Shown here: piece after piece, positions 1-64,000 of the stretch | Layout: each line of letters starts with the position of its first letter | Numbering within the stretch: position 1 is the stretch's first letter | From: Clostridioides sp. ES-S-0010-02 | Lineage (GTDB): Bacteria; Bacillota; Clostridia; Peptostreptococcales; Peptostreptococcaceae | Direction: 5' to 3' | NCBI GenBank assembly: GCA_020641055.1 | Contig: CP067345.1 | Coordinates: 2,597,317 to 2,661,316, forward strand | DNA: 64,000 nt | Notes under the pieces: model-generated | Seen by the model: the letters and a program-made list of their open reading frames with translations, nothing else | What the model was told of the DNA's origin: nothing | The model's database searches: none | Program-made: the position numbers and the translations under genes

Positions 1-886
1 ATTCTTCTTCTGTTATTGCTCCCATGTCTAATAACTCTTTTAACCCTTTCACTTGTTGTATTGCATCATCATTTGATTTTATTTGTTTTTCTTTATTATT
101 TTCTAAATTATTCTTACTTATATTTATTTTTCTCCTTATATTGTCAATAAATTCTTGGCTATGAAAATTAAGTATTGAATCTTCAGCTATTATTTCCCTT
201 AATTCTCCATGAGAAAAATATTCAATACTTATAAACAACTTTTCAGTTTTACTTTTTTTATTTCCAGTTCCTGACAACCCACCAACAATTGTTCCCATAG
301 GACCAAATAAAGTTCCTATAGCTGCTCTTCCAACAACAGACTTATTATTATATGCTATTTCTTTCTCACTATACTTATTTACACTATATAAATCAGAAAA
401 TTTAATACGCATTTTTTCTTCTTTTAAAAGTTTGCTCTCAATAACTAAACATGCATTATGGTTGTCAATAATTATACTTATTGCTTCACCCCTACAATTA
501 GGAACTCCAACAGAATTATAGTAATCCATCTTCATTACCCCTTGTTTAACTATTTTATTTTTATTTCTTAATATAGTATCTGTCTTTTTATCTTGCATAT
601 CTGTTATATTTTGATTAATTATATTGCATATTTTATCTTTTGAGTTACTTTTAAAATACAATACACTTTTTTTGCTTTCTATAATTAGCATATCATTATC
701 AATAAAGACTTTCTCTATATCTAAAAGTTTTATTTCACTAATAGGTACTTGTTGCAATGTATATACAGATACTAGTTTTTTATCTATATACATAGTACAT
801 GTAAGTTCATTGTTAAAATGTGGGTGCCCTTTTATATACATAAGCTTAAAATTCTTTATGTCATCTTTTCGTTTAAAAAAATTCAT
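1..886 (-). CDS. Phage-associated SHOCT-domain protein, 3' end cut by window edge
   Basis: The reading frame is open from an ATG at 886 to the window edge (295 codons). A good Shine-Dalgarno site (GAGGGG) lies just upstream of the ATG. The N-terminal 130 or so residues are beta-rich without a recognised motif. Around residues 190-215 a small Gly/Ala-rich segment (AAIGTLFGPMGTIVGG) looks like a short glycine-zipper hairpin. The last visible residues (LKELLDMGAITEEE) match the start of a SHOCT domain, a short oligomerisation module. It follows the tape measure gene by about 80 bases on the same strand, where contractile-tail phages usually place a LysM/baseplate gene. I therefore infer it is carried by the prophage, perhaps as a cargo gene. 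No enzymatic function can be assigned. Confidence 0.8.
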   Translation of the reverse strand, partial: MNFFKRKDDIKNFKLMYIKGHPHFNNELTCTMYIDKKLVSVYTLQQVPISEIKLLDIEKVFIDNDMLIIESKKSVLYFKSNSKDKICNIINQNITDMQDKKTDTILRNKNKIVKQGVMKMDYYNSVGVPNCRGEAISIIIDNHNACLVIESKLLKEEKMRIKFSDLYSVNKYSEKEIAYNNKSVVGRAAIGTLFGPMGTIVGGLSGTGNKKSKTEKLFISIEYFSHGELREIIAEDSILNFHSQEFIDNIRRKINISKNNLENNKEKQIKSNDDAIQQVKGLKELLDMGAITEEE

Positions 887-966
887 TTTAATCCCCTCAT
901 AAATCAATAGTCTATAATGTTATTATAACATCTATAAGAAGGATTTTTTCAACAATAATTCGACAA

Positions 967-3900
967 TTATCCAATGTCTTCTAATGCTTCTCTTAATCCA
1001 CTTTCCACTTGAGACAATATTTCTTGTATCATTTCTTCTTTGTTATTGCTACCTTGAATATTTATAGATATTCCACCAACATTAATCGCATTACTTCCAC
1101 TAGAAATTATGTTTTGTGGTTGAGCTTCTTGATAAATTCTATTTTCTGTATTATTAAATTCTTCTTGTTTGGTAGGAAATTGTCTAACATTATTAATAAT
1201 ACTAGAATTACTATTTTGGATACTACTTGTAGAATTAAAACTAGTTCCTAATTTCTGAGAAATTGGAATTACATTATTACTTGCTTTAGTTCCAAGCATC
1301 TCTCCTGCTTGTTTATACAAACTTAATGCTCTACTTCTCTTATTATTAGAAAGAGGAATAACCATTTCAGGACCTGCTTCTCCACAAATACTTGGTTTAC
1401 TTGCAACACCACCATCTGCAAAATGGTCTAGTATATTGTTTACTCCAGTTTTTACTATACTTACAAAACCAGTTATTTTGGTAGAAAGTTTCTTTTTAAG
1501 AGAATCCCAAGCAGATTTAATTGAATCCACTTTACTTTTAAATCCGTTTTCTACAAGACTTACAAATCCACTTATTTTGCCAGATAAATTTACTTTAAGT
1601 CCTTGCCACCACATTCCAACTTGTTGAACTTTTTGTTGAAAACCATTGCTTACAAAACTAACAAATCCGCTTATTTTTTGGCCTACATTAGTTTTTAAAT
1701 CAGACCACCATTGTTTTACTTGCCCTACTTTTTCTGAAAATCCATTATCAATAAAATTTACAACTGCTTTAAGTGGTGCTCCTAAAACTCCTTTTATACC
1801 TTCCCATAAAGACTTAACCACTTCCCTAATTCCTTCGAAAACATCAGAAAATCCTTGTTTTATGTTTTCGCCATCACCACTAATTATCCCACCTATGATT
1901 TCGAATATTCCTTTTATTATATCAATTACACCTTTTATAGCGCCTGCTACAGCCTTTATAACAGATGTAATTGCATTAATAACAGAAGTTATAACTAAAA
2001 CTATAGAAGTTGCTACACCTTTGAGTAATCCTCCCCCTATATCTCCCAGAGTAGATGTTAAAGAATCTTTTATCTGTTTTAAATAGTCTATAAAAGGTTT
2101 TGCTGCTTCTTTTAATTGGTTAAAAGCATTTCCTAACTCTTTGAAAGATGTTCCAACACGTTGTGTTGATTGTTTTAACTCATCCATATTGGTTTTAGTT
2201 GTCTTAGTTGCTCCATCATCTTTGATTGGCTTAAACAAATTTGAAAAGAAATCTTTTATTGGTTCAAGAGCCTTTGCTATATCTGCAAAGCTAGATTTTA
2301 AGTTATCAAAAACTTCTTTTAAACTTTCTTTTGTTTCTAAAACTTTTTGTTTTAAATTTTCGAAAGGTGTTTTAATATTTTCATTAAATACAGTTTTTAA
2401 ACCTCCAAAAGCTTCTTTTATACTATCTAAAGAACCTCCAAAAACTTCTTTTAAATTACTTAACGATTCTTTAAAGGTGTCTATAGCAGGTTTTATGCCT
2501 TCTAAAAGTTTATTTTTTAATTCCGTTGCTTTGTCACCTACAAAAGAAATTATATTATTAAATACTTCTGTCGCAGATGTTTTGAGTTCTCCAAATTTCT
2601 CTTTAATTTTACCAACACCTTCACCTATTTTTTGACCTAATGAGCTTATATATGCTTTTGCTCCATTTGATGAAGCTTGTAACTCACTTGATGCTTTTTC
2701 TCCAGACAGATTAACTGGCTGAACTTTTGGAGCTGCTTTAGCAGGATTTTTTAAAAAGTCTTTTAATTCATTCCATTTTTTCTTTATGCCTTCCACTTTT
2801 TTGCCAAACTTAGTATCCAAAATATCGACTACAGCTTGAATTGGTGATGTCACAAAATCTACTAACCCACTCCACAATGACTTAACAATATCTATAATCC
2901 CTTTAAAAATAGATTTAAGCCCATTAGCTACTTGGCTCATATCTCTATTTTTAAAGCCTTTAACTACATCAGCTATCCCTTTAAATATCTCCATTAAACC
3001 ATTTACTACTCCTGTTGTTGTATTTACTATAGCTTTTACCTTGTTAACAATTACATTAAATGAATATATAAATTTTATTATGAAAACTGTCGCCAAAAAT
3101 TGTATAACTGGTAATAAAGCACTTACAATCATTGAGCCTAATTTAGAAAAAACTGCAAACAAAGGTTTTAACGCATTTATAAGTTCTTTAAATTTACCTT
3201 TTATTTGTTCTATGAAAGGATTTAAAGGTTTTAAAAAATTAGATATTGATTTACCTATGTTTTTAATACCATACCTAAAAGTTTCAGATTTTTGATAAGC
3301 AAATAAAAATGCTCCTGCTAATACGCCTATAGCTAAAACTATTGCACCAACGGGTCCAAGAACTCCAACTATTCCTCCAATTAGCGTTGATGCTGTAGCT
3401 ATCTTTGTAATTATACTTATTACGCTAGAAATTACTGTTAAAGCCTTAAAAGCCATAAATCCAGCAACAACACCACCAATAATAGAAATCACACCTTGTA
3501 AAACACTTTTAATTTTATCAAAGTTATTTATAAAATTACTCACAAAGTTTACAATTGAATCACCAACTTTAGGCATACTGCTAATTATATTTTCCATAAA
3601 GTTTCTTGTTACTGGACCTAATTTTTCTCCTATACTAATTTTTACATCATTTATAGTGTTTTTTAATTTAGCGAACTGACCATTTATGGAATCCATCTTC
3701 ATGTCAGCTATTCTTTTAGCTTCTTCCTCGCTTTCTGCAATAGCTTTTTTTAGTTTATTGTAGTCACTTTCACTAGCATTTACTATTGCAGCCCAACCAC
3801 TTGAAGCATTAGCTCCTACTATATCTCCTAAAGCTCCTACTTTCTTCGTGTCACTAAGCTTACCAAGCTTATTTCTAAGTTCATCTATTGTTGCTGCTAA

Positions 3901-5235
3901 ATCTAAACTTCCACTTTTAGTTGTTTTCATTTCTATTCCATATTTTCTCATAGCTGTTGCGGCTCGTTTAGGTTCATTTATAAGTCTTAAAAGTCCCATT
4001 CTCAAAGAAGTACCTGCTTGGCTTCCTTTAATAGCACTACTTGCCATCAAACCCGTAGCTAATGAAAAGTCCTTCATAGGCACACCCAAAGAACCTCCTA
4101 GAGAACCAACAAATTTCAATGTTTCACCCATTTTTTCAATATCAGTATTAGAATTTGTTATAGTTGCAGCCATAATATCAACAAATTCATTAGTATCTTT
4201 GGCAGCCATTCCCAATGATGTTAAGCCATCCGTTACTATATCACTTGTTAGTGCCAAATCTGTTCCGCCTGTTGCTGCCAAATTCAAGATGCCTGGCATA
4301 CCTTCGATAATCTGATTAGTTTTCCAACCTGCCATACCCGCATAATACATGGCATCGCTCACTTCTCTAGCTGAATATGCAGTTGTTTTCCCAAGATTTC
4401 TAGCTTTTACAGTTAAAGCTTCCATTTCTTTTCCGCTTGCTCCTGTGACAGCTTGAACATTTTTCATTCCTTGTTCAAAATTAGCAAAAGTTTTTATAGA
4501 AGAACCAACCCCTATACCTCCAAGTGCAACAGTAATTGATGTTGTTAATTGAGCGAATTTACTTATTGCTCCACTTATAAATGAATCTATTTTACTTCCA
4601 ATACCACTCAATGTTGGACTAGCTTCATCTTTTAATTTTACAATTGCTTGATAAGTCTTATTAGAAAACTCTTGTAATTTACTCTTAGTACGAGAAATAG
4701 CATTTAATGCTTCTTCCCCTTTTGCTTTAATATTTATTATTGTATTATTTTTGAGTTCTCCTAATTTACTTCTAGTTTGAGAAATAACTCTTAAAGCTGG
4801 GTCAGCTTTCATATTTAAACTAATTATTGTAGCTGCAGTCAAATTTTGTACCTTTGCCTTTACTTTATCTACAATTTGACTAGCTTTGTCTCTAGCTTTT
4901 AACAAAACTTCTCTCTGTCTACTTGTAAGTAAACTATTTACTTTATTTTTAACTCTATTTACAACGCTAGATGCTCTATCTTTTGCGTTTATAGTTGTAG
5001 ATATTGTTCTACTCACTCTTTTCAAGTTGTTGCTAATTCTATTTACAACACTAGATGTTTTATCTTGAGCTTGGATAACTGGATTAGCTTTTATCCTATT
5101 AAGTGCTTTCATTCTCTTTTCTGTCTGTTTCGTGTATCTTTCCATAGCACTTAATTTATTTTTAGTTTGTTCATCTCCTGTAATATCAATAACAACATCA
5201 ATGTGATACATCTCTTTCTTAGCTATTTCTCTCAC
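967..5235 (-). CDS. Phage tail tape measure protein
   Basis: This 1422-residue protein sets tail length and is used during tail assembly. Residues of roughly 230-560 form the TP901-type tape measure core (NFEQGMKNVQAVTGAS; LGKTTAYSAREVSDAM; LTSLGMAAKD). Several hydrophobic segments follow near residues 620-740 and 1050-1110. The N-terminal 200 residues contain tandem copies of a DKASSVVNRV-like unit, and residues of about 1190-1310 contain three copies of a roughly 38-residue GFVSxVxNGF unit. The long helical middle is typical of the family. The annotated start is a GTG; an in-frame ATG eight codons later (MYHIDVV) is a realistic alternative because neither has a strong ribosome site. It follows the tail chaperone genes, as in PBSX/skin-like and phiC2-like phages. 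The frame is intact, unlike the sheath gene upstream. Confidence 0.93.
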   Translation of the reverse strand: MREIAKKEMYHIDVVIDITGDEQTKNKLSAMERYTKQTEKRMKALNRIKANPVIQAQDKTSSVVNRISNNLKRVSRTISTTINAKDRASSVVNRVKNKVNSLLTSRQREVLLKARDKASQIVDKVKAKVQNLTAATIISLNMKADPALRVISQTRSKLGELKNNTIINIKAKGEEALNAISRTKSKLQEFSNKTYQAIVKLKDEASPTLSGIGSKIDSFISGAISKFAQLTTSITVALGGIGVGSSIKTFANFEQGMKNVQAVTGASGKEMEALTVKARNLGKTTAYSAREVSDAMYYAGMAGWKTNQIIEGMPGILNLAATGGTDLALTSDIVTDGLTSLGMAAKDTNEFVDIMAATITNSNTDIEKMGETLKFVGSLGGSLGVPMKDFSLATGLMASSAIKGSQAGTSLRMGLLRLINEPKRAATAMRKYGIEMKTTKSGSLDLAATIDELRNKLGKLSDTKKVGALGDIVGANASSGWAAIVNASESDYNKLKKAIAESEEEAKRIADMKMDSINGQFAKLKNTINDVKISIGEKLGPVTRNFMENIISSMPKVGDSIVNFVSNFINNFDKIKSVLQGVISIIGGVVAGFMAFKALTVISSVISIITKIATASTLIGGIVGVLGPVGAIVLAIGVLAGAFLFAYQKSETFRYGIKNIGKSISNFLKPLNPFIEQIKGKFKELINALKPLFAVFSKLGSMIVSALLPVIQFLATVFIIKFIYSFNVIVNKVKAIVNTTTGVVNGLMEIFKGIADVVKGFKNRDMSQVANGLKSIFKGIIDIVKSLWSGLVDFVTSPIQAVVDILDTKFGKKVEGIKKKWNELKDFLKNPAKAAPKVQPVNLSGEKASSELQASSNGAKAYISSLGQKIGEGVGKIKEKFGELKTSATEVFNNIISFVGDKATELKNKLLEGIKPAIDTFKESLSNLKEVFGGSLDSIKEAFGGLKTVFNENIKTPFENLKQKVLETKESLKEVFDNLKSSFADIAKALEPIKDFFSNLFKPIKDDGATKTTKTNMDELKQSTQRVGTSFKELGNAFNQLKEAAKPFIDYLKQIKDSLTSTLGDIGGGLLKGVATSIVLVITSVINAITSVIKAVAGAIKGVIDIIKGIFEIIGGIISGDGENIKQGFSDVFEGIREVVKSLWEGIKGVLGAPLKAVVNFIDNGFSEKVGQVKQWWSDLKTNVGQKISGFVSFVSNGFQQKVQQVGMWWQGLKVNLSGKISGFVSLVENGFKSKVDSIKSAWDSLKKKLSTKITGFVSIVKTGVNNILDHFADGGVASKPSICGEAGPEMVIPLSNNKRSRALSLYKQAGEMLGTKASNNVIPISQKLGTSFNSTSSIQNSNSSIINNVRQFPTKQEEFNNTENRIYQEAQPQNIISSGSNAINVGGISINIQGSNNKEEMIQEILSQVESGLREALEDIG

Positions 5236-5254
5236 CTCACTTTCGATTTAAATT

Positions 5255-5421
5255 TTATTTATTTTTCATAGCTTTGTTTTCTTGCTCTATTTCATGTTGT
5301 GTAAAAACTCTAAGAAGCTGTTGAGGTGTTTTCTCTCTTTTTAGAAAATCTTCAGGAAGAACACTATGTTTAACATATGCATTATATAAAATAGTAATCT
5401 TCCCACCTCTTTTTATTAGTT
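5255..5421 (-). CDS. -1 frameshift extension of the phage tail assembly chaperone
   Basis: This is a 54-residue frame reached by -1 slippage at the end of the upstream chaperone gene. It runs from the slippery heptamer A_AAA_AAC (5425-5419), through CTA ATA AAA AGA GGT, to a TAA at 5257-5255. The frame holds no in-frame ATG until its last four codons. It does have an AGAGGTGGG stretch, so independent initiation at a non-standard codon cannot be excluded. The encoded tail (VLPEDFLKREKTPQQLLRVF) looks like real protein. Many long-tailed phages make a longer chaperone fusion between the tube and tape measure genes by exactly this mechanism (lambda G/GT). The fusion product would be about 211 residues. 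Confidence 0.75.
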
Positions 5422-5889
5422 TTTTATATCATCATCACTTAATTCTTCATAGAATCCAGACAATTCCAACACTTCATCGCTAATTAATGCAATTTCACCT
5501 GCTAAAAACTTTCTTCTTATAAATTCCACCCCACTAGAAACATTCATAGAATTAAGAAGCCTTGCATCACTAAAATTAGGAACTATAGTAGCTTTTTCTA
5601 TTAGAGCTATATTAAATTCATCTTCCATTAGTTTACTTTCCCTTCTACCTCTCACCTTAGTGACTTTTGTATATTTTTTCTGCAATGCACTTATCTCTTT
5701 TTCTGTTAAAGCTCTAAGTGTGAGTGGTATATCTAACCTTTTTACAAAAATAGTTTTTTCGGGTAATATAGCATCCTCTGTCAATTTCATAATTATATTA
5801 TCTTCTTGTTGCTTTGCTATTTCCTCTTTAGTAAGCTCTCTTTCTTCTTCTATTCCTTCATTTAAAAATTCTTTATCTAAGTTTTTCAT
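5416..5889 (-). CDS. xkdN: Phage tail assembly chaperone (XkdN-like)
   Basis: This 157-residue acidic protein lies between the tail tube and tape measure genes, the usual place of the XkdN/gpG-type chaperone that binds the tape measure during tail polymerisation. The recognisable central segment is FVKRLDIPLTLRALTEKEISAL, a pattern shared by PBSX-type XkdN proteins (given here only as a short motif around residues 48-70). It starts at an ATG behind GGAGG. Its last codons, ATA AAA AAC TAA, contain a perfect A_AAA_AAC slippery site. Ribosomes could therefore enter the -1 frame and extend the protein by 54 residues. A stem-loop between the tube gene and this one probably lowers its expression relative to the tube. 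Confidence 0.85.
   Translation of the reverse strand: MKNLDKEFLNEGIEEERELTKEEIAKQQEDNIIMKLTEDAILPEKTIFVKRLDIPLTLRALTEKEISALQKKYTKVTKVRGRRESKLMEDEFNIALIEKATIVPNFSDARLLNSMNVSSGVEFIRRKFLAGEIALISDEVLELSGFYEELSDDDIKN
5423..5425 (-). other. Programmed -1 ribosomal frameshift site (slippery heptamer A_AAA_AAC, 5419-5425)
   Basis: The heptamer occupies 5425-5419 on the minus strand and is in the correct phase (zero-frame codons AAA AAC, immediately before the TAA stop). Slippage leads into an open -1 frame of 54 codons. The location between tail tube and tape measure genes is where tail-chaperone frameshifts are conserved in phages. Confidence 0.75.
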
Positions 5890-5922
5890 TTTTAACTTCC
5901 TCCATTTTTATAGTTTTATAAA

Positions 5923-5954
5923 AAGCTACACATAAAATTAATTACGTGTAGCTT
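5923..5954 (-). terminator. Stem-loop attenuator between tail tube and chaperone genes
   Basis: A perfect 9-bp stem (AAGCTACAC / GTGTAGCTT) is followed on the minus strand by TTTTT. It sits between the end of the tube gene and the start of the chaperone gene. In an otherwise continuous late operon it would let the highly needed tube be made in excess over the chaperone and tape measure. Confidence 0.7.
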
Positions 5955-5965
5955 AAATTTATTTA

Positions 5966-6388
5966 TTATGCTATTTCATCTAACAACTCATACCCTTCGA
6001 AAGTTCCATCTATTTGTATTTCTATATTTTCATCAGATTTTATGCTTGCTAGTTGTATTTTATCTACCATACAATTTTTATATCTAATTCTTTCATATCC
6101 AACTAGCCCAGGATTTTCTATTTCTGTAATTATTTCAAATTTATTAAATCCTTTTTTAATCCATTTAGACGTAGTTTTAAGTACAGTAAAAGAGAAAGTA
6201 CCTTTTTGAGTAGATGCTTTATTAAGTTCCCATTTGCAACCAATTACTCTAAAAGTCTTTTTATCGTTTTCTACTTCAGCTGTAAATTCTGTTCCATATC
6301 CTTCTTCTTCTCCATCAATTATTATTCTAGCATTTGAACCATCAACAACATTTGCAGCATCTATAATATTTTCATCATATTTCCCCAT
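5966..6388 (-). CDS. xkdM: Phage tail tube protein (XkdM-like)
   Basis: This 140-residue protein is the expected length for the tail tube subunit of PBSX-type contractile tails. Visible features are the N-terminal segment with NVVDGSNARI and the strand-rich GTFSFTVLKTTSKW and ELLDEIA regions. It forms the hollow inner tube through which DNA leaves the capsid. It lies 15 bases downstream of the sheath gene, as in all PBSX/Mu-like tails, and starts behind GGAGG. The frame is intact. A terminator-like hairpin directly after it suggests it is expressed at a higher level than the genes that follow. Confidence 0.88.
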   Translation of the reverse strand: MGKYDENIIDAANVVDGSNARIIIDGEEEGYGTEFTAEVENDKKTFRVIGCKWELNKASTQKGTFSFTVLKTTSKWIKKGFNKFEIITEIENPGLVGYERIRYKNCMVDKIQLASIKSDENIEIQIDGTFEGYELLDEIA

Positions 6389-6403
6389 ACTTTATAACCT
6401 CCT

Positions 6404-7824
6404 TTATCCTAGGTATCCAGTACCATAAATTTTCTTCATTACATCAATCTTGACAGCGTCCCATTTCCAATAAAACTCATCTGCTTTGGCAGTTGCTTGA
6501 AGTTCTGTATCTATATCAACATTAAACTCTGATATAATACCTTGGCTCATTAATTCTTCAAAATATTTCTTTAATGCACATATAACAGTTGTCTGCCCTG
6601 TCGCATCATTAAATATTTTCCCTACAAACTCTTTTCTTTTTAGAGAAGTATCTTTATTTATAGTGTTAATAAACATAATATTAGAGATATATCCCATAGC
6701 TTCATTCTTATCATCTGTATACTTCTTAAATGTATTTACATCATCAACAACTATTACGTCTCCATCATCAAAATCCAAAACTAAAGTACCACTCTTTAAA
6801 CACTCTTTAACTTCTGATTGGCTTAGTCTTGGTTCTACTTCTTCAAATATAGTCTTAGCATTACATATACTACCTATTATACCTTTGCTTACAGAAAGAG
6901 CAGCAATGTAGACAGCTACTTCACTAGGTGTATATTTTATTCCCTCATAATAGGCTGAGCTTCCAACATTAACTATATTTTCATCATTAAAACCTTTTGA
7001 TTTATCATTAATCTGTTTTATATTATCCTCTTTTTTCCCACCTAAAAATAATAATATATCTTTTCCTAATTCTTTATTCTTAGCCACCCAAGCCTTTGTA
7101 GTTTCCTGCAAAGCTTCGTCAGCCACACCATCAAGTGCAAAAGAATCAAAACTATATCTCTCAAATTCTTCTAATGCTTTTAGATAAGATTCATTAGTGA
7201 TAGAAGTACAACCATCATTTCCACTCTCAAGTGCTACATTTACTAAGTTTGCTAGAACTGTATCGCTATCAGCTACTTTAGTTGCAATTACATACTCATT
7301 ATCTAAATTAGAGTTTATTTCTAGTACTATTTCATCTATAGTACCTTTGACTGAACTAGAAAATAGTTGTTTAGTTCCTTCAAAGAAAATAAAATCTTTT
7401 TTATCTGAATCTACTAAATTAGATTTTATTGTTACATTAAAGTTTCTAGCTGTTGGATACTTAGTTTCTAGCTTAATTACATCTTTTGCAGTATTTTCTG
7501 TAGTATCTTTAAGTATTAATGTACCATTTTTTTGATTTCCATCTACGAGCCTATACAACAATAGTTCCTTTACATTCCCTAGTAAAGCTAGTTTTCCTAA
7601 TTTGTAAGCTGAATAACTTATATCATCACCAAATAGAGCTTTAAGCTATTTTAAGTCGTTTTTTATTGTTATTACCTTACCTACATCTCCCCAATTAGCT
7701 TTAACTGGCATTGCTAATCTACCCTTTAACCCTGTATTAGTTGTTTTCTCTGCTTGAGTCTTAAACCTGTTGTAAAAACCAGGTATCTCTTTTTTTCTTT
7801 TTCATTCCATGTTCCAGTTGCCAT
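6404..7824 (-). pseudogene. xkdK: Broken phage tail sheath gene (XkdK-like)
   Basis: The sheath gene should start at the ATG at 7824 (MATGTWNEKE, behind GAGAGGTG) and run to 6404, giving about 473 residues. Two lesions interrupt it. First, one A is missing from what should be an eight-A run at about 7795, shifting the frame after GTWNEKEKK; the correct continuation (EIPGFYNRFKTQAEKTTNTG) reads in another frame. Second, after the frame is restored to the downstream phase, a TAG (7648-7646) stands in the segment KNDLK*LKALFGDD, where a CAG (Gln) is expected. The remaining open part (7561-6404, 385 residues from a TTG) contains the typical sheath domains, ending KIYGTGYLG. Without a sheath the contractile tail cannot work, so the prophage is probably unable to make infectious particles. 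A base-calling error could explain the homopolymer lesion but not the nonsense codon. Confidence 0.88.
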
Positions 7825-7827
7825 ATA

Positions 7828-8031
7828 CTATTTCACCTCTCTTTCTAAAAACTCTTTTATTGCTTTCTCAAACTCTGATTTTGTAAGTTCTTCTTTCTTA
7901 CAATTAAATAAAGCACCTGCAACTACTTCTTTCTTGTAGCCAAGTGCTTCACTATTTTTTAAGAAATCTTCTTTTGAATATTTTTCTTCCTGCTTACTTA
8001 TATTAGTTTTTTTATTAATTGTTTCAGCCAA
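7828..8031 (-). CDS. Small phage protein upstream of tail sheath
   Basis: This is a 67-residue protein rich in Lys and Glu with predicted helices (SKEDFLKNSEALGY; KSEFEKAIKEFLERE). I chose the TTG at 8031 (MAETINKKTN) because AGGAGG is correctly spaced from it; the longer frame starts inside the ribosome site region. It sits directly before the sheath gene, where PBSX-type phages carry a short gene of unknown role. The KKEVVAGALF motif near the middle recurs in small proteins described from such phages. No function is assigned. Confidence 0.7.
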   Translation of the reverse strand: MAETINKKTNISKQEEKYSKEDFLKNSEALGYKKEVVAGALFNCKKEELTKSEFEKAIKEFLEREVK

Positions 8032-8043
8032 CCCTTGCACCTC

Positions 8044-8868
8044 CTATTTTAAATTTCCATTACTATAAATTTCATTCATAATAGTTCCTTCTCTTTTTAT
8101 CTTACCTATCATTTTAAACACAACTGTTAATTGTCCTGTTGTAAACATGTCTGATTCTCTATCTTCAACTACACTTACAAGAGTTAAATACATGTTTTTA
8201 TCTTCTCTAAGTCTTACTCTCTTATCTATTATTAACTTAGTCTCTAATTCTTCAAGAAGTTTAACTATTTCATCTTTATTTTTACTTACAACATGACACT
8301 TCATAGTTTTGGTAATCTCAATCAGATGATAGTTAATCCTTTTGTTTTCAACATTTGTAGTTCGCCACAAACAGCATGGTGCTATAAAATTTTTCTTCCA
8401 ATTATCCTTGTAAACTTCAATTTCCAATAAATCTTTTGTGTACTTTGACAAAGATTCAACCCATCTATCATTAGTTATATCTTCTTTATCATCTAAAGCT
8501 ATTATGCTAAACCTCAGACACCTTATTATAGCTTCCCATTCTTCATCTATGACATCTTGACCAACTGCACCTTCATAAATACATGTAAATACCTCGTTAG
8601 TAGTATCATCTGTTATAGTTTTAAAATCTAATATTTCTATAACTTCTTTTGTAAGTTCATCTAATTTATTAAATGTAGTCCTTTTCTCATATAACCAAAT
8701 GTTTATAGTCCTTCTAAAACCTATAACATCGCCTTCATTGTCAGCATCTTCGCCTTGAACAATTACAGCATATGGTTTTATAGTCTTTTTATTAGGTACA
8801 GTTGGTTCATAGCAATCTTTTAATCTTGGTATGTTATCAATTAAGGCTTTTCTTATTCCTGCTCTCAT
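8044..8868 (-). CDS. Phage neck / tail completion protein
   Basis: The protein has 274 residues and sits between the HK97 gp10-like gene and the small pre-sheath gene. The first half (MRAGIRKALIDNIPRLKDCYE, YAVIVQGEDADNEGD, INIWLYEKR) has the pattern of tail terminator/neck proteins that end the tail tube and join it to the head. The second half (DNWKKNFIAPCCLWR and LREDKNMYLTLVSV) looks like a further alpha/beta domain of similar size, so the protein may be a two-domain fusion. The start codon at 8868 overlaps the end of the gene upstream closely. The role is inferred mostly from gene order. Confidence 0.65.
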   Translation of the reverse strand: MRAGIRKALIDNIPRLKDCYEPTVPNKKTIKPYAVIVQGEDADNEGDVIGFRRTINIWLYEKRTTFNKLDELTKEVIEILDFKTITDDTTNEVFTCIYEGAVGQDVIDEEWEAIIRCLRFSIIALDDKEDITNDRWVESLSKYTKDLLEIEVYKDNWKKNFIAPCCLWRTTNVENKRINYHLIEITKTMKCHVVSKNKDEIVKLLEELETKLIIDKRVRLREDKNMYLTLVSVVEDRESDMFTTGQLTVVFKMIGKIKREGTIMNEIYSNGNLK

Positions 8869-8869
8869 A

Positions 8870-9280
8870 TTATTTACTCCAATGTCCTTCTACTAATTTA
8901 CCTATTTTAGATATATTCTTGCTAACTGTAGACTCTAAAGAATGTGTACCTTTAGTACCAGGATGTTGTACTTGTTTTACAGGATGTGAAGCTTCATTCC
9001 AAAATAAAGCTTTTGCACTTTTTGGTTTTATAATATGAGGTGCTGAACCTTCTTCTAAAACATTTCCATATTCAACACCATGACCTAGACGAACAATATA
9101 TTGGTTACCTCCACCTAGACTAGTTCCTGTTATACCTTGTCTTGCATTTCCTGTCCTATCAGTCCATTTTGCACTATTCTTAGCTTCTCCTTCTAGCATA
9201 AAAGCTATATTCATACATAAAAGTGGCATTGTAGCCTTTTTCCTATCAATTTCATTTATAGCCTTAGTAAACACACCCAT
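8870..9280 (-). CDS. HK97 gp10-like head-tail joining protein
   Basis: This 136-residue protein has the sequence pattern of the HK97 gp10/minor structural family: an N-terminal helix, then AKWTDRTGNARQGI, YGNVLEEGSAPHIIKP and PVKQVQHPGTKGT. The Y-x(4)-E-G-x-x-P-H-I-I-K-P and H-P-G-T-K motifs are the hallmarks. Proteins of this family sit at the head-tail interface or complete the tail. It lies in a tight run of small connector genes and its frame is intact. Confidence in the family is good; the exact structural position is inferred. Confidence 0.8.
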   Translation of the reverse strand: MGVFTKAINEIDRKKATMPLLCMNIAFMLEGEAKNSAKWTDRTGNARQGITGTSLGGGNQYIVRLGHGVEYGNVLEEGSAPHIIKPKSAKALFWNEASHPVKQVQHPGTKGTHSLESTVSKNISKIGKLVEGHWSK

Positions 9281-9292
9281 GCTAAACCACCT

Positions 9293-9676
9293 CTAATCTA
9301 ACTTTTCAAGACCACATATATATCCACAAATCTTTTCTTCAACTACAATAGGATTTACATAATTTAATTTCATAGTACCTTCAATACATTTAAATGTTAT
9401 ATCATTTTCAGTATTTAATTTTAAACCAGCTTCTTTATCTGCAACCATACCAAAATTTTTATTTTTATAAACTGTACCAATAGTTTCACTATTTATTACT
9501 GTATCATTAGTTTTTTCGGGATATATAACTACTGTTAGTTCTTTTATTTCATTTGTAATCTCAATAGCTCCATCCACTATTTGTTTAATTTCCTGCTCTA
9601 TAGTTATTGTTTGAGGATTTAAAGCTATCCCTCGATTAACAGTTTTTATTATCTTATCAGTTCTTAGTTTTCTCAT
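9293..9676 (-). CDS. Phage head-tail connector region protein, unknown
   Basis: This 127-residue protein has a beta-rich pattern (TELTVVIYPEKTNDTV, NDITFKCIEGTMKLNYVN). It overlaps the upstream connector gene by four bases (ATGA), showing translational coupling. Its position between the connector and the gp10-like gene suggests a head closure or stopper protein. I do not recognise a family motif, so the function is left open. Confidence 0.6.
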   Translation of the reverse strand: MRKLRTDKIIKTVNRGIALNPQTITIEQEIKQIVDGAIEITNEIKELTVVIYPEKTNDTVINSETIGTVYKNKNFGMVADKEAGLKLNTENDITFKCIEGTMKLNYVNPIVVEEKICGYICGLEKLD

Positions 9677-9990
9677 TGACCATCAACTCTTGTCATAGAT
9701 GTTTTATATCCTGTATTAGTTGTTTCATTCTTTGATTTTTCTTCTAAATAATCAGTTTTATATATATCTGCTAATGACAACCAGTACGAACTATTACTAC
9801 TTTTAGTTTCTATAGGACCTATTTTAATACAATCATCTGTAGCACCTTTGAGTAAACAACCTCTCCATGAAGCTTTTAAAACATTATTCTCATTAGATTC
9901 TAATAACATCACAAGTTGTTCATCTGTAAAATAAGGATACTCTTCTTCTTGCAAATTGAGTTTTAATTTATCTAAATCAGTAATAGCCAT
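9673..9990 (-). CDS. Phage head-tail connector protein (YqbG/gp6-like)
   Basis: The 105-residue, mostly helical protein begins MAITDLDKLKLNLQEEEYPYFTD and has DEQLVMLLESNENNVLKASWRGC, the arrangement seen in YqbG/gp6-type adaptor proteins that bind below the portal. It follows the small gene downstream of the major capsid gene, the usual position of the first connector. It overlaps the next gene by four bases. Assignment is by motif pattern and order. Confidence 0.7.
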   Translation of the reverse strand: MAITDLDKLKLNLQEEEYPYFTDEQLVMLLESNENNVLKASWRGCLLKGATDDCIKIGPIETKSSNSSYWLSLADIYKTDYLEEKSKNETTNTGYKTSMTRVDGQ

Positions 9991-9992
9991 GT

Positions 9993-10199
9993 CTACTCAC
10001 CATCTTTGTTGAGAATCTCATTATCAATATTATTCTTTTCCTCAGCTTCTCCTATTACTTCTATATATCCTTTTTCCTCCATAAGTTCTTGGTCAGCTTT
10101 TCTAATCTCAAATACATCACCTATTTTATAGCATCCATTATCATACTTTAGATATACCAAAGCTTTTACTTGCATTAAATTATCTTTCTTTTTAGCCAT
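9993..10199 (-). CDS. Small phage protein after major capsid
   Basis: This is a 68-residue protein starting at the ATG at 10199 (MAKKKDNLMQVKALVYLKYDNG). An AAGGAGGATATT site directly precedes that ATG; a longer frame that extends into the capsid gene has no good ribosome site. The sequence (YKIGDVFEIRKADQELMEEKGYIE) is a short beta-barrel-like domain seen after capsid genes in many Firmicute phages, possibly a head fibre or decoration component. The function is unknown. Confidence 0.7.
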   Translation of the reverse strand: MAKKKDNLMQVKALVYLKYDNGCYKIGDVFEIRKADQELMEEKGYIEVIGEAEEKNNIDNEILNKDGE

Positions 10200-10213
10200 A
10201 ATATCCTCCTTTT

Positions 10214-11254
10214 TTAAGATGCTACTGTAGCAAAGAAACAATCATCTGCTCTCTCAAAACTTGGTATTCCTACCATAGAAACTTTTGTATCTACTGCAAC
10301 AGGGTCTTCCTTAACCATAGTTGTAATTGCTATACCAGTTTTTACGACTTGTGTATCTAACTTTCCACTGCCATATTGGCTATCGAACTCCTCTGGAGTA
10401 GTACCAAATATAGTTTTACCTATAGCTCCCTTTGGAATTAAAGATACAAGATTATCTTCATAATAACTCATTGTTTTTTCTTCTTCATTTAAGAAAGTTC
10501 CATTTAAAAGACCTATCTCTAAGTCTAGTTTTTTCTTTAAAAATGAAATGTAATCATCATCAGTAAGAATTATATCTCCAAAACTTCTAGTTTTCAAATC
10601 TTTTGTTATAGCTTCATTTTGAGTTATATATCCGAATGTTTTTTCAGTTAACAGCATTCTTGTCGGTTTTTCTGAACCTTTATCAACAAATACCTTTTGC
10701 CATCTTTTTATATCGCCTACTACATCAGCTTTAGGGTCGCTCCACATTGCACTTCCTGTTAACACTTCTTTATGGTTAGCTGGTATATCATAATCAACAA
10801 CAACATCTCCATCTTTTGTAATCAACTCTATTTCACCTTTTTGCATCAATTGTGCTCTCATTCTTGTCATTTGAACTCCTGCACCATCTACTAAATTTGC
10901 ATAGTTTTCAAATACAGTTTTAATTAAAGACTCTACTAGATTTTGATTGTTAGCAGTTTGGTATATAATCAATTGTCTTCTGTCATTTTCATCAATTCCA
11001 ATAGCTTCTTTAAAAAATGGCATTTCTTTTTTCTCTATAGATACATCTGCTTTCAATGCTCTTACTTTCGCCACTGAATTAAATGTACTCATTCGTAGTG
11101 CGACTGGCTTCTTCTTACTTCCTTTCGCTATTTCTATCTCTGTAGATAATTGTTTTGTTATTGGAAATAAAGCTTCATCAATAGTTGTCTGTGGTGGTAA
11201 GTTTTTAATATATAAAGCTATTTCCTTTGAATTTATAAAGTTTTTTAATTCCAT
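10214..11254 (-). CDS. Phage major capsid protein
   Basis: The 346-residue protein has the arrangement of the lambda gpE/HK97-like capsid group used in SPP1- and PBSX-like phages: an N-terminal arm (MELKNFINSKEIALYIKNLP), a region with LRMSTFNSVAKVRALKAD, and LTEKTFGYITQNEAI. I take the ATG at 11254 because AGGAGG lies 12 bases upstream; the first possible ATG overlaps the end of that site. It follows the scaffold and a small decoration gene, the usual head order. The C-terminus (VSMVGIPSFERADDCFFATV) is typical. The frame is intact. Confidence 0.85.
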   Translation of the reverse strand: MELKNFINSKEIALYIKNLPPQTTIDEALFPITKQLSTEIEIAKGSKKKPVALRMSTFNSVAKVRALKADVSIEKKEMPFFKEAIGIDENDRRQLIIYQTANNQNLVESLIKTVFENYANLVDGAGVQMTRMRAQLMQKGEIELITKDGDVVVDYDIPANHKEVLTGSAMWSDPKADVVGDIKRWQKVFVDKGSEKPTRMLLTEKTFGYITQNEAITKDLKTRSFGDIILTDDDYISFLKKKLDLEIGLLNGTFLNEEEKTMSYYEDNLVSLIPKGAIGKTIFGTTPEEFDSQYGSGKLDTQVVKTGIAITTMVKEDPVAVDTKVSMVGIPSFERADDCFFATVAS

Positions 11255-11273
11255 TAGTATTTTCATCCTCCTA

Positions 11274-11627
11274 TTATATAAATAATATTCTTCCTGCTAC
11301 TGCTTTTTCAGCTTCGACAGTTATTTCTTCATTTGTGTATTCTTTTAATCTAGTTTTATTAAGAAAGCCGTGTACTAACACTGGTAATATTTCTGTTCCT
11401 TTTGAATCATTGAAATCAACTTCATTAAATGACACTCCATAAGTTGTTGCATCATTTGCAGGTATTCCAGTGCTATTTACTAAAGTACCTGCTGGTAATA
11501 CTCCATCAATTAATTTACTTTGTACATCAGTCTTTTTTACCTTAAAATTTAAATTGATATAATGCTCTCCTGCTATATCTCTAATGTCTTTTTTTCCTAC
11601 AGAAATTGTTTTTGAGCTTTGTCTCAT
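11274..11627 (-). CDS. Phage head decoration / stabilisation protein
   Basis: This 117-residue protein lies between scaffold and major capsid genes. It has a Gly/Asn-rich beta pattern (GVLPAGTLVNSTGIPANDATT; SFNEVDFND; LPVLVHGFLNKTRL) like the gpD-type trimeric proteins that cement the capsid surface. The short turn KKDIRDIAGEHYINLN is at the N-terminus. It starts behind AAGGAGG. The role is inferred from position and composition. Confidence 0.7.
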   Translation of the reverse strand: MRQSSKTISVGKKDIRDIAGEHYINLNFKVKKTDVQSKLIDGVLPAGTLVNSTGIPANDATTYGVSFNEVDFNDSKGTEILPVLVHGFLNKTRLKEYTNEEITVEAEKAVAGRILFI

Positions 11628-11647
11628 TTTTTATTCCTCCTTATAAT

Positions 11648-12295
11648 TTATTTAAAAAAGCTATCTAGTGATTCTGTAGCTTTACTTGCTTCTGCTTTTT
11701 CAGCTGCTAATCTCTCGCCTAGACTCTTTTTCTCGCTTCCTTCTTCACTTGATGTAGTAGAACCTAAGTTATCAAGTGGTTTACCATCTATTTTTATCTT
11801 TATATCTTCTTTATCTTTAAATAAATAACTGTCACTTTCTTGATAAGCTTTTATTTGTTCATCTAAGCCAATGAAATTACCATCAATTAATTTAACATTT
11901 TCTTTGTTTATTAGGGCTGCTAAAGCTTTTGGATTTTTAGGATTATAACTTTCAATAGCTCTTTCAAAAGCTGTATTAAATTTTAAAACCTCAATTTCTT
12001 TTTCTGCATTTTCTTTAATTTCTTTATTTGCATTTTTAAGACTTTCAATTTCATCTGATAGCTCTTTGTTATCTTTAACTTTGCCTTGTAAATCATTTAG
12101 TTGCTTATCCCTATCCCCTATTTGCTTTTTATACTCTTTAATCTCTTTATTTGCATTTTCTAGTTCTGTCTTTTCAACATATTTAGGACTTTTGATATTA
12201 TCTAAAAGAAGCTTATTTTCTTTATCTTTAGATAATTTTTCATAAACTTTTTGTCCTTCTTCATCTCCAAGTAACTTTTTAAAATACTCTAACAT
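11648..12295 (-). CDS. Phage capsid scaffolding protein (GP20-like)
   Basis: The 215-residue protein is almost entirely coiled coil: residues of about 35-110 are a run of Lys/Glu heptads (ENANKEIKEYKKQIGDRDKQ and similar). The C-terminal part is short, polar and basic (EEGSEKKSLGERLAAEKAEA), typical of internal scaffolds that dock the capsid. It lies directly before the decoration and capsid genes and overlaps the upstream gene by seven bases. Scaffolds template procapsid assembly and are then removed. The pattern matches the phage minor structural GP20 family. Confidence 0.85.
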   Translation of the reverse strand: MLEYFKKLLGDEEGQKVYEKLSKDKENKLLLDNIKSPKYVEKTELENANKEIKEYKKQIGDRDKQLNDLQGKVKDNKELSDEIESLKNANKEIKENAEKEIEVLKFNTAFERAIESYNPKNPKALAALINKENVKLIDGNFIGLDEQIKAYQESDSYLFKDKEDIKIKIDGKPLDNLGSTTSSEEGSEKKSLGERLAAEKAEASKATESLDSFFK

Positions 12296-12615
12296 TCAAT
12301 TTCCTCCTTTAATGATTTTTGTAAATTTTTTACTACTTCATTTGTTACAAGATTTAAATCAAACATATTAGGTATTGATATTTCATCTGAAACAAGTTTT
12401 ATTATATTTTCACTTATTATTAATGTATAATGAGAATTATAATTTTCTCTTAAAAAATCTACTACTGGATTACAAAGAGATTTCAATTTATATAACTCTA
12501 ACTCTTTCCTTAAAACATTTTTTTCTTTCTTTTCATTATTTAATTTTCCTTGTAAACAATTTATTTCTTTAGATTCTCTTACTACTGATTTTATTCTTTC
12601 TTCTTCTAAATCCAT
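12289..12615 (-). CDS. Phage hypothetical protein upstream of scaffold
   Basis: This is a 108-residue protein with an N-terminal coiled coil (ESKEINCLQGKLNNEKKEKN) and a C-terminal mixed alpha/beta part. Its stop overlaps the scaffold start by seven bases, so the two are probably translated together. It begins behind AAGGAGGG. No known family motif was recognised; a role in head assembly is possible from the context only. Confidence 0.6.
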   Translation of the reverse strand: MDLEEERIKSVVRESKEINCLQGKLNNEKKEKNVLRKELELYKLKSLCNPVVDFLRENYNSHYTLIISENIIKLVSDEISIPNMFDLNLVTNEVVKNLQKSLKEEIEC

Positions 12616-12648
12616 ACTTTATGCCCTCCTTATAATTAAACATAATAA

Positions 12649-12681
12649 AAGCACTCATTAATATTTAATTAATAAGTGCTT
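12649..12681 (-). terminator. Stem-loop before the scaffold gene group
   Basis: An imperfect inverted repeat AAGCACT...AGTGCTT with a long A/T stem is followed on the minus strand by TTTTATTA. It lies between the 50-residue gene and the 108-residue gene, and may attenuate transcription from the packaging genes into the head genes or process the mRNA. Confidence 0.5.
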
Positions 12682-12684
12682 ACT

Positions 12685-12837
12685 TTACTTCTGTATCAAT
12701 TCCTTTAACTTTTCTTTATACTCAGCATAACTATTGTATTCATCATAGTTAAACCCAGGTGCGTTTTTACCATACTTCTCTTTATATAATCGTCTTAACT
12801 CTAACAATTTTTTATCTTTTCTCATTTCTTCAAGCAA
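12685..12837 (-). CDS. Small phage protein (50 aa)
   Basis: This short frame encodes a basic helical protein with a clear tail (KYGKNAPGFNYDEYNSYAEY). I start it at the TTG at 12837, eight bases after AGGAGG; an ATG four codons later has no ribosome site. It lies between the minor head gene and the scaffold group. Its aromatic Tyr-rich C-terminal segment is unusual for such a small protein. The function is unknown. Confidence 0.6.
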   Translation of the reverse strand: MLEEMRKDKKLLELRRLYKEKYGKNAPGFNYDEYNSYAEYKEKLKELIQK

Positions 12838-12902
12838 TCTAAATCCCTCCTAACAATTCATTAAATATTTTATCCAAATCATTTAAATGTTCTTTAATAA
12901 AA

Positions 12903-13898
12903 CTATTTATTTCTTTGTTTCTTAATGATTGGAGCACTATTATTTTGATGTGTTATTCCATCAAACCAACTATCAAGAATATCATTGTCTCCACCAGTTA
13001 CCCAATCGTTCATCATTTTAGAAGCTTCATTTATTGGCACTACTACTTGAGTAGGATAACATAAACAATTAGGGTGTGGAATAGGATACTTTTCGGGTGG
13101 GAAAACTCCCTCACCTAGTCCAAAACGATTTTGTTCTGCATACTCGTCACATTCATCCTCGCCCCTCCACTTTACTTGTCTAATATAATGTTGAGAACTT
13201 AGGTTCCATTGTAACCCCGCGCAGAAAGGATTATTTATCGCATTTTGAACACTTGTTTCTACAAAAGCATGTGTTATAGATGTTCTAGCAAGTCTTTGAG
13301 CTTGATAAGATATACTTTTATTCATTCCAACTTCTAATGTTTTAGCCTCTGTTTTTCTAACTGGATTAACATAATTGTCTAAACTCTTTGCTAAGGTCTT
13401 TGCATTAGCACCTCTAGCAACATTAACTTTTATTAATCTATCAATGCCTTTTCTATTTTTATTACTATAGCCCCAAATTCTGCTATCTAATAACCTTTTA
13501 TCTTTATAAAAATTACCTGTAACCAGTTTTTCCACTACACTAGTAGTTGCCTTTATACACATAGCATCACATGCAAGGTTCATAGCTGTATTTGGAACTA
13601 TTGATTGATAGTAATACATTTGTAATTCTTTAGCTATATTAGAAGCTTCTATTATACTTTTTTCTGCAATAGGTACTAGTCTTTGATTTAACTCGTTAAT
13701 GTACTTCTCGATTGATTTATTTAGCTTTTTTAAGTATTTATTACTTAGATTTAACTCTTTATTTTTAGCAATGTCACTTAAAATAGTTTTACTAGCATCT
13801 TTATAGACATTTAATATCTCTAATTGTACTTTTTTATCTAATAACAAAATTTTTTTTCTAGCTTCAAGAACTTTCTTTGTATAAGAGTTATCTTTCAT
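12903..13898 (-). CDS. Phage minor head protein (SPP1 gp7-like)
   Basis: This 331-residue protein follows the portal gene and carries the gp7/Mu F-like C-terminal domain: RLARTSITHAFVETSVQNA, a QWNLSSQHYIRQVKWRGE...CDEC-type region with CDEYAEQN, and HPNCLCYPTQVV. The conserved H-P-N-C-x-C motif is the family hallmark. In SPP1 the protein binds the portal and regulates DNA entry and exit. The N-terminal 150 residues are helical. It lies 12 bases from the portal gene, as expected. Confidence 0.88.
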   Translation of the reverse strand: MKDNSYTKKVLEARKKILLLDKKVQLEILNVYKDASKTILSDIAKNKELNLSNKYLKKLNKSIEKYINELNQRLVPIAEKSIIEASNIAKELQMYYYQSIVPNTAMNLACDAMCIKATTSVVEKLVTGNFYKDKRLLDSRIWGYSNKNRKGIDRLIKVNVARGANAKTLAKSLDNYVNPVRKTEAKTLEVGMNKSISYQAQRLARTSITHAFVETSVQNAINNPFCAGLQWNLSSQHYIRQVKWRGEDECDEYAEQNRFGLGEGVFPPEKYPIPHPNCLCYPTQVVVPINEASKMMNDWVTGGDNDILDSWFDGITHQNNSAPIIKKQRNK

Positions 13899-13910
13899 AT
13901 TAATACCTTG

Positions 13911-15416
13911 TTATTCTTCAGTATTCTTATTAGAATTTTTATTATTAGATTCATTATTTAATTCTTCATCAGTATTATCAATCTCTATATCTGCGTCTTT
14001 TCTGAACTGGTCTTGCTCTACTGATTGTATTTTTTCAATATCTTCTAATACTTCATTAAAAGATGTTTCATAATCATCATCACTGCCAAAGTCTTTTATG
14101 TAACTTCTATGACTTCTAACATTATTGTTAACTTCCTCCATTGCTAAACGCTTGTTGTCTTCCTCGTCTTCGGGTATTGGGAATTTCTTTTCTAAAACTA
14201 TTAAATAGTCTAGTTTAGTCCAAGTTTTATCATAGTTATTATAACAATTAAGTTTGTCACATGCTTCGATTATTAAATCAATTAATAGTTTAATCCCTGG
14301 CTCCCAGTCGTTCCATTTCTCGTAGCATCTAGCTATTAAATCATAATAAATATACTTCAAAGCTTTTGCGCTAGGGATATTAAGAAGCTGTTCGGGTTTT
14401 GGAATACTCAGCTTATCTGACATACTATCTTCAAGTCTCTTTAAAAACATATTGATTGGCTCAGCACTAGAGAACGAACTTTCAACCCTTTTTGCTTGTG
14501 CCTGTTTGCCATTTTCACTTGCATCATTGCTTTTTAATGGCATCAGTGCATTAGGAGCTATTTTGGTTTTGTTTACAGTTTCCTCAGTAGCATCTATAAT
14601 AGCTGTTTGACCAAACATTTGAAATCTTAGAGCATCTGAGAAATCAGAAACCCTTCTATTAAGTTGATTTTGAAGCTCTTTTAACTGTGTTATGTCACTT
14701 TGACCTCTTGTATTTATTAGGTCGCTTTCATTTAAAAATAATATGCATGGTATTTTTGTAAATATTGTATCATATGTTTGAACACTTATAGGATTACTTA
14801 AATCTTTTTCTTTGAACTGCTCTATTTTAAACTTACATACCTCATTTTCTAAGTAATAAGTGTATCTATTGTATAAATTATCATCATCTATTTTACTTAT
14901 AAATCTAACCACTACAACTTTAGTTAGATTACCTTTCATATCAACTTCATAATTAAAGTCGCTTGAATCGTGGTAATATAAACTAATTGGTTCATTTTTA
15001 TTAGCTTCAATCCTTAATAATACTCTTTTAGTTACTGTTGCAATCCTAAAAGCTTTTAGTGTCTCACTCCAAAATTTATTATCATCTAATATATCATCAA
15101 TGAAAATTCTTAAATTCTCACAAGCTTCTTTATCTTTTTTATCTCTAGCTTTAAACAACAAATTAGGTTCTTTTCCTAGAAAAAACCTTGCTTGTCTTTT
15201 AATTAATGGTTCTATTTTATTGTCAATTAATTGTGTTGGAACATAGTCTAAATCATCATTTACAACCCAACTTTGACCTAATAAAGTTTTATCAAGTTTA
15301 TACTTATCTTCTTCACTAACTGCACCTTTATAGAAAAAATAATCTTCTTTTATTCTTCTCATTTCTTTCTTCTGTTCAGATGTTAAACCAAGCAAAGTAT
15401 TTTTTACACTATCCAC
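13911..15416 (-). CDS. Phage portal protein (SPP1-type)
   Basis: The 501-residue protein has the SPP1 gp6 portal pattern. It begins with a short helical region (EQKKEMRRIKEDYFFYKGA), then LIDNKIEPLIKRQARFFLG. The stem/wing region includes LNESDLINTRGQSDITQLKELQNQLNRR, given as a motif around residues 220-250, and the C-terminus is acidic and Asn-rich. Portals form the dodecameric ring through which DNA is packaged. Its start overlaps the terminase stop by one base (15416), showing coupling. The frame is intact. Confidence 0.9.
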   Translation of the reverse strand: MDSVKNTLLGLTSEQKKEMRRIKEDYFFYKGAVSEEDKYKLDKTLLGQSWVVNDDLDYVPTQLIDNKIEPLIKRQARFFLGKEPNLLFKARDKKDKEACENLRIFIDDILDDNKFWSETLKAFRIATVTKRVLLRIEANKNEPISLYYHDSSDFNYEVDMKGNLTKVVVVRFISKIDDDNLYNRYTYYLENEVCKFKIEQFKEKDLSNPISVQTYDTIFTKIPCILFLNESDLINTRGQSDITQLKELQNQLNRRVSDFSDALRFQMFGQTAIIDATEETVNKTKIAPNALMPLKSNDASENGKQAQAKRVESSFSSAEPINMFLKRLEDSMSDKLSIPKPEQLLNIPSAKALKYIYYDLIARCYEKWNDWEPGIKLLIDLIIEACDKLNCYNNYDKTWTKLDYLIVLEKKFPIPEDEEDNKRLAMEEVNNNVRSHRSYIKDFGSDDDYETSFNEVLEDIEKIQSVEQDQFRKDADIEIDNTDEELNNESNNKNSNKNTEE

Positions 15417-16777
15417 TAGAATATAACTCCTCCCTTCTTATTATATTGGTTTGGTATATTATTTTTCTTCAACCCTAGACCTTTATTGTAAATGTCATTA
15501 TTATATTTTAACTCCTTAATATCTGACACTTCATAACCATCAAGTGCATACCATATAGCACTAAATGTATGAGGGTCTATATTAAATTCATCATATATTA
15601 AGTTTCCATTTTTATCTGTAGCGTATGTTAGGTTCTTTAACTCTTTTATTGTATGTTTACACTCACTTGAACAATAAATCTTTTTAAATCTCTTAACCTT
15701 CTTAGTATTTTGTAGTCTACTTCCAGCATATTTCTTAGCCCCAAATATATTAAAACCTTGTTGTCTAAAATATTTTATAGTTTTAGGTTCAGCAGCATCA
15801 GCTTTTATTAATTCTTGAGTATCTTTAAATTCTTTAATATCTTTAACAGTCACATCATCTGTAGTTTGATTCTTATAGTACTCCCAGTAAACGTATAAAT
15901 ATTTATTTTCATGGTCTATAGCTAATCTTAAAAGTGCATTGTATGATTTTTCAAATCCGAAGTCGAATCCAACTTTATAATACCTTTGTGGTATATTAGA
16001 TATTTTATTTATAACTTCTTGATGCTCCATAACTTCAAACTGTGGTAATACTTTGGTTCCATTTATGCCAAATCTTCCTTTTCTTGCTATTCTGTATAAG
16101 TCGTAGTCATATTCTTTCATTTCATCAAGTTGCTCTATATAGCTTTTTGGCAGAAAAAAATTATCATCTGCAATTGAATGATGATAATATGTATTATTTT
16201 TTATTACTATTCTATTTTTATATAACACAGTATCATCTAATACAAACCTGTCTTTTTCTTCATCTCTAAAAAAATGTTTATAAGTCCAGTTATCTTCGCC
16301 GATTGGATTAGTTGAACAAATTATATGATTAGATAAACTAGGATGTCTCAAACGTCCTAAGAGTTCTTTAAAACCAGTGTATTTAACCTCTGAACATTCT
16401 TCCAACCATATTATAGATACACCATTTATTGACTTTAATTTAGCTGGATTATCCATCCCTTTAAATATTATTTTACTTCCGTTTGGAAATATAACTCTCA
16501 TAGGACTTGTTTTAAATGATAATATATCTCCTAAACCCATACTTTCTGCAACTTCTTTTAATAGAGAAAAACAACTATCTCTCATTGTGTCATATACTTC
16601 TCTTACCACTAAAGCTTTTCTTTTTTCTTCAAGAAGCTTAATAATTAATTTAGTTGCTACATGATAACTCTTTGAACTTCCATATCCTCCAACAAGAAAA
16701 TAAAATTTGTAATCCCAATTGAATATAAAATCATAAAAGTGGTCATTTGATATAAATTTACTTTCCATTTTCTCCAC
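15416..16777 (-). CDS. Phage terminase large subunit (PBSX/YqaT family)
   Basis: This 453-residue packaging motor has an N-terminal ATPase: a [12 protein letters not shown] Walker A variant near residue 32, the Walker B/catalytic IIWLEECSE near 125, and the coupling ICSTNP motif near 155. The C-terminal RNase H-like nuclease starts at [17 protein letters not shown] near 240, with further acidic residues in KADAAEP. It pairs with the overlapping small subunit gene upstream and feeds the portal encoded next. All key residues seem present, so packaging function is probably intact even though the tail is broken. Confidence 0.92.
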
Positions 16778-17441
16778 TCGCTTTCATAACTTTTACAGTT
16801 ATCTCTTTATCTGTATCATCTTTATTCAGGTTATCAACCTCACATTTTAACTTTTCAACTCTATTTTTCTGCTCCTCTGTAGCTAAATTCCAATCCTTAT
16901 GAATCATTTCATCATACTGCTTAATTAAACTCCTTAACTCACTCATTGCCCTACTCTGTGCATTAAGAAAAGATGCTTGCCTATCCCATGCAAATTGAAA
17001 TTCATACTCTATCTTCTCGCCATTTTCTGTGCTTTCATGTTTCTTTAACTCTTTAATCATTTCTTCTTTATCTTTTACATACATTATCTTTTGTGCTCTT
17101 ATTATTGCTGCGTATTGAATGGTTATCTGTTCCCAAAGAATATCGAATTTATCTTTTATGGATATTTCTTGTATCAATTCCCTAGTTTCTTCGGGTAAAT
17201 ATTTTGAGAAGAAACCAAATTTTTCAGCGTTCTTATTTCCGGGAGGTCCGGTGGCATTTTTATTACCTATGGGTGCACCCCTTTTATTTTTAGATGCACT
17301 CTTCTTTTTCTCAATAGCCCAATTGCATCTCTTAATCCATGATTTTAAAGTATTTAAACTAATGCCATATTTTGCTGAGATTTCCTTTTGTTTCATACCT
17401 TTTAGGTAATCTTGTTTTACTTTTTCTTTCACATCTTGCAC
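16758..17441 (-). CDS. Phage terminase small subunit (YqaS-like)
   Basis: This 227-residue protein has an N-terminal helix-turn-helix ([30 protein letters not shown]) followed by a conserved basic Gly/Asn linker ([20 protein letters not shown]) found in YqaS-type small terminases, then a helical oligomerisation region. It recognises phage DNA and loads the large subunit. It overlaps the large subunit gene by 20 bases. A strong hairpin lies directly upstream of its start, so the gene may have its own promoter or be attenuated. Confidence 0.88.
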
Positions 17442-17472
17442 CTCACCACCTCGTTTGTTTGTCGTTTTGGGA

Positions 17473-17508
17473 ATAAAAAAAGAACCCTGGTTAGAGTTCT
17501 TTTTTTAT
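17473..17508 (-). terminator. Terminator between early and packaging genes of the prophage
   Basis: AAAAAAAGAAC and GTTCTTTTTTT form a stem around a loop with a run of U on the minus strand (it would also work on the plus strand). It lies between the 95-residue gene and the small terminase gene, and probably separates late from earlier transcription. Confidence 0.7.
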
Positions 17509-17515
17509 CATTAGT

Positions 17516-17803
17516 CTATAACTTATTTAATATTCTGTTAATAGTATTAATTGCTAATTTTAGATTTTCTTCACTAGACTGTATTAAAATATTGAATTTA
17601 TTATATATATCTGGTCTATCCTTTGTTCCAATATTATTTCTAATTTGTACTCCACTTATTATCATAAATGGGGGTCTGTCAAGATATTCATTCATTAATT
17701 CTAGTTTTAATACTTCTAGCTGCCCTTCATTAACTTTAATTCCTACATATTTTTTACCACAAACATCAATAATATCTGTTTCTTTAATTTTTTTAGTGTA
17801 CAT
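17516..17803 (-). CDS. Prophage hypothetical protein (95 aa)
   Basis: The start is taken at the ATG at 17803 (MYTKKIKETDIIDVCGKKYVG), which has GGAGGGG eight bases upstream; the longer frame to 17845 lacks a site. The sequence is beta-rich at the front and helical at the end (SSEENLKLAINTINRIL). No family is recognised. It ends just before a terminator and directly follows the DUF2829 gene in the same direction, so it belongs to the small accessory gene group of the prophage. Confidence 0.55.
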   Translation of the reverse strand: MYTKKIKETDIIDVCGKKYVGIKVNEGQLEVLKLELMNEYLDRPPFMIISGVQIRNNIGTKDRPDIYNKFNILIQSSEENLKLAINTINRILNKL

Positions 17804-17896
17804 ATTAATCCCCTCCAAAGTATAAAATTCAACTTCAAAGGTCAATATCCTTCAACAATCGTTTGGCAACTACAAAATAATTCTATTATTCTCCTT

Positions 17897-18118
17897 TTAT
17901 CTTATTACTTCCCAATCCTCTGCAAATATATCACTTACACTTGGAACCCATGTATTAAAAGAATTTAATGTGTTTTTTATTACAAAGAATGGATAAATTT
18001 CTGAAAACTCATAATTTCCGCCTTTATCCATTTGCACATACATTCCTTTTCCATTCCAACATAATCTAAATGCTTTTTCTCCATTTTTTAATAATGGTAA
18101 TACTTCTTCAAATTTCAT
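17897..18118 (-). CDS. tad2: DUF2829 protein, Tad2-type anti-Thoeris candidate
   Basis: The 73-residue protein has the complete DUF2829 pattern: MKFEEVLPLLKNGEKAFRLCWNGKGMY, then YPFFVIKN, TWVPSVSDIFAEDWEVI (each given as a short motif). The W-N-G-K-G-M and A-E-D-W-E motifs are diagnostic. DUF2829 is the family of Tad2, a phage protein that soaks up the cyclic ADP-ribose-type signal made by Thoeris anti-phage defence. A strong AAGGAGG site precedes the ATG. It lies in the right-end accessory group of the prophage. Family identity is secure; anti-Thoeris activity of this member is inferred. Confidence 0.85.
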   Translation of the reverse strand: MKFEEVLPLLKNGEKAFRLCWNGKGMYVQMDKGGNYEFSEIYPFFVIKNTLNSFNTWVPSVSDIFAEDWEVIR

Positions 18119-18178
18119 AATTTTTCTCTCCTCCTTAATTTATTGTATAAAAATAGACCATCCATCAAGATAGTCACT

Positions 18179-18856
18179 TTAAATCATTTCTATTAATTCC
18201 TTAATCTTTTTATATACTTCTTTATAATTCATATCTTTATCTATTAACTTAGGCAATTTCATAGAGATAATTCTTTCAAGTGCTTGTATATCAAACAGTT
18301 CACTTTGATTTAACTCATCTCTTTTTACACCCTTTGGTATACCTAATTTTTTTCTTACAAGTTCAGTAAAATGTTTATAATACATCTGAGGTTTATTACT
18401 TCCTTGACTAGTAGCATGATAAACAAACTCTTGTATTTCATCTGTAAAATCTTTTCTTACCTTTTTACCTTCTGTTCTTATCTCCAGCCATTCTTGGTCT
18501 TTTTCTGTAGCAATATAATAACCATGTATTCTAATTTGTTTAAGCGTTTTTGTAACCCATTTTGTAAATAACTTTGCTTCTGCTTTATTACTTCTAAATG
18601 ACATATTGTACACAGCTTCTTCTGTGACAAAGACTTCTCCACGATTATTCAACTTAGCTTTAAAATTTCGGTTATCGGAAACTCCGACATCTGAATCCTT
18701 AAATTTCTTTTTATATTCCCTATCTATATTTCTTAATGTGTCATGAATATTTACTATGCCTAATTCCTCTCCTACATCTCCAGCATGAAACCAAACGTCT
18801 TCTCCATCTTTTGACCATATCATCCTTACATTTTTCTCTTGTAAAATTTTCAACAT
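18179..18856 (-). CDS. Phage antirepressor (BRO-N domain)
   Basis: The first 110 or so residues form a BRO-N DNA-binding domain: VRMIWSKDGEDVWFHAGDVG, LRNIDREYKKKF, and RGEVFVTEEAVYNMSFRSNK with AKLFTKWVTKTL. The C-terminal 110 residues (EIQEFVYHATSQGSNKPQMY, ELVRKKLGIPKGVKRDEL, MKLPKLIDKDMNY) form a second domain found in phage regulatory proteins. Such proteins affect lysogeny by binding DNA or the repressor. It starts behind a GGAGGTAG site. The gene is intact, although no repressor is seen here. Confidence 0.85.
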   Translation of the reverse strand: MLKILQEKNVRMIWSKDGEDVWFHAGDVGEELGIVNIHDTLRNIDREYKKKFKDSDVGVSDNRNFKAKLNNRGEVFVTEEAVYNMSFRSNKAEAKLFTKWVTKTLKQIRIHGYYIATEKDQEWLEIRTEGKKVRKDFTDEIQEFVYHATSQGSNKPQMYYKHFTELVRKKLGIPKGVKRDELNQSELFDIQALERIISMKLPKLIDKDMNYKEVYKKIKELIEMI

Positions 18857-18953
18857 ACTACTACCTCCTAAATTATTTATTAATAAAGGATATTCAGTTT
18901 GAGCACCCTTATTTTCGACCCCTCAATATAAGGGATTAAAAATTGCATTAAAA

Positions 18954-18978
18954 AAGACCTAGAAATTAATCTAAGTCT
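18954..18978 (-). terminator. Terminator after the 68-aa prophage gene
   Basis: AAGACTTAG and CTAGGTCTT form a stem, followed on the minus strand by TTTTTT. The stem overlaps the stop codon of the 68-residue gene at 18971. Confidence 0.65.
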
Positions 18979-19177
18979 TATTCGCTCTATCTTTTGCTTT
19001 CATATTTACTATATAATTTGCTGTAAGCACTACTCCTCTTATCAATAAATCTTCACTAATAGCACTTTTTCCTATAAAACTCTCAACATATTCAACTCCA
19101 TAATCTAAGAATTCATCATCAGCATCTATATTAAATTCATCTAATTCTTTTATTATCTTTTCTCTTAAATCATTCAT
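18971..19177 (-). CDS. Prophage hypothetical protein (68 aa)
   Basis: An acidic, helical 68-residue protein (IKELDEFNIDADDEFLDYGV, ESFIGKSAISEDLLIRG, VVLTANYIVNMKAK) with a good AAGGAG site before its ATG. It is flanked by two strong hairpins, so it is probably transcribed as its own short unit. I do not recognise a family. High acid content and small size are reminiscent of phage anti-host proteins, but this is only an impression. Confidence 0.6.
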   Translation of the reverse strand: MNDLREKIIKELDEFNIDADDEFLDYGVEYVESFIGKSAISEDLLIRGVVLTANYIVNMKAKDRANKT

Positions 19178-19202
19178 GTTTTTATTCTCCTTATTTACAA
19201 AT

Positions 19203-19238
19203 TAAAAAAGACTAAGTCGGGGTAACTTAGTCTTTTTC
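19203..19238 (-). terminator. Terminator after the phage regulator remnant
   Basis: AAAAAGACTAAGT and ACTTAGTCTTTTT form a long stem with a GC-rich loop and a terminal U run in both directions. It separates the regulator remnant from the 68-residue gene. Confidence 0.75.
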
Positions 19239-19325
19239 AAGGGGATATATTATACACTTGTTTCATACTACCATTATAACAGGGGTTAAATATCATTAAA
19301 ATATCATCTTTTTATCATGTATTTA

Positions 19326-19559
19326 TCAAACAGTTAATTTCAAGCCATCTACACCAAATAAATATATACCAAGTTCTATTATCATCTCATTAACCCAACG
19401 TCTTGATGTAACTACTCCACAGTTTAATATTTCTGATATTTCTTCATAAGTTTTTTCATCAAAATAGTAAAGCTCCAATGCTCTATATTTTTCATATGAT
19501 TGTAATCTCTCTTGTCTTAACTTTAAAGTTTTTAATGCTGAATCTATATGAGCTATCAT
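19326..19559 (-). pseudogene. 5'-truncated phage late regulator (ArpU / sigma-70 region 4-like)
   Basis: The 77-residue frame contains ALELYYFDEKTYEEISEILN...TSRRWVNEMI, a sigma-70 region 4-like helix-turn-helix as in phage late regulators of the ArpU/DUF1492 group, which switch on the packaging operon. The ATG at 19559 has no ribosome site. The frame stays open upstream to 19646 (EENLSDFEDEELYILS and KKSKTRTII), so the coding sequence runs further back, until it meets response regulator sequence at about 19640. The original 5' end is therefore missing. I infer that a deletion or recombination removed the early phage genes and fused the two. It may still be translated at low level. Confidence 0.7.
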
Positions 19560-19640
19560 AATAATAGTTCTTGTTTTACTTTTTTTAATGCTTAAAATAT
19601 ATAACTCTTCATCTTCAAAATCAGATAAATTTTCTTCTAA

Positions 19641-19838
19641 ATAATCTCACAAACTACAAAGCCATCTATTTTTGGCATCAGTATGTCTAATAAAATCAAA
19701 TTGTTGCTTTTTAAACTTTTCAATTCCATCAAGACCATTATTTGCTGTTATGATAGTATAATCTGCATTTTCTAAAAATGTTTTTATTATATTTTGGATA
19801 TCTATATCGTCTTCTATGACCAATATTCTCTTTGACAA
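19641..19838 (-). pseudogene. Response regulator fragment, frameshifted and truncated
   Basis: The TTG at 19838, behind GAGGGG, begins a receiver domain (MSKRILVIEDDIDIQNIIKT, TANNGLDGIEKFKKQQFD) with the phosphate-site acidic pair (EDD). At about 19694 roughly five bases are missing compared with the expected D-L-x-L-L-D, so the phosphoacceptor segment LLDILMPKIDGFVVCEI is read in another frame. The receiver ends without its last third and without any DNA-binding domain, because phage sequence begins at about 19640. The gene is clearly dead. It marks the right edge of the prophage remnant. The cognate histidine kinase is not seen in the window. Confidence 0.85.
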
Positions 19839-20123
19839 GCTTATCCCCTCTTTCTATAATTATAAACTTTAGATTGTATAACATATTTAGATTATACACT
19901 ATCTTTATGTTTTTGATGTGTAGCATATGGTACTTCTCCTAAGTACTTTTCATATTATATTTATAAAATTGCGAAGTCAATATAATAAAAATATGAATTT
20001 TTTCTTATTTTATCTTTATTAATTTTTTTTTATAAATACTAAATTTTATTTGTAAATATATAGCAATTTTTATATTATTTCTATATAATATATATGAGTA
20101 AATAATTTTGGAGGATTTGTCTA

Positions 20124-20441
20124 ATGAGTGAATTTAAAGATGTTACTGCAGTAAAAAAAGCAAACGTTTATTTTGATGGTAAAGTAAGTAGTAGAGTAAT
20201 AATATTTCCTAATGGAGAAAGAAAAACTTTAGGATTGATGTTACCTGGAGAGTATACTTTTTCTACTAGAGAAGAAGAAATAATGGAAATGCTTGCTGGA
20301 AGCATGGATGTAAAACTACCTGGAAGCAATGAATTTGTGACATATAAAGAAGGTCAAAAATTTAATGTTCCTTCTGATTCAAGTTTTGATTTAAAAGTTA
20401 ATGAAGTTGTTGATTATTGCTGTTCATACATAGCTGATTAA
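20124..20441 (+). CDS. ppnP: Pyrimidine/purine nucleoside phosphorylase (PpnP, DUF1255)
   Basis: This 105-residue cupin-fold enzyme splits nucleosides with phosphate, giving a free base and ribose-1-phosphate, and acts in cytosolic nucleoside salvage. Family marks are [33 protein letters not shown] and the terminal VVDYCCSYI; the length is the usual one. The ATG has GGAGG ten bases upstream. It is transcribed alone, toward a bidirectional terminator shared with the ATPase gene. An AT-rich stretch with TATAAT at 20084 may be its promoter. Confidence is high for the family. Confidence 0.9.
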
Positions 20442-20481
20442 TAAATATATATGATATTCTTATATAAAATTTAATGTAAAT

Positions 20482-20526
20482 AAAAAAAGAACAACTATAT
20501 TTAATATTAAGTTGCTCTTTTTTTTA
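20482..20526. terminator. Bidirectional terminator between ppnP and P-type ATPase
   Basis: AAAAAAAGAACAACT and AGTTGCTCTTTTTTTT form a hairpin with A/T tails on both sides, between two convergent genes. Confidence 0.8.
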
Positions 20527-20537
20527 TATTGCTCAAA

Positions 20538-22895
20538 TTAGTTTAAATCTGGAACTATTGTGTCTAGTATCTCATCTAATACAAATAACATAACTTTTAT
20601 CATAATCGGCATTAACACTGCTAATACCATAGTTATAAGGATTAGCTCTTTACTTAGAGCTACAAATGAGAATAATCCACCTAAAAATAGAATCCCAATA
20701 ACAAATGCTATGGTCATGCTTACAATTAAAAATAATCTTTCTTTATTAAATGGCAAGCATTGCTGTCTTAGTATTAAAAGACCACATATACCAGTTAATA
20801 TAGCACACATTGTGGAAAATACACTTGAACTATAACCTAAATATTCGACTATATTGTAAACAATAATTACATTTAATGTTACACATAATGCTCCTGGTAA
20901 AGCATTTTTTAATATATTAAGTAAAAAATTTCCTGAAATTCTACTTCTATTTGCCTCAAGAGCTAAAAAGAATGATGGTATACCTACTGTTACAGCTCCA
21001 ATCAATGATAATTGAATTGGCACAAATGGATACTGTCTACTAAAGAAAAATAATGTTAATAGTGATAAGAAGAATGAAAAGATTGTTTTTACTAAAAACA
21101 AAGAAGATGCTCTTTGAATATTATTGATTACCTTTCTCCCCTCCATAACAACCTTTGGCATGGATGCAAAATTTGAATCTAATAAAACTAAATTAGAAAC
21201 ATTTTTGGTAGCATCACTTCCAGATGCCATTGCAATACTACAGTCAGCTTCTTTAAGTGCTAACACATCATTTACACCATCTCCTGTCATTGCTACTGTA
21301 CGATTTTGTTGTTTTAATGCTACAATCATTTGTTTCTTTTGTTGTGGGCTTACTCTTCCAAAAACACTATATTTATCAACAGCATCGTATATGTCTTTAT
21401 CATTTTTAAGTGTTGTTGCATCAATAAATCTATTAGCTGTTTTAAGACCTGCTTTTCTTGCTACTTCACTTACTGTTATTGGATTATCTCCAGATATAAT
21501 TTTTATATCTACACCTTCATTATAAAAAAATTCTAAAGTTTCCTTAGCCTCATTCCTAATTTTATCTAATATCAATATAAAAGCAAGCGGTTTTATATCT
21601 TCAGGTATCTTATTATCTTCCATGTAAGAGTTACTATGAGCTAAAGCTATTACTCTATTTCCTGCTTTAGAATATTTTTCAATTTCTATTTTTAAGTCTT
21701 TATATCTATCTTTAAAAATAAACTCAAAGGCTCCTATTAAGTATGTACCTTCATTTTCAAAAACAACACCACTGTATTTTCTTGCTGATGAGAATGGAAT
21801 CAAATTTTTAACTTTATACGTATCTGAAATATCATATTTATCTTTTATAGCATTTAATGTCGCATTATCATCTTTAAGAGAATTACACAAATTTCCCATA
21901 ATCTCATTTACATCAACTTTTTCAAGCATTACTACGTCATCAACTTGCATTTTACCTTCTGTAATTGTACCTGTTTTATCAAGACATAATGTGTCAACTC
22001 TAGCAAGAGTCTCTACACAATATAATTCTTGAACTAAAGTCTTGTGGCTTGCAAGTTTTATTGTCCCAACAGCTAAGGCAATACTTGTAAGCAGAGTTAA
22101 TCCTTCTGGTATCATTCCATTTACAGCTGCCACAGTACCTACTACAGATGTTACTATAGAATCTCCATTTCCAAAATGTTGTTTTACAAACAATATAATT
22201 CCTAAAGGAATAATTATTACACCAACAACTTTTAATATTGCATTTAATGAATTTCTGAGTTGAGAATTGTGTTTCTTGGAAATTTTAGCGTCACTAGCTA
22301 TCTTATTTGCATAGTTATCTTTTCCTATATTTTCAACTTTTACAAATGCATCTCCAGAAACTACAAAACTACCAGAATATAAAAAATCACCTTTGCTTTT
22401 TACAATAATATCAGATTCTCCTGTGATTAGAGATTCATTTACCTCTAAATTTCCTTCTAAAACTTTTGAATCAGCACAAATTTGATTTCCTGTTTTTAAA
22501 ATCATAATATCGTCTAGCACTAATTCTTGAACATCAATCTTTATTTTCTCTTTTTCTCTTATAACAGATACTTTGCTTGATACTATAACAGATAGATTGT
22601 CCAACAATCTTTTTGCTCTTATTTCTTGAATCACACCAATAATAGTATTAATTACAGCAATAAATATAAATAAGGTATTTTTAAAAGAGCCAACTGAAAC
22701 TAGCAAACAAACTAAAACAATATTTATAAGATTAAAAAGTGTAAATATATTATCTTTAAAAATTTGCTTGTATGTTTTAGTTTTTCCATTGTCAAATACA
22801 TTAATTAAATTGTCTTCTATTCTACTTTTAAGTTGTTCACTGTTTAATCCAACATTTATATCACAATTATATCTTTTTAAGTTAACTTTATCCAT
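20538..22895 (-). CDS. P-type cation-transporting ATPase (CtpE-like)
   Basis: The 785-residue membrane pump has the full P-type ATPase set: actuator ESLITGESD near residue 155, phosphorylation site CLDKTGTITEG near 305, and hinge MTGDGVNDVLALKEAD near 545. There are two N-terminal membrane helices, two in the middle with a PEGL motif (MIPEGLTLLTSIAL), and six at the C-terminus. There is no N-terminal metal-binding CxxC. The PEGL motif points to the P2/CtpE type group (Ca2+ or other divalent cation export) rather than a heavy-metal CPx pump. It stands alone. The substrate is not determined by the sequence. Confidence 0.88.
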   Translation of the reverse strand: MDKVNLKRYNCDINVGLNSEQLKSRIEDNLINVFDNGKTKTYKQIFKDNIFTLFNLINIVLVCLLVSVGSFKNTLFIFIAVINTIIGVIQEIRAKRLLDNLSVIVSSKVSVIREKEKIKIDVQELVLDDIMILKTGNQICADSKVLEGNLEVNESLITGESDIIVKSKGDFLYSGSFVVSGDAFVKVENIGKDNYANKIASDAKISKKHNSQLRNSLNAILKVVGVIIIPLGIILFVKQHFGNGDSIVTSVVGTVAAVNGMIPEGLTLLTSIALAVGTIKLASHKTLVQELYCVETLARVDTLCLDKTGTITEGKMQVDDVVMLEKVDVNEIMGNLCNSLKDDNATLNAIKDKYDISDTYKVKNLIPFSSARKYSGVVFENEGTYLIGAFEFIFKDRYKDLKIEIEKYSKAGNRVIALAHSNSYMEDNKIPEDIKPLAFILILDKIRNEAKETLEFFYNEGVDIKIISGDNPITVSEVARKAGLKTANRFIDATTLKNDKDIYDAVDKYSVFGRVSPQQKKQMIVALKQQNRTVAMTGDGVNDVLALKEADCSIAMASGSDATKNVSNLVLLDSNFASMPKVVMEGRKVINNIQRASSLFLVKTIFSFFLSLLTLFFFSRQYPFVPIQLSLIGAVTVGIPSFFLALEANRSRISGNFLLNILKNALPGALCVTLNVIIVYNIVEYLGYSSSVFSTMCAILTGICGLLILRQQCLPFNKERLFLIVSMTIAFVIGILFLGGLFSFVALSKELILITMVLAVLMPIMIKVMLFVLDEILDTIVPDLN

Positions 22896-23128
22896 ATTAT
22901 ACTCCTTTCAACTTAACTTTTTCTTTAATAGTAATATCTATAAATATATTGTAAAATTCTAATTTAGTTTAATATATCTTATTGTAGTTTATATAATAAA
23001 ACATAAATCTAAAGATTTAAATATCATAATTCTTAAGATTTCCTAAATTTTTTATGAATTTCGATATATTCTTATTAAGTTTAAATTAAGTTAAAAGAAT
23101 AAATAGGTTTATTCCCTATAAAATAAAA

Positions 23129-23683
23129 CTAGTTTGTATATTCAATTTCCAAATCTTCATGTTTTCCTTTACCATATATAATCATTCCTATAACTGAAAT
23201 TATTATAAGCATACTTCCTACAATACTATAAAAATTGAACTTTTCATTCAGTAAAAATACTCCTGCAAATATAGATACTACCGTAGCGATATTTGATAAT
23301 ATTGATGTAAATGATATTGTTCCAATTAGTTGCATTGCTGCTGTTATTTCAATTGGTGTAAATTCACTTTTAGATAATTTTCTTACATATACACCATATG
23401 CACCTGCACAAATTACTGCCGCAAGTATCATTATTCTTCCAAGCATACTACTTGTTTGATTACCTGTATTTTGTAAATTTACTATTATAACTCCAAAAAC
23501 TGCAATTACGATACACACTACTTGTTTTAAGTTCATTTTTTCATTTAAAAATATAATTCCCATAATCCCTGTAACTACTGGTATCATAGATATCATAACT
23601 CCAACTTCTGATGTAGATGTATACTTAACTCCAAATGTCTCAAGCATAAAATATAGAAATGGTTGAAACATACATAAAATCAA
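23129..23683 (-). pseudogene. Remnant of an EamA/DMT-family transporter
   Basis: The 184-residue frame has EamA repeats (TSEVGVMISMIPVVTGIMG, FLNEKMNLKQ and SIFAGVFLLNEKFNFYSIVG), but the family is usually about 300 residues with ten helices. The first two helices are missing: an in-frame TAA stands just upstream of the TTG at 23683. About 50 residues also seem to be lost between IGTISFTSIL and SNIATVVS in the second repeat. Two separate losses suggest a decayed gene. The usual substrates of the family are drugs or metabolites. There is no ribosome site for the remaining start. Confidence 0.7.
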
Positions 23684-23761
23684 GAGGGATTTAAATCCTT
23701 ACATTTTCTAGTAATATATAAAAAACTTTAACAGTACATACCATGTATGTCAACATATATA

Positions 23762-23803
23762 CAAAAAAGCTATCTAATTTAAAATAGTTTAGATAGCTTT
23801 TTA
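23762..23803 (-). terminator. Terminator after gcvPB
   Basis: AAAAAGCTATCTAA and TTAGATAGCTTTTTT form a long stem around a short A/T loop with U runs in both directions. It ends the gcvTPA-gcvPB transcript. Confidence 0.8.
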
Positions 23804-23853
23804 ATACAAATACAAAGTTTTTGTATATTTAAATTATTTATTATTTTAATTAC

Positions 23854-25311
23854 TTATCTTTGTGACCATGTTAATATAGGCTTTTTCACTGCTCTTGCAT
23901 CATCAACTCTTTTAACTAAAGTATTATGTGGAGCAGTTTTTAGTAATTCTGGCTCTTCCTTAGCTTCTTTGGCGACATTCTTCATAGCTTCAATAAAACT
24001 ATCTAATGTTTCTATACTCTCACTTTCTGTAGGCTCTATCATAAGTGCTTCATTTATAATAAGAGGGAAATACATTGTTGGAGGATGATATTCATAATCC
24101 AACAATCTCTTTGCTATATCAATAGTTTTTATATTTGCTTCTCCTCTTGGTAATCCACCTAATACAAACTCATGTTTACATAAAGTGTCTATTGGTAAAA
24201 TATAATCATCTTTTATACTTTCTTTTATATAATTAGCATTTAGAACTGCCATTTCACTAGCTTCTTTAAGTCCATCTCTTCCCATTGTCAATATATATGT
24301 GTAAGCTCTTACAAGGACTCCAAAATTTCCATAGAAATTTTTAATTTTTCCAATAGACTTTGGTCTATCATAGTTTAATACATATTTATCTTCTTGTTTT
24401 TCGATTATTGGAATTGGTAAAAAAGACACTAACTCTTTTTTTGCTCCAACAGGTCCAGCCCCTGGACCACCGCCACCATGAGGAGTTGAAAATGTCTTAT
24501 GAAGATTAAGATGGACTACATCAAATCCCATATCTCCTGGTCTTGTTATTCCCATAATAGCATTCATGTTTGCACCATCATAATACAAAAGACCACCTGC
24601 TTCATGTACAAGGTCAGCTATTTCTTTTATATTTTTTTCAAATAGCCCAAGAGTACTCGGATTAGTAAGCATAAGGGCTGCTACTTCACCATTTAAAACT
24701 TCTTTTAATGCATCTATATCTACAGCACCATTTTTATCAGACGTTATTTGAATTACATCAAAATTCGCCATAGCTGCACTTGCTGGATTTGTTCCATGTG
24801 CAGAATCTGGAATTATTACTTTAGTTCTTTTATAGTCTCCTCTATTTTCATGATACGCTTTTATAAGCATAAGACCTGTAAATTCACCATGTGAACCTGC
24901 TGAAGGTTGAAGTGTCACTTCATCCATACCTGTAATTTCTGCAAGTTTATTTGATAAATCATACATAAGAGCAAGAGACCCTTGTGCTGTATCTGAAGAT
25001 TGATATGGATGCATTCCAGTAAAGTTTGGAAGTGCTGCCATATCTTCATTAATTTTAGGGTTATATTTCATTGTACAAGAACCTAAAGGATAAAACCCAG
25101 TATCAACACCAAAATTCTTATTTGACAATAAAGTATAATGTCTAACTAATTCTAATTCACCAACTTCTGGTAAGTTTAATTCATTTTGTCTAGCCATAGT
25201 TGGGTCAATCATATCTTCTATTTTTATATCATCTATATCTAATTCTGGAAGTGAGTATGCTTTTCTACCTTTTTTAGATATATCTATCAACAAACTATTA
25301 TATTCTTTCAT
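23854..25311 (-). CDS. gcvPB: Glycine dehydrogenase (decarboxylating) subunit 2
   Basis: This 485-residue PLP enzyme is the second half of the P-protein of the glycine cleavage system: it binds glycine, removes CO2 and passes the aminomethyl group to the lipoyl arm of the H-protein. The PLP lysine lies in [20 protein letters not shown] near residue 270; [29 protein letters not shown] and [14 protein letters not shown] are other family marks. It starts on the last base of the gcvTPA stop (TAATG), so translation is coupled. The operon has no gcvH; that gene and lipoamide dehydrogenase must be elsewhere. Regulation is by the upstream glycine riboswitch. Confidence 0.97.
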
Positions 25312-27785
25312 TATAACCCCTCCATTATTCCAACTAACTTATCTATTTCATTTTTACTTCTTTTTTCAGTTACACAAAGTAAAGTTGAATTTTTTAATTC
25401 TGGATAATTGTGTTCTAAATTATAACCACCTAATATATTTTCTTCTAAAAGTTTATCGTTTATAGTGTCTATATTATAATTTCCTTGTACTGCAAATTCT
25501 TTAAAAAATCTGCCTTTAAATATAGGTCTGTATTTTCCTGTTTGCACAAGTTTATTATAAGCATAGTGTGCTTTTTTCATTGATTGCATACCAACTTCTT
25601 TAAATCCTTCTTTACCCATAGTAGCCATGTATATTGATGCTACAAGAGCATTTAGAGCTTGATTTGAACATATATTAGAAGTTGCTTTTTCTCTTCTTAC
25701 ATGTTGCTCTCTAGTTTGTAAAGTTAATACATATGCAATTTTCCCTTCTGTATCTAAACTTTGCCCAACTATTCTTCCAGGCATTTTTCTTGTATATTTA
25801 GATTTACTAGCCAAAAATCCTACATAAGGACCTCCAAAATTAAGAGGATTTCCTAGTGATTGAGCTTCTCCAACAACAATATCTGCTCCTATTTCACCTG
25901 GTGTTTTTAAAACACCTAATGATATTGGGTCAACACTCATAATTAACATGGCTTTATTTTCATGAGTTATTTTTTCTATTTCTTCCATCTCTTCAATAAT
26001 CCCAAAGAAGTTAGGAGTTTGTATAAGGACACATGCTGTATCTTTATCTACAGAAGTTCTTAATTTTTCTATATCTGTAGTTCCATATTCATTACAAAAA
26101 TCAATTTCTACTATTTCACAATCTTTATATTGTAAATAAGTTTTTAGTACTGATAAAGTTTCTGGATGTGTAGTTTTTGATACTACTATTTTACTTTTTC
26201 TAGTTTGATTCATTGCCATTATACATGCTTCTATTGCAGCAGTCGCTCCATCATACATTGATGCATTTGCAATTTCCATACCAGTAATTTCTGCAATCAT
26301 AGATTGGAACTCAAACACTACTTGCAAAGTTCCTTGACTTATTTCTGCTTGATATGGAGTATATGCTGTATAAAATTCGGACCTTGAAGTTATATGCTTT
26401 ATAATTGATGGTATATAATGGTCGTATGCACCAGCTCCAAGAAAACAAGTTAAATCTTCTAGACTTAAATTTTCCTCTGACAATCTTTTTACTATTTTAC
26501 TAACTTCCAATTCAGATTTTCCACTATCTAGATTTAAATCTCTTTTTAATTTTAGTTCATCTGGTATATCTGAAAATAATTCATCAACTGAGTTTAATCC
26601 AACTACTTTTAACATTTTTTCCTTATCTTCATTTGTGGCAGGTATATATGAAAATTTATTTTCTTTATTTACTACAACATTATCTTTTTTATATTGTTTT
26701 TTATAAAAAGGCTTCTTAACTGTTATAGCAGGAACAACTTTTTTTCTAATTGCTATACCTATTTCATTTCCTGCTTTTGCATATTCAGCATCTATAATTC
26801 CCATTCCTAAGATTTTTCCTGTTGTTGGAGATGCACACCCAGTAGTTACAAAACCAACTGTTTTATTTCCAACTTTTATATCATATCCATTTCTAGGCAT
26901 CCCTTTACCTTGCATTTCAAATCCTACTAATTTTCTTTTAATCCCATTTTCTTTTTCTTCTGCTAAGATTGATTTGCCAATAAATGATTCCTTATTTACT
27001 TTTACAAAAACAGATAATCCTCCTTCAAGTGGAGATATGTGTTCATTTATCTCATGTCCATATAGAGGTAGAGCTGCTTCAAATCTTAAAGTATCTCTAC
27101 AACCTAGACCAGCTGGACATATATCTTCTCCTCCAACTTTCAGGACTTCATCCCAAATTGCTTTTATATGTTCATTTTTGCAATATATTTCAAAACCATC
27201 TTCTCCAGTATATCCTGTTCTTGAAACTAAACAAGAGTATCCAGATACTTTTATTTTTGGCATTGACTTATAAAATTTTATTGATTCTAAATTTATGTCC
27301 GTGATTTTTTGAAGAATTTTTTCTGCTTTAGGTCCTTGAACTGCTAATTGACAAACTTCATTAGATATATTTTTTATATTTACTTTATACCCTTCACTTT
27401 GCTTCATTATCCATGCAACATCTTTGTCTATATTTCCTGCATTTATTACTAACAAATAATCTTCTTCCCCAAACTTATATATTAATAAATCATCAACTAC
27501 TCCACCATTTTCATAGCACATAGGTGTATATATGATGTCATTGACTTTTAATACACTTATATCATTCGTAACTAGATTTTGTATAAATTTTTCTGATTCT
27601 ACTCCTTTTACTTCTATCTCTCCCATGTGAGATACATCAAATATACCTGCACTTTTTCTAACCATTTCATGCTCTTTGTTTATTCCTTCATATTCTAAAG
27701 GCATTTCCCAACCAGCAAATTCAACAAGCTTTGCACCAAGCTCTTTGTGTGTATTATACAAAGGTACTCTTTTTAATTCATTCAT
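25311..27785 (-). CDS. gcvTPA: Fused aminomethyltransferase / glycine dehydrogenase subunit 1 (GcvT-GcvPA)
   Basis: This is an 824-residue fusion. Residues 1-365 are the T-protein ([42 protein letters not shown]), which uses tetrahydrofolate to release ammonia and make methylene-THF. Residues of about 380-824 are the first half of the P-protein ([51 protein letters not shown]). The two genes are separate in most bacteria; the fusion is characteristic of C. difficile and a few relatives. The ATG has GGAGGG upstream. It is the first gene after the tandem glycine riboswitch and is coupled to gcvPB. Confidence 0.97.
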
Positions 27786-27854
27786 ATATAACCCTCCCTA
27801 TAAAACTAAACTTATTCTATTTAAGCAACTTCGCCATTATGTCCTGTATTTTCC

Positions 27855-27897
27855 CATAAAAAAAAATATATAAGCATAGGAAATAATCCTAGCCTAT
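27855..27897 (-). terminator. Terminator-like expression platform of the glycine riboswitch
   Basis: TAGGA and TCCTA with a short A/T loop are followed on the minus strand by TTATATATTTTTTTTT. It lies between the second glycine aptamer and gcvTPA. When glycine is bound the hairpin should be disrupted and the operon transcribed. Confidence 0.65.
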
Positions 27898-27899
27898 AT

Positions 27900-28100
27900 A
27901 TCCCTGTTTGTATACCTGAAAGATTTAATAATTTAATATTATTCTGCTTCTTCGGTGACTTATAGTATTTAACTTAAGTCTCTCCAGAGTCCCATCAATT
28001 AGCGATATCTTTGCCTGAAAGCTTCTCTAAGAATTGGCATTTCTTAAATTTCTTCTTCGGCGCCTTTTTGTATAAAGGTCTCTCTCGCTAATCTCACTTG
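27900..28100 (-). ncRNA. Tandem glycine riboswitch
   Basis: Two aptamers are visible on the minus strand. The first has GCGAGAGAGACC, GCGCCGAAGAAG and TTTCAGGCAAAGAT; the second has GGACTCTGGAGAGACTT, CACCGAAGAAGCA and CTTTCAGGTATACAAACAGGG. These conserved GAGAGAC, GCCGAAG and CAGGCAAAGA blocks define the gcvT element. It lies about 115 bases upstream of gcvTPA, in the correct orientation, and should turn the operon on when glycine is abundant. Confidence 0.95.
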
Positions 28101-28679
28101 GAAATATTTATTTTCAATTTTATTTTATGAATATTTAAATCAAATGTCAACACATTATATTTATTTTTTTTTATGTATTAATTTTTTTGTTAAGTTTTTA
28201 TTATCAATTATTTCTCTTTTATATTATTCACTCTTCTGCAAACATATTATATATTAATGCAAAATAACATTTTCACTTAATTTATTATTAAAATAACACA
28301 CAAAGAACCAAATGTAAATTTGTATCGAGATTTACTATAACATGTTAAAAGTATATTCATACACTTGATGAAATCGTTTACAATTTTAAACTTGTGAAAA
28401 ATAAGATTTTTAAAATAGAATATTTTTAATAGAATTACAACTATTGAATGGTTATGTGATTTGAATATTTCTTAAAATTTTAATCATTTTATACTTTTAA
28501 AATACATTGCTATAAAATTTTATACCTTTATTTACATACATTTTAAATGTTGTATATGTAATTTTATTTTTGTATAACAAAAAGAACTTATTGAGCTTTT
28601 TTACAAGTTTTCTAAAAATAACAATATAGCAAATTCCTATCATTAGGTATCCCTATTAATTTAATATAGTTATTTATCA
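28101..28679. other. AT-rich intergenic stretch without a recognised gene
   Basis: About 580 bases between the glycine riboswitch and the tRNA-Leu terminator. It is over 80% A/T with stop codons in all frames. It presumably holds the promoter for the gcv operon near its left end. No repeat, RNA fold or coding fragment was recognised. Confidence 0.5.
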
Positions 28680-28724
28680 AAAAATAAAAACGGGATAGCC
28701 CACTCCGAAAGCCAGCAACCCCAG
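28680..28724 (-). terminator. Terminator after tRNA-Leu
   Basis: On the minus strand GGGGTTGC pairs with GCTATCCC, with a small inner hairpin closed by TTCG, and the stem is followed by TTTTTATTTTTT. It lies about 30 bases beyond the tRNA end. Confidence 0.75.
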
Positions 28725-28755
28725 TTTTTTTTCAGCACAACTAAGTACTGTAAAG

Positions 28756-28836
28756 TGCGGATGAAGGGAGTCGAACCCCCACGCCAATGGCGCTAGATCC
28801 TAAGTCTAGTGCGTCTGCCAATTCCGCCACATCCGC
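28756..28836 (-). tRNA. tRNA-Leu, anticodon TAG
   Basis: The acceptor stem GCGGATG/CATCCGC is perfect. The anticodon stem-loop CTAGA CTTAGGA TCTAG gives anticodon UAG, which reads CUN leucine codons. A class II variable arm (CGCCATTGGCG) and a TTCGACT T-loop are present. It is 81 nt long, with A as discriminator base and no encoded CCA. The prophage does not lie next to it, so it is not the attachment site. Confidence 0.95.
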
Positions 28837-28947
28837 TTATATTACTCTTTTATTTTACTATATTTCGCTATTATTTTCAATAACTTTTTTAAATTATCTA
28901 AAAATAAACAAAATAATGATAATAAAAGGTAAAATTCATTTACAGCC

Positions 28948-30678
28948 TTATTCTGCAAGTTCTATTTCTGCTTCATCTACTCTCTTACCTATAATTTGAA
29001 GACCTACAAATACAGCTGCTATAGCAACTGGCAATACTATATATATTGGCAATCCAAATCCAGCTGGTATATATCCAAATACAATAGTAATTACTGCTGT
29101 AAATATAGCATATGGCATTTGAGTATTAACATGGTCTATATGATTACATCCAGCTCCCATTGAAGAAAGTATTGTTGTATCTGAAATTGGAGAACAATGG
29201 TCTCCAAATATTGCACCTGTTAAAACTGCACTTGTGCTTACTATTACATAAGACATGTCAGGATTTAGTGAATATGCAAGTGGTATCGCAAGTGGCATAA
29301 GTATACCCATTGTTCCATAAGCAGTTCCAGTAGCAAAAGATATTATTGCTCCTAATCCAAATATTAAACTTGGTAGTAAGAATGGAGGCAGTGAACCTGA
29401 TAATAAATGTATCAAGAATTTAGCTGTACCTAACTCTTTTATTACTGAACTTAATGACCAAGCAAGTATTAATATTACACCAGTGATTACTAAACTTTTC
29501 ATACCATCTATCCAAACATCAATTGCTTCTGATACTGTAAAAATCTTCTTAACTACAGCCATTATAATAGCAACTAAACTTGCAACTAATGCAGATTGGA
29601 ATAATGCTCTAGATGCATCAGATGCACTAAACGCTTCTTTGATTGCTTCAAAAGAATATGGCGAATTTGTAAATAATTGTATTAAAGTCTTATCTTCTCC
29701 TCCCATTATAGATGTATATCCACTATAATAGAATGATGCTAGTGCAACTACTATTAATGTACCTATTGGAATTATAGCATTCCATACACTTAATTTCACT
29801 CCATCTTTTGGAGCTAAATCATCCAACTCTTCAACACCTTCATCAAGGTCTGTACCAATTTTTCTACTTCTAGATTTTATTTCAGCTTTTCTCATTGGTC
29901 CAAATTCTTTTAATAATAACGCTGAAATTACAATAAATGCTAATATTAATATGTTATAAAATCTAAATGGTATTGTATTTAAAAATATGCCAAATGCATC
30001 AACATCTACACTTATACTTTCAAAAGCATCATGTATCAAACCAACTTCAAGACCTATCCATGTAGATATTATAGCAAGCCCAGCAACTGGTGCTGCTGTA
30101 GCATCTATTATAAATGCTAATTTTTCTCTTGATATTTTCATTTTATCTGCAACTGGTCTCATCATAGGTCCTACAATTAATGAATTAGCATAATCATCAA
30201 AGAAAACTAAAAGACCTAAAAACCAAGTTATAATCTGTGTACCTTTAGCTGATTTTGCTCTCTTTGCAAGTGCTTCAGCTATAGCCTTAGCACCACCCAT
30301 CTTGGCAACAAGATTTATTACTCCCCCAATTGCTAAGACTTGTAGTATTATCCCTGCATTCCAGGGGTCTGACAGAGATACTAAAGCTCTATCTACTAAG
30401 TCTAAAAACGCTTGTATAAATGCAGCAAATACATTAACTCCACTGACTTGAATTATAAAACTTCCAGAAAGAATTCCTAGCAATAAAGAAATTATTACAT
30501 TTTTAGTTATAAATGCAAGTATTATAGCAACTAATGGTGGTATTAAAGTTAAAATTCCAAATTTTTCTGCGTTAGCCAGTGCAATTGTATCTATATCTTC
30601 CTCTGCAAATACCATTACAGTTGACATTATAAACATAATTGTCGTCAGAAAAATAATGTTAAATTTTTTATTTCTCAT
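28948..30678 (-). CDS. lysW: NhaC-family transporter, probable lysine transporter (LysW type)
   Basis: The 576-residue integral membrane protein has an N-terminal signal-like helix followed by about 12 further helices. It has NhaC-family marks: GTQIITWFLGLLVFFDDYAN, PVADKMKISREKLAFIIDAT and FATGTAYGTMGILMPLA, then GAIFGDHCSPISDTTILSS (motifs given in short form). The family exchanges Na+ with another solute. A lysine riboswitch with its own terminator lies directly upstream, which strongly suggests the substrate is lysine or a related amino acid. It is the LysW group predicted from L-box regulation. It stands alone as a single-gene unit. Confidence 0.85.
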   Translation of the reverse strand: MRNKKFNIIFLTTIMFIMSTVMVFAEEDIDTIALANAEKFGILTLIPPLVAIILAFITKNVIISLLLGILSGSFIIQVSGVNVFAAFIQAFLDLVDRALVSLSDPWNAGIILQVLAIGGVINLVAKMGGAKAIAEALAKRAKSAKGTQIITWFLGLLVFFDDYANSLIVGPMMRPVADKMKISREKLAFIIDATAAPVAGLAIISTWIGLEVGLIHDAFESISVDVDAFGIFLNTIPFRFYNILILAFIVISALLLKEFGPMRKAEIKSRSRKIGTDLDEGVEELDDLAPKDGVKLSVWNAIIPIGTLIVVALASFYYSGYTSIMGGEDKTLIQLFTNSPYSFEAIKEAFSASDASRALFQSALVASLVAIIMAVVKKIFTVSEAIDVWIDGMKSLVITGVILILAWSLSSVIKELGTAKFLIHLLSGSLPPFLLPSLIFGLGAIISFATGTAYGTMGILMPLAIPLAYSLNPDMSYVIVSTSAVLTGAIFGDHCSPISDTTILSSMGAGCNHIDHVNTQMPYAIFTAVITIVFGYIPAGFGLPIYIVLPVAIAAVFVGLQIIGKRVDEAEIELAE

Positions 30679-30744
30679 ATAAATCTCCCTCTCTTTTTAA
30701 TTTTGTGAATTATATAGGGTATTATGGGTTATGATAAAATAAAA

Positions 30745-30775
30745 AAGCCTTGAGTGGTAAACACTCAAGGCTTAA
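30745..30775 (-). terminator. Terminator of the lysine riboswitch
   Basis: AAGCCTTGAGTG and CACTCAAGGCTT form a perfect 12-bp stem, followed on the minus strand by TTTTATTTTA. It lies between the aptamer and the transporter start. Lysine binding should favour this hairpin and stop transcription. Confidence 0.9.
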
Positions 30776-30827
30776 ACATTACAATACATTGATAATACTA
30801 AAAACAAATATAATATAATTCCTTAAA

Positions 30828-31003
30828 TGATAGCTCACCACAAATAAACCTGTGACAGTTGTACATATATTTTATGTACCCCCAGCAATATAATCTTAAA
30901 GCATCGATTATAAAACTTCGGCAATATCCCCTTTCCCAATAATTCTTTGTGCTTAACTCCTTATTGGTACTGATAGATTATTGCGCCTCTACCCTTTTAT
31001 TCA
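30828..31003 (-). ncRNA. Lysine riboswitch (L box)
   Basis: On the minus strand the conserved L-box blocks occur in order: AGGTAGAGGCGCAATAAT, AGTACCAATAAGGAGTTAAG, GGGAAAGGGGATATTGCCG, AAGTTTTATAATCGATGCTT, GCTGGGGGTACAT, ACTGTCACAG and GGTGAGCTATC. They precede a strong terminator and an NhaC-family transporter gene. The element should repress the transporter when lysine is plentiful. Confidence 0.95.
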
Positions 31004-31167
31004 CTTTTATTAAATATATTTTGAGTATATATTATTTATTTAAAATTTGCAAGGAAGTTTTAAAAATTTTACTTTAAAGGATTTTTTATATTATTGTCGA
31101 ATTATAAAAATAATTGTACTAAAATCAGCTAAAAAAATTTTATCAATTATATGGAGGAATTACTTTA

Positions 31168-32154
31168 ATGTTATTAATTTACAATGAAAAAACAAACCCT
31201 TATTTTAATTTAGCAATGGAAGAATATCTACTTAAAAACTTTGACGAAGATTTATTTATTTTATGGAGAAATGAACCTTCTATAATCGTTGGAAAAAATC
31301 AAAATACACTTTCTGAAATAAACTTAGAATATATAAAAGAACATTCAATACCAGTTGTTAGAAGACAATCTGGTGGAGGAGCTGTATTTCATGATTTAGG
31401 AAATATAAACTTTACATTTATAGCTTGTAATAATAATAGCTTTAGTGATTTCAGAAGATTCACTCAACCAATAATAGACTTGCTTAAAACCTTAGATGTC
31501 AATGCTGAGTTTTCTGGAAGAAATGACCTTCTTATAGAAGGTAAAAAATTCTCTGGAAATGCTCAACATAACTATAAAAATAAAGTGATGCATCATGGGA
31601 CACTTTTATTTTCATCTGAAATAAATGACCTTTCAAATGCACTAAAAGTAAAACCCATAAAGTTTGAAGGTAAAGGCATAAAATCTGTAAAGTCTCGTGT
31701 AACCAATATAAGCGAACATTTACAGTCTGATATGGATATACTTGAGTTTAAAGATGCTATAATGAATTATCTTTCTTCAACAAATACTGGTAATACAAAT
31801 TACTCTCTAAGTAAATATGACATAGAAGAAATAGAAAAACTTACTAAATCAAAATATGAAACTTGGGATTGGAATTTTGGTAATTCACCAAAATACTCTC
31901 TTTCAAATGAATTAAAATATGCTGGTGGAAATGTAGAATTTAATTTAAATGTTGATAAAGGTATAATAACTAGTATAAAGTTTTTTGGAGATTTCTTTGG
32001 GAAGTGTGATGTATCTTTTGTAGAAGATAAACTTATTGGTACAAAGCATGAGGAGAATTCATTGAGAGCTATTTTAGATGATATTGAAATAAATGACTAT
32101 TTCTTGGGTGCTGATACTAATATTTTAGTTTCTGGAATTTTGGGTGTTAAATAG
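31168..32154 (+). CDS. lplA: Lipoate-protein ligase A
   Basis: This 328-residue cytosolic enzyme activates free lipoate with ATP and attaches it to a lysine of acceptor proteins such as the glycine cleavage H-protein. The signature RRQSGGGAVFHDLGNINFTF near residue 70, the substrate loop GRNDLLIEGKKFSGNAQ near 130 and the C-terminal accessory domain are all present; the length is typical. GGAGG precedes the ATG. It is transcribed alone and divergent from the lysine transporter. The nearby glycine cleavage operon is a natural user of lipoylation. No obvious regulator site is seen. Confidence 0.95.
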   Translation: MLLIYNEKTNPYFNLAMEEYLLKNFDEDLFILWRNEPSIIVGKNQNTLSEINLEYIKEHSIPVVRRQSGGGAVFHDLGNINFTFIACNNNSFSDFRRFTQPIIDLLKTLDVNAEFSGRNDLLIEGKKFSGNAQHNYKNKVMHHGTLLFSSEINDLSNALKVKPIKFEGKGIKSVKSRVTNISEHLQSDMDILEFKDAIMNYLSSTNTGNTNYSLSKYDIEEIEKLTKSKYETWDWNFGNSPKYSLSNELKYAGGNVEFNLNVDKGIITSIKFFGDFFGKCDVSFVEDKLIGTKHEENSLRAILDDIEINDYFLGADTNILVSGILGVK

Positions 32155-32245
32155 AAATAACAAAAACTTTAAAATATTTATAAAATTATGTTTACAGATA
32201 CAAAAAATCATGCTAATATGTATAACATAATTAAAAATTAATACT

Positions 32246-32351
32246 TCTTATCCAGAGTGGTGAAGGGACTGGCCCTGTGAAACCCAGCAACCAGTATATT
32301 TTTTAATATACATTGGTGCTAAATCCTGCAGTATTGTACTGAAAGATGAGT
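32246..32351 (+). ncRNA. SAM-I riboswitch (S box)
   Basis: The conserved blocks are CTTATCCAGAGTGGTGAAGGGA, CTGGCCCTGTGAAACCCAGCAACC, TGGTGCTAAATCCTGC and GAAAGATGAG. They lie about 115 bases upstream of the MetQ-like gene, followed by a terminator. S-adenosylmethionine binding should turn the downstream gene off. Confidence 0.95.
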
Positions 32352-32366
32352 TTAAATTAGCTTTTA

Positions 32367-32400
32367 AAGCCTGAGTTTACACTCAGGCTTATTTTATTTT
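32367..32400 (+). terminator. Terminator of the SAM riboswitch
   Basis: AAGCCTGAGT and ACTCAGGCTT form a 10-bp stem with a short loop, followed by ATTTTATTTT. It lies between the aptamer and the MetQ-like gene and should form when SAM is bound. Confidence 0.9.
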
Positions 32401-32465
32401 CACGATGTGATAAAAAGAGGGTATTTTATTTTTAACTAATCAATTATATTCAGGAGGGAATTTTT

Positions 32466-33263
32466 ATGAAATTCAAAAAATTATTAAGCTTGTTATTATG
32501 TCTAGTATTTACTTTATCTGTAGTTGGATGTTCAAAATCTAAAGACGATAAAAAAATTGTTGTTGGTGCTACTTTAGTTCCAGGTGGAGAGTTGTTAGAG
32601 GAACTAAAACCACTGATTGAAGAAAAAGGTTATACTTTAGAAGTTAAGAACTTTGACGATTACATACTTCCAAATGAAGCTTTAAATAATGGCGAAATTG
32701 ATGCAAATCTATTTCAACATGAACCTTATCTAAAAGAAGCTGTTAAAGCTAAAGGTTATAAAATAATGGCAGGAACTAAACTATATGTATGCCCAGCGAT
32801 ACTTTACTCTTACAAAATAAAATCTGTTGATGAATTTAAAAAGGGAGATACAATTGCAATAAGCAACAATCCATCTTCTTGTTCTAAAGACCTTAGATAT
32901 CTTGAAAGTATAGGACTTTTAACTTTACCTAAAGAAAATAATTTAGTTAGTCCTAAAGATATAATTGAAAATCCAAAGGGCATACAATTCAAAGAATTAG
33001 ATATTGCTCAAATACCATCTTCTCTTCCAGATGTAACTGCTGCATTTATAGACACTACTTACGCAGTACCTGCTGGTCTTGATGCTAAGAAAAATGGAAT
33101 CTACACAGCACCGGTAAATGATGAATATGCTAATCTTTTAGCATTTAGAAGTGAAGATAAAGATAGTGAAAAAATTAAAGTTCTACAAGAAGTTCTTACA
33201 TCAGATAAAGCAAGAAACTTAATTGAAGAAAAATACAAAGGAATTGTAATTCCTGTTTTTTAG
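32466..33263 (+). CDS. metQ: MetQ-like methionine-binding lipoprotein
   Basis: This 265-residue protein has a lipoprotein signal (MKFKKLLSLLLCLVFTLSVV, lipobox VVGC with Cys at residue 22) and the NlpA/MetQ fold (VGATLVPGGELLEELKPLIE, FDDYILPNEALNNGEIDANLFQHEPYL). MetQ captures methionine outside the membrane for a MetNI ABC importer. No metN or metI lies beside it. The SAM riboswitch upstream supports a methionine-related role. It may serve the importer encoded elsewhere. GGAGGG precedes the ATG. Confidence 0.92.
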   Translation: MKFKKLLSLLLCLVFTLSVVGCSKSKDDKKIVVGATLVPGGELLEELKPLIEEKGYTLEVKNFDDYILPNEALNNGEIDANLFQHEPYLKEAVKAKGYKIMAGTKLYVCPAILYSYKIKSVDEFKKGDTIAISNNPSSCSKDLRYLESIGLLTLPKENNLVSPKDIIENPKGIQFKELDIAQIPSSLPDVTAAFIDTTYAVPAGLDAKKNGIYTAPVNDEYANLLAFRSEDKDSEKIKVLQEVLTSDKARNLIEEKYKGIVIPVF

Positions 33264-33365
33264 TAGAATTAGTATAATTTTAATATTATTATTGTAATCT
33301 TGTTGAATATTGACTTGTTAAGTGCTACCATTTAAGTAAATCTATGTTTGTGGAGGAAGATTACT

Positions 33366-33965
33366 ATGGCTATAGAATTGAAAAAAGGACAAAAAATAAA
33401 TCTTACAAAAAAAGAAAATACCGATTTAGGTGAGATTTTAGTTAATCTAAATTGGAATCAAAAAGTACAAAAAAAGGGCTTTTTTGGAGCTCTAAGAAAT
33501 AGTAATATAGATTTAGATTTAGGTTGCTTGTTTGAAATGAAAAATGGTGTAAAAGGTGCTGTTCAAGCGTTAGGCAATTCCTTTGGCAATTTAGAACATC
33601 CTCCTTTTGCTCAACTAGATGGAGATGACCGAACAGGAAGCAATACACAAGGCGAAAATATAAGAATCAATGGTAACAAGATAAAAGAAATAAAAAGAAT
33701 ATTGATTTATGCTTTTATTTATGAAGGTGTGGCTAATTGGTCAGAAGCTGACGGAGTTGTAACTATTAAACAAAAACAAGATTCTGATTTAGTGGTTAAG
33801 CTTGATGAGCATAAAAATGGCTATAATATGTGTTCAATAGCATTAATAGAAAATGTAAATGATGAAACATTTAGTGTTGAAAAAGTAGTTAAATACTTTA
33901 AAGGACATAGAGAAATGGATAATGAATTTAACTGGGGCTTAAAATGGGTTGCAGGGAAAAAATAA
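33366..33965 (+). CDS. Divergent TerD/TerA-family protein
   Basis: The 199-residue protein starts at the ATG at 33366 (MAIELKKGQKINLTKKENTD) with GGAGGAAG upstream. It has the TerD-type opening and the acidic calcium-site segment LDGDDRTGSNTQGENIRING, but FDLDVSVFM is changed to DLDLGCLFEM, and the rest resembles TerA more than TerD. It lies 21 kb from the main Ter island, on the opposite strand, as a single gene followed by its own terminator. A stress-response calcium-binding role is inferred from the family. Probably it is a paralogue that has drifted. Confidence 0.8.
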   Translation: MAIELKKGQKINLTKKENTDLGEILVNLNWNQKVQKKGFFGALRNSNIDLDLGCLFEMKNGVKGAVQALGNSFGNLEHPPFAQLDGDDRTGSNTQGENIRINGNKIKEIKRILIYAFIYEGVANWSEADGVVTIKQKQDSDLVVKLDEHKNGYNMCSIALIENVNDETFSVEKVVKYFKGHREMDNEFNWGLKWVAGKK

Positions 33966-33975
33966 CAATGTTTAA

Positions 33976-34010
33976 GAGACTATAAGTAAATCTACTTATA
34001 GTCTTTATTT
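33976..34010 (+). terminator. Terminator after the TerA-like gene
   Basis: GACTATAAGTA and TACTTATAGTC form a perfect stem, followed by TTTATTT on the plus strand. Confidence 0.75.
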
Positions 34011-34200
34011 ATGTATTCACTATCAACACTATCAATAAGTTCATCTTCTCTAAAACATAACTTTATATTATTTACACCTCACATAAAACCTTATAAGAAT
34101 TTATAGTTTTCATGTAATTATTTAAATAAAATTGTATATTATGTATTGATGTTATTCTCAATATTTGTATCACTGTACATTTTAAATATTTAACAAAATT

Positions 34201-34234
34201 AATAAAGCACTTATATTATAAGCACTTTATTAGA
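34201..34234 (-). terminator. Terminator after the EAL-domain gene
   Basis: AATAAAG...CTTAT pairs with ATAAG...CTTTATT, with a small internal mismatch, followed on the minus strand by AATTTTG. It lies about 30 bases beyond the stop of the c-di-GMP phosphodiesterase. Confidence 0.6.
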
Positions 34235-34263
34235 TTAGTATATATTAAAATATACTTTAACTA

Positions 34264-36123
34264 TTATAAACTATAAACAGTTTCTTCATCTAATATTTTT
34301 TCAAAGTCTAATATTGGCATTGGTTTATAAAAGACAAACCCTTGAACCAAATCACACCCAATCTCTTTAAGAAACTCAACCTGTTCTTTATATTCAATAC
34401 CTTCAGCAACAGTTATAATATTTAACTCTTTTATCATATGTATAATATTTTTTATTACTATCTTCTCTTTTTCTTTATTTAAACTTTCTTTAAAAAACAT
34501 TGAGTCAAGCTTTAAAACATCAAATGGTAAATCCTTCAAAACACTTAGAGACGAGTATCCTTTTCCAAAATCATCCAAAGAACAAGTAAAGCCACTTTCA
34601 TGTAGGTCATGTACAATTTCTAAAAGATGCTCTTGATTTTCAAAAGCAACACTTTCTGTAAATTCAATTTCTATAGTATTTTTAGGTATATTATATTTAT
34701 TTTGTATACGCGAATAAGTTTCTACAAACTTAGCATTATAAAATTGAATCTTAGAAACATTAACTGAGATGGGAACAACTTGTTCATTTTCATCTAATCT
34801 CTTTCTAATCCATCTGCATACCTCTTCAAATACATATTGGTCTACTAAGCTAATAAAAAATTCCTTTTCTAATATTGGAATAAATATCGCTGGAGATATC
34901 ACACATTTGTCTGGTGTCATCCAACGTACTAAAGCTTCTGCACAATCTATTTTTTGATTATGTAAATTAACTTTAGGTTGAAAATAAACAACAAATTCTC
35001 TTCTATCGAGTGCTTCATGTATTCTACTCTTAATGGTATTTTCTTCAATCATTTTTTTGCGAATATTTTCATTATAGAAAGCATACTTAGTACCAGGTTT
35101 ATTCTTGACAGTCTTTTGTGCAAAATTTGCACGATTTATCAAGTCATCTATATTTAATTTTTCATTCACATCTTCAATACAACAAATTCCACTGACAATA
35201 GTAATACTATATTTATTTTTAATTTCATCTGTAATGTTAATCAACTTATCATCTACAATTTGTTGTCTTCTTAGTAAAGCTTCCTTATCTACATAACATC
35301 TTAATGCAACAAATCTATCTGCAATCTCTCTTGCAAATGTTTCATATTTTCCAATATCATCCATCATGAAATTAGAATAGCGTTTTAATATCATGTCCCC
35401 ATAATCGTATCCAAATATATCATTGATATACTTAAAATTTTCAAAATCGATATAAAATATAGCAAATTTCTTGTCTTTATGTTTATAAATATACTGTTCT
35501 GCATCCAACTTAAACTTGTCTATAGTATTTGCTCCTGTAAGTTCATCTTTATATGCAATATTTTTTAAATCTACATTTAATTTTTCAAGTCTAATTAATC
35601 TTCTATTGTACTGCATAATCAATATAATCCATGCTACTATACCTACAATTGATATTATAATTATTAAAGTCATTAAGTAATCGCTTTTTTCTTTCGAATA
35701 ATGTTCTATCTCAAATACTGTGTCATTTGCAATCTTAAAAAATTCTTCACTTGTTTGTAGTAACTGACTACTATCTTCTTCCATCCTTACTTTTTTAATT
35801 TCAATATTTAAATTTTCCCATTTTCTTTCTAATAAAGATAAATACTCGTTATATTTTTTACAATCAGTGACTACTAGACCATATTTTCCATGTCCTGTAT
35901 TTAATTCATGTAAAATTTCATCGATATATTCTACTAGTTCATCATTTGGTTGAAAATTCATTTCTAATTTAGTTAGACGTTGACTCGCTCCACGAACAAT
36001 ACCAACATAATTAATCAACTTTCCATAATCTCCAATGTTGTGAATTAATTGAACAGAAATGTAACTTATAGAAATTAATAAAACAAATAAAACTAAGATA
36101 GTTATCTTTAAAAATCTCTTCAT
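34264..36123 (-). CDS. Membrane c-di-GMP phosphodiesterase (degenerate GGDEF + EAL)
   Basis: The 619-residue protein has an N-terminal helix (residues 8-28), an extracytoplasmic helical sensor domain, a second helix (147-167), a GGDEF domain (about 195-350) and an EAL domain (about 370-615). The GGDEF active site reads EIADRF instead of GGDEF, so synthesis is not expected; the domain may bind GTP as an activator. The EAL domain keeps EALVRW, the DDFGKGYSSL loop, the lysine in LKLD and EGIEYKEQ with QGFVFYKP, so it should hydrolyse c-di-GMP. The sensor is of a four-helix type. In C. difficile c-di-GMP controls motility and toxin versus sessile functions. It is transcribed alone. Confidence 0.9.
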   Translation of the reverse strand: MKRFLKITILVLFVLLISISYISVQLIHNIGDYGKLINYVGIVRGASQRLTKLEMNFQPNDELVEYIDEILHELNTGHGKYGLVVTDCKKYNEYLSLLERKWENLNIEIKKVRMEEDSSQLLQTSEEFFKIANDTVFEIEHYSKEKSDYLMTLIIIISIVGIVAWIILIMQYNRRLIRLEKLNVDLKNIAYKDELTGANTIDKFKLDAEQYIYKHKDKKFAIFYIDFENFKYINDIFGYDYGDMILKRYSNFMMDDIGKYETFAREIADRFVALRCYVDKEALLRRQQIVDDKLINITDEIKNKYSITIVSGICCIEDVNEKLNIDDLINRANFAQKTVKNKPGTKYAFYNENIRKKMIEENTIKSRIHEALDRREFVVYFQPKVNLHNQKIDCAEALVRWMTPDKCVISPAIFIPILEKEFFISLVDQYVFEEVCRWIRKRLDENEQVVPISVNVSKIQFYNAKFVETYSRIQNKYNIPKNTIEIEFTESVAFENQEHLLEIVHDLHESGFTCSLDDFGKGYSSLSVLKDLPFDVLKLDSMFFKESLNKEKEKIVIKNIIHMIKELNIITVAEGIEYKEQVEFLKEIGCDLVQGFVFYKPMPILDFEKILDEETVYSL

Positions 36124-37053
36124 AAAATACCTCTATCCCCTATGTTTTCACGTTTATCAGATATTCTACAATTATGCTAACTAGGTTTTTATATGTTATA
36201 AATAATTAATATGATTTCTTCAATAAATTTTCTAAACATTTTTAATAACCAACTTAGTAAAATATTGTATAATCATTTTCTCAAATAACGTGTATTAAAC
36301 CTTAATAAAACTCTCTTATTACTTAAAATATAGAAGATTTTATTCTACATAGTTTATTTTTGACATTGCATATTTTTGTAAATCATCATTTTTTCAAATT
36401 TTCCAATAGGTCTAGGTTTAGTTTCTGTTAACAAACTTTAGAACCTATATAAATACTATAATCATAATAGCTATTGCAAGTTTAATGTTTGTTTATTTTT
36501 ATTCAAAATCTGCAATCTAAAATCTATCGTGACCTTTTTCCTTTTTTTCATTGTTATTAATCTAGGTTGTTCATTCTCCTTTGTAGGTGGTATTGAAAAT
36601 ATCAATGTGTTTTTTATAATCATACTTAATAAAATAATCACTCATAAGTCCATACACTTGTAAATGTTTTTCAAGTTTTGTTGTGCAAAGTATTTTTTAT
36701 GTAAACTAGTTGAGAAATAAGGGTCTGTTTAATCAATTTCTACATTCTTTCTTTAGTGCATATGCTGGAGGTTTTATACGGATAAAATCAATAATTAGTA
36801 ACAAAAATAGAAAAACGTTTTTTTAGAAGATTTTATTTTAATATTTAAACCACTCCTGAGAGATTATATAATAAATATATATCCATTGAATTATTAATAT
36901 AATAACATAACCTTGTTCATGTATGTATTAGATTAATTGTATCAAAATAACTAATAAACCGCAAGTTCTAGCTAGTTTTCTTAAACCTTAAACATAGAAT
37001 GATAAAATAAGATTCATCAAATAAGTTGTATAATAATAGGAAGTGTAAATACT
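36124..37053. other. Gene-poor AT-rich stretch with possible decayed coding
   Basis: About 930 bases hold no usable reading frame. On the plus strand between 36520 and 36665 a frame reads like a membrane segment (KIYRDLFPFFIVINLGCSFS, then FVGGIENINVFFIII) before stopping, and nearby frames contain other hydrophobic runs. This may be the wreck of a membrane protein gene, possibly linked to the broken GntR regulator that follows. This is a weak interpretation. Confidence 0.35.
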
Positions 37054-37323
37054 TTGAAACACGAATATGGCTTGTATTATTTAATTTATGAATACTATGT
37101 ATAGAGTATATTATTTGGACATTATAAAAAAGGGCAAACTCTACCATCTATTGAAACAATTTGCAAGCAATTTAGAGTTGCACCACAAACAGCTCGTACT
37201 GCTCTATCAAAAATACAAGATGCTGGCTATATTTCAATTAGAGTTAAACTAACTTCTATTATCATCTCTGAACAAGATGAAGAAATTCAAAAAAGTATTC
37301 AATTAATTACTTTTCAGCAATAA
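37054..37323 (+). pseudogene. Broken GntR-family regulator
   Basis: From a TTG at 37054, behind AGGAAG, the frame reads KHEYGLYYLIYEYYV, then a TAG at 37102-37104, then a clear GntR winged helix: FGHYKKGQTLPSIETICKQF, RVAPQTARTALSKIQDAGYI. The wing ends abnormally (SIRVKLTSIIIS) and the protein stops at 37321-37323, so it lacks any effector-binding domain. A nonsense codon and truncation show it is decayed. The regulated genes are not obvious; the siderophore operon nearby is transcribed the other way. Confidence 0.8.
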
Positions 37324-37388
37324 AGGAAACTGTTATAGATTTATACAAGTCTACAAAACTCGTCCACAGAAGTATTTAAATCAAAAAA

Positions 37389-37414
37389 AATCAGCCACTT
37401 TAAGGTGGCTGATT
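37389..37414 (-). terminator. Terminator of the siderophore uptake operon
   Basis: AATCAGCCAC and GTGGCTGATT form a perfect stem; on the minus strand it is followed by TTTTTT. It lies about 40 bases past the end of the substrate-binding protein gene. Confidence 0.85.
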
Positions 37415-37456
37415 ACATAATCATTATATAAAACACATTTGCCATAAAAAATAGAC

Positions 37457-38425
37457 TTACTTATTAACTGCTTTTGAAGCATCATCTATCATCTTATTTA
37501 AAGATGTAAGACCACCATCATTTACATACCATGTTGGTGCATCTAAGTATATTATATTATCATTTTTATAAGCATCCATAGACTTTATTACGTCATTGTT
37601 TAGAACAGATTTAGCTGTTAAACCAGCTTTCACATCACTACCAGTAGCTATACCTCTATCTATAACAAACATAATATCTGGATTTTGTTTAGCTACATAT
37701 TCAAAAGTAATATTTTGACCATGACTTGATTCCTTTATATTTTTATCTTTATTCTTAAATCCAAAACTATTATATAATATGCTAAATCTAGACTCTTCAC
37801 CAAATACACTTAAATTCCCCTCATTTACCATAAGAGTTAAAGCATTTAAGTCTTTTTCTGTTACTTTTTTATTTAAAACTTCTATTTTCTTTTCAATTTT
37901 AACAAATTCTTGATTAGCCTTCTCTTCTACTCCAAATATTTTAGCTATTTTATTTATATTATTTTTGACAGATTCTAAATACTTCTTATCATCTTTACTT
38001 GTACTTATTGTTGGTGCAATCTTAGATAATTGCTCATAAAAATCTTCTTGTCTTCCATTTATTATGATTAAATCTGGATTTGTTGATTTTATACTTTCTA
38101 AATCTGGTTCTTTTAATCCACCTAAATCTGCATATTTTTCATCTTTATACTTTTCTAAAGATACTGGTAAGCTTGATTTTGGAAGTCCTACTAAACTCTC
38201 ACTTACACCTAGTGCATCCATTGTATCTAGTGCTGAATAATCAAATACTACTACTTTTTTAGGCTTCAACTTTACATCTGTTTCTCCTAAGCTATGAGTT
38301 ATTTTTATAGTAGCATTTGAAGCATCTAATGTTTTCTTATCACTTTTTTTACTCCCACCTAATGCAAATACTGCTACTAATCCTACTATAGCCACGGTTG
38401 CTATTATTGCTGCTTTTTTATTCAT
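37457..38425 (-). CDS. yclQ: Siderophore ABC transporter substrate-binding protein (YclQ-like)
   Basis: The 322-residue protein has the class III periplasmic-type fold with two lobes linked by a long helix. Its marks are ITHSLGETDVKLKPKKVVVF, DTMDALGVSESLVGLPKS and PDLIIINGRQEDFYEQL. It captures iron-siderophore outside the membrane for the permeases encoded before it. The N-terminus MNKKAAIIATVAIVGLVAVF-ALGGSKKSDKK has a membrane-spanning helix but no lipobox cysteine, which is unusual for a Gram-positive binding protein. It may stay anchored by the uncleaved helix. Fur boxes precede the operon. Confidence 0.9.
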   Translation of the reverse strand: MNKKAAIIATVAIVGLVAVFALGGSKKSDKKTLDASNATIKITHSLGETDVKLKPKKVVVFDYSALDTMDALGVSESLVGLPKSSLPVSLEKYKDEKYADLGGLKEPDLESIKSTNPDLIIINGRQEDFYEQLSKIAPTISTSKDDKKYLESVKNNINKIAKIFGVEEKANQEFVKIEKKIEVLNKKVTEKDLNALTLMVNEGNLSVFGEESRFSILYNSFGFKNKDKNIKESSHGQNITFEYVAKQNPDIMFVIDRGIATGSDVKAGLTAKSVLNNDVIKSMDAYKNDNIIYLDAPTWYVNDGGLTSLNKMIDDASKAVNK

Positions 38426-38509
38426 CTTAATGTCTCCCTCATTTTTTATTAATACTTGTCTTAGTTTAAATTTTGATTAGAAAATTCATAGATTTTTATC
38501 TATAGTGTT

Positions 38510-39265
38510 TTAAAAATAAACACATATTCTATTTCCATTTATATGCTTAATGTCAAAGTTCATTTCGTAAATATCTCCTAAAACTTTTTCATTAACTATT
38601 TCATCTGTACGACCTACCTTTTCAATTTTTCCATTTTTAAGTGCAACTATATTATCTGAATAGCATGAAGCAAAATTTATATCATGCATGACCAACACTA
38701 TAGTCTTACCTAACTCATCACAAAGACTTCTAAGTACCTTCATCATTTGTACTGAATGATTCATATCCAAATTGTTAAGTGGTTCATCAAGTAATATGTA
38801 CTCCGTATTTTGGGCTATTACCATTGCTATATAAGCTCTTTGTCTTTGACCTCCACTTAATTCATCCAAATATTTGTCTTGTATATCAGTTAATTTCATA
38901 TACTCTATTGCTTCATTAATATATTTTTCATCCTCTTGAGTTAAATTTCCTTCACTGTATGGAAATCTTCCAAAGCCAACTAATTCTCTTATTGTGAGTT
39001 TTAAAGTTATATTATTAGATTGTTTAAGTATAGCTATTTTTTTTGCAAGTTCTTTATTGTTGTAAGAACTCAAGCTTTTTCCTTCTATCAATACTTCTCC
39101 ACTATCACCTCCTATAAGTCTTGTTACTATTGATAACACAGTGCTTTTACCAGCCCCATTTGGACCTATAAAAGATGTTATTTTTCCTTTTTCTATATTA
39201 AAAGAAACATTATCTACAACATTTTTATTTTTATATTTTTTAAATATATTTTTTATTTCTATCAT
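38510..39265 (-). CDS. yclP: Siderophore ABC transporter ATPase (YclP-like)
   Basis: This 251-residue ATPase drives the importer. Walker A is GPNGAGKST near residue 35, the signature LSGGQRQRAYIA near 135, and Walker B YILLDEPLNNLD near 157, with the switch histidine in VLVMHDINF. These are complete, so the enzyme should be active. It overlaps the permease gene upstream by four bases, and there is an 84-base gap to the binding protein gene downstream. Its sequence is of the FecE/BtuD iron-uptake class. Confidence 0.95.
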   Translation of the reverse strand: MIEIKNIFKKYKNKNVVDNVSFNIEKGKITSFIGPNGAGKSTVLSIVTRLIGGDSGEVLIEGKSLSSYNNKELAKKIAILKQSNNITLKLTIRELVGFGRFPYSEGNLTQEDEKYINEAIEYMKLTDIQDKYLDELSGGQRQRAYIAMVIAQNTEYILLDEPLNNLDMNHSVQMMKVLRSLCDELGKTIVLVMHDINFASCYSDNIVALKNGKIEKVGRTDEIVNEKVLGDIYEMNFDIKHINGNRICVYF

Positions 39266-40218
39266 CTATTTGCCCCCTTTAATAATAATTGGATAAAGTA
39301 AATTCCTCCTATAAAATTTATTACTACACTTAATGTTGTATCAAATTTGAATATATGTTGTATAAAAAATTGACCTATTATTAACGTAATCATTCCTAGC
39401 AATATAGAACCTAAAATTAAATAGGTATGTTTATATGTTTTAAAAACTTCTCTAGCTATGTTGGCTAGTAAAAGACCTAAAAATGTCATAGGTCCAATAA
39501 GTGCTGTTGATACTGAAACTAAAATTGCTATTAGGATTATCATTTTTTTTACTACTTTATCAAAATCTACACCTAAATTAATTGCTTGCTCTCTACCTAA
39601 TGATAGTACATCTAAATATTTTATATCATCATATATAAAAGGTATTGTTGCAATAACTATTATAAATGCAATTAACAAGACATTTGTATTTATATTATTT
39701 AGACTAGCCATTATGCTAGTTTGTAGTGCTAGAAATTCATTAGGGTCTATCATTACTTGAATAAATGTTGTTGCACTTTTAAATAGAGTTCCAAATACCA
39801 TTCCTACTAGGATTAAAAAGAAAATATTATTTTCTTTTCTTTCAAACAATGCTCTATACAATAACATTGAAGCTACAATCATTATAGTAACATTAATGAT
39901 AAAATTATAATTTTCATTTGTAATGAGATTACTGGTTGCTCCAAATATAAATACTATTATAGTTTGAATCATTACATATAAGGAATCTAACCCTAGCACA
40001 CTTGGTGTTAATATCTGATTGTTAGTAATTGTTTGAAATACTACTGTAGTAAATGCTATACATCCTCCTCCAAGTATCATTGCAAGTATTTTTGGTATTC
40101 TTTGTGATAATGCATAATCTAGATTATTCATATCTATTCCATAGGTTAAAAAAAGTACCATTGATATCAAGAGTAATGCAGTCACTAAGTAAATTTTTTT
40201 ATTAAGACTAAGCTTCAT
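39262..40218 (-). CDS. yclO: Siderophore ABC transporter permease (YclO-like)
   Basis: The 318-residue protein has about nine membrane helices of the FecCD family. The conserved segment ALIGPMTFLGLLLANIARE near residue 245 and the coupling-loop region EQAINLGVDFDKV near 215 are visible. It pairs with YclN to form the membrane channel for ferri-siderophore. It overlaps its neighbours on both sides (11 bases with yclN, four with yclP). Confidence 0.93.
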   Translation of the reverse strand: MKLSLNKKIYLVTALLLISMVLFLTYGIDMNNLDYALSQRIPKILAMILGGGCIAFTTVVFQTITNNQILTPSVLGLDSLYVMIQTIIVFIFGATSNLITNENYNFIINVTIMIVASMLLYRALFERKENNIFFLILVGMVFGTLFKSATTFIQVMIDPNEFLALQTSIMASLNNINTNVLLIAFIIVIATIPFIYDDIKYLDVLSLGREQAINLGVDFDKVVKKMIILIAILVSVSTALIGPMTFLGLLLANIAREVFKTYKHTYLILGSILLGMITLIIGQFFIQHIFKFDTTLSVVINFIGGIYFIQLLLKGANR

Positions 40219-41161
40219 TTATATTCCTCCTTAGTATTAAGTAAAGGAATAGTATACTTCCTATAACACCAACTGTAAGCCCTATAGATATTTCATATGG
40301 ATAAATGATAAGCCTTCCAAAAATATCACATATAAGTACAAATAGTGCCCCAAATAATCCCGTATGCCATATACTATCTCTTATATTGTCACCCATATAC
40401 AGAGATACAATATTAGGAACTATTAGACCTATAAAAGGTATATTACCAGCAGTAACAACTACACATACTGTAACAAGAGCTACTATTATTAAACCTATAT
40501 TAACGACTTTTTTATAACTTAGACCTAGGTTAGTTGCAAAATCCATCCCCATCCCAACAACAGTAAATCTATTTGCATAAATATATGCTACTATTATGAG
40601 AGGTATTGTTATGTATAATATTTCATAATTTCCTTTAAGTATCATAGAAAAGTCACCTTGCATCCAAGAACTTACATTTTGACTCAAATCATATTTATAT
40701 GAAATAAAATCAGTCATAGAACCTATTATATTTCCAAACATTATACCTACTAATGGCACGAATATTATACTTTTAAACTGTAACTTCCTTATTATTTTCA
40801 TGAACATAAATGTTCCTATAAGAGAAAATATAAATGCTATTATGGTCTTCGTGAAAATCGATGCACTTGGTATTAAAAGCATACAAATTACTATACCAAA
40901 TTGAGCCGCATCTATTGTTGCTCCTGTAGTAGGCGATACAAATTTATTTTTACTTATCTGTTGCATTATAAGGCCTGCTATACTCATTCCTATACCTGCA
41001 ATTAATATACTTATTAATCTTGGTATTCTACTCATGACAAATATCATAAGTTTATGCTGATTTTTTGCAAATATATGCATTATGTTTATATCTTCTGCTC
41101 CTATAAATAAGGAAAAATAAGATAAAATTATTATTCCTATAATTAAATATCTCTTTTTCAT
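40208..41161 (-). CDS. yclN: Siderophore ABC transporter permease (YclN-like)
   Basis: The 317-residue FecCD-family permease is the first gene of the operon. Marks are SRIPRLISILIAGIGMSIAG, MQQISKNKFVSPTTGATIDA near residue 70 and GNIPFIGLIVPNIVSLYMGD near 245. It starts behind GGAGGGAGA, close to two Fur-box sequences, so the operon should be induced when iron is scarce. The yclNOPQ arrangement in Bacillus imports petrobactin-type siderophores. Confidence 0.93.
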   Translation of the reverse strand: MKKRYLIIGIIILSYFSLFIGAEDINIMHIFAKNQHKLMIFVMSRIPRLISILIAGIGMSIAGLIMQQISKNKFVSPTTGATIDAAQFGIVICMLLIPSASIFTKTIIAFIFSLIGTFMFMKIIRKLQFKSIIFVPLVGIMFGNIIGSMTDFISYKYDLSQNVSSWMQGDFSMILKGNYEILYITIPLIIVAYIYANRFTVVGMGMDFATNLGLSYKKVVNIGLIIVALVTVCVVVTAGNIPFIGLIVPNIVSLYMGDNIRDSIWHTGLFGALFVLICDIFGRLIIYPYEISIGLTVGVIGSILFLYLILRRNINEA

Positions 41162-41186
41162 TCTCCCTCCTTAATTTTTTTACTAA

Positions 41187-41242
41187 AAATGATAATTATT
41201 ATCATTTCTTTTTACATTTTATCAATAATAATTATCATTGTC
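41187..41242 (-). promoter_or_regulatory. Tandem Fur boxes upstream of the siderophore operon
   Basis: AATGATAATTATTATCATT (41188-41206) is a near-perfect Fur palindrome, and a second copy, AATAATAATTATCATTGTC, lies at 41224-41242. Both sit just upstream of yclN. Iron-loaded Fur should repress transcription here. Confidence 0.88.
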
Positions 41243-41274
41243 AATATGTATATATATTTGTTTTTTTATATAAA

Positions 41275-41310
41275 AAATGTTACTAGAATTAAAAATTCTA
41301 GTAACATTTA
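41275..41310 (-). terminator. Terminator after the M19 dipeptidase gene
   Basis: AAATGTTACTAGAATT and AATTCTAGTAACATTT form a perfect 16-bp stem, followed on the minus strand by TTTTAT. It ends the dipeptidase transcript and also lies just upstream of the iron operon regulatory region. Confidence 0.85.
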
Positions 41311-41403
41311 AATTTAATCTAACCCATATCTCATATATAAATCTATATATATGAATGCTTCTTATTAAATATAGTATTTTCTACACCTAATTTAATTACT
41401 ATC

Positions 41404-42387
41404 TTACTTTAGTATCTCTTTAAACACTCTATAAAAGTTTCCACTAGATATTAGATTTATATCACTTTTTTTATATCCTCTTTTTTCAAGCTCTACTATT
41501 ATATTCTTAGCTTCATATGTACTTTTAAGCCCATCTACACTTGGATTTTTGGAATTTTCTTCAGTAAAAGAACCTATAGTCTCTTCTCCTAGATAATCGC
41601 TAAAATCAAAACCAAAAGATACATGCTCTATACCTATAAGATTCACCATATAATCTATATGGTCAACTAAATGTATTAAATCTTGCTTCTTAGGATTAAT
41701 ATTGGTAAATGCTCTAAAGCTATTTATTCCCACTAATCCACCTGTTTTTGAAATTTCTTTTAATTGATTATCTGTAAGATTTCTTTTTACATCACATAGA
41801 TTCTTAACATTAGAATGAGATGCTATAACTGGTTTACTTACAACTGACATCAAATCCCAAAATGATTTTTCATTTAGATGTGATACATCTATTAGCATAC
41901 CTAATTGTTCTAACTTATCTACTGCTTTTTTTCCTATTGCAGTTAAGCCTCTATTTTCATCTCCTAAACACCCTGTAGCAAGTTCATTCTGCTCATTCCA
42001 AGTTAATGATGCATGTCTAGCTCCAACTTCTTTATAATAATATTCGATTAAGTCTAAATTTTTTCCAACATGGCTTAAACCTTCAAGACCAATTAAAATA
42101 TTTATTTTATTCTCATTTAGACCTTTATTTATATCAGAATATTTTTTTACTATGTTTACAATATCCTTCATATCTTCAATTTCTTCTTTTACACATTCTA
42201 TTATCTGCTTAACTCTCTTTTCAGGCTTTTTATCATATGGTGGGTCTATCCATATTACAAAAATAGCCCCTTCAATATTTGCTTTTTTAAAATTTTCAAG
42301 ATGGATTCTTCTAAATACATCTTTCTCTCCATTAATTCTTCTTATCGTTACATCTGACCAAGTATCTGAATGTCCATCAAAAATCAT
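41404..42387 (-). CDS. Membrane-dipeptidase family (M19) peptidase
   Basis: The 327-residue zinc enzyme has the M19 marks: the metal pair HSD near residue 5, GLEGLSHVGKNLDLIEYYY with the bridging Glu near 120, RHASLTWNEQNELA, IDVSHLNEKSFWDL and IASHSN. These enzymes cut dipeptides, including those with D- or dehydro-residues. I take the start at 42387 because GGAGGTTGTC sits directly before this ATG. It is probably co-transcribed with the DUF819 gene upstream. A cytosolic location is likely because no signal is seen. Confidence 0.9.
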   Translation of the reverse strand: MIFDGHSDTWSDVTIRRINGEKDVFRRIHLENFKKANIEGAIFVIWIDPPYDKKPEKRVKQIIECVKEEIEDMKDIVNIVKKYSDINKGLNENKINILIGLEGLSHVGKNLDLIEYYYKEVGARHASLTWNEQNELATGCLGDENRGLTAIGKKAVDKLEQLGMLIDVSHLNEKSFWDLMSVVSKPVIASHSNVKNLCDVKRNLTDNQLKEISKTGGLVGINSFRAFTNINPKKQDLIHLVDHIDYMVNLIGIEHVSFGFDFSDYLGEETIGSFTEENSKNPSVDGLKSTYEAKNIIVELEKRGYKKSDINLISSGNFYRVFKEILK

Positions 42388-42446
42388 GACAACCTCCAAT
42401 TAAATAAAATCTTTTTCAAACGTTTGTTTTTCACTCTTTACAAAAC

Positions 42447-43649
42447 TTATATTAAAATATTTCCTACCAAAAGACCAAAATAATTACCAACTATATAACC
42501 AAATGTTCCAACTATAAGTATTGGCCCTACTAACTTAGACCACCCTTTTGATATTGCCATAGCTGCTGCTGTTGTAGGTCCACCAATATTTGCATTAGAT
42601 GCAAGAATAGCTTCTTCCAAGCTAAACTTAAATATTTTGGCAACTGTAAATGTAACTAGCATGTTTATAAGTACCATTATTCCACAATATAAAAGTAATA
42701 ATGGTGATTTTTGAATTATTAATGGGATTGAAGCAGGAACACCTACTACGACAAAGAAAATGTAGATTAAAAATGTACCCAGCTCTTGCGCTCCTTTTAT
42801 ATCACTAAAGAAATTAGGCATAAAGGTAGCAAACATCATAGTTAAAGTAGTTATTATTAGATATTGATTGCCAAATAAAGTATTTAACATTGCTAAAAAT
42901 GGATTTGATGTTGGTATTATAGCTTTAAACCAACCTGACAATTCTACTGATACTGCAACTATTATAAAAGCACTACCAATGGCTATTGCTATATCTTTTA
43001 AAGATATTTCTTTTCTTCCCCAATAATTTGCTGCTATTGTTTCGCCTTCATTTACACCTATGCTTTCCATCTCATCTACATGTGGATGTTTAAAATGTTT
43101 TCTAAAAAATCCAATAGATGGGATAGCTATTAAAACAAAGAAATATAATGCCATCAAAAGATTATCTGCTACAACAGTTGCTGATACCAATTCTCCAGGT
43201 GCATCAAATGCTCCTGACATAGCTGCAAAGTTTACATTTCCACCTATATAAGAACCTGTCATCATGGCTGCAACAATATTTAAATCTGGTACTGCATTTT
43301 TTAATGCCAAGAATCCAATCATAGCTCCAAGTACAGTTCCTATAGAACCTACAAGAAATATTACAAGTAATCTTCCACTCTCTTTCCATATCTTTTTGAT
43401 ATTACATTGATATAACAACAAAGCTATGGCTAAAGGGACAACATAACCCCAGACTTGGTCATATACAACAGACTCTACTGGTATAATATTTAGATTTGAT
43501 AATAACATTGCTCCTACAAGAGCTATTATTGCTCCTGATATTTTTGATGCCCAACTATACTTTTGCTCTAAATAAATACTAAATGCTGCCCATCCAGTTA
43601 CAATTGCCCACAATACCCAAATATTATCAGGACTTACAAAACTCTTCAT
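42447..43649 (-). CDS. DUF819 family membrane protein
   Basis: The 400-residue protein has about ten to eleven hydrophobic helices and DUF819 (YjcL-like) marks: GAMIGFLALKNAVPD, MTGSYIGGNVNFAAMSGAF and NANIGGPTTAAAMAISKGW. The twice-repeated G-G-N/P-x-x-x-A pattern suggests two inverted halves, as in transporters. I take the start at the ATG at 43649 because GGAGGCGG precedes it. Its neighbour is a dipeptidase and a divergent XRE-cupin regulator, so I infer it imports a peptide or amino-acid derivative. The substrate is unknown. Confidence 0.85.
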   Translation of the reverse strand: MKSFVSPDNIWVLWAIVTGWAAFSIYLEQKYSWASKISGAIIALVGAMLLSNLNIIPVESVVYDQVWGYVVPLAIALLLYQCNIKKIWKESGRLLVIFLVGSIGTVLGAMIGFLALKNAVPDLNIVAAMMTGSYIGGNVNFAAMSGAFDAPGELVSATVVADNLLMALYFFVLIAIPSIGFFRKHFKHPHVDEMESIGVNEGETIAANYWGRKEISLKDIAIAIGSAFIIVAVSVELSGWFKAIIPTSNPFLAMLNTLFGNQYLIITTLTMMFATFMPNFFSDIKGAQELGTFLIYIFFVVVGVPASIPLIIQKSPLLLLYCGIMVLINMLVTFTVAKIFKFSLEEAILASNANIGGPTTAAAMAISKGWSKLVGPILIVGTFGYIVGNYFGLLVGNILI

Positions 43650-43845
43650 CTCAACCGCCTCCATTTCATTAAATTAAAATATCAGTATTAATATTCAATA
43701 TATTGAATATTAATACTATTATAATTCATCTTTTCAGAAAATTCAATATAACGATGTAAATACATGCATTATATAACTTTTATTTTATTTTATTAATTTT
43801 GAAAACTATATATGTTATAATCATGTTTGAGGGGGTTTTTATCTA

Positions 43846-44400
43846 ATGGACATAGATGTTGGAAGCAAAATTAGAGCTCTTAGAAAATCTAAAAATATAA
43901 GTATAGCTACCTTAGCAAAAGAGTCTGGTTTAAGTACAGGTTTAATAAGTCAAATTGAACGTAATATGGTTGTTCCATCAATTATAGCAATGTGGAAAAT
44001 ATCAAAAACGCTTGATGTAAACATAGGTTATTTTTTTGATGATATTGGGAAGGATAATTCTAATATAGTAGTAAAGAAAAACAATCGAAAGAAAATAGTA
44101 ACTAACGATTCTACAAAATTTTACGAGCTTCTTGTTCCTAATTTAATTGGAAAAAAAATAGAATTTATACTTGTTACATTAAATGGACATACAAAAAAAA
44201 GTAATGAATTTGTTACACATGAAGGAGAGGAATGCGGATACATAATAAAAGGAAAAATGAAAATAACACTTGGTAATAAAGAGTATATATTAGAGGAGGG
44301 TGACAGTTTTTATTTTAACAGCACTATACCACATATATATGAAAACTGTGATGATGATGAATGTATTTCCGTCTGGGCAATGACTCCACCTTCATTTTAA
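43846..44400 (+). CDS. XRE-cupin transcriptional regulator
   Basis: The 184-residue protein has an N-terminal XRE helix-turn-helix (IATLAKESGLSTGLISQIER, residues 20-40) and a C-terminal cupin (HEGEECGYIIKGKMKITLGN, EGDSFYFNSTIPHIYEN). This architecture senses a small metabolite and controls nearby genes. It diverges from the DUF819-dipeptidase pair, with about 200 bases between that hold both promoters, so it most likely regulates them. GAGGGGG precedes the ATG. Confidence 0.92.
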   Translation: MDIDVGSKIRALRKSKNISIATLAKESGLSTGLISQIERNMVVPSIIAMWKISKTLDVNIGYFFDDIGKDNSNIVVKKNNRKKIVTNDSTKFYELLVPNLIGKKIEFILVTLNGHTKKSNEFVTHEGEECGYIIKGKMKITLGNKEYILEEGDSFYFNSTIPHIYENCDDDECISVWAMTPPSF

Positions 44401-44433
44401 TATATGCAGCTCTTGTTTAAATATAAATTAATA

Positions 44434-44490
44434 AAAATCTGAAATAAATTAGTATGATAAATTTTATCCTAATTTATTTCAGACTTTTCT
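44434..44490. terminator. Bidirectional terminator between regulator and Ter island
   Basis: AAAATCTGAAATAAATTAG and CTAATTTATTTCAGACTTTT form a long stem with U runs on both ends. It separates the convergent XRE-cupin gene and the last gene of the Ter island. Confidence 0.85.
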
Positions 44491-44500
44491 AGTTTATTGG

Positions 44501-45292
44501 TTATATATTGAGTAGACAACTTTCATCTAAAATTTCAGATAATATTTCCTCAGTTCCACTCATTCCATCAAATTTACTTGATATAAATGTGTTTTTTATT
44601 TCATTTTTATTTATATCACCATGCTTCAATACATAAGCTTTATTTGAAATATCGAGCATCCCATAATCCATAATAGAATCCCCAATTGCATAAAAACTTT
44701 CTATTCCTAATTCTTTGGTTAAATATTCTATGGCATTTTCTTTTGAGATTTCTTTTGGTATAAAATAAATTTTTCTACCACTCACATACAATCTCCAATT
44801 TTTTGATTCTAATATATTTATATACTCCCTAATTGAATCTAAATTAAATTTTTTAAAATCTACAACTATATAAAAAAATGTATCCTCTGCAACTTTAAAA
44901 TTAGTTATTCCTTCTACATTCAAATAAATTTTAAATTTATCTACCATGCTTTCAATAGGCTCATAGTCAGATTTTAATTTGTCTATCTTTTCACTCCATG
45001 ATTTCAATATTTCATTATCTTTAAGTATAACTCCTCCATTTGAAGTTATACTCCATGGAAAGTAAATACCATATTTATTAAATTCTATACGCTTAAACTG
45101 CTCTATTGTTCTAGTAGTAGTTGGTACAAACATACCATAGTACTGTATTTGTTTTATTAAATTTATAGTATTTAAAGATATATAAGAGATTTCTTTCTCT
45201 TTATAGATTTCTATATTGTTGTATCTCTTATTAGTATTTAAAAATTTATCAGAGTAAATAATACTCCTGTCTAAGTCTGAAAAAACAATCAT
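44501..45292 (-). CDS. HAD-family phosphatase of the Ter biosynthetic module
   Basis: The 263-residue protein begins with the HAD nucleophile motif FSDLDRSIIY, has the TTRTIEQFKRI motif II near residue 55, and a motif IV region FYAIGDSIMDYGMLD near 210. These match Cof-like HAD phosphatases with a C2 cap. It is the last gene of the biosynthetic set that accompanies TerD systems, where it is predicted to remove a phosphate from the nucleoside-like product. The substrate is not known. It lies 27 bases from the gene before it. Confidence 0.85.
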   Translation of the reverse strand: MIVFSDLDRSIIYSDKFLNTNKRYNNIEIYKEKEISYISLNTINLIKQIQYYGMFVPTTTRTIEQFKRIEFNKYGIYFPWSITSNGGVILKDNEILKSWSEKIDKLKSDYEPIESMVDKFKIYLNVEGITNFKVAEDTFFYIVVDFKKFNLDSIREYINILESKNWRLYVSGRKIYFIPKEISKENAIEYLTKELGIESFYAIGDSIMDYGMLDISNKAYVLKHGDINKNEIKNTFISSKFDGMSGTEEILSEILDESCLLNI

Positions 45293-45319
45293 TCAGCATT
45301 CTCCTGTCAAATATATTTT

Positions 45320-46417
45320 CTAAACATCTTTCATATTCTTTATTATGCCACAACACTTGTAAGCTTTTAAATCTATTTTCTCAACTTCAACATTTTTTTC
45401 TTTTGCCAAAATAAATATATGCTCTAAAGATTTATCATTTAAGTCTTTAACAAGTATCTTATATGGAACTCTCCTAAGTAAAACTCTTGTTGTTTCTCCT
45501 ACCCCTGGCTTGATAAAGTTGATATCTTTTATATCGTACTTTTTCTTTATATTTAAAACATCAAAATAACCATCTTTAGTTATAATATCACTTTTCCATT
45601 TTTCAACTTCATCAGATATATTTTCAAATTGGTTTTTGAAACATGCTTCTATAGTTTCTATATAATTTATAGACTCATCTTTATCCTTTAAATGGCTATA
45701 AAACTTAGCACCATGAAAATCATCCTTACCAATCAAATCTTCTCTTAGCACAGTTCTACTCACTAATCCAGAAACAGTTGAGTTTAAACATGCACTTGGT
45801 ATTAAAAAGTCTTCTCTAATTCCATAAAGTCCAGAATATCCAGCAGGGTCAGCTAATACAGCAAGTGTTGAATCAAAATTCTTTTTAAATTTAATTTTAA
45901 GCTCATCACATGCTTTTTCTAGCTCCCTTGATATTGTTCCCTTGCCAGTCCATCCATCTAAAAATTGTATGTTTGAATCTGGATGACTATTTATTATATA
46001 TTCAACTGCATTCATATCTATTCCTTTATCTCTTATTATAGATATTGTATAGTGAGGTAAATTTAAACTATACTTATTTTTTAGATATCTTTTTGCCAAA
46101 ATACCAATTGGTGTTCCTGCTCTAGCAAGTGAAACTAGTACAACATCATTTCCATTTTTTTTAATTATCTTTTCACACATAACACCTATAGAAAATGCAA
46201 GTTTATTCTTATTTTCTTCTAGTTTATCATGATATAATTTCAGATAATCTTCGCTAACCTCATACTCTATTGGTATCATTTCCGAATAATGTCTACCATT
46301 TTGTATTTTTAACTCTCTCTCTTTGTTTCCTTCTTCTTCAATTAAATTTGATATATCTTTTAATAAAAAGATAACATCATCTTTAGAATATGTGCTAAAT
46401 TCTCTCATATGACTCAA
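45320..46417 (-). CDS. Phosphoribosyltransferase-like / PELOTA-domain protein (StiP type)
   Basis: The 365-residue protein has an N-terminal phosphoribosyltransferase-like domain (VVLVSLARAGTPIGILAKRY near residue 95 and IQFLDGWTGKGTISRELEKA near 150) and a C-terminal PELOTA-like RNA-binding domain (KPGVGETTRVLLRRVPYKIL near 300). This arrangement is the StiP/TerPRTase type in Ter islands. It probably moves a phosphoribosyl group in a nucleoside-like pathway. The older label cysteine protease for this family is not supported by its residues. It overlaps no neighbour but is tightly spaced. Confidence 0.85.
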   Translation of the reverse strand: MSHMREFSTYSKDDVIFLLKDISNLIEEEGNKERELKIQNGRHYSEMIPIEYEVSEDYLKLYHDKLEENKNKLAFSIGVMCEKIIKKNGNDVVLVSLARAGTPIGILAKRYLKNKYSLNLPHYTISIIRDKGIDMNAVEYIINSHPDSNIQFLDGWTGKGTISRELEKACDELKIKFKKNFDSTLAVLADPAGYSGLYGIREDFLIPSACLNSTVSGLVSRTVLREDLIGKDDFHGAKFYSHLKDKDESINYIETIEACFKNQFENISDEVEKWKSDIITKDGYFDVLNIKKKYDIKDINFIKPGVGETTRVLLRRVPYKILVKDLNDKSLEHIFILAKEKNVEVEKIDLKAYKCCGIIKNMKDV

Positions 46418-46461
46418 CTCCTATCTTAAAACTGTGATATATTTTATCGCAATAAAACATT

Positions 46462-47700
46462 TTAGCTACAACATACTATAGTCAATTTTTTTATACTTGT
46501 ATTTTTAATTATATCAATAAATTCCAGATAAGAATTCTCACTTTTATCTAACTCAACAAATAAATAACACTCAGAAAAATTATGTCTGTCTATGTTGTAA
46601 ATGTAATTTTGAACATCTAAATTATAAAAACTCTTTAATTTAAATTTACTTCTAATAGGATAATTATTTTTATCAATATTAATTATTGGACTTCTAGTTG
46701 TTGAATGATAGTATATATCACATTGATTTTCTTTTTCTTTTGCAAATAACATAGGTATATACATAAATTCTTCAGTGCCTAAAAATAGAACCTTTTCTGC
46801 TTTCTTTTTTAAAGATTCTTTACTTTCTATAACTATTTTTTTACTTTCTCTTTTTATAATTTCTTTTAATTTAATTTGTTCTCTTTTGTTAATTCCAAAC
46901 CTACCTGTATATCTTATATATTTTTTATTTCCAATATAATCTTCTAAATCAACATTGATATGATTTACTATTAAATTTATTTTATCATCCTTCATAATAC
47001 TCAATTTACTAATATTGCAATTATCATTGTAATTTGCAACAATATCTTCACTTATATCAAAATTAAAGTCTCCTTTAAATAAATACACAAATTCTATTTT
47101 ACATCCAAGTTCTATTTCTAGACTACTAATTCTTCTTAAATTTTCATCACTTACCCAATTAAGTATAGAACATATAGTATATATTTTTTTAGGATAGATA
47201 CTTTGAATCTTTCTGATTATATTCATACATGTATTAGCTGTAGTAATTTCATCATCTACCAAAATTACTTCATCGCCAAATTTAAAGTTGTCTAGCATTT
47301 CAAAATATAAATTTTGGTCTGTTGCATGAGAATGTTCTTCTAAAAAGTCTAAATTTTCTAGCTCATCAAATTGCTCTCTAGTGGTATGAATAAATTCATA
47401 ATTTCCAGATAAGTAATCAAAAAAGCTATGCCCAACGGCTGTCCCAGTTTCTGCAAAAGCTATTACAGTTCCATTTGATGCCACCTTATTTTTTTTATTA
47501 TAAATCGTAGCCATTAGTTTTCCTAAATTATCCATTTCACTTGGCTTACAAGCTAAATGTTTTCCAAGTTTTTTTGATATAAATAAAAAACGTCTTTTGC
47601 TGTTATTTCTTATTCCTATATCTAAAAAATCATTTAAATCTAAGTTCAATGGATTATCAACAATGTCAATCTCACAATTAAAATTTAAGCAATTCTTCAT
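46462..47700 (-). CDS. Phosphoribosyltransferase with TRSP domain (Ter module)
   Basis: This 412-residue protein has an N-terminal PRTase_2 domain (VIAFAETGTAVGHSFFDYLS near residue 80 and EVILVDDEITTANTCMNIIR, the PRPP-binding motif, near 148) and a C-terminal TRSP domain (RFGINKREQIKL, then KVLFLGTEEFMYIPMLFAKE and IYYHSTTRSPI). The TRSP domain is found only with this PRTase in Ter islands. It overlaps the upstream aldolase gene by 23 bases, so expression is coupled. It is predicted to build an unusual nucleoside-like metabolite. Confidence 0.87.
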   Translation of the reverse strand: MKNCLNFNCEIDIVDNPLNLDLNDFLDIGIRNNSKRRFLFISKKLGKHLACKPSEMDNLGKLMATIYNKKNKVASNGTVIAFAETGTAVGHSFFDYLSGNYEFIHTTREQFDELENLDFLEEHSHATDQNLYFEMLDNFKFGDEVILVDDEITTANTCMNIIRKIQSIYPKKIYTICSILNWVSDENLRRISSLEIELGCKIEFVYLFKGDFNFDISEDIVANYNDNCNISKLSIMKDDKINLIVNHINVDLEDYIGNKKYIRYTGRFGINKREQIKLKEIIKRESKKIVIESKESLKKKAEKVLFLGTEEFMYIPMLFAKEKENQCDIYYHSTTRSPIINIDKNNYPIRSKFKLKSFYNLDVQNYIYNIDRHNFSECYLFVELDKSENSYLEFIDIIKNTSIKKLTIVCCS

Positions 47701-48754
47701 AGTCTACTCCTTTATTTAATACACCATATATTTTAGATAAAATCAATGTTTTTTTAGCCCATAAAAAATGAGGATTAGTTTCATTCATTCTCTCACCTAA
47801 TATGCCTTTACTCACACCATATTTACTATTTGTACTATCAAGTATCTCCAAAGCATCAGTAAAATCTTCATATGATACTGCAGACAAAGCTTGTACAATT
47901 TGAATTTGCATTGGATGAATTACTGTCTTTCCAACTAATCCATGAAATTTATCCAATAGTATTTCTTCTATATACTTATTTCTTATCTCTTCATTTGTCA
48001 TATCAAAAAATTCCGATACACCTCCACTTATTGGTATATCTATCTCTGGTCTTTGAAGATATGTAATTATATCTAATATAAAAGAAGAACAAATTAAATT
48101 ATTATATATAGAAAAATTTTTATTTCTTCTTATACCATACATACCTAATATGTCAGTTAGACCTATTCTAATACTGAGTATTCTTGATTTATATCTTAAA
48201 ATAGTATTATATAAACTACTGAAGCTTAATTCTTTGTTTTCTTTATATATGAATTCTCTTGTTTCTATTATTGGAATAACATACATATTTTGAAGACCTA
48301 TAGAATTCAAAACTTCTATACAGTTTTCAATTAACTCAGAATTTGCTTTAGGAATCAATATTCCTGTTATTGTATTATTGTTTTTAATTATAATATCTTT
48401 AATTCTTAGCAATTGCTCTACATCTTTTATTCTCACAAAAATTAATGGTATACCATCTTTATTAGTTATATTTTCATTGCTAATATTTTTCAAAATCAAT
48501 TTAAGATTTTCTATAGCCTCAGATTCTCCATTTGCCCCAACAGCATCTTCTAAACAAATAGCTAATGGTCTAACTCCCTTAACATCACCTATAATACTTT
48601 TATAAATCATGTTATATTGAGTCGCTGGAACGTATAAAAAAGCACCTAGTGCATATTTCAGTACATCTTTTTCAGTATTGGCATTAAAGTCTTCTGGCAC
48701 TTTCAAAAAAATTTTCTCTAAATACTCTTTGCAGATATAATCGAAATATTTCAA
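47678..48754 (-). CDS. HpcH/HpaI aldolase / CitE-like lyase (Ter module)
   Basis: The 358-residue protein has the TIM-barrel pattern of CitE/HpcH: ALGAFLYVPATQYNMIYKSI near the start, RPLAICLEDAVGANGESEAI near residue 85, IPIIETREF near 175 and VGKTVIHPMQIQIVQALSAV near 275. The Glu-Asp pair in CLEDAVG and the ETRE segment fit the metal-binding carboxylates. It starts the biosynthetic set of the Ter island and overlaps the TRSP gene by 23 bases. Its substrate is not known; the reaction would be a C-C bond cleavage or formation. Confidence 0.87.
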   Translation of the reverse strand: MKYFDYICKEYLEKIFLKVPEDFNANTEKDVLKYALGAFLYVPATQYNMIYKSIIGDVKGVRPLAICLEDAVGANGESEAIENLKLILKNISNENITNKDGIPLIFVRIKDVEQLLRIKDIIIKNNNTITGILIPKANSELIENCIEVLNSIGLQNMYVIPIIETREFIYKENKELSFSSLYNTILRYKSRILSIRIGLTDILGMYGIRRNKNFSIYNNLICSSFILDIITYLQRPEIDIPISGGVSEFFDMTNEEIRNKYIEEILLDKFHGLVGKTVIHPMQIQIVQALSAVSYEDFTDALEILDSTNSKYGVSKGILGERMNETNPHFLWAKKTLILSKIYGVLNKGVDYEELLKF

Positions 48755-48778
48755 TGTGTGGCCTCCTCATATACATAG

Positions 48779-48808
48779 AAAGGGCCAACTTTATCAAAAT
48801 TAGCCCTT
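48779..48808 (-). terminator. Hairpin between TelA-like and CitE-like genes
   Basis: AAGGGC...GCCCTT with an A/T loop forms a stem-loop on the minus strand but has no good U run. It may be a weak attenuator or an mRNA-processing site inside the operon. Confidence 0.45.
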
Positions 48809-48814
48809 AATATA

Positions 48815-49951
48815 CTACTTATTATAAATTATAGCTGTATTTAATTCTTCTAATCTCTTTGTATTATCCTTAATTGTAACTCTATTATTTTCTTCTATTC
48901 TCATAGTTTCATCTATACCAGATTTAATTGTATTGTACATTTTTTCTAATGTCTCTATTTGCACAGAGCTTGTTCCAGCCATCCTAGCTATTTGTGCACT
49001 TTGAGAACTTACATTTTGTGCATTTCTAAGCAGTAATTCATTAGTTTTATCATCAAGAGCTTTTAAAGACTTTGCTTGTAATTCTTGCTTTTTAAGTAAT
49101 ATAGCTTGAGATAAACATTGTTTAAATACTGGTAGAGTTACAACAAAGGCACTATTGATTTTTCTAATTAAACCATAGTTATTATGTTGCATACCTCTCA
49201 GCATAGGTATAGTCTGAATAGCTATATTTTCTGCTATCCTTAAATCATAGACTCTTTGATTTAACATATCATAGACTTTTAATAGTTCTTGATAGTTGAC
49301 AATATCCATTTGGTCTCCACTAGTCTCTGATTTTTGTTTGAAATATGGTAGTATTTCATTATCCATTTCTTCTACTGCCATTTCTCCAGCAACAATATAT
49401 TTTTGAAGTTCATTATAAAAGTCAAAATTTTCATTTAGCATAGCACCAATTTGCTTGTTAGAAAGAGCTATATCTCTTTCATATTGTTCAAGTTCAATTT
49501 GAATCTTTTCAACTTCTCCTCCCAGTGTTTCATACTTTTGAAACATCATTTCAATAGCATTATTAGCTTTTTTGAAAAGTTTTTGAACAAAATTTGGTTC
49601 CTTAGTTTCTTGAAAATCATCTAAATCAAACTTATCCATTATTTTAGTTAAGTGAACAAGCATCTTAGAATTTTCTTCATTTCTATTTAATTTTATTGTG
49701 TTTAATAGGCTATCAGAAACTCTAGCTACTCCTTCAGATGCTTTTCTACCAAATTGTAAAATTGTATCTGGATTTTCTACTTCTATAAGAGAAGTTAAAG
49801 CCTCCACCTCTTTAGACTTTCTAAGTTCATTTTTTTTATTATTTGTATATTCCATTATATCAAAATTTTCTTCTTGTATAGTCGTAGGTAAATTTTCAAC
49901 AGTCTCTACAGAATTATTATCTTTTGAAAAATTATTTATATTTATCCCCAT
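48815..49951 (-). CDS. TelA-family toxic-anion / stress protein (YceH-like)
   Basis: The 378-residue protein is nearly all alpha-helical coiled coil and has TelA marks: SLLNTIKLNRNEENSKMLVH, YETLGGEVEKIQIELEQYER, MLRGMQHNNYGLIRKINSAF and ILLKKQELQAKSLKALDDKT (short segments). TelA/KlaA proteins accompany TerD genes and tellurite or envelope-stress resistance; the molecular role is not settled. It directly follows the YceG-like gene, sharing the boundary (49951/49952), and belongs to the same transcript. Confidence 0.9.
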   Translation of the reverse strand: MGININNFSKDNNSVETVENLPTTIQEENFDIMEYTNNKKNELRKSKEVEALTSLIEVENPDTILQFGRKASEGVARVSDSLLNTIKLNRNEENSKMLVHLTKIMDKFDLDDFQETKEPNFVQKLFKKANNAIEMMFQKYETLGGEVEKIQIELEQYERDIALSNKQIGAMLNENFDFYNELQKYIVAGEMAVEEMDNEILPYFKQKSETSGDQMDIVNYQELLKVYDMLNQRVYDLRIAENIAIQTIPMLRGMQHNNYGLIRKINSAFVVTLPVFKQCLSQAILLKKQELQAKSLKALDDKTNELLLRNAQNVSSQSAQIARMAGTSSVQIETLEKMYNTIKSGIDETMRIEENNRVTIKDNTKRLEELNTAIIYNK

Positions 49952-51514
49952 TTAAAATCGTCTCCTCTTGCCAAAAATTTTTTTAAGTAAAGGTATTCCA
50001 TCTTCAAGTAAGTTCAATTTAAGGTCATATACCATTTTATCCAATCTGTGTATATCAATCAATTGGTTATTTATAACATTTTCTATATTATTTTCTCCGC
50101 CTGGAGATAATATAATAATATCAAATCCAATTTTACTAAGTAAAAGCATTAGGAATACAACTTCTTTATCAAACACAATGCTCTTATACATATATATAAC
50201 CAACTTTGGATTTATGAGAGAGTAATCGAAATTATTCATCATATGAACAAGCTTTTTATCCATATGAAGTACTGTGAATAAGCCTTTTATTTTATCCTCT
50301 CCACTTAGTCCATTTAAAAACATGTTGCCTTCTATAAGTTCTTCCACTTTTTCTAAAATCATAATTTGTTGATTTAATGCTAATGTTGAAATAGAATATT
50401 CTTTATTATTTAAAACAGAATTTTTATCTATAATACCTTTTGAATTTAATACAAATGATAGGCTAAAAGCTTCTCTTGTAAATTCTTTTGAAAATCTATC
50501 TATCTCTCCATTAAATTCAATAAATGTTGAACTTTCTGAATCTCTTAATAAATCTAAAAACTTAATGTATTCATTTTTATCATTATATATTCCATTGATT
50601 TTAGAAAAGAAAACTGGAGTTTCTACTATAATATCATTAAACTTAAATCCTGGTCTCAATTTTAATGGCTGATTCCAATATATTGATATTTCATCAATAG
50701 TTGAACTTAAAAGCAAGCTTTTTATTTTTCTATCTTGAAGTTGCCAGGGTTTTATAAATCCAGCATCATTTAACAATTCTTCACTTATTCTTTTTGATGC
50801 TTCTGCTCCAACAGTAAAAGCTTTTTTTACAGAGCCTTTATCTATCTTTTCACCTGAAACAACTCTATCTTCAAAAGAAACATTTTCTTCTATTATATTA
50901 GCCTCTTCTAATTCTATCTTATATTTCTCTAAATTTAAGATACTTATATTACTCTTTGAGTTTGGATTAAGGTATAATATATCAAATCCTGCTAAGTACA
51001 ATATTAAAAGTAGATAGACTTCATGCTTTTTTATGTCTCCATAAAATATTATTTTTGGAGCATCATTTTTATTTATATCTAAGGCACCAATATAAGTCTT
51101 TATCCATGCCATTATTTTCACTATAAAATTTTGTTTAACTCTATCATTAGTAAAATCTTTTTCTTCCTCTTTTAATACTTTATCTATTGCTTGCTTTATT
51201 TTATAATCTATTTCTTCAAACCCTAAAATACTTATGTCTACATCTTCTGTACTGTTTTTATAATTTTTAAGCCCATTTTTAAAATAATTAATAATGTCAA
51301 AATCACTAGGATTTGCTATAGCATCAGTAAATAAGGCAATATCTTTTCTACTATCAATATTTTGCTTCGCCTTAAATATTTCAAGATTATACAAAATCTC
51401 ATCTTCTAAACCAATATATGAAATAAAATAACTTAGATATCCCTTTGAAGGAGTGTAATTTCCTCTATCTGATTGGCTGGAGAATATTTTTTCAAATACC
51501 TTTGAGTCACCCAT
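49952..51514 (-). CDS. YceG-like protein of the Ter island
   Basis: The 520-residue protein matches the YceG family seen in the Bacillus yceCDEFGH operon. It has two similar parts: residues of about 27-240 (YFISYIGLEDEILYNLEIFK, PKIIFYGDIKKHEVYLLLIL, FDILYLNPNSKSNISILNLE) and a second copy later (LIIYMYKS, VVFLMLLLSKIGFDIIILSP). The internal duplication is visible from the FDILYLNP and FDIIILSPGG repeats. It lies between the calcium ATPase and TelA-like genes. The function is unknown. A protease fused to a related N-terminal domain is encoded at the far side of the island. Confidence 0.85.
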   Translation of the reverse strand: MGDSKVFEKIFSSQSDRGNYTPSKGYLSYFISYIGLEDEILYNLEIFKAKQNIDSRKDIALFTDAIANPSDFDIINYFKNGLKNYKNSTEDVDISILGFEEIDYKIKQAIDKVLKEEEKDFTNDRVKQNFIVKIMAWIKTYIGALDINKNDAPKIIFYGDIKKHEVYLLLILYLAGFDILYLNPNSKSNISILNLEKYKIELEEANIIEENVSFEDRVVSGEKIDKGSVKKAFTVGAEASKRISEELLNDAGFIKPWQLQDRKIKSLLLSSTIDEISIYWNQPLKLRPGFKFNDIIVETPVFFSKINGIYNDKNEYIKFLDLLRDSESSTFIEFNGEIDRFSKEFTREAFSLSFVLNSKGIIDKNSVLNNKEYSISTLALNQQIMILEKVEELIEGNMFLNGLSGEDKIKGLFTVLHMDKKLVHMMNNFDYSLINPKLVIYMYKSIVFDKEVVFLMLLLSKIGFDIIILSPGGENNIENVINNQLIDIHRLDKMVYDLKLNLLEDGIPLLKKIFGKRRRF

Positions 51515-51544
51515 AATTATCCTCCCAATTTAATTGTTTATTGA

Positions 51545-51575
51545 TAACTGACTCAAAATATATATTTTGAGCCAG
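51545..51575 (-). other. Perfect inverted repeat downstream of the calcium ATPase
   Basis: CTCAAAATATATATTTTGAG is a perfect palindrome between the ATPase and YceG-like genes. It has no U run on the minus strand, so it could be a processing site, an attenuator or an operator rather than a terminator. Confidence 0.4.
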
Positions 51576-51598
51576 TTTGTTTTTTTATAAAATTTGTT

Positions 51599-54358
51599 TT
51601 AAGCTGTTTTCTTTGGTTTTACTAATCTTATTACACACTTTACAACTTCATTGAATACAACTACACTTGCTGCAACACATAAAACTTTTACCCATGTCAT
51701 AACATCCATAGCTACAGAATTAAAGAAATCTTGGAATAACTGAGTAAATATTACTTGTGCAATACCTGTTAAAACTATTATTTGTAATGCTAGTTTATTA
51801 TGTGTAAAGTTTGGAAAAATACTATCTGCACTAAATTCTCTACAGTTAAATGCATTAAATAATGCACTAAAAGCAAATAACGCAAACATTACAGTTCCCT
51901 TATGAGCTTCATCAACACCTAAGAAGTTAAATGTAGATTGTAACATTAGTATTGCTGTTATATAGAATGCATTTAATACTATTGTATATACCATTGACTT
52001 AGAAATTATATTTGCTTTTCTATCAACAGGTTTTCTATTTAATACGTGGTCTCTAACAGGCTCTAAACCTAATGCTAGTGCTGGTGGCCCATCCATAATT
52101 ATATTTACCCACAACAATTGTATTGTTGTAAATGGCATTTCTTGTCCCATAACCTGAGATATTATAGCCACTAAAAATGCAATTACATTTACTGTTAATT
52201 GGAATTGAACAAATCTTTGGAAGTTATCATAAATTCCTCTACCCCATTTAATACCTTTTACAATAGTGCTAAAACTATCATCAGTTAAAATTATATCTGC
52301 TGCACTTTTTGATACTTCTGTACCAGATATACCCATTGCTATACCAACATCTGCCTTTGAAAGCGCTGGGGCATCATTTATCCCATCACCTGTTACAGCA
52401 ACAACATCTCCACTCTTTTGAAGAGCTGAAACTATTCTCATTTTACTATCTGGCTTACTTCTTGCAACAATCGAAATAGTTTGTATTTCTTGTTTTAATT
52501 CTTCATCATCTAAAGTATCTATATATGAAGCTTCAACTGCTCTCATATTTCCTTTTAATAGACCTAACTCTTCACCTATAGCTCTTGCTGTATTTATATT
52601 GTCTCCTGTAAGCATTTTTACAGAAACACCAGCTTTATTTGCTGTATTCACTGATTCTATAACATCTTTTCTAAGTGGGTCTCTTATACCAACAAATCCA
52701 CTAAATACTAAATTACTTTCCATTGCACTTACATTCATAGAATCACTTTCAGCAGTTACTGCTGCTTCTTCTTCAGCTTGGGAAATTTCTTTATATGCAA
52801 AACCTAAGGTTCTCATTGATTTTACTTGTAATTTTTTTATTTCTTCTAAAATCTCATGTTTTATACCTTCAGTTATTGGAACTATGTCTTTACCTCTTTG
52901 AATGTGTGAACATAGCTCAAGCAATACTTCTGGTGCTCCTTTTGATAACAACACATGATTATTATCTTGACCTATGACAGATGTCATTCTCTTTGAATCA
53001 GAAGTAAACGGATTTTGAGCTACTATATTAGATTCTTTTCTAACTTGTCTGTAATCTACATTTTTATAATATAGAAGTAATGCACATTCTGTAGCACTTC
53101 CTAGGTACTTAACATCATTATCATTATGCTCTACATCAGCTGTAGAGTTTATCATACAGTTTTCTTCAAAATAACTATTTATTTCTTCTTCTGAGCTCTC
53201 AATATATCTTCCATCAATATATGCAACTTCTACTGTCATTCTATTTTCTGTTAATGTACCAGTTTTATCTGAACATATTACAGAAACAGAACCTATAGTT
53301 TCACAAGCTTCTTTTTTGGTAACTAAGGCATTTATTTTAGCCATTTTTTGCATTGTTATTGCAAGTGTCATATTTATCATAGTTGGCAGACCTTCTGGAA
53401 CTGCTGCAACTATCAATGCAACACATACTGTAAAGGCTGTTTTAACAGGGTCTATTGATTCTAAAAATGGTAAAATTCCAGACATATCAACATTTAATAC
53501 ATTCTTACTTACCATTTGGAAAACCATGAATATAAATAATAGTCCTGCTACTGCACTGGAAACTTTAGCTATCAATCCGCCTAAATTTCCAAGCTTTATC
53601 TGAAGTGGAGTTTGCTCATCTGCATCTGATAAGTTTTGAGCGATTTTACCCATTTCACTGCTATCTCCAATTGAAGTTACAACTAATATTCCTCTACCAT
53701 AAGCAACAAGTGTACCACCAAATACCATATTTATTTGTTTTGCAGGAATTGGTTCTTGTACCACTAGTGCTCCTTTAGATTCTATTTCTTCCATTGGAAC
53801 TACTACATCACATTTTTTAGATACATCATCTGATTCTCCTGTTAACATATCTTCTCTAATTTTAAGATTTATAGTTTCTATAAGTCTACCATCAGCAGGT
53901 ACCATATCACCAGTTTCAATATATACTATATCTCCTGGTACTAGTTCATTCTTAGAAATTTGATGTATTTCTCCATCTCTTAGTACTTTAACTTCAATAT
54001 TTTCAGTCATCTTAGAAAGAGCATCTGCTGCTTTCTTAGAACGACCTTCTGTAATCATACCTATTGCTATACCTATTGCTATAGCTCCTACAATCCCTAT
54101 TGCATCATGAGTTTCTCCAATTACTGCACTTACTACTGCTGCAATAATTAAAATAACTATCATTGGTTCACTTAAACTGTCTTTTAAATCATCCCAAAAG
54201 CTTCCTTCCTCTTTTGGTGTAAATTCATTTAAACCATACTTTTCTCTTCTAGTCTTGACTTCTGATTCTGATAGACCTCTATCAGGGTTAACAGATAAGT
54301 CTTTAGTTACGTCTTCTTTGTCAACATTATAATATTTGATATCGTTATTAAATTCCAT
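51599..54358 (-). CDS. Calcium-translocating P-type ATPase (SERCA-like)
   Basis: The 919-residue pump has the PII-type marks: MLTGESDDVSKKC actuator, PEGLP (AAVPEGLPTMINMTLA) in helix M4, CSDKTGTLTENRM phosphorylation site, and MVAVTGDGINDAPAL-type hinge (VAVTGDGINDAPALSKADVG). It has ten membrane helices in the usual 2+2+6 pattern. It should export Ca2+. I take the ATG at 54358 as start, with in-frame TTG and GTG upstream as alternatives. It overlaps the TerD gene by 11 bases and so is coupled to the calcium-binding TerD proteins. Confidence 0.92.
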   Translation of the reverse strand: MEFNNDIKYYNVDKEDVTKDLSVNPDRGLSESEVKTRREKYGLNEFTPKEEGSFWDDLKDSLSEPMIVILIIAAVVSAVIGETHDAIGIVGAIAIGIAIGMITEGRSKKAADALSKMTENIEVKVLRDGEIHQISKNELVPGDIVYIETGDMVPADGRLIETINLKIREDMLTGESDDVSKKCDVVVPMEEIESKGALVVQEPIPAKQINMVFGGTLVAYGRGILVVTSIGDSSEMGKIAQNLSDADEQTPLQIKLGNLGGLIAKVSSAVAGLLFIFMVFQMVSKNVLNVDMSGILPFLESIDPVKTAFTVCVALIVAAVPEGLPTMINMTLAITMQKMAKINALVTKKEACETIGSVSVICSDKTGTLTENRMTVEVAYIDGRYIESSEEEINSYFEENCMINSTADVEHNDNDVKYLGSATECALLLYYKNVDYRQVRKESNIVAQNPFTSDSKRMTSVIGQDNNHVLLSKGAPEVLLELCSHIQRGKDIVPITEGIKHEILEEIKKLQVKSMRTLGFAYKEISQAEEEAAVTAESDSMNVSAMESNLVFSGFVGIRDPLRKDVIESVNTANKAGVSVKMLTGDNINTARAIGEELGLLKGNMRAVEASYIDTLDDEELKQEIQTISIVARSKPDSKMRIVSALQKSGDVVAVTGDGINDAPALSKADVGIAMGISGTEVSKSAADIILTDDSFSTIVKGIKWGRGIYDNFQRFVQFQLTVNVIAFLVAIISQVMGQEMPFTTIQLLWVNIIMDGPPALALGLEPVRDHVLNRKPVDRKANIISKSMVYTIVLNAFYITAILMLQSTFNFLGVDEAHKGTVMFALFAFSALFNAFNCREFSADSIFPNFTHNKLALQIIVLTGIAQVIFTQLFQDFFNSVAMDVMTWVKVLCVAASVVVFNEVVKCVIRLVKPKKTA

Positions 54359-54977
54359 ATACACACTCAATCCTGTCTAAATTTTGCATTACTTCTTTAA
54401 GACCCGCATCTTTTGTTCCTTCACCTATTGCTTTAAACTGCCAACTTCCATCTTTTCTATATATAACCCCTACTATAAGAGTAGTTTTTTCTGAATAATT
54501 ATCAGATAAATTATACTTTGCTATTTCCTTTTTATTGCTTTGGTCCTCAACTCTTATATAGGCATTTTTTATCATCCCAAAGTGTTGTTTTCTGTCTATA
54601 CAATTGTATATATTTACTACAAATAATAATCTGTGAATATTTGATGGAACTTTATCTAAATTAACTAGAATTTGTTCATCATCACCCACACCTTCACCAG
54701 TTAAGTTATCTCCTGTATGTAAAACTGACTTACAGGCACTCTTTAAATTTCCAAAATAAATTAAGTCTTTTATACCACTTAATTTTCCTTCCTGATTTAG
54801 CATAAATACAGATGCATCGCAATCTATATCAGCTTGTCCTCCACCAAATAAAGACTTAAGGAATCCTCCACCTGACTGTTGCACAGGGTCCCATCCTAGG
54901 CCCACAAGTATATTACTCAATCCTGGGTTGGATTTTTTTAAATCTATTTTATCACCCTTTGATAAATTAATTGACAT
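54348..54977 (-). CDS. terD: TerD-family protein (third copy)
   Basis: The 209-residue protein is a TerD paralogue. It begins MSINLSKGDKIDLKKSNPGL, has the acidic calcium-site LHTGDNLTGEGVGDDEQILV and the C-terminal VGVIYRKDGSWQFKAIGEGT. A 15-residue Gly-rich insert (SGGGFLKSLFGGGQADID) separates the opening from the second acidic stretch and is missing in its two neighbours. Its stop region overlaps the calcium ATPase start. TerD proteins bind Ca2+ and are induced by stress. Confidence 0.92.
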   Translation of the reverse strand: MSINLSKGDKIDLKKSNPGLSNILVGLGWDPVQQSGGGFLKSLFGGGQADIDCDASVFMLNQEGKLSGIKDLIYFGNLKSACKSVLHTGDNLTGEGVGDDEQILVNLDKVPSNIHRLLFVVNIYNCIDRKQHFGMIKNAYIRVEDQSNKKEIAKYNLSDNYSEKTTLIVGVIYRKDGSWQFKAIGEGTKDAGLKEVMQNLDRIECVYGI

Positions 54978-55062
54978 ACTAAACCTCCATAAAATTTTAT
55001 ATAATATAACCTATACATTATTTGTATAGGCTACTTATATTTAATATACTGTGTTACTCATA

Positions 55063-55641
55063 CTAAACACTTAATCCATAGTTTCTGCAAAGTGCTTCTA
55101 AGCCACCTTCAAATCCTGCTCCAACTGCACTAAACTTCCATTCTCCATTATATTTATATATCTCACATACTGTAATTGCAGTCTCTATACTAAATTCTTC
55201 GCCTAAGTCATATCTTAATATTTCTTGGTCATTTTCAGAGTTTAAAACTCTTATATATGAGTTACTTACTTGTCCAAAGTTTTGTTTTCTTTCAGCAGCT
55301 TCATATATTGTAACTGTTACAGCTATTTTTTGTATATGCTTTGGCATTGTATCTAAGTTTACTAATATTTCTTCGTCATCTCCATCACCTTCACCAGTTC
55401 TATTATCACCTAAATGCTCAACTGCTCCAGATGGATGTTTTAAATTATTATAGAATATAAAATCTTCATCTCTTTCAACTCTTTGAGATTCTCCTACCAT
55501 AAAAACACTGACATCTAAATCGTAATCATATCCACTATCAAATGAATTTGTATCCCATCCTAGTCCAAGTCTAATATTTTTAAGTCCTGGATTTCCCTTA
55601 GTTAAATCAATTTTTTGTCCTTTTTTTAATACTATAGCCAT
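55063..55641 (-). CDS. terD: TerD-family protein (second copy)
   Basis: This 192-residue protein has a complete TerD pattern: [58 protein letters not shown] and [20 protein letters not shown]. The aspartates of the D-x-D-x-S and [11 protein letters not shown] motifs form the paired Ca2+ sites. GGAGGGGG lies before the start. It is very similar to the first copy, suggesting a recent duplication. Confidence 0.95.
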
Positions 55642-55675
55642 GGAAAATACCCCCTCTAGTTTATTGTATTTAAAA

Positions 55676-56254
55676 TTATAAGTTTATTCCAAAGTTTCCA
55701 CATAACGCAGCAAGTCCACCTTCAAAACCAGAACCTAGTGCGTTAAATTTCCATTCTCCATTGTGTTTATATATTTCAGCTACTACTATAGCTGTCTCTA
55801 TACTAAAATCTTCACCTAATTCATACTTTATTAGCTCTTCATTTGTATCTTTATCTACTATTCTTATATAAGAATTACTTACTTGCCCAAAATTTTGTGT
55901 TCTTTCTGTAGCATCATGAATTGTAACTGTAAAAGAAATTTTGCTTATTTCTCCAGGAATCTTAGATAAATCAACAACTATTTGCTCATCATCTCCATCA
56001 CCTTCACCAGTTCTATTATCACCTAAATGTTCAACTGCTCCAGAAGTATGCTTTAAATTGTTGTAAAATACAAAATCTCCATCATTAGTAACACTTCCAC
56101 TTGCTCCTGTTAAAAATGCTGCTGTATCTAAGTCAAAGTCAAATCCACCATCATACTTGTTAGTGTCCCATCCTAACCCTACTAAAATATTTTTAAGCCC
56201 TGGGTTTCCCTTAGTTAAATCAACCTTTTGGCCTTTTGATAATGTTATACCCAT
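55676..56254 (-). CDS. terD: TerD-family protein (first copy)
   Basis: The 192-residue protein has the same TerD pattern as its neighbour: [58 protein letters not shown], then [20 protein letters not shown]. It is the first gene of the island transcript, preceded by GGGAGCG and about 330 bases of intergenic DNA that hold divergent promoters. It should bind Ca2+ and take part in the metal or envelope stress response. About 70% identity by eye to the second copy points to duplication. Confidence 0.95.
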
Positions 56255-56583
56255 AATTTATCGCTCCCTTGTTAATTTTAGCTAAACAAATCTTGCTAAT
56301 TATTTATCTTTTTCTTTAATCATATTATAACATTTTTTATTCATTTGTGAATAAAACTTACTTGATATTTTTAAAATATAATTAAAAAAATGTTTATATT
56401 TCTTACTTTTTACATAGATTTTACATATTTTTTTAAATAGATAAAATCTATGTTTAATATGTAATTATATATCATTTATATATACAAGTATACATTTTAT
56501 TTTGAAACTACAAAATTCTTTGTACTATATTGTTTTAAGATGTTTTATAATAGATTATATCATCTTATTAGAGGAGAAAAAAT
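56255..56583. other. Divergent intergenic region at the head of the Ter island
   Basis: About 330 bases, very AT-rich, between the first TerD gene and the divergent YceG-protease gene. It must hold both promoters. TATAAT-like sequence and a GAGGAG ribosome site for the plus-strand gene are seen. No clear operator palindrome was recognised. Confidence 0.5.
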
Positions 56584-58020
56584 ATGATTTGTACTATTAA
56601 ACCATTAAAAGTTGTAATAAAGAACTCAAAAGAGCCTTTAAATGAATTTATGTCTAGTAAGTCTTATACAAATAAGAGTTCTTCTTATATTAAAGAAGTC
56701 TACTTTACACGATATATAGGTATTGATAATTCGATTGATAAATACATAAAAAACATCAAAAATATAGATGCTCATTTTTTTAACAATATAACAGTTCCCT
56801 ATATTAGTCTAAACAACTTAAATATAAATTTTGATAAATCACAAACAGATAAGATGCTCAATACTTTCAATACTTATAATGATGCTAAATTTAACAGTTG
56901 GAATTTATACAATATTGAATTTCCTTGTAAGATAGAAAATGATACATTAGATTGGACAAAAAAAATTGCATTTAAAAATACATTAGATTTGTTTTCTAAA
57001 AACACACCACATTCAACACCTTCTATTGTTAAAAATTTTGCTGTTAAACTTTTATGTTGGATAGATTATTTTCTACCTAAATTATTTTATAATAAAATTA
57101 AAATTACTGTTTCACCCAAGGTAGTGTATTTTGGTAATATTAAGAGACAGGAACTTTTTTTCTTATATTTTTTATCACAGCTTGGATGTGATATTTTATA
57201 TATAAATCCTCATAAGGATATCCTTGATTTGTATCCTGAATGTTCTAGATTTTCTACTTTAGTTGAATTTTCTAAAAAAAGTCCAACTATGCTAGATATA
57301 CCTTTGGAAAAATTAAATACAGATATAAATAAGAACATCAATAATAACAAAACTTATACTCCTATAAATAAACCTCAATCTGAACAAACTTCTGTTGACA
57401 CAAACTTTACATCTACAAAAAATAAAAAAGATAAAGAAATAGAACTTACATATGAAGAACTCGCAAAATTATCAACTTCCGTTGTTATGATTGTTGTGTG
57501 TGATAATGAAAACAAACCATTCAAGAGCGGTTCTGGAGTAGTCATAAATAGTGAAGGTTACATACTTACAAATCTCCATGTAGTTAATGAAGGCTATTCA
57601 TTTTTAGTTAGATTTGAAAATGATGATAAAGTTTATACATCACATCAAATCATAAAATACCACTCAGATTATGATTTGGCTGTAATAAAAGTTGATAGAG
57701 AATGTAAATCAATACCAGTCAAGGTTAGTAAAAAACCTGTAAGAGGCCAAAAAATAGTTGCAATTGGAAGCCCTTTAGGTCTTTTCAATACAGTTTCAGA
57801 TGGAATTATCTCTGCTTTTCGTGACTTTGAAACAGTTCAAATGATACAATTTACAGCTCCAATCTCTAGTGGTAGTTCTGGAGGGGCTCTTTTAGATATG
57901 TTTGGCAATTTACTGGGATTAATTTCTGCTGGATATGATGATGGACAAAACTTAAATCTAGCAGTGGAAAGTCATCTTGTCAAAATATTTGCCAATAATT
58001 TTATCGAAATAATAAACTAA
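56584..58020 (+). CDS. Fusion of a YceG-like N-terminal domain and a trypsin-like (HtrA-type) serine protease
   Basis: The 478-residue protein has two parts. Residues 1 to about 230 resemble the YceG-like protein in the same island: EVYFTRYIGIDNSIDKYIKN corresponds to YFISYIGLEDEILYN; KVVYFGNIKRQELFFLYFLS corresponds to KIIFYGDIKKHEVYL; CDILYINP corresponds to FDILYLNP. A flexible Asn/Lys/Thr-rich linker follows (about 235-290). Residues 300-478 are a chymotrypsin-fold protease with catalytic His (LTNLHVV), Asp (SDYDLAVIKV) and Ser (SSGSSGGALLD); all three are present. There is no signal peptide, PDZ domain or membrane helix, so it should be cytosolic. It diverges from the TerD genes. It could cleave Ter components or act as a stress-activated effector. 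Confidence 0.9.
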   Translation: MICTIKPLKVVIKNSKEPLNEFMSSKSYTNKSSSYIKEVYFTRYIGIDNSIDKYIKNIKNIDAHFFNNITVPYISLNNLNINFDKSQTDKMLNTFNTYNDAKFNSWNLYNIEFPCKIENDTLDWTKKIAFKNTLDLFSKNTPHSTPSIVKNFAVKLLCWIDYFLPKLFYNKIKITVSPKVVYFGNIKRQELFFLYFLSQLGCDILYINPHKDILDLYPECSRFSTLVEFSKKSPTMLDIPLEKLNTDINKNINNNKTYTPINKPQSEQTSVDTNFTSTKNKKDKEIELTYEELAKLSTSVVMIVVCDNENKPFKSGSGVVINSEGYILTNLHVVNEGYSFLVRFENDDKVYTSHQIIKYHSDYDLAVIKVDRECKSIPVKVSKKPVRGQKIVAIGSPLGLFNTVSDGIISAFRDFETVQMIQFTAPISSGSSGGALLDMFGNLLGLISAGYDDGQNLNLAVESHLVKIFANNFIEIIN

Positions 58021-58043
58021 TTTACTCTTTCTTCATACCAATA

Positions 58044-58078
58044 GAGAGGGTGAGAACATTATATATGTTCGCCCTCTC
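58044..58078. terminator. Stem-loop between protease and asnB genes
   Basis: GAGAGGGTGAGAACAT and ATGTTCGCCCTCTC form a long, GC-rich stem with one mismatch, between two convergent genes. U runs are weak on both sides, so it is a plausible but not ideal bidirectional terminator. Confidence 0.55.
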
Positions 58079-58093
58079 CATATCATGAAAAAA

Positions 58094-59977
58094 TTAATAC
58101 TTGATGTTTTTATGCTCTATAAACAATTGATGCCATAGACAAAATGTAAATATAGTCCATATTTTCCTTGAATTATCTTTGTGACCTTTTAGATGTTCAT
58201 CTAAAAGTTTTATTATATATTTTTTATCAATAAACTCGTCTACATTTGCATTGGAAATAGTTTCTCTTACAACAACTCCTAAATCATCTTTTAACCAAAC
58301 TCTTATTGGCGTTGGAAATCCTAATTTTTTTCTCTGAATAACATGCTCTGGTACTATATCTTTAAAAGATTCTCTAAGTAGCACTTTTGTGTTATTTTTT
58401 GTTATTTTTTGTTCAACTCTTAAATTTTTTGCTACATCAAATACATCTTTATCTAAAAAAGGTACTCTAAGTTCTAGATGCTCAGCTACAGAAAATTTAT
58501 CAACTTTTTGAAGTATATCACCTTGAAGCCATGTATTTACATCTATATGTTGCATTTTACTTATATAATCGTAATTATTTTTCTGCGCTTCTCTGTACAA
58601 ATTTGATAATAAATACTCATGTATATTCTTTTCCTTATATTTAAAAAAGAATCTTTTTACTTCATTATTTTCAAAAATCTTCGCATTTCCTATATATCTC
58701 TTTTCTAAAGGTGTTGTAGCTCTGTAAAGATAATTTTTGCCTTTTATATTAGGCATAAGCTCTGAAACTCTATTTAATACGCCTCTAATATACACTGGTG
58801 AATTTATAACTGATTTCACATTATTATATTCCTTGTATACATTATATCCCCCGAATAATTCATCAGCACCTTCTCCAGACAAAGCTATTTTAACATATTT
58901 ACTAGCTTCTTTAATTAAAAAATAAAGACCTACTCCTGATGGGTCTGCCACAGGGTCATCCAAAAAATAAATTACACTCGGTAATGCTTTTATATAGTCA
59001 TCTTGTGTTATGTTAAGTGGAATGTTTTCTATGCCCAATTTATCAGCTGTTTTTTTAGCTATTTCCAATTCACTATACCCTTTAACATTAAAACCTAGCG
59101 AAAAAGACTTTATATTTGGATTAATTTGTGAAGCTATAGAGGTTATAATTGATGAATCTATACCACCAGACAAAAATGTCCCAATTTGTTTATTTTCTGC
59201 TACCTGTCTTCTTACCGAATCTATTACTACATTTCTTATTTCTTCTTCGCCTATATCTCTATTCCCTAAATGATTCTTACTGTAAAAAAATTTTGTACTA
59301 CTCCTAAATTCAAGTTTATTGTATCTCTTTAAAGATAGTATTCCGTTTTCCACTCTAAAAAAATGTCCTGCTGGTATCAATCTTATTCCTTGTATCATAG
59401 TATCTTCAGGAAGAACATATTGAAACGAAAAATAACTCTGTAAACTTCGTTCATTTATGTTTAGTTTTTTAACATACTCGAGTATAAATTTATATTCTGA
59501 TGCAAAGATTATCACTTTTTCTTTATTTATATAGTAAAGTGGTTTTATTCCAAATAAATCTCTTGCCCCAAATATGCTTTCATTTTCTTTATCATATATT
59601 ATAAAGCTAAACATACCTTTTATCTTATGTACACAATTTTTTCCAAATGCTATATAAGATGTTAATAAGATTTCAATATCACTATCTGTAGCAAAGCTGT
59701 ACCCTTTTTTAATCAATTCTTCTTTTATCTCGCAACTATTATATATTTCACCATTTAAAACTATAACCTTTCCATCTTTTTCAAATGGTTTAACTCCATG
59801 TATAACATCTATTACATCAAATCTATTAAAATCAAACTCTTTTTCCTCACCTTTTAAGTATCCTCTACTATCAAGACTTATATGATTTATATTATTTACA
59901 GATTCTTTTATTTTAAATTTAATATCTTCTTTTTTAGATATATCTCCTTTATAATAAATTGAAATATTGCCACACAT
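58094..59977 (-). CDS. asnB: Asparagine synthetase (glutamine-hydrolysing)
   Basis: The 627-residue enzyme has an N-terminal glutaminase (MCGNISIYYKG with Cys2, then VIVLNGEIYN and ATDSDIEILL) and a C-terminal synthetase (FLSGGIDSSIITSIA PP-loop near residue 260, ALSGEGADELFGGYNVY near 350, LRVPFLDKDV near 495). It makes asparagine from aspartate, glutamine and ATP; homologues in some Firmicutes amidate cell-wall diaminopimelate instead. The opening MCGNI is somewhat different from the usual MCGFVG/MCGIVG. It stands alone. Which role applies is not visible. Confidence 0.92.
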   Translation of the reverse strand: MCGNISIYYKGDISKKEDIKFKIKESVNNINHISLDSRGYLKGEEKEFDFNRFDVIDVIHGVKPFEKDGKVIVLNGEIYNSCEIKEELIKKGYSFATDSDIEILLTSYIAFGKNCVHKIKGMFSFIIYDKENESIFGARDLFGIKPLYYINKEKVIIFASEYKFILEYVKKLNINERSLQSYFSFQYVLPEDTMIQGIRLIPAGHFFRVENGILSLKRYNKLEFRSSTKFFYSKNHLGNRDIGEEEIRNVVIDSVRRQVAENKQIGTFLSGGIDSSIITSIASQINPNIKSFSLGFNVKGYSELEIAKKTADKLGIENIPLNITQDDYIKALPSVIYFLDDPVADPSGVGLYFLIKEASKYVKIALSGEGADELFGGYNVYKEYNNVKSVINSPVYIRGVLNRVSELMPNIKGKNYLYRATTPLEKRYIGNAKIFENNEVKRFFFKYKEKNIHEYLLSNLYREAQKNNYDYISKMQHIDVNTWLQGDILQKVDKFSVAEHLELRVPFLDKDVFDVAKNLRVEQKITKNNTKVLLRESFKDIVPEHVIQRKKLGFPTPIRVWLKDDLGVVVRETISNANVDEFIDKKYIIKLLDEHLKGHKDNSRKIWTIFTFCLWHQLFIEHKNIKY

Positions 59978-60147
59978 ATTATCAAATTTCCTTCCTAATT
60001 TTTAGTGTTATCCTTATTTCATAGTTTTGTCTTTGCCTTCAAAACTTATTCAATTTTAAAAAAATTACTATCAAATTTTTATAAATTATCTGCTAATCTT
60101 TCATAATTTTTTAATTTCTAGAAATACTATATTAGGAGGTGATTTTT

Positions 60148-60852
60148 ATGAAGAAAAAAATGTTAATACCAGTTATTATGTCTTTATTTATACTTTCACA
60201 GTGTATAACTTTATTTGCTTTTACACCCGAAAATAACAAGTTTAAGGTTAAACCATTACCTTATGCTTATGATGCACTTGAGCCATATATAGATAAAGAA
60301 ACTATGATTTTACATCATGATAAACATTATCAGGCTTATGTTGATAAGTTAAATGCAGCTCTTGAAAAATATCCTGAGCTTTATAATTATTCTTTATGTG
60401 AATTATTACAAAACTTAGATTCTTTGCCTAAAGACATTGCTACAACAGTAAGAAATAATGCAGGTGGTGCTTACAATCATAAATTCTTTTTTGATATAAT
60501 GACTCCTGAGAAAACTATACCTTCTGAATCTTTAAAAGCAGCTATCGACAGAGATTTTGGTTCTTTTGAAAAATTCAAAGAAGAATTCCAAAAAGCAGCT
60601 TTAGATGTTTTTGGTTCTGGTTGGGCTTGGCTGGTAGCCACTAAAGATGGTAAATTGTCCATTATAACTACTCCAAACCAAGATAGCCCTGTAAGTAAAA
60701 ACTTGACTCCTATCATAGGTCTTGATGTTTGGGAACATGCTTACTATTTAAAATATCAAAACAGAAGAAATGAATATATTAACAACTGGTTTAATGTAGT
60801 TAATTGGAATGGAGCTTTAGAAAATTACAAAAATTTAAAATCTCAAGAGTAA
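60148..60852 (+). CDS. sodA: Superoxide dismutase (Mn/Fe) with N-terminal signal
   Basis: The 234-residue enzyme turns superoxide into O2 and H2O2. Metal ligands are in ILHHDKHYQAYVDKLN (His), GGAYNHKFFFDIM (His) and LDVWEHAYYLKYQNRR (Asp and His). Residues 1-27 are a signal-like helix (KKMLIPVIMSLFILSQCITL), unusual for SodA but known for the spore-associated form in C. difficile. I take the start at the ATG at 60148, preceded by AGGAGGTG; a GTG inside that site is rejected. Its own promoter is likely because it is flanked by opposite-strand genes on the left. Confidence 0.95.
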   Translation: MKKKMLIPVIMSLFILSQCITLFAFTPENNKFKVKPLPYAYDALEPYIDKETMILHHDKHYQAYVDKLNAALEKYPELYNYSLCELLQNLDSLPKDIATTVRNNAGGAYNHKFFFDIMTPEKTIPSESLKAAIDRDFGSFEKFKEEFQKAALDVFGSGWAWLVATKDGKLSIITTPNQDSPVSKNLTPIIGLDVWEHAYYLKYQNRRNEYINNWFNVVNWNGALENYKNLKSQE

Positions 60853-60964
60853 TTAAATATTAAAATCCTTTTGAAAAAAACTTATGTTTGCTATATAATA
60901 TAATAAAAGATAGTCTAAATTTACCAATATTGTGTTTATAGTGACGATTCAGGAGGATTTTTAT

Positions 60965-61501
60965 ATGATAAAAGAAACACATGAAAGGGGAGGATATATA
61001 TTAGCGCTTTTGATACTCCCCTTTATAAATAATATATATTTAGTCAAATACGATACTACATATAAAATAGTATTAATTATAATCTATATCTATTTTGCAT
61101 ATTTAGGTTCATTGTTTCCAGATATAGATATGAGAGGTTCTTACATAAGTAAAAAATTCATATTAATTTACAAATTATTTGGAAGTAGGTTTAGACACAG
61201 AGGGTTTACCCATAGTCTTCTTGCATTATTACTCATTAGTAGTTTTTTTAAGTCTCTAACAATCTTTACCAACAACAATATAGTTTTTTCATGTCTGTCT
61301 AGTGGATTTATAATAGGATATTTTTCTCACATGTGTCTTGACCTTATTACCAAAGAAGGTATCGAATTGTTTTTTCCCATTACTATAAACATTTCCTTAC
61401 TCCCTATAAAAACTAGTTCAAAAACAGAAAAATTCATATCTAAACTTTTAAACTTCATAGTTATTTTTTTAATCGGATATCAATTTTACATTTTATTTTA
61501 A
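60965..61501 (+). CDS. YdjM-like membrane-bound metal-dependent hydrolase (DUF457)
   Basis: The 178-residue protein has about four membrane helices and the family motifs SLFPDIDMRGSYISKK and RFRHRGFTHSLLALLLISSF, then GYFSHMCLDLITKEGIELFF. The H-R-G-F-T-H-S and H-x-x-x-D motifs are the conserved metal-ligand-like residues. I start it at the ATG at 60965 with AGGAGG upstream; an earlier in-frame ATG lacks a site. YdjM in E. coli is SOS-induced. No LexA site was seen here. The function is unknown. Confidence 0.85.
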   Translation: MIKETHERGGYILALLILPFINNIYLVKYDTTYKIVLIIIYIYFAYLGSLFPDIDMRGSYISKKFILIYKLFGSRFRHRGFTHSLLALLLISSFFKSLTIFTNNNIVFSCLSSGFIIGYFSHMCLDLITKEGIELFFPITINISLLPIKTSSKTEKFISKLLNFIVIFLIGYQFYILF

Positions 61502-61544
61502 TGTATTTTTATAGCTACATATTTATAAATTAATTAAATAAATT

Positions 61545-61615
61545 AAAAAAATTGTCTTAAAAGAATACTTTTAAATTTAATTTTTATTTAAATCTAATTC
61601 TTTTAAGACAATTTT
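61545..61615. terminator. Bidirectional terminator between DUF457 and VTT genes
   Basis: AAATTGTCTTAAAAGAAT and ATTCTTTTAAGACAATTTT form a long stem around an A/T-rich loop, between two convergent genes, with U runs on both sides. Confidence 0.85.
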
Positions 61616-61629
61616 AATTTTTTGACAAG

Positions 61630-62250
61630 TTAAATTCTTTTGTTATCTCTATCATTATCGTGTTTTTTATGATGAAATTCATAGTTATGATTTTCAAGGT
61701 TTTTATTAACTTTACTTCCAATCTTCCATGATAAAAATACTAATAGTATAAATGATGCTATCTTTAGTGGACTTGTTATAAATCCTTCTATATCACTTGC
61801 CACATAACTTATTACTATAAACATTACAAATTTTCCTGCCAACATTGCTGGAACAAAATCTTTTATATCTTTTTTACAAAAAGCTGATGCAACAGTAACT
61901 AAACACCCAGGCATAAATGGACAAGCATATGCTATAAATAGCAGTTTAAATCCCTGTTTCTCCATCCAACTTATTGCTCTTTCAGTTTTACTATTTCTCA
62001 ACTTATTAAAAAGTCTACTATCAGTAAATCTACTTATTAATAAAAATAATGAGGTTGTCCCAAGCCCTGAGCCAATCCATGATAGCAAACACCCAAGTAA
62101 TAACCCTTGTATAGCAGCATTTGCTGTAACTATCGCCACAAGTGGTAAGGCTGGTATAAAGCTTTCTATAAATGCACTTAATAAACCAATTATTGTGGCT
62201 AACACCCAATAGTTTTGAGTTAAATCAAGTAATTCTTGTATATACTGCAT
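61630..62250 (-). CDS. VTT/DedA-family membrane protein
   Basis: The 206-residue protein has about five hydrophobic segments and TVP38/TMEM64/DedA-type marks: SAFIESFIPALPLVAIVTAN with the E-x-x-x-P-x-x-P re-entrant loop, GTTSLFLLISRF, and FIAYACPFMPGCLVTVASAF with the second re-entrant loop. Family members move lipids such as undecaprenyl phosphate across the membrane. The C-terminus is a His/Lys/Asp-rich tail (NHNYEFHHKKHDNDRDNKR), possibly metal-binding. It is transcribed alone. Confidence 0.85.
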   Translation of the reverse strand: MQYIQELLDLTQNYWVLATIIGLLSAFIESFIPALPLVAIVTANAAIQGLLLGCLLSWIGSGLGTTSLFLLISRFTDSRLFNKLRNSKTERAISWMEKQGFKLLFIAYACPFMPGCLVTVASAFCKKDIKDFVPAMLAGKFVMFIVISYVASDIEGFITSPLKIASFILLVFLSWKIGSKVNKNLENHNYEFHHKKHDNDRDNKRI

Positions 62251-62398
62251 ATTGCTTTTCCCCTTTTTTAACTTTAACTATTATTATATACTCTATATTG
62301 CTATTACATACCAATTTCAAAAAGGAATCTAATATTCAAAAGTAAATAATTTATGTAAATTTACAGTTAAGGTATCTTTATTTTATTATATATTATAA

Positions 62399-62445
62399 CA
62401 AAAAAGTCTTAAAATATGAATCTATCATATTTCAAGACTTTTTCT
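62399..62445 (-). terminator. Terminator after the flavodiiron-reductase gene
   Basis: AAAAAGTCTTGAAATATGA and TCATATTTTAAGACTTTTTT form a long stem with one mismatch and U run on the minus strand, about 20 bases past the stop codon. Confidence 0.85.
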
Positions 62446-62466
62446 TTTTATCTAGATATATTTAAA

Positions 62467-64000
62467 CTATAGTATATCTGACTTCATAACATCTTCAAAA
62501 TCCCCTTTTTCAGATATTAATCTTATCAATTTAACAGTGCAACTTAAATCATTTATAAGTATAGCTCCTACTAATGAACCATCTTTCATAAATAATTTTT
62601 TATATACTCTTTTACCTTCATCTTTTGATGAAATTTCTTTATCAAAATCTTGTATATTACCAATACTAAATACTTTAACATTCATAGCATCTAATGAAAC
62701 TGGATATACATCACTTTCAAATTTCAAACTATCTCCACTTGCATTTGCTCCTGCTATTTTTCCCATTTCTACTGAAGATGGCCATATTGCTAGACTAGTG
62801 TTTCCTACTTGTGCAACATCTCCACAAGCGTATATATCTTTAACATTTGTCTGTAATGTATTATCTACAACAATACCTCTATCAATTTTTACAGATGTAT
62901 CTTGAACCATCTGAGTATTTGCTCTCACTCCAATTGAAAAGACTACCATATCACAGTCAACACTATTGCCATCTTTAAATACAACTTTTTGAGCCCTTCC
63001 ATTGCCATCAATACCATCAACTGCCACACCTAATCTTACATCTATGCCTGTATCTCTTACACATTGCTCTAGTATTTTACTGCCTTCTTTATCAAGTTGT
63101 TTTGATAATATACCATCCATTGCTTCAACCACTACTACTTCTAAGCCTTTTAATTTAAATTCCCATGCTGCTTCAAGACCTAATAGTCCTCCACCAATTA
63201 CTACAACTTTCTTAGACTTTTCTAATGCTTCTTTTACATTATATAAGTCTTTTATATTTCTAAGTGTAAATACATTTTCTAAATCATGACCTTTAATTGG
63301 TGGTATGAAATTTCTACTTCCTGTGGCTATTACAAGCTTATCAAATTTAATAGCTCCATCATTTACTACAATAGTTTTATTTGCTTCATCTAATTTATCT
63401 ACATTTGTTCCTAATATTACTACTATGTTGTTTTCGTCATACCAAGCTTTATCTTCCATATAGAAATCAGAATTAAGTTCTTCATTTATACCATCAGAAA
63501 GTGCAGGTCTATAGTAAGTTAACTCTTCCTCATTAGAAATCATAGTTATCTTACAAGTCTTATTTCTTTTTCTTATAGCATCTGCTGCATAGAAACCAGC
63601 TGCACCATTTCCTACTATAACAAAATATTCGTCAGTATCTTTTCTAAAAGTAACCTCATCTTCTTCAACTTCTATAAATTGGTCCTCTTTGGCTCCACAT
63701 ACAGGGCATATACTAGGAGCACTATCTCCTTCAAATACTTCATTACAAATTACACATTTAAACTTTTTAGTCTTCTTTTTACTTCCAAAAGTAGAGTTTA
63801 ACTTATCTAAGAATTTTCCTGTATAAGCATATAATTTGTCAACTTCTTCCCCTGATGGTTTAAAATTAACAGCAAATGGTTTCACTGTTGTCATTCTAAG
63901 CTGATTGATTCTCTCCATAGCATTTTCTATACCTTCTCCACTCCATCCATATGAACCAAATACTGATGCAACTTTTCCACCATGAAGAACTGGATTTAAA
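62467..64000 (-). CDS. fdpF: Flavodiiron/rubredoxin/NADH:rubredoxin oxidoreductase (FdpF type), 5' end beyond window
   Basis: The reading frame is open to the window edge at 64000, so the visible 483-residue frame from MERINQLR is not the true start. The sequence just before it (FGSYGWSGEGIENAMERINQ) is the end of a flavodoxin domain. A short rubredoxin follows (KFKCVICNEVFEGD, then PSICPVCGAKEDQ, with four Cys), then an NAD(P)/FAD reductase (IVGNGAAGFYAADAIRKRNK, VVVIGGGLLGLEAAWEFKLK, DIYACGDVAQV). This matches the C-terminal two-thirds of FdpF-type proteins. The missing N-terminus would be the diiron domain. It should reduce O2 or H2O2 with NADH, protecting the anaerobe. A strong terminator follows. 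Confidence 0.93.
   Translation of the reverse strand, partial: LNPVLHGGKVASVFGSYGWSGEGIENAMERINQLRMTTVKPFAVNFKPSGEEVDKLYAYTGKFLDKLNSTFGSKKKTKKFKCVICNEVFEGDSAPSICPVCGAKEDQFIEVEEDEVTFRKDTDEYFVIVGNGAAGFYAADAIRKRNKTCKITMISNEEELTYYRPALSDGINEELNSDFYMEDKAWYDENNIVVILGTNVDKLDEANKTIVVNDGAIKFDKLVIATGSRNFIPPIKGHDLENVFTLRNIKDLYNVKEALEKSKKVVVIGGGLLGLEAAWEFKLKGLEVVVVEAMDGILSKQLDKEGSKILEQCVRDTGIDVRLGVAVDGIDGNGRAQKVVFKDGNSVDCDMVVFSIGVRANTQMVQDTSVKIDRGIVVDNTLQTNVKDIYACGDVAQVGNTSLAIWPSSVEMGKIAGANASGDSLKFESDVYPVSLDAMNVKVFSIGNIQDFDKEISSKDEGKRVYKKLFMKDGSLVGAILINDLSCTVKLIRLISEKGDFEDVMKSDIL

Follow-up and report, generated by a model that had tools for sequence, protein, structure and literature searches.

Ter island and fusion gene

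The stretch of Clostridioides DNA analysed here (the window; 64,000 nucleotides) belongs to a 4.26-Mb genome in a single contig and carries a Ter island, whose genes lie on the reverse strand. The island is made up of three terD genes (55676..56254, by PF02342 match; 55063..55641, by PF02342 search; 54348..54977, by Pfam), a P-type cation ATPase gene recognised by eye from its DKTGT motif (51599..54370), a canonical yceG gene whose product has two PF14266 stretches by Pfam and hhalign (49952..51514), and genes assigned by Pfam to TelA (48815..49951), a C-C bond lyase (47678..48754), a PRTase_2 protein with a TRSP domain (46462..47700), StiP with a PELOTA domain (45320..46417) and a HAD hydrolase (44501..45292). 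The Pfam name of the island StiP is that of a cysteine protease. On the forward strand, beside the first of these terD genes, lies a gene for a 478-residue protein (56584..58020) in which a YceG half-domain is fused to an HtrA-like protease. The 329-bp intergenic stretch between terD, on the reverse strand, and the fusion gene (56255..56583) is largely identical across seven genomes of the genus in the alignment, and by position it would hold the promoters of both genes. A promoter scan of 56200-58200 gave 22 matches, as compared to 15.3 (sd 4.2) in shuffled sequences.

On the forward strand, the fusion gene is composed of a YceG_bac domain of the first-half type (residues 34-211; 56683..57216; Pfam and hhalign), a linker (residues 226-286; 57259..57441) that is fast evolving by dN/dS and of low model confidence, and a trypsin/HtrA protease domain without PDZ (residues 287-478; 57442..58017). 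The codons of the catalytic residues lie at 57577..57579 (His332), 57673..57675 (Asp364) and 57877..57879 (Ser432, in the motif GSSGG). Pfam placed PF14266 (YceG_bac) at residues 34-211, with 71 bits against a curated cut-off of 25, and PF13365 (Trypsin_2) at residues 316-446, both above their cut-offs. Neither a signal peptide nor a membrane helix was seen, judged by hydropathy only, and Pfam, searched up to E 1, listed no PDZ family; behind the last protease helix (463-477) the chain stops at residue 478. The triad H332/D364/S432 was present in all 12 aligned proteins and its motifs in all 21 carriers of the fusion. The preliminary description, which had proposed a YceG-like N-terminus and an HtrA-type C-terminus with a complete triad and with no PDZ domain, signal peptide or membrane helix, is thus borne out, except that the N-terminus corresponds to the first half of YceG only.

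The fusion is genuine and not a chance join, since it recurs in seven of the eight genomes of the genus, in at least 18 of the 393 genomes of the order and in three more from wider samples. For the seven species pairs compared, out of 21 possible, dN/dS was 0.03-0.09 for the protease, 0.09-0.19 for the N-domain and 0.28-0.84 for the linker, a pattern that indicates two conserved domains, both under purifying selection, joined by a loose tether. The N-domain and the linker differ widely across families, as would be expected if the protease domain served solely in binding or signalling or were no more than an idle remnant; we consider this very improbable, as the triad motifs persist in 21 of 21 carriers and the protease has the low dN/dS just given.

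The protease domain and the YceG half

The modelled protease domain has the fold of DegS-deltaPDZ, and the fusion shares with the DegS/HtrA proteases (S1C) the trypsin-like fold and the His-Asp-Ser triad. It differs from them in having a YceG half instead of PDZ domain, signal peptide and anchor, and it falls far below the HtrA cut-offs: the NCBIfam HtrA/DegS/DegP models gave an alignment of at best 109.3 bits against a cut-off of 416.2. The best sequence match of the fusion in the PDB was 7sjy, the trypsin-like protease domain of RsgI9, which is named an anti-sigma-I factor and has different partner domains. In the protease tree, 20 of the 21 carriers formed one clade (98/96), so that repeated independent fusion need not be invoked; the remaining carrier (G658) grouped beside a long-branch secreted protein of G1065, and a single clade of all 21 protease domains was allowed by the AU test (p 0.19). 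By eye, relatives of the protease without the fusion (L077, L083, L088, L096) start with signal-like N-termini and carry repeat or surface domains of other kinds.

The PADLOC search matched the protease part only (residues 273-465) to RT-Protease_XI (E 1.1e-17) and weakly to Avs1b (E 1.8e-5). No reverse transcriptase domain was found in the fusion by Pfam, and the PADLOC match is confined to those residues, so the likeness to the RT-Protease_XI defence system is limited to the protease. These matches, together with a layout of sensor, linker and protease, would suit a suicide or effector protease like the trypsin-domain defence systems, in which Ter signals, whether a metabolite or an attack by phage, release the cutting of essential proteins. 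Four other island proteins (YceG, TelA, StiP and one TerD), on the other hand, matched no PADLOC defence model, and residues 1-305 matched nothing in 50,697 phage records, which also led us to reject a phage gene. Most defence genes are not known to be retained at the same place across the genomes of a genus, whereas the fusion occupies the same locus in seven of the eight here. We therefore regard a suicide protease as improbable. A plasmid gene was likewise rejected, as the whole protein had matches in 748 plasmid records and none of those listed reached a coverage of 80%. In IMG/VR, pattern scans turned up no relative, either of the fusion or of YceG.

The canonical island YceG is an internal duplication by Pfam, with two PF14266 stretches. 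By hhalign, the profile of 14 fusion N-domains matched the first half of seven YceG proteins at 99.8% (E 4e-28) and the second half at 1.6%, while the two halves matched each other at 93% (E 3e-7) and a control comparison of the fusion N-domain with the protease gave 0.1%. The fusion thus has one YceG domain of the first-half type and lacks the tandem arrangement of canonical YceG. Among the carriers with divergent N-domains, PF14266 scored above the cut-off in G388, G379 and G264; G107, with 24.0 bits, and G147, with 20.3 bits and a gene truncated by the contig end, fell short of it. The island YceG had no relative in the PDB by sequence up to E 1. AlphaFold2 gave a mean pLDDT of 32.6 with a 10-row alignment and 59.2 with 35 rows, and residues 1-280 were of low confidence in both; the 35-row model is good for the protease and poor for the N-domain, and the PDB rows used for it cover mainly residues 286-477, so it carries no inference on the N-domain fold. 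The YceG/MltG protein of E. coli shares the name of YceG_bac and is an unrelated protein. As compared to the YceG_bac protein of the B. subtilis type (PF14266), the fusion N-domain exceeds the family cut-off, but the fusion has one half only and a protease in addition. The B. subtilis YceG is encoded in the stress operon yceC-yceH, whose genes are listed under SigW, SigB and SigM in the part of PMC3498285 concerned.

The YceG domain also occurs in other arrangements. In G388 (L072:10226-12523), G147, G911 and G1079, YceG proteins match PF14266 three times within a single frame, the frames of the last three being 761-799 residues long, and L034:583-3102 and L105:5001-7493 resemble them. G166 (L104:4440-7735), a genome in which TerD was not found, encodes, next to TelA, two proteins with a single YceG domain of the second-half type; by eye, this is followed by membrane-like segments and, in one of the two, also by MORN-like repeats. 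These three-match and single-domain proteins indicate that the YceG domain is modular outside the fusion too.

Distribution and linkage to the Ter genes

Within the genus, the seven fusions are 79-96% identical to the window copy. In the eighth genome (G007, L054:5127-7171), a gene resembling a transposase, by eye of the IS256 type, stands in place of the fusion, of which the last 24 codons remain, and TerD, YceG, TelA and the remaining island stretch read there keep full-length frames. The 18 or more carriers of the order, counted among the matches listed with up to four candidates scored per genome and 20 loci opened, include the seven of the genus, six of family f11, whose matches are nearly full-length, and five with a more divergent N-domain (G388, G147, G379, G264, G107). 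Searches of 391 class and 398 phylum genomes, which kept matches of E <= 1e-42 only, added G658 in the class and G911 and G1079 in the phylum; this threshold was passed by 22 class genomes, 20 of them through the protease part alone, and by 10 phylum genomes, seven of them likewise. Two narrow peptide patterns run against the genome contigs matched four Clostridioides loci only.

Two of the fusion genes are irregular. In that of G658 (L097:8711-10123), the YceG part is interrupted by an in-frame TAA, and some 115 further residues follow the protease at the C-terminus. That of G388 (L072:8106-9862) is spread over two overlapping ORFs, and its linker reads DVYKGQ, which we take to resemble a translated sequencing adapter; an assembly fault in this gene is therefore likely.

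All 18 order carriers encode TerD (called at E <= 1e-30), as compared to 70 of the 393 order genomes overall, and TerD was also found in the three wider carriers at the sensitivity of the searches. The co-occurrence has p 4e-15 by genome and 8e-6 by genus (8/8 vs 39/158), values that assume independent lineages, so that with relatedness the true p is larger. StiP was present in 20 of the 21 carriers, the exception being G147, a draft that is 79% complete; as compared to 40 of the 52 TerD genomes without the fusion, this excess is not significant (p 0.09). Conversely, the fusion was not found, among the matches listed, in 52 of the 70 TerD-positive order genomes, which counts against the reading that we favour below; since G007 moreover retains the island without it, the fusion is dispensable.

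The fusion adjoins Ter-island genes in 13 of the 21 carriers, seven of which are Clostridioides. It lies between the lyase and YceG in G388, one ORF away from YceG in G147, between the lyase and a YceG-type ORF in G379, beside the lyase in G264, between the lyase and the HAD-PRTase-StiP genes in G107, where it is about 15 bp upstream of HAD, and beside HAD in G1079. The association with Ter that the preliminary description had put forward is supported through TerD, StiP and this adjacency. In the other eight carriers the fusion is off the island: in G091, G139, G158, G149 and G658 it lies 46-227 kb away, and in G117, G125 and G911 it is on another contig. This too counts against the favoured reading. 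No common partner was found among 10 proteins near the off-island fusions at four loci (G117, G139 and G125 of f11, and G911); these neighbours were a permease, an IS200-like transposase, MerR, GGDEF, BtuR, cyclophilin, 3-dmu-9 family and EamA proteins and two proteins without family.

The HtrA-type domain and the position away from the island in these eight genomes would both be accounted for by a general quality-control protease, a cytosolic HtrA whose proximity to the island is incidental and whose YceG half serves as a stability or oligomer module. Such a role seems unlikely to us, because it leaves unexplained both the presence of TerD in 18 of 18 order carriers, against 70 of 393 genomes overall, and the adjacency to island genes in 13 of 21.

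In G117, G091, G139, G158 and G149 the fusion is the sole PF14266 match of the genome, and in G658 both PF14266 matches lie within the single stop-interrupted fusion gene. Outside the genus, no separate YceG was thus found in six of 14 carriers, and we reject an obligate YceG partner. The earlier proposal of an HtrA-type protease that is cytosolic, bears a YceG-like domain and is linked to Ter is supported; action on YceG-like partners as a requirement is not.

Rearranged Ter proteins were also seen elsewhere. By eye, TerD is followed by a vWA-like domain in G149 (L102:4222-5646) and by a second TerD-like domain in G100 (L103:4554-5726). StiP lies within open frames of about 786-859 residues in G102, G139, G158, G117 and others (family f11 and other genomes), which suggests that it is fused to island neighbours.

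A putative protease of the Ter response

The role of Ter islands beyond tellurite is a long-standing open question, and Ter is reportedly the subject of a 2012 review by Anantharaman, Iyer and Aravind. In the literature searched, mostly non-subscription, we found no description of a YceG-protease fusion and none pairing YceG with a trypsin-like domain. The fusion is a new pairing of known domains with one published parallel, the P. syringae protein YP_273108.1, which is listed in PMC2605481 and called functionally uncharacterised there. As described in that listing, a Ter-family domain precedes a trypsin-like protease, as in the fusion, but the domain is TerD where the fusion has YceG. In C. 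difficile, the passage concerned in PMC9674922 reports that CD1634, CD1636 and CD1639 are phosphorylated under kinase control and that the kinase mutants are tellurite sensitive. The CD1639 (TelA) peptide ALDDKTNELLLR given there is present in the window TelA. As CD1639 is TelA and the genes for YceG, the ATPase and three TerD lie between, the gene count puts CD1633 at the fusion, and CD1633 is very probably the fusion gene by gene order in the window against the CD numbering. In C. difficile 630, CD3284 and CD1633 are given as homologues of htrA, neither of them affected at 41 C, in a passage of PMC3408451 that makes no mention of a YceG half. The absence of any described role, as claimed at first, hence applies to the fusion as such, while CD1633 had been printed as an htrA homologue and a TerD-trypsin protein had been listed (PMC3408451; PMC2605481). 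If CD1633 is the fusion, the result at 41 C in strain 630 speaks against general quality control, and it also counts against the reading favoured here (PMC3408451). TerD synthesis in C. difficile rises with metronidazole, according to the part of PMC6262375 concerned.

TerD is a constant and StiP a nearly constant companion of the fusion while YceG is optional, and this leads us to favour a protease that acts in the Ter response by way of its YceG half. We thus think it rather probable that the fusion is an accessory cytosolic serine protease of the DegS/HtrA type in the Ter response, putatively targeted or gated by the YceG half in replacement of a PDZ domain. HtrA proteases are held idle or directed by an extra domain, such as PDZ in DegS and DegP, and the YceG half may take the place of PDZ as the aiming or gating module. 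Docking on a component common to Ter systems, either a TerD complex or the module of StiP, PRTase and lyase, or else binding of a product of these systems, would then place the protease at its substrate or turn it on under stress. A separate YceG protein would be an optional partner at most, and action of the protease on TerD or TelA is possible.

In Ter islands, the StiP/PRTase/lyase/HAD module has been proposed to yield a nucleoside-like product, and the fusion might be a ligand-gated intracellular protease whose YceG half senses this product and switches on the HtrA domain. The operon-like order of fusion, HAD, PRTase and StiP in G107 and the retention of the fusion in genomes where no separate YceG was found both fit such gating, which we nevertheless hold to be a long shot; if true, Ter islands would be a second-messenger-to-protease pathway.

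The favoured accessory protease offers a handle on the Ter systems, as a YceG half is joined to a well-understood protease and a binder of that half should alter a measurable reaction. Genomes that have the fusion as their sole YceG-domain protein set the half-domain apart from canonical YceG. The fusion points to an unstudied protease in the Ter stress response of a gut bacterium and of other bacteria with these genes.
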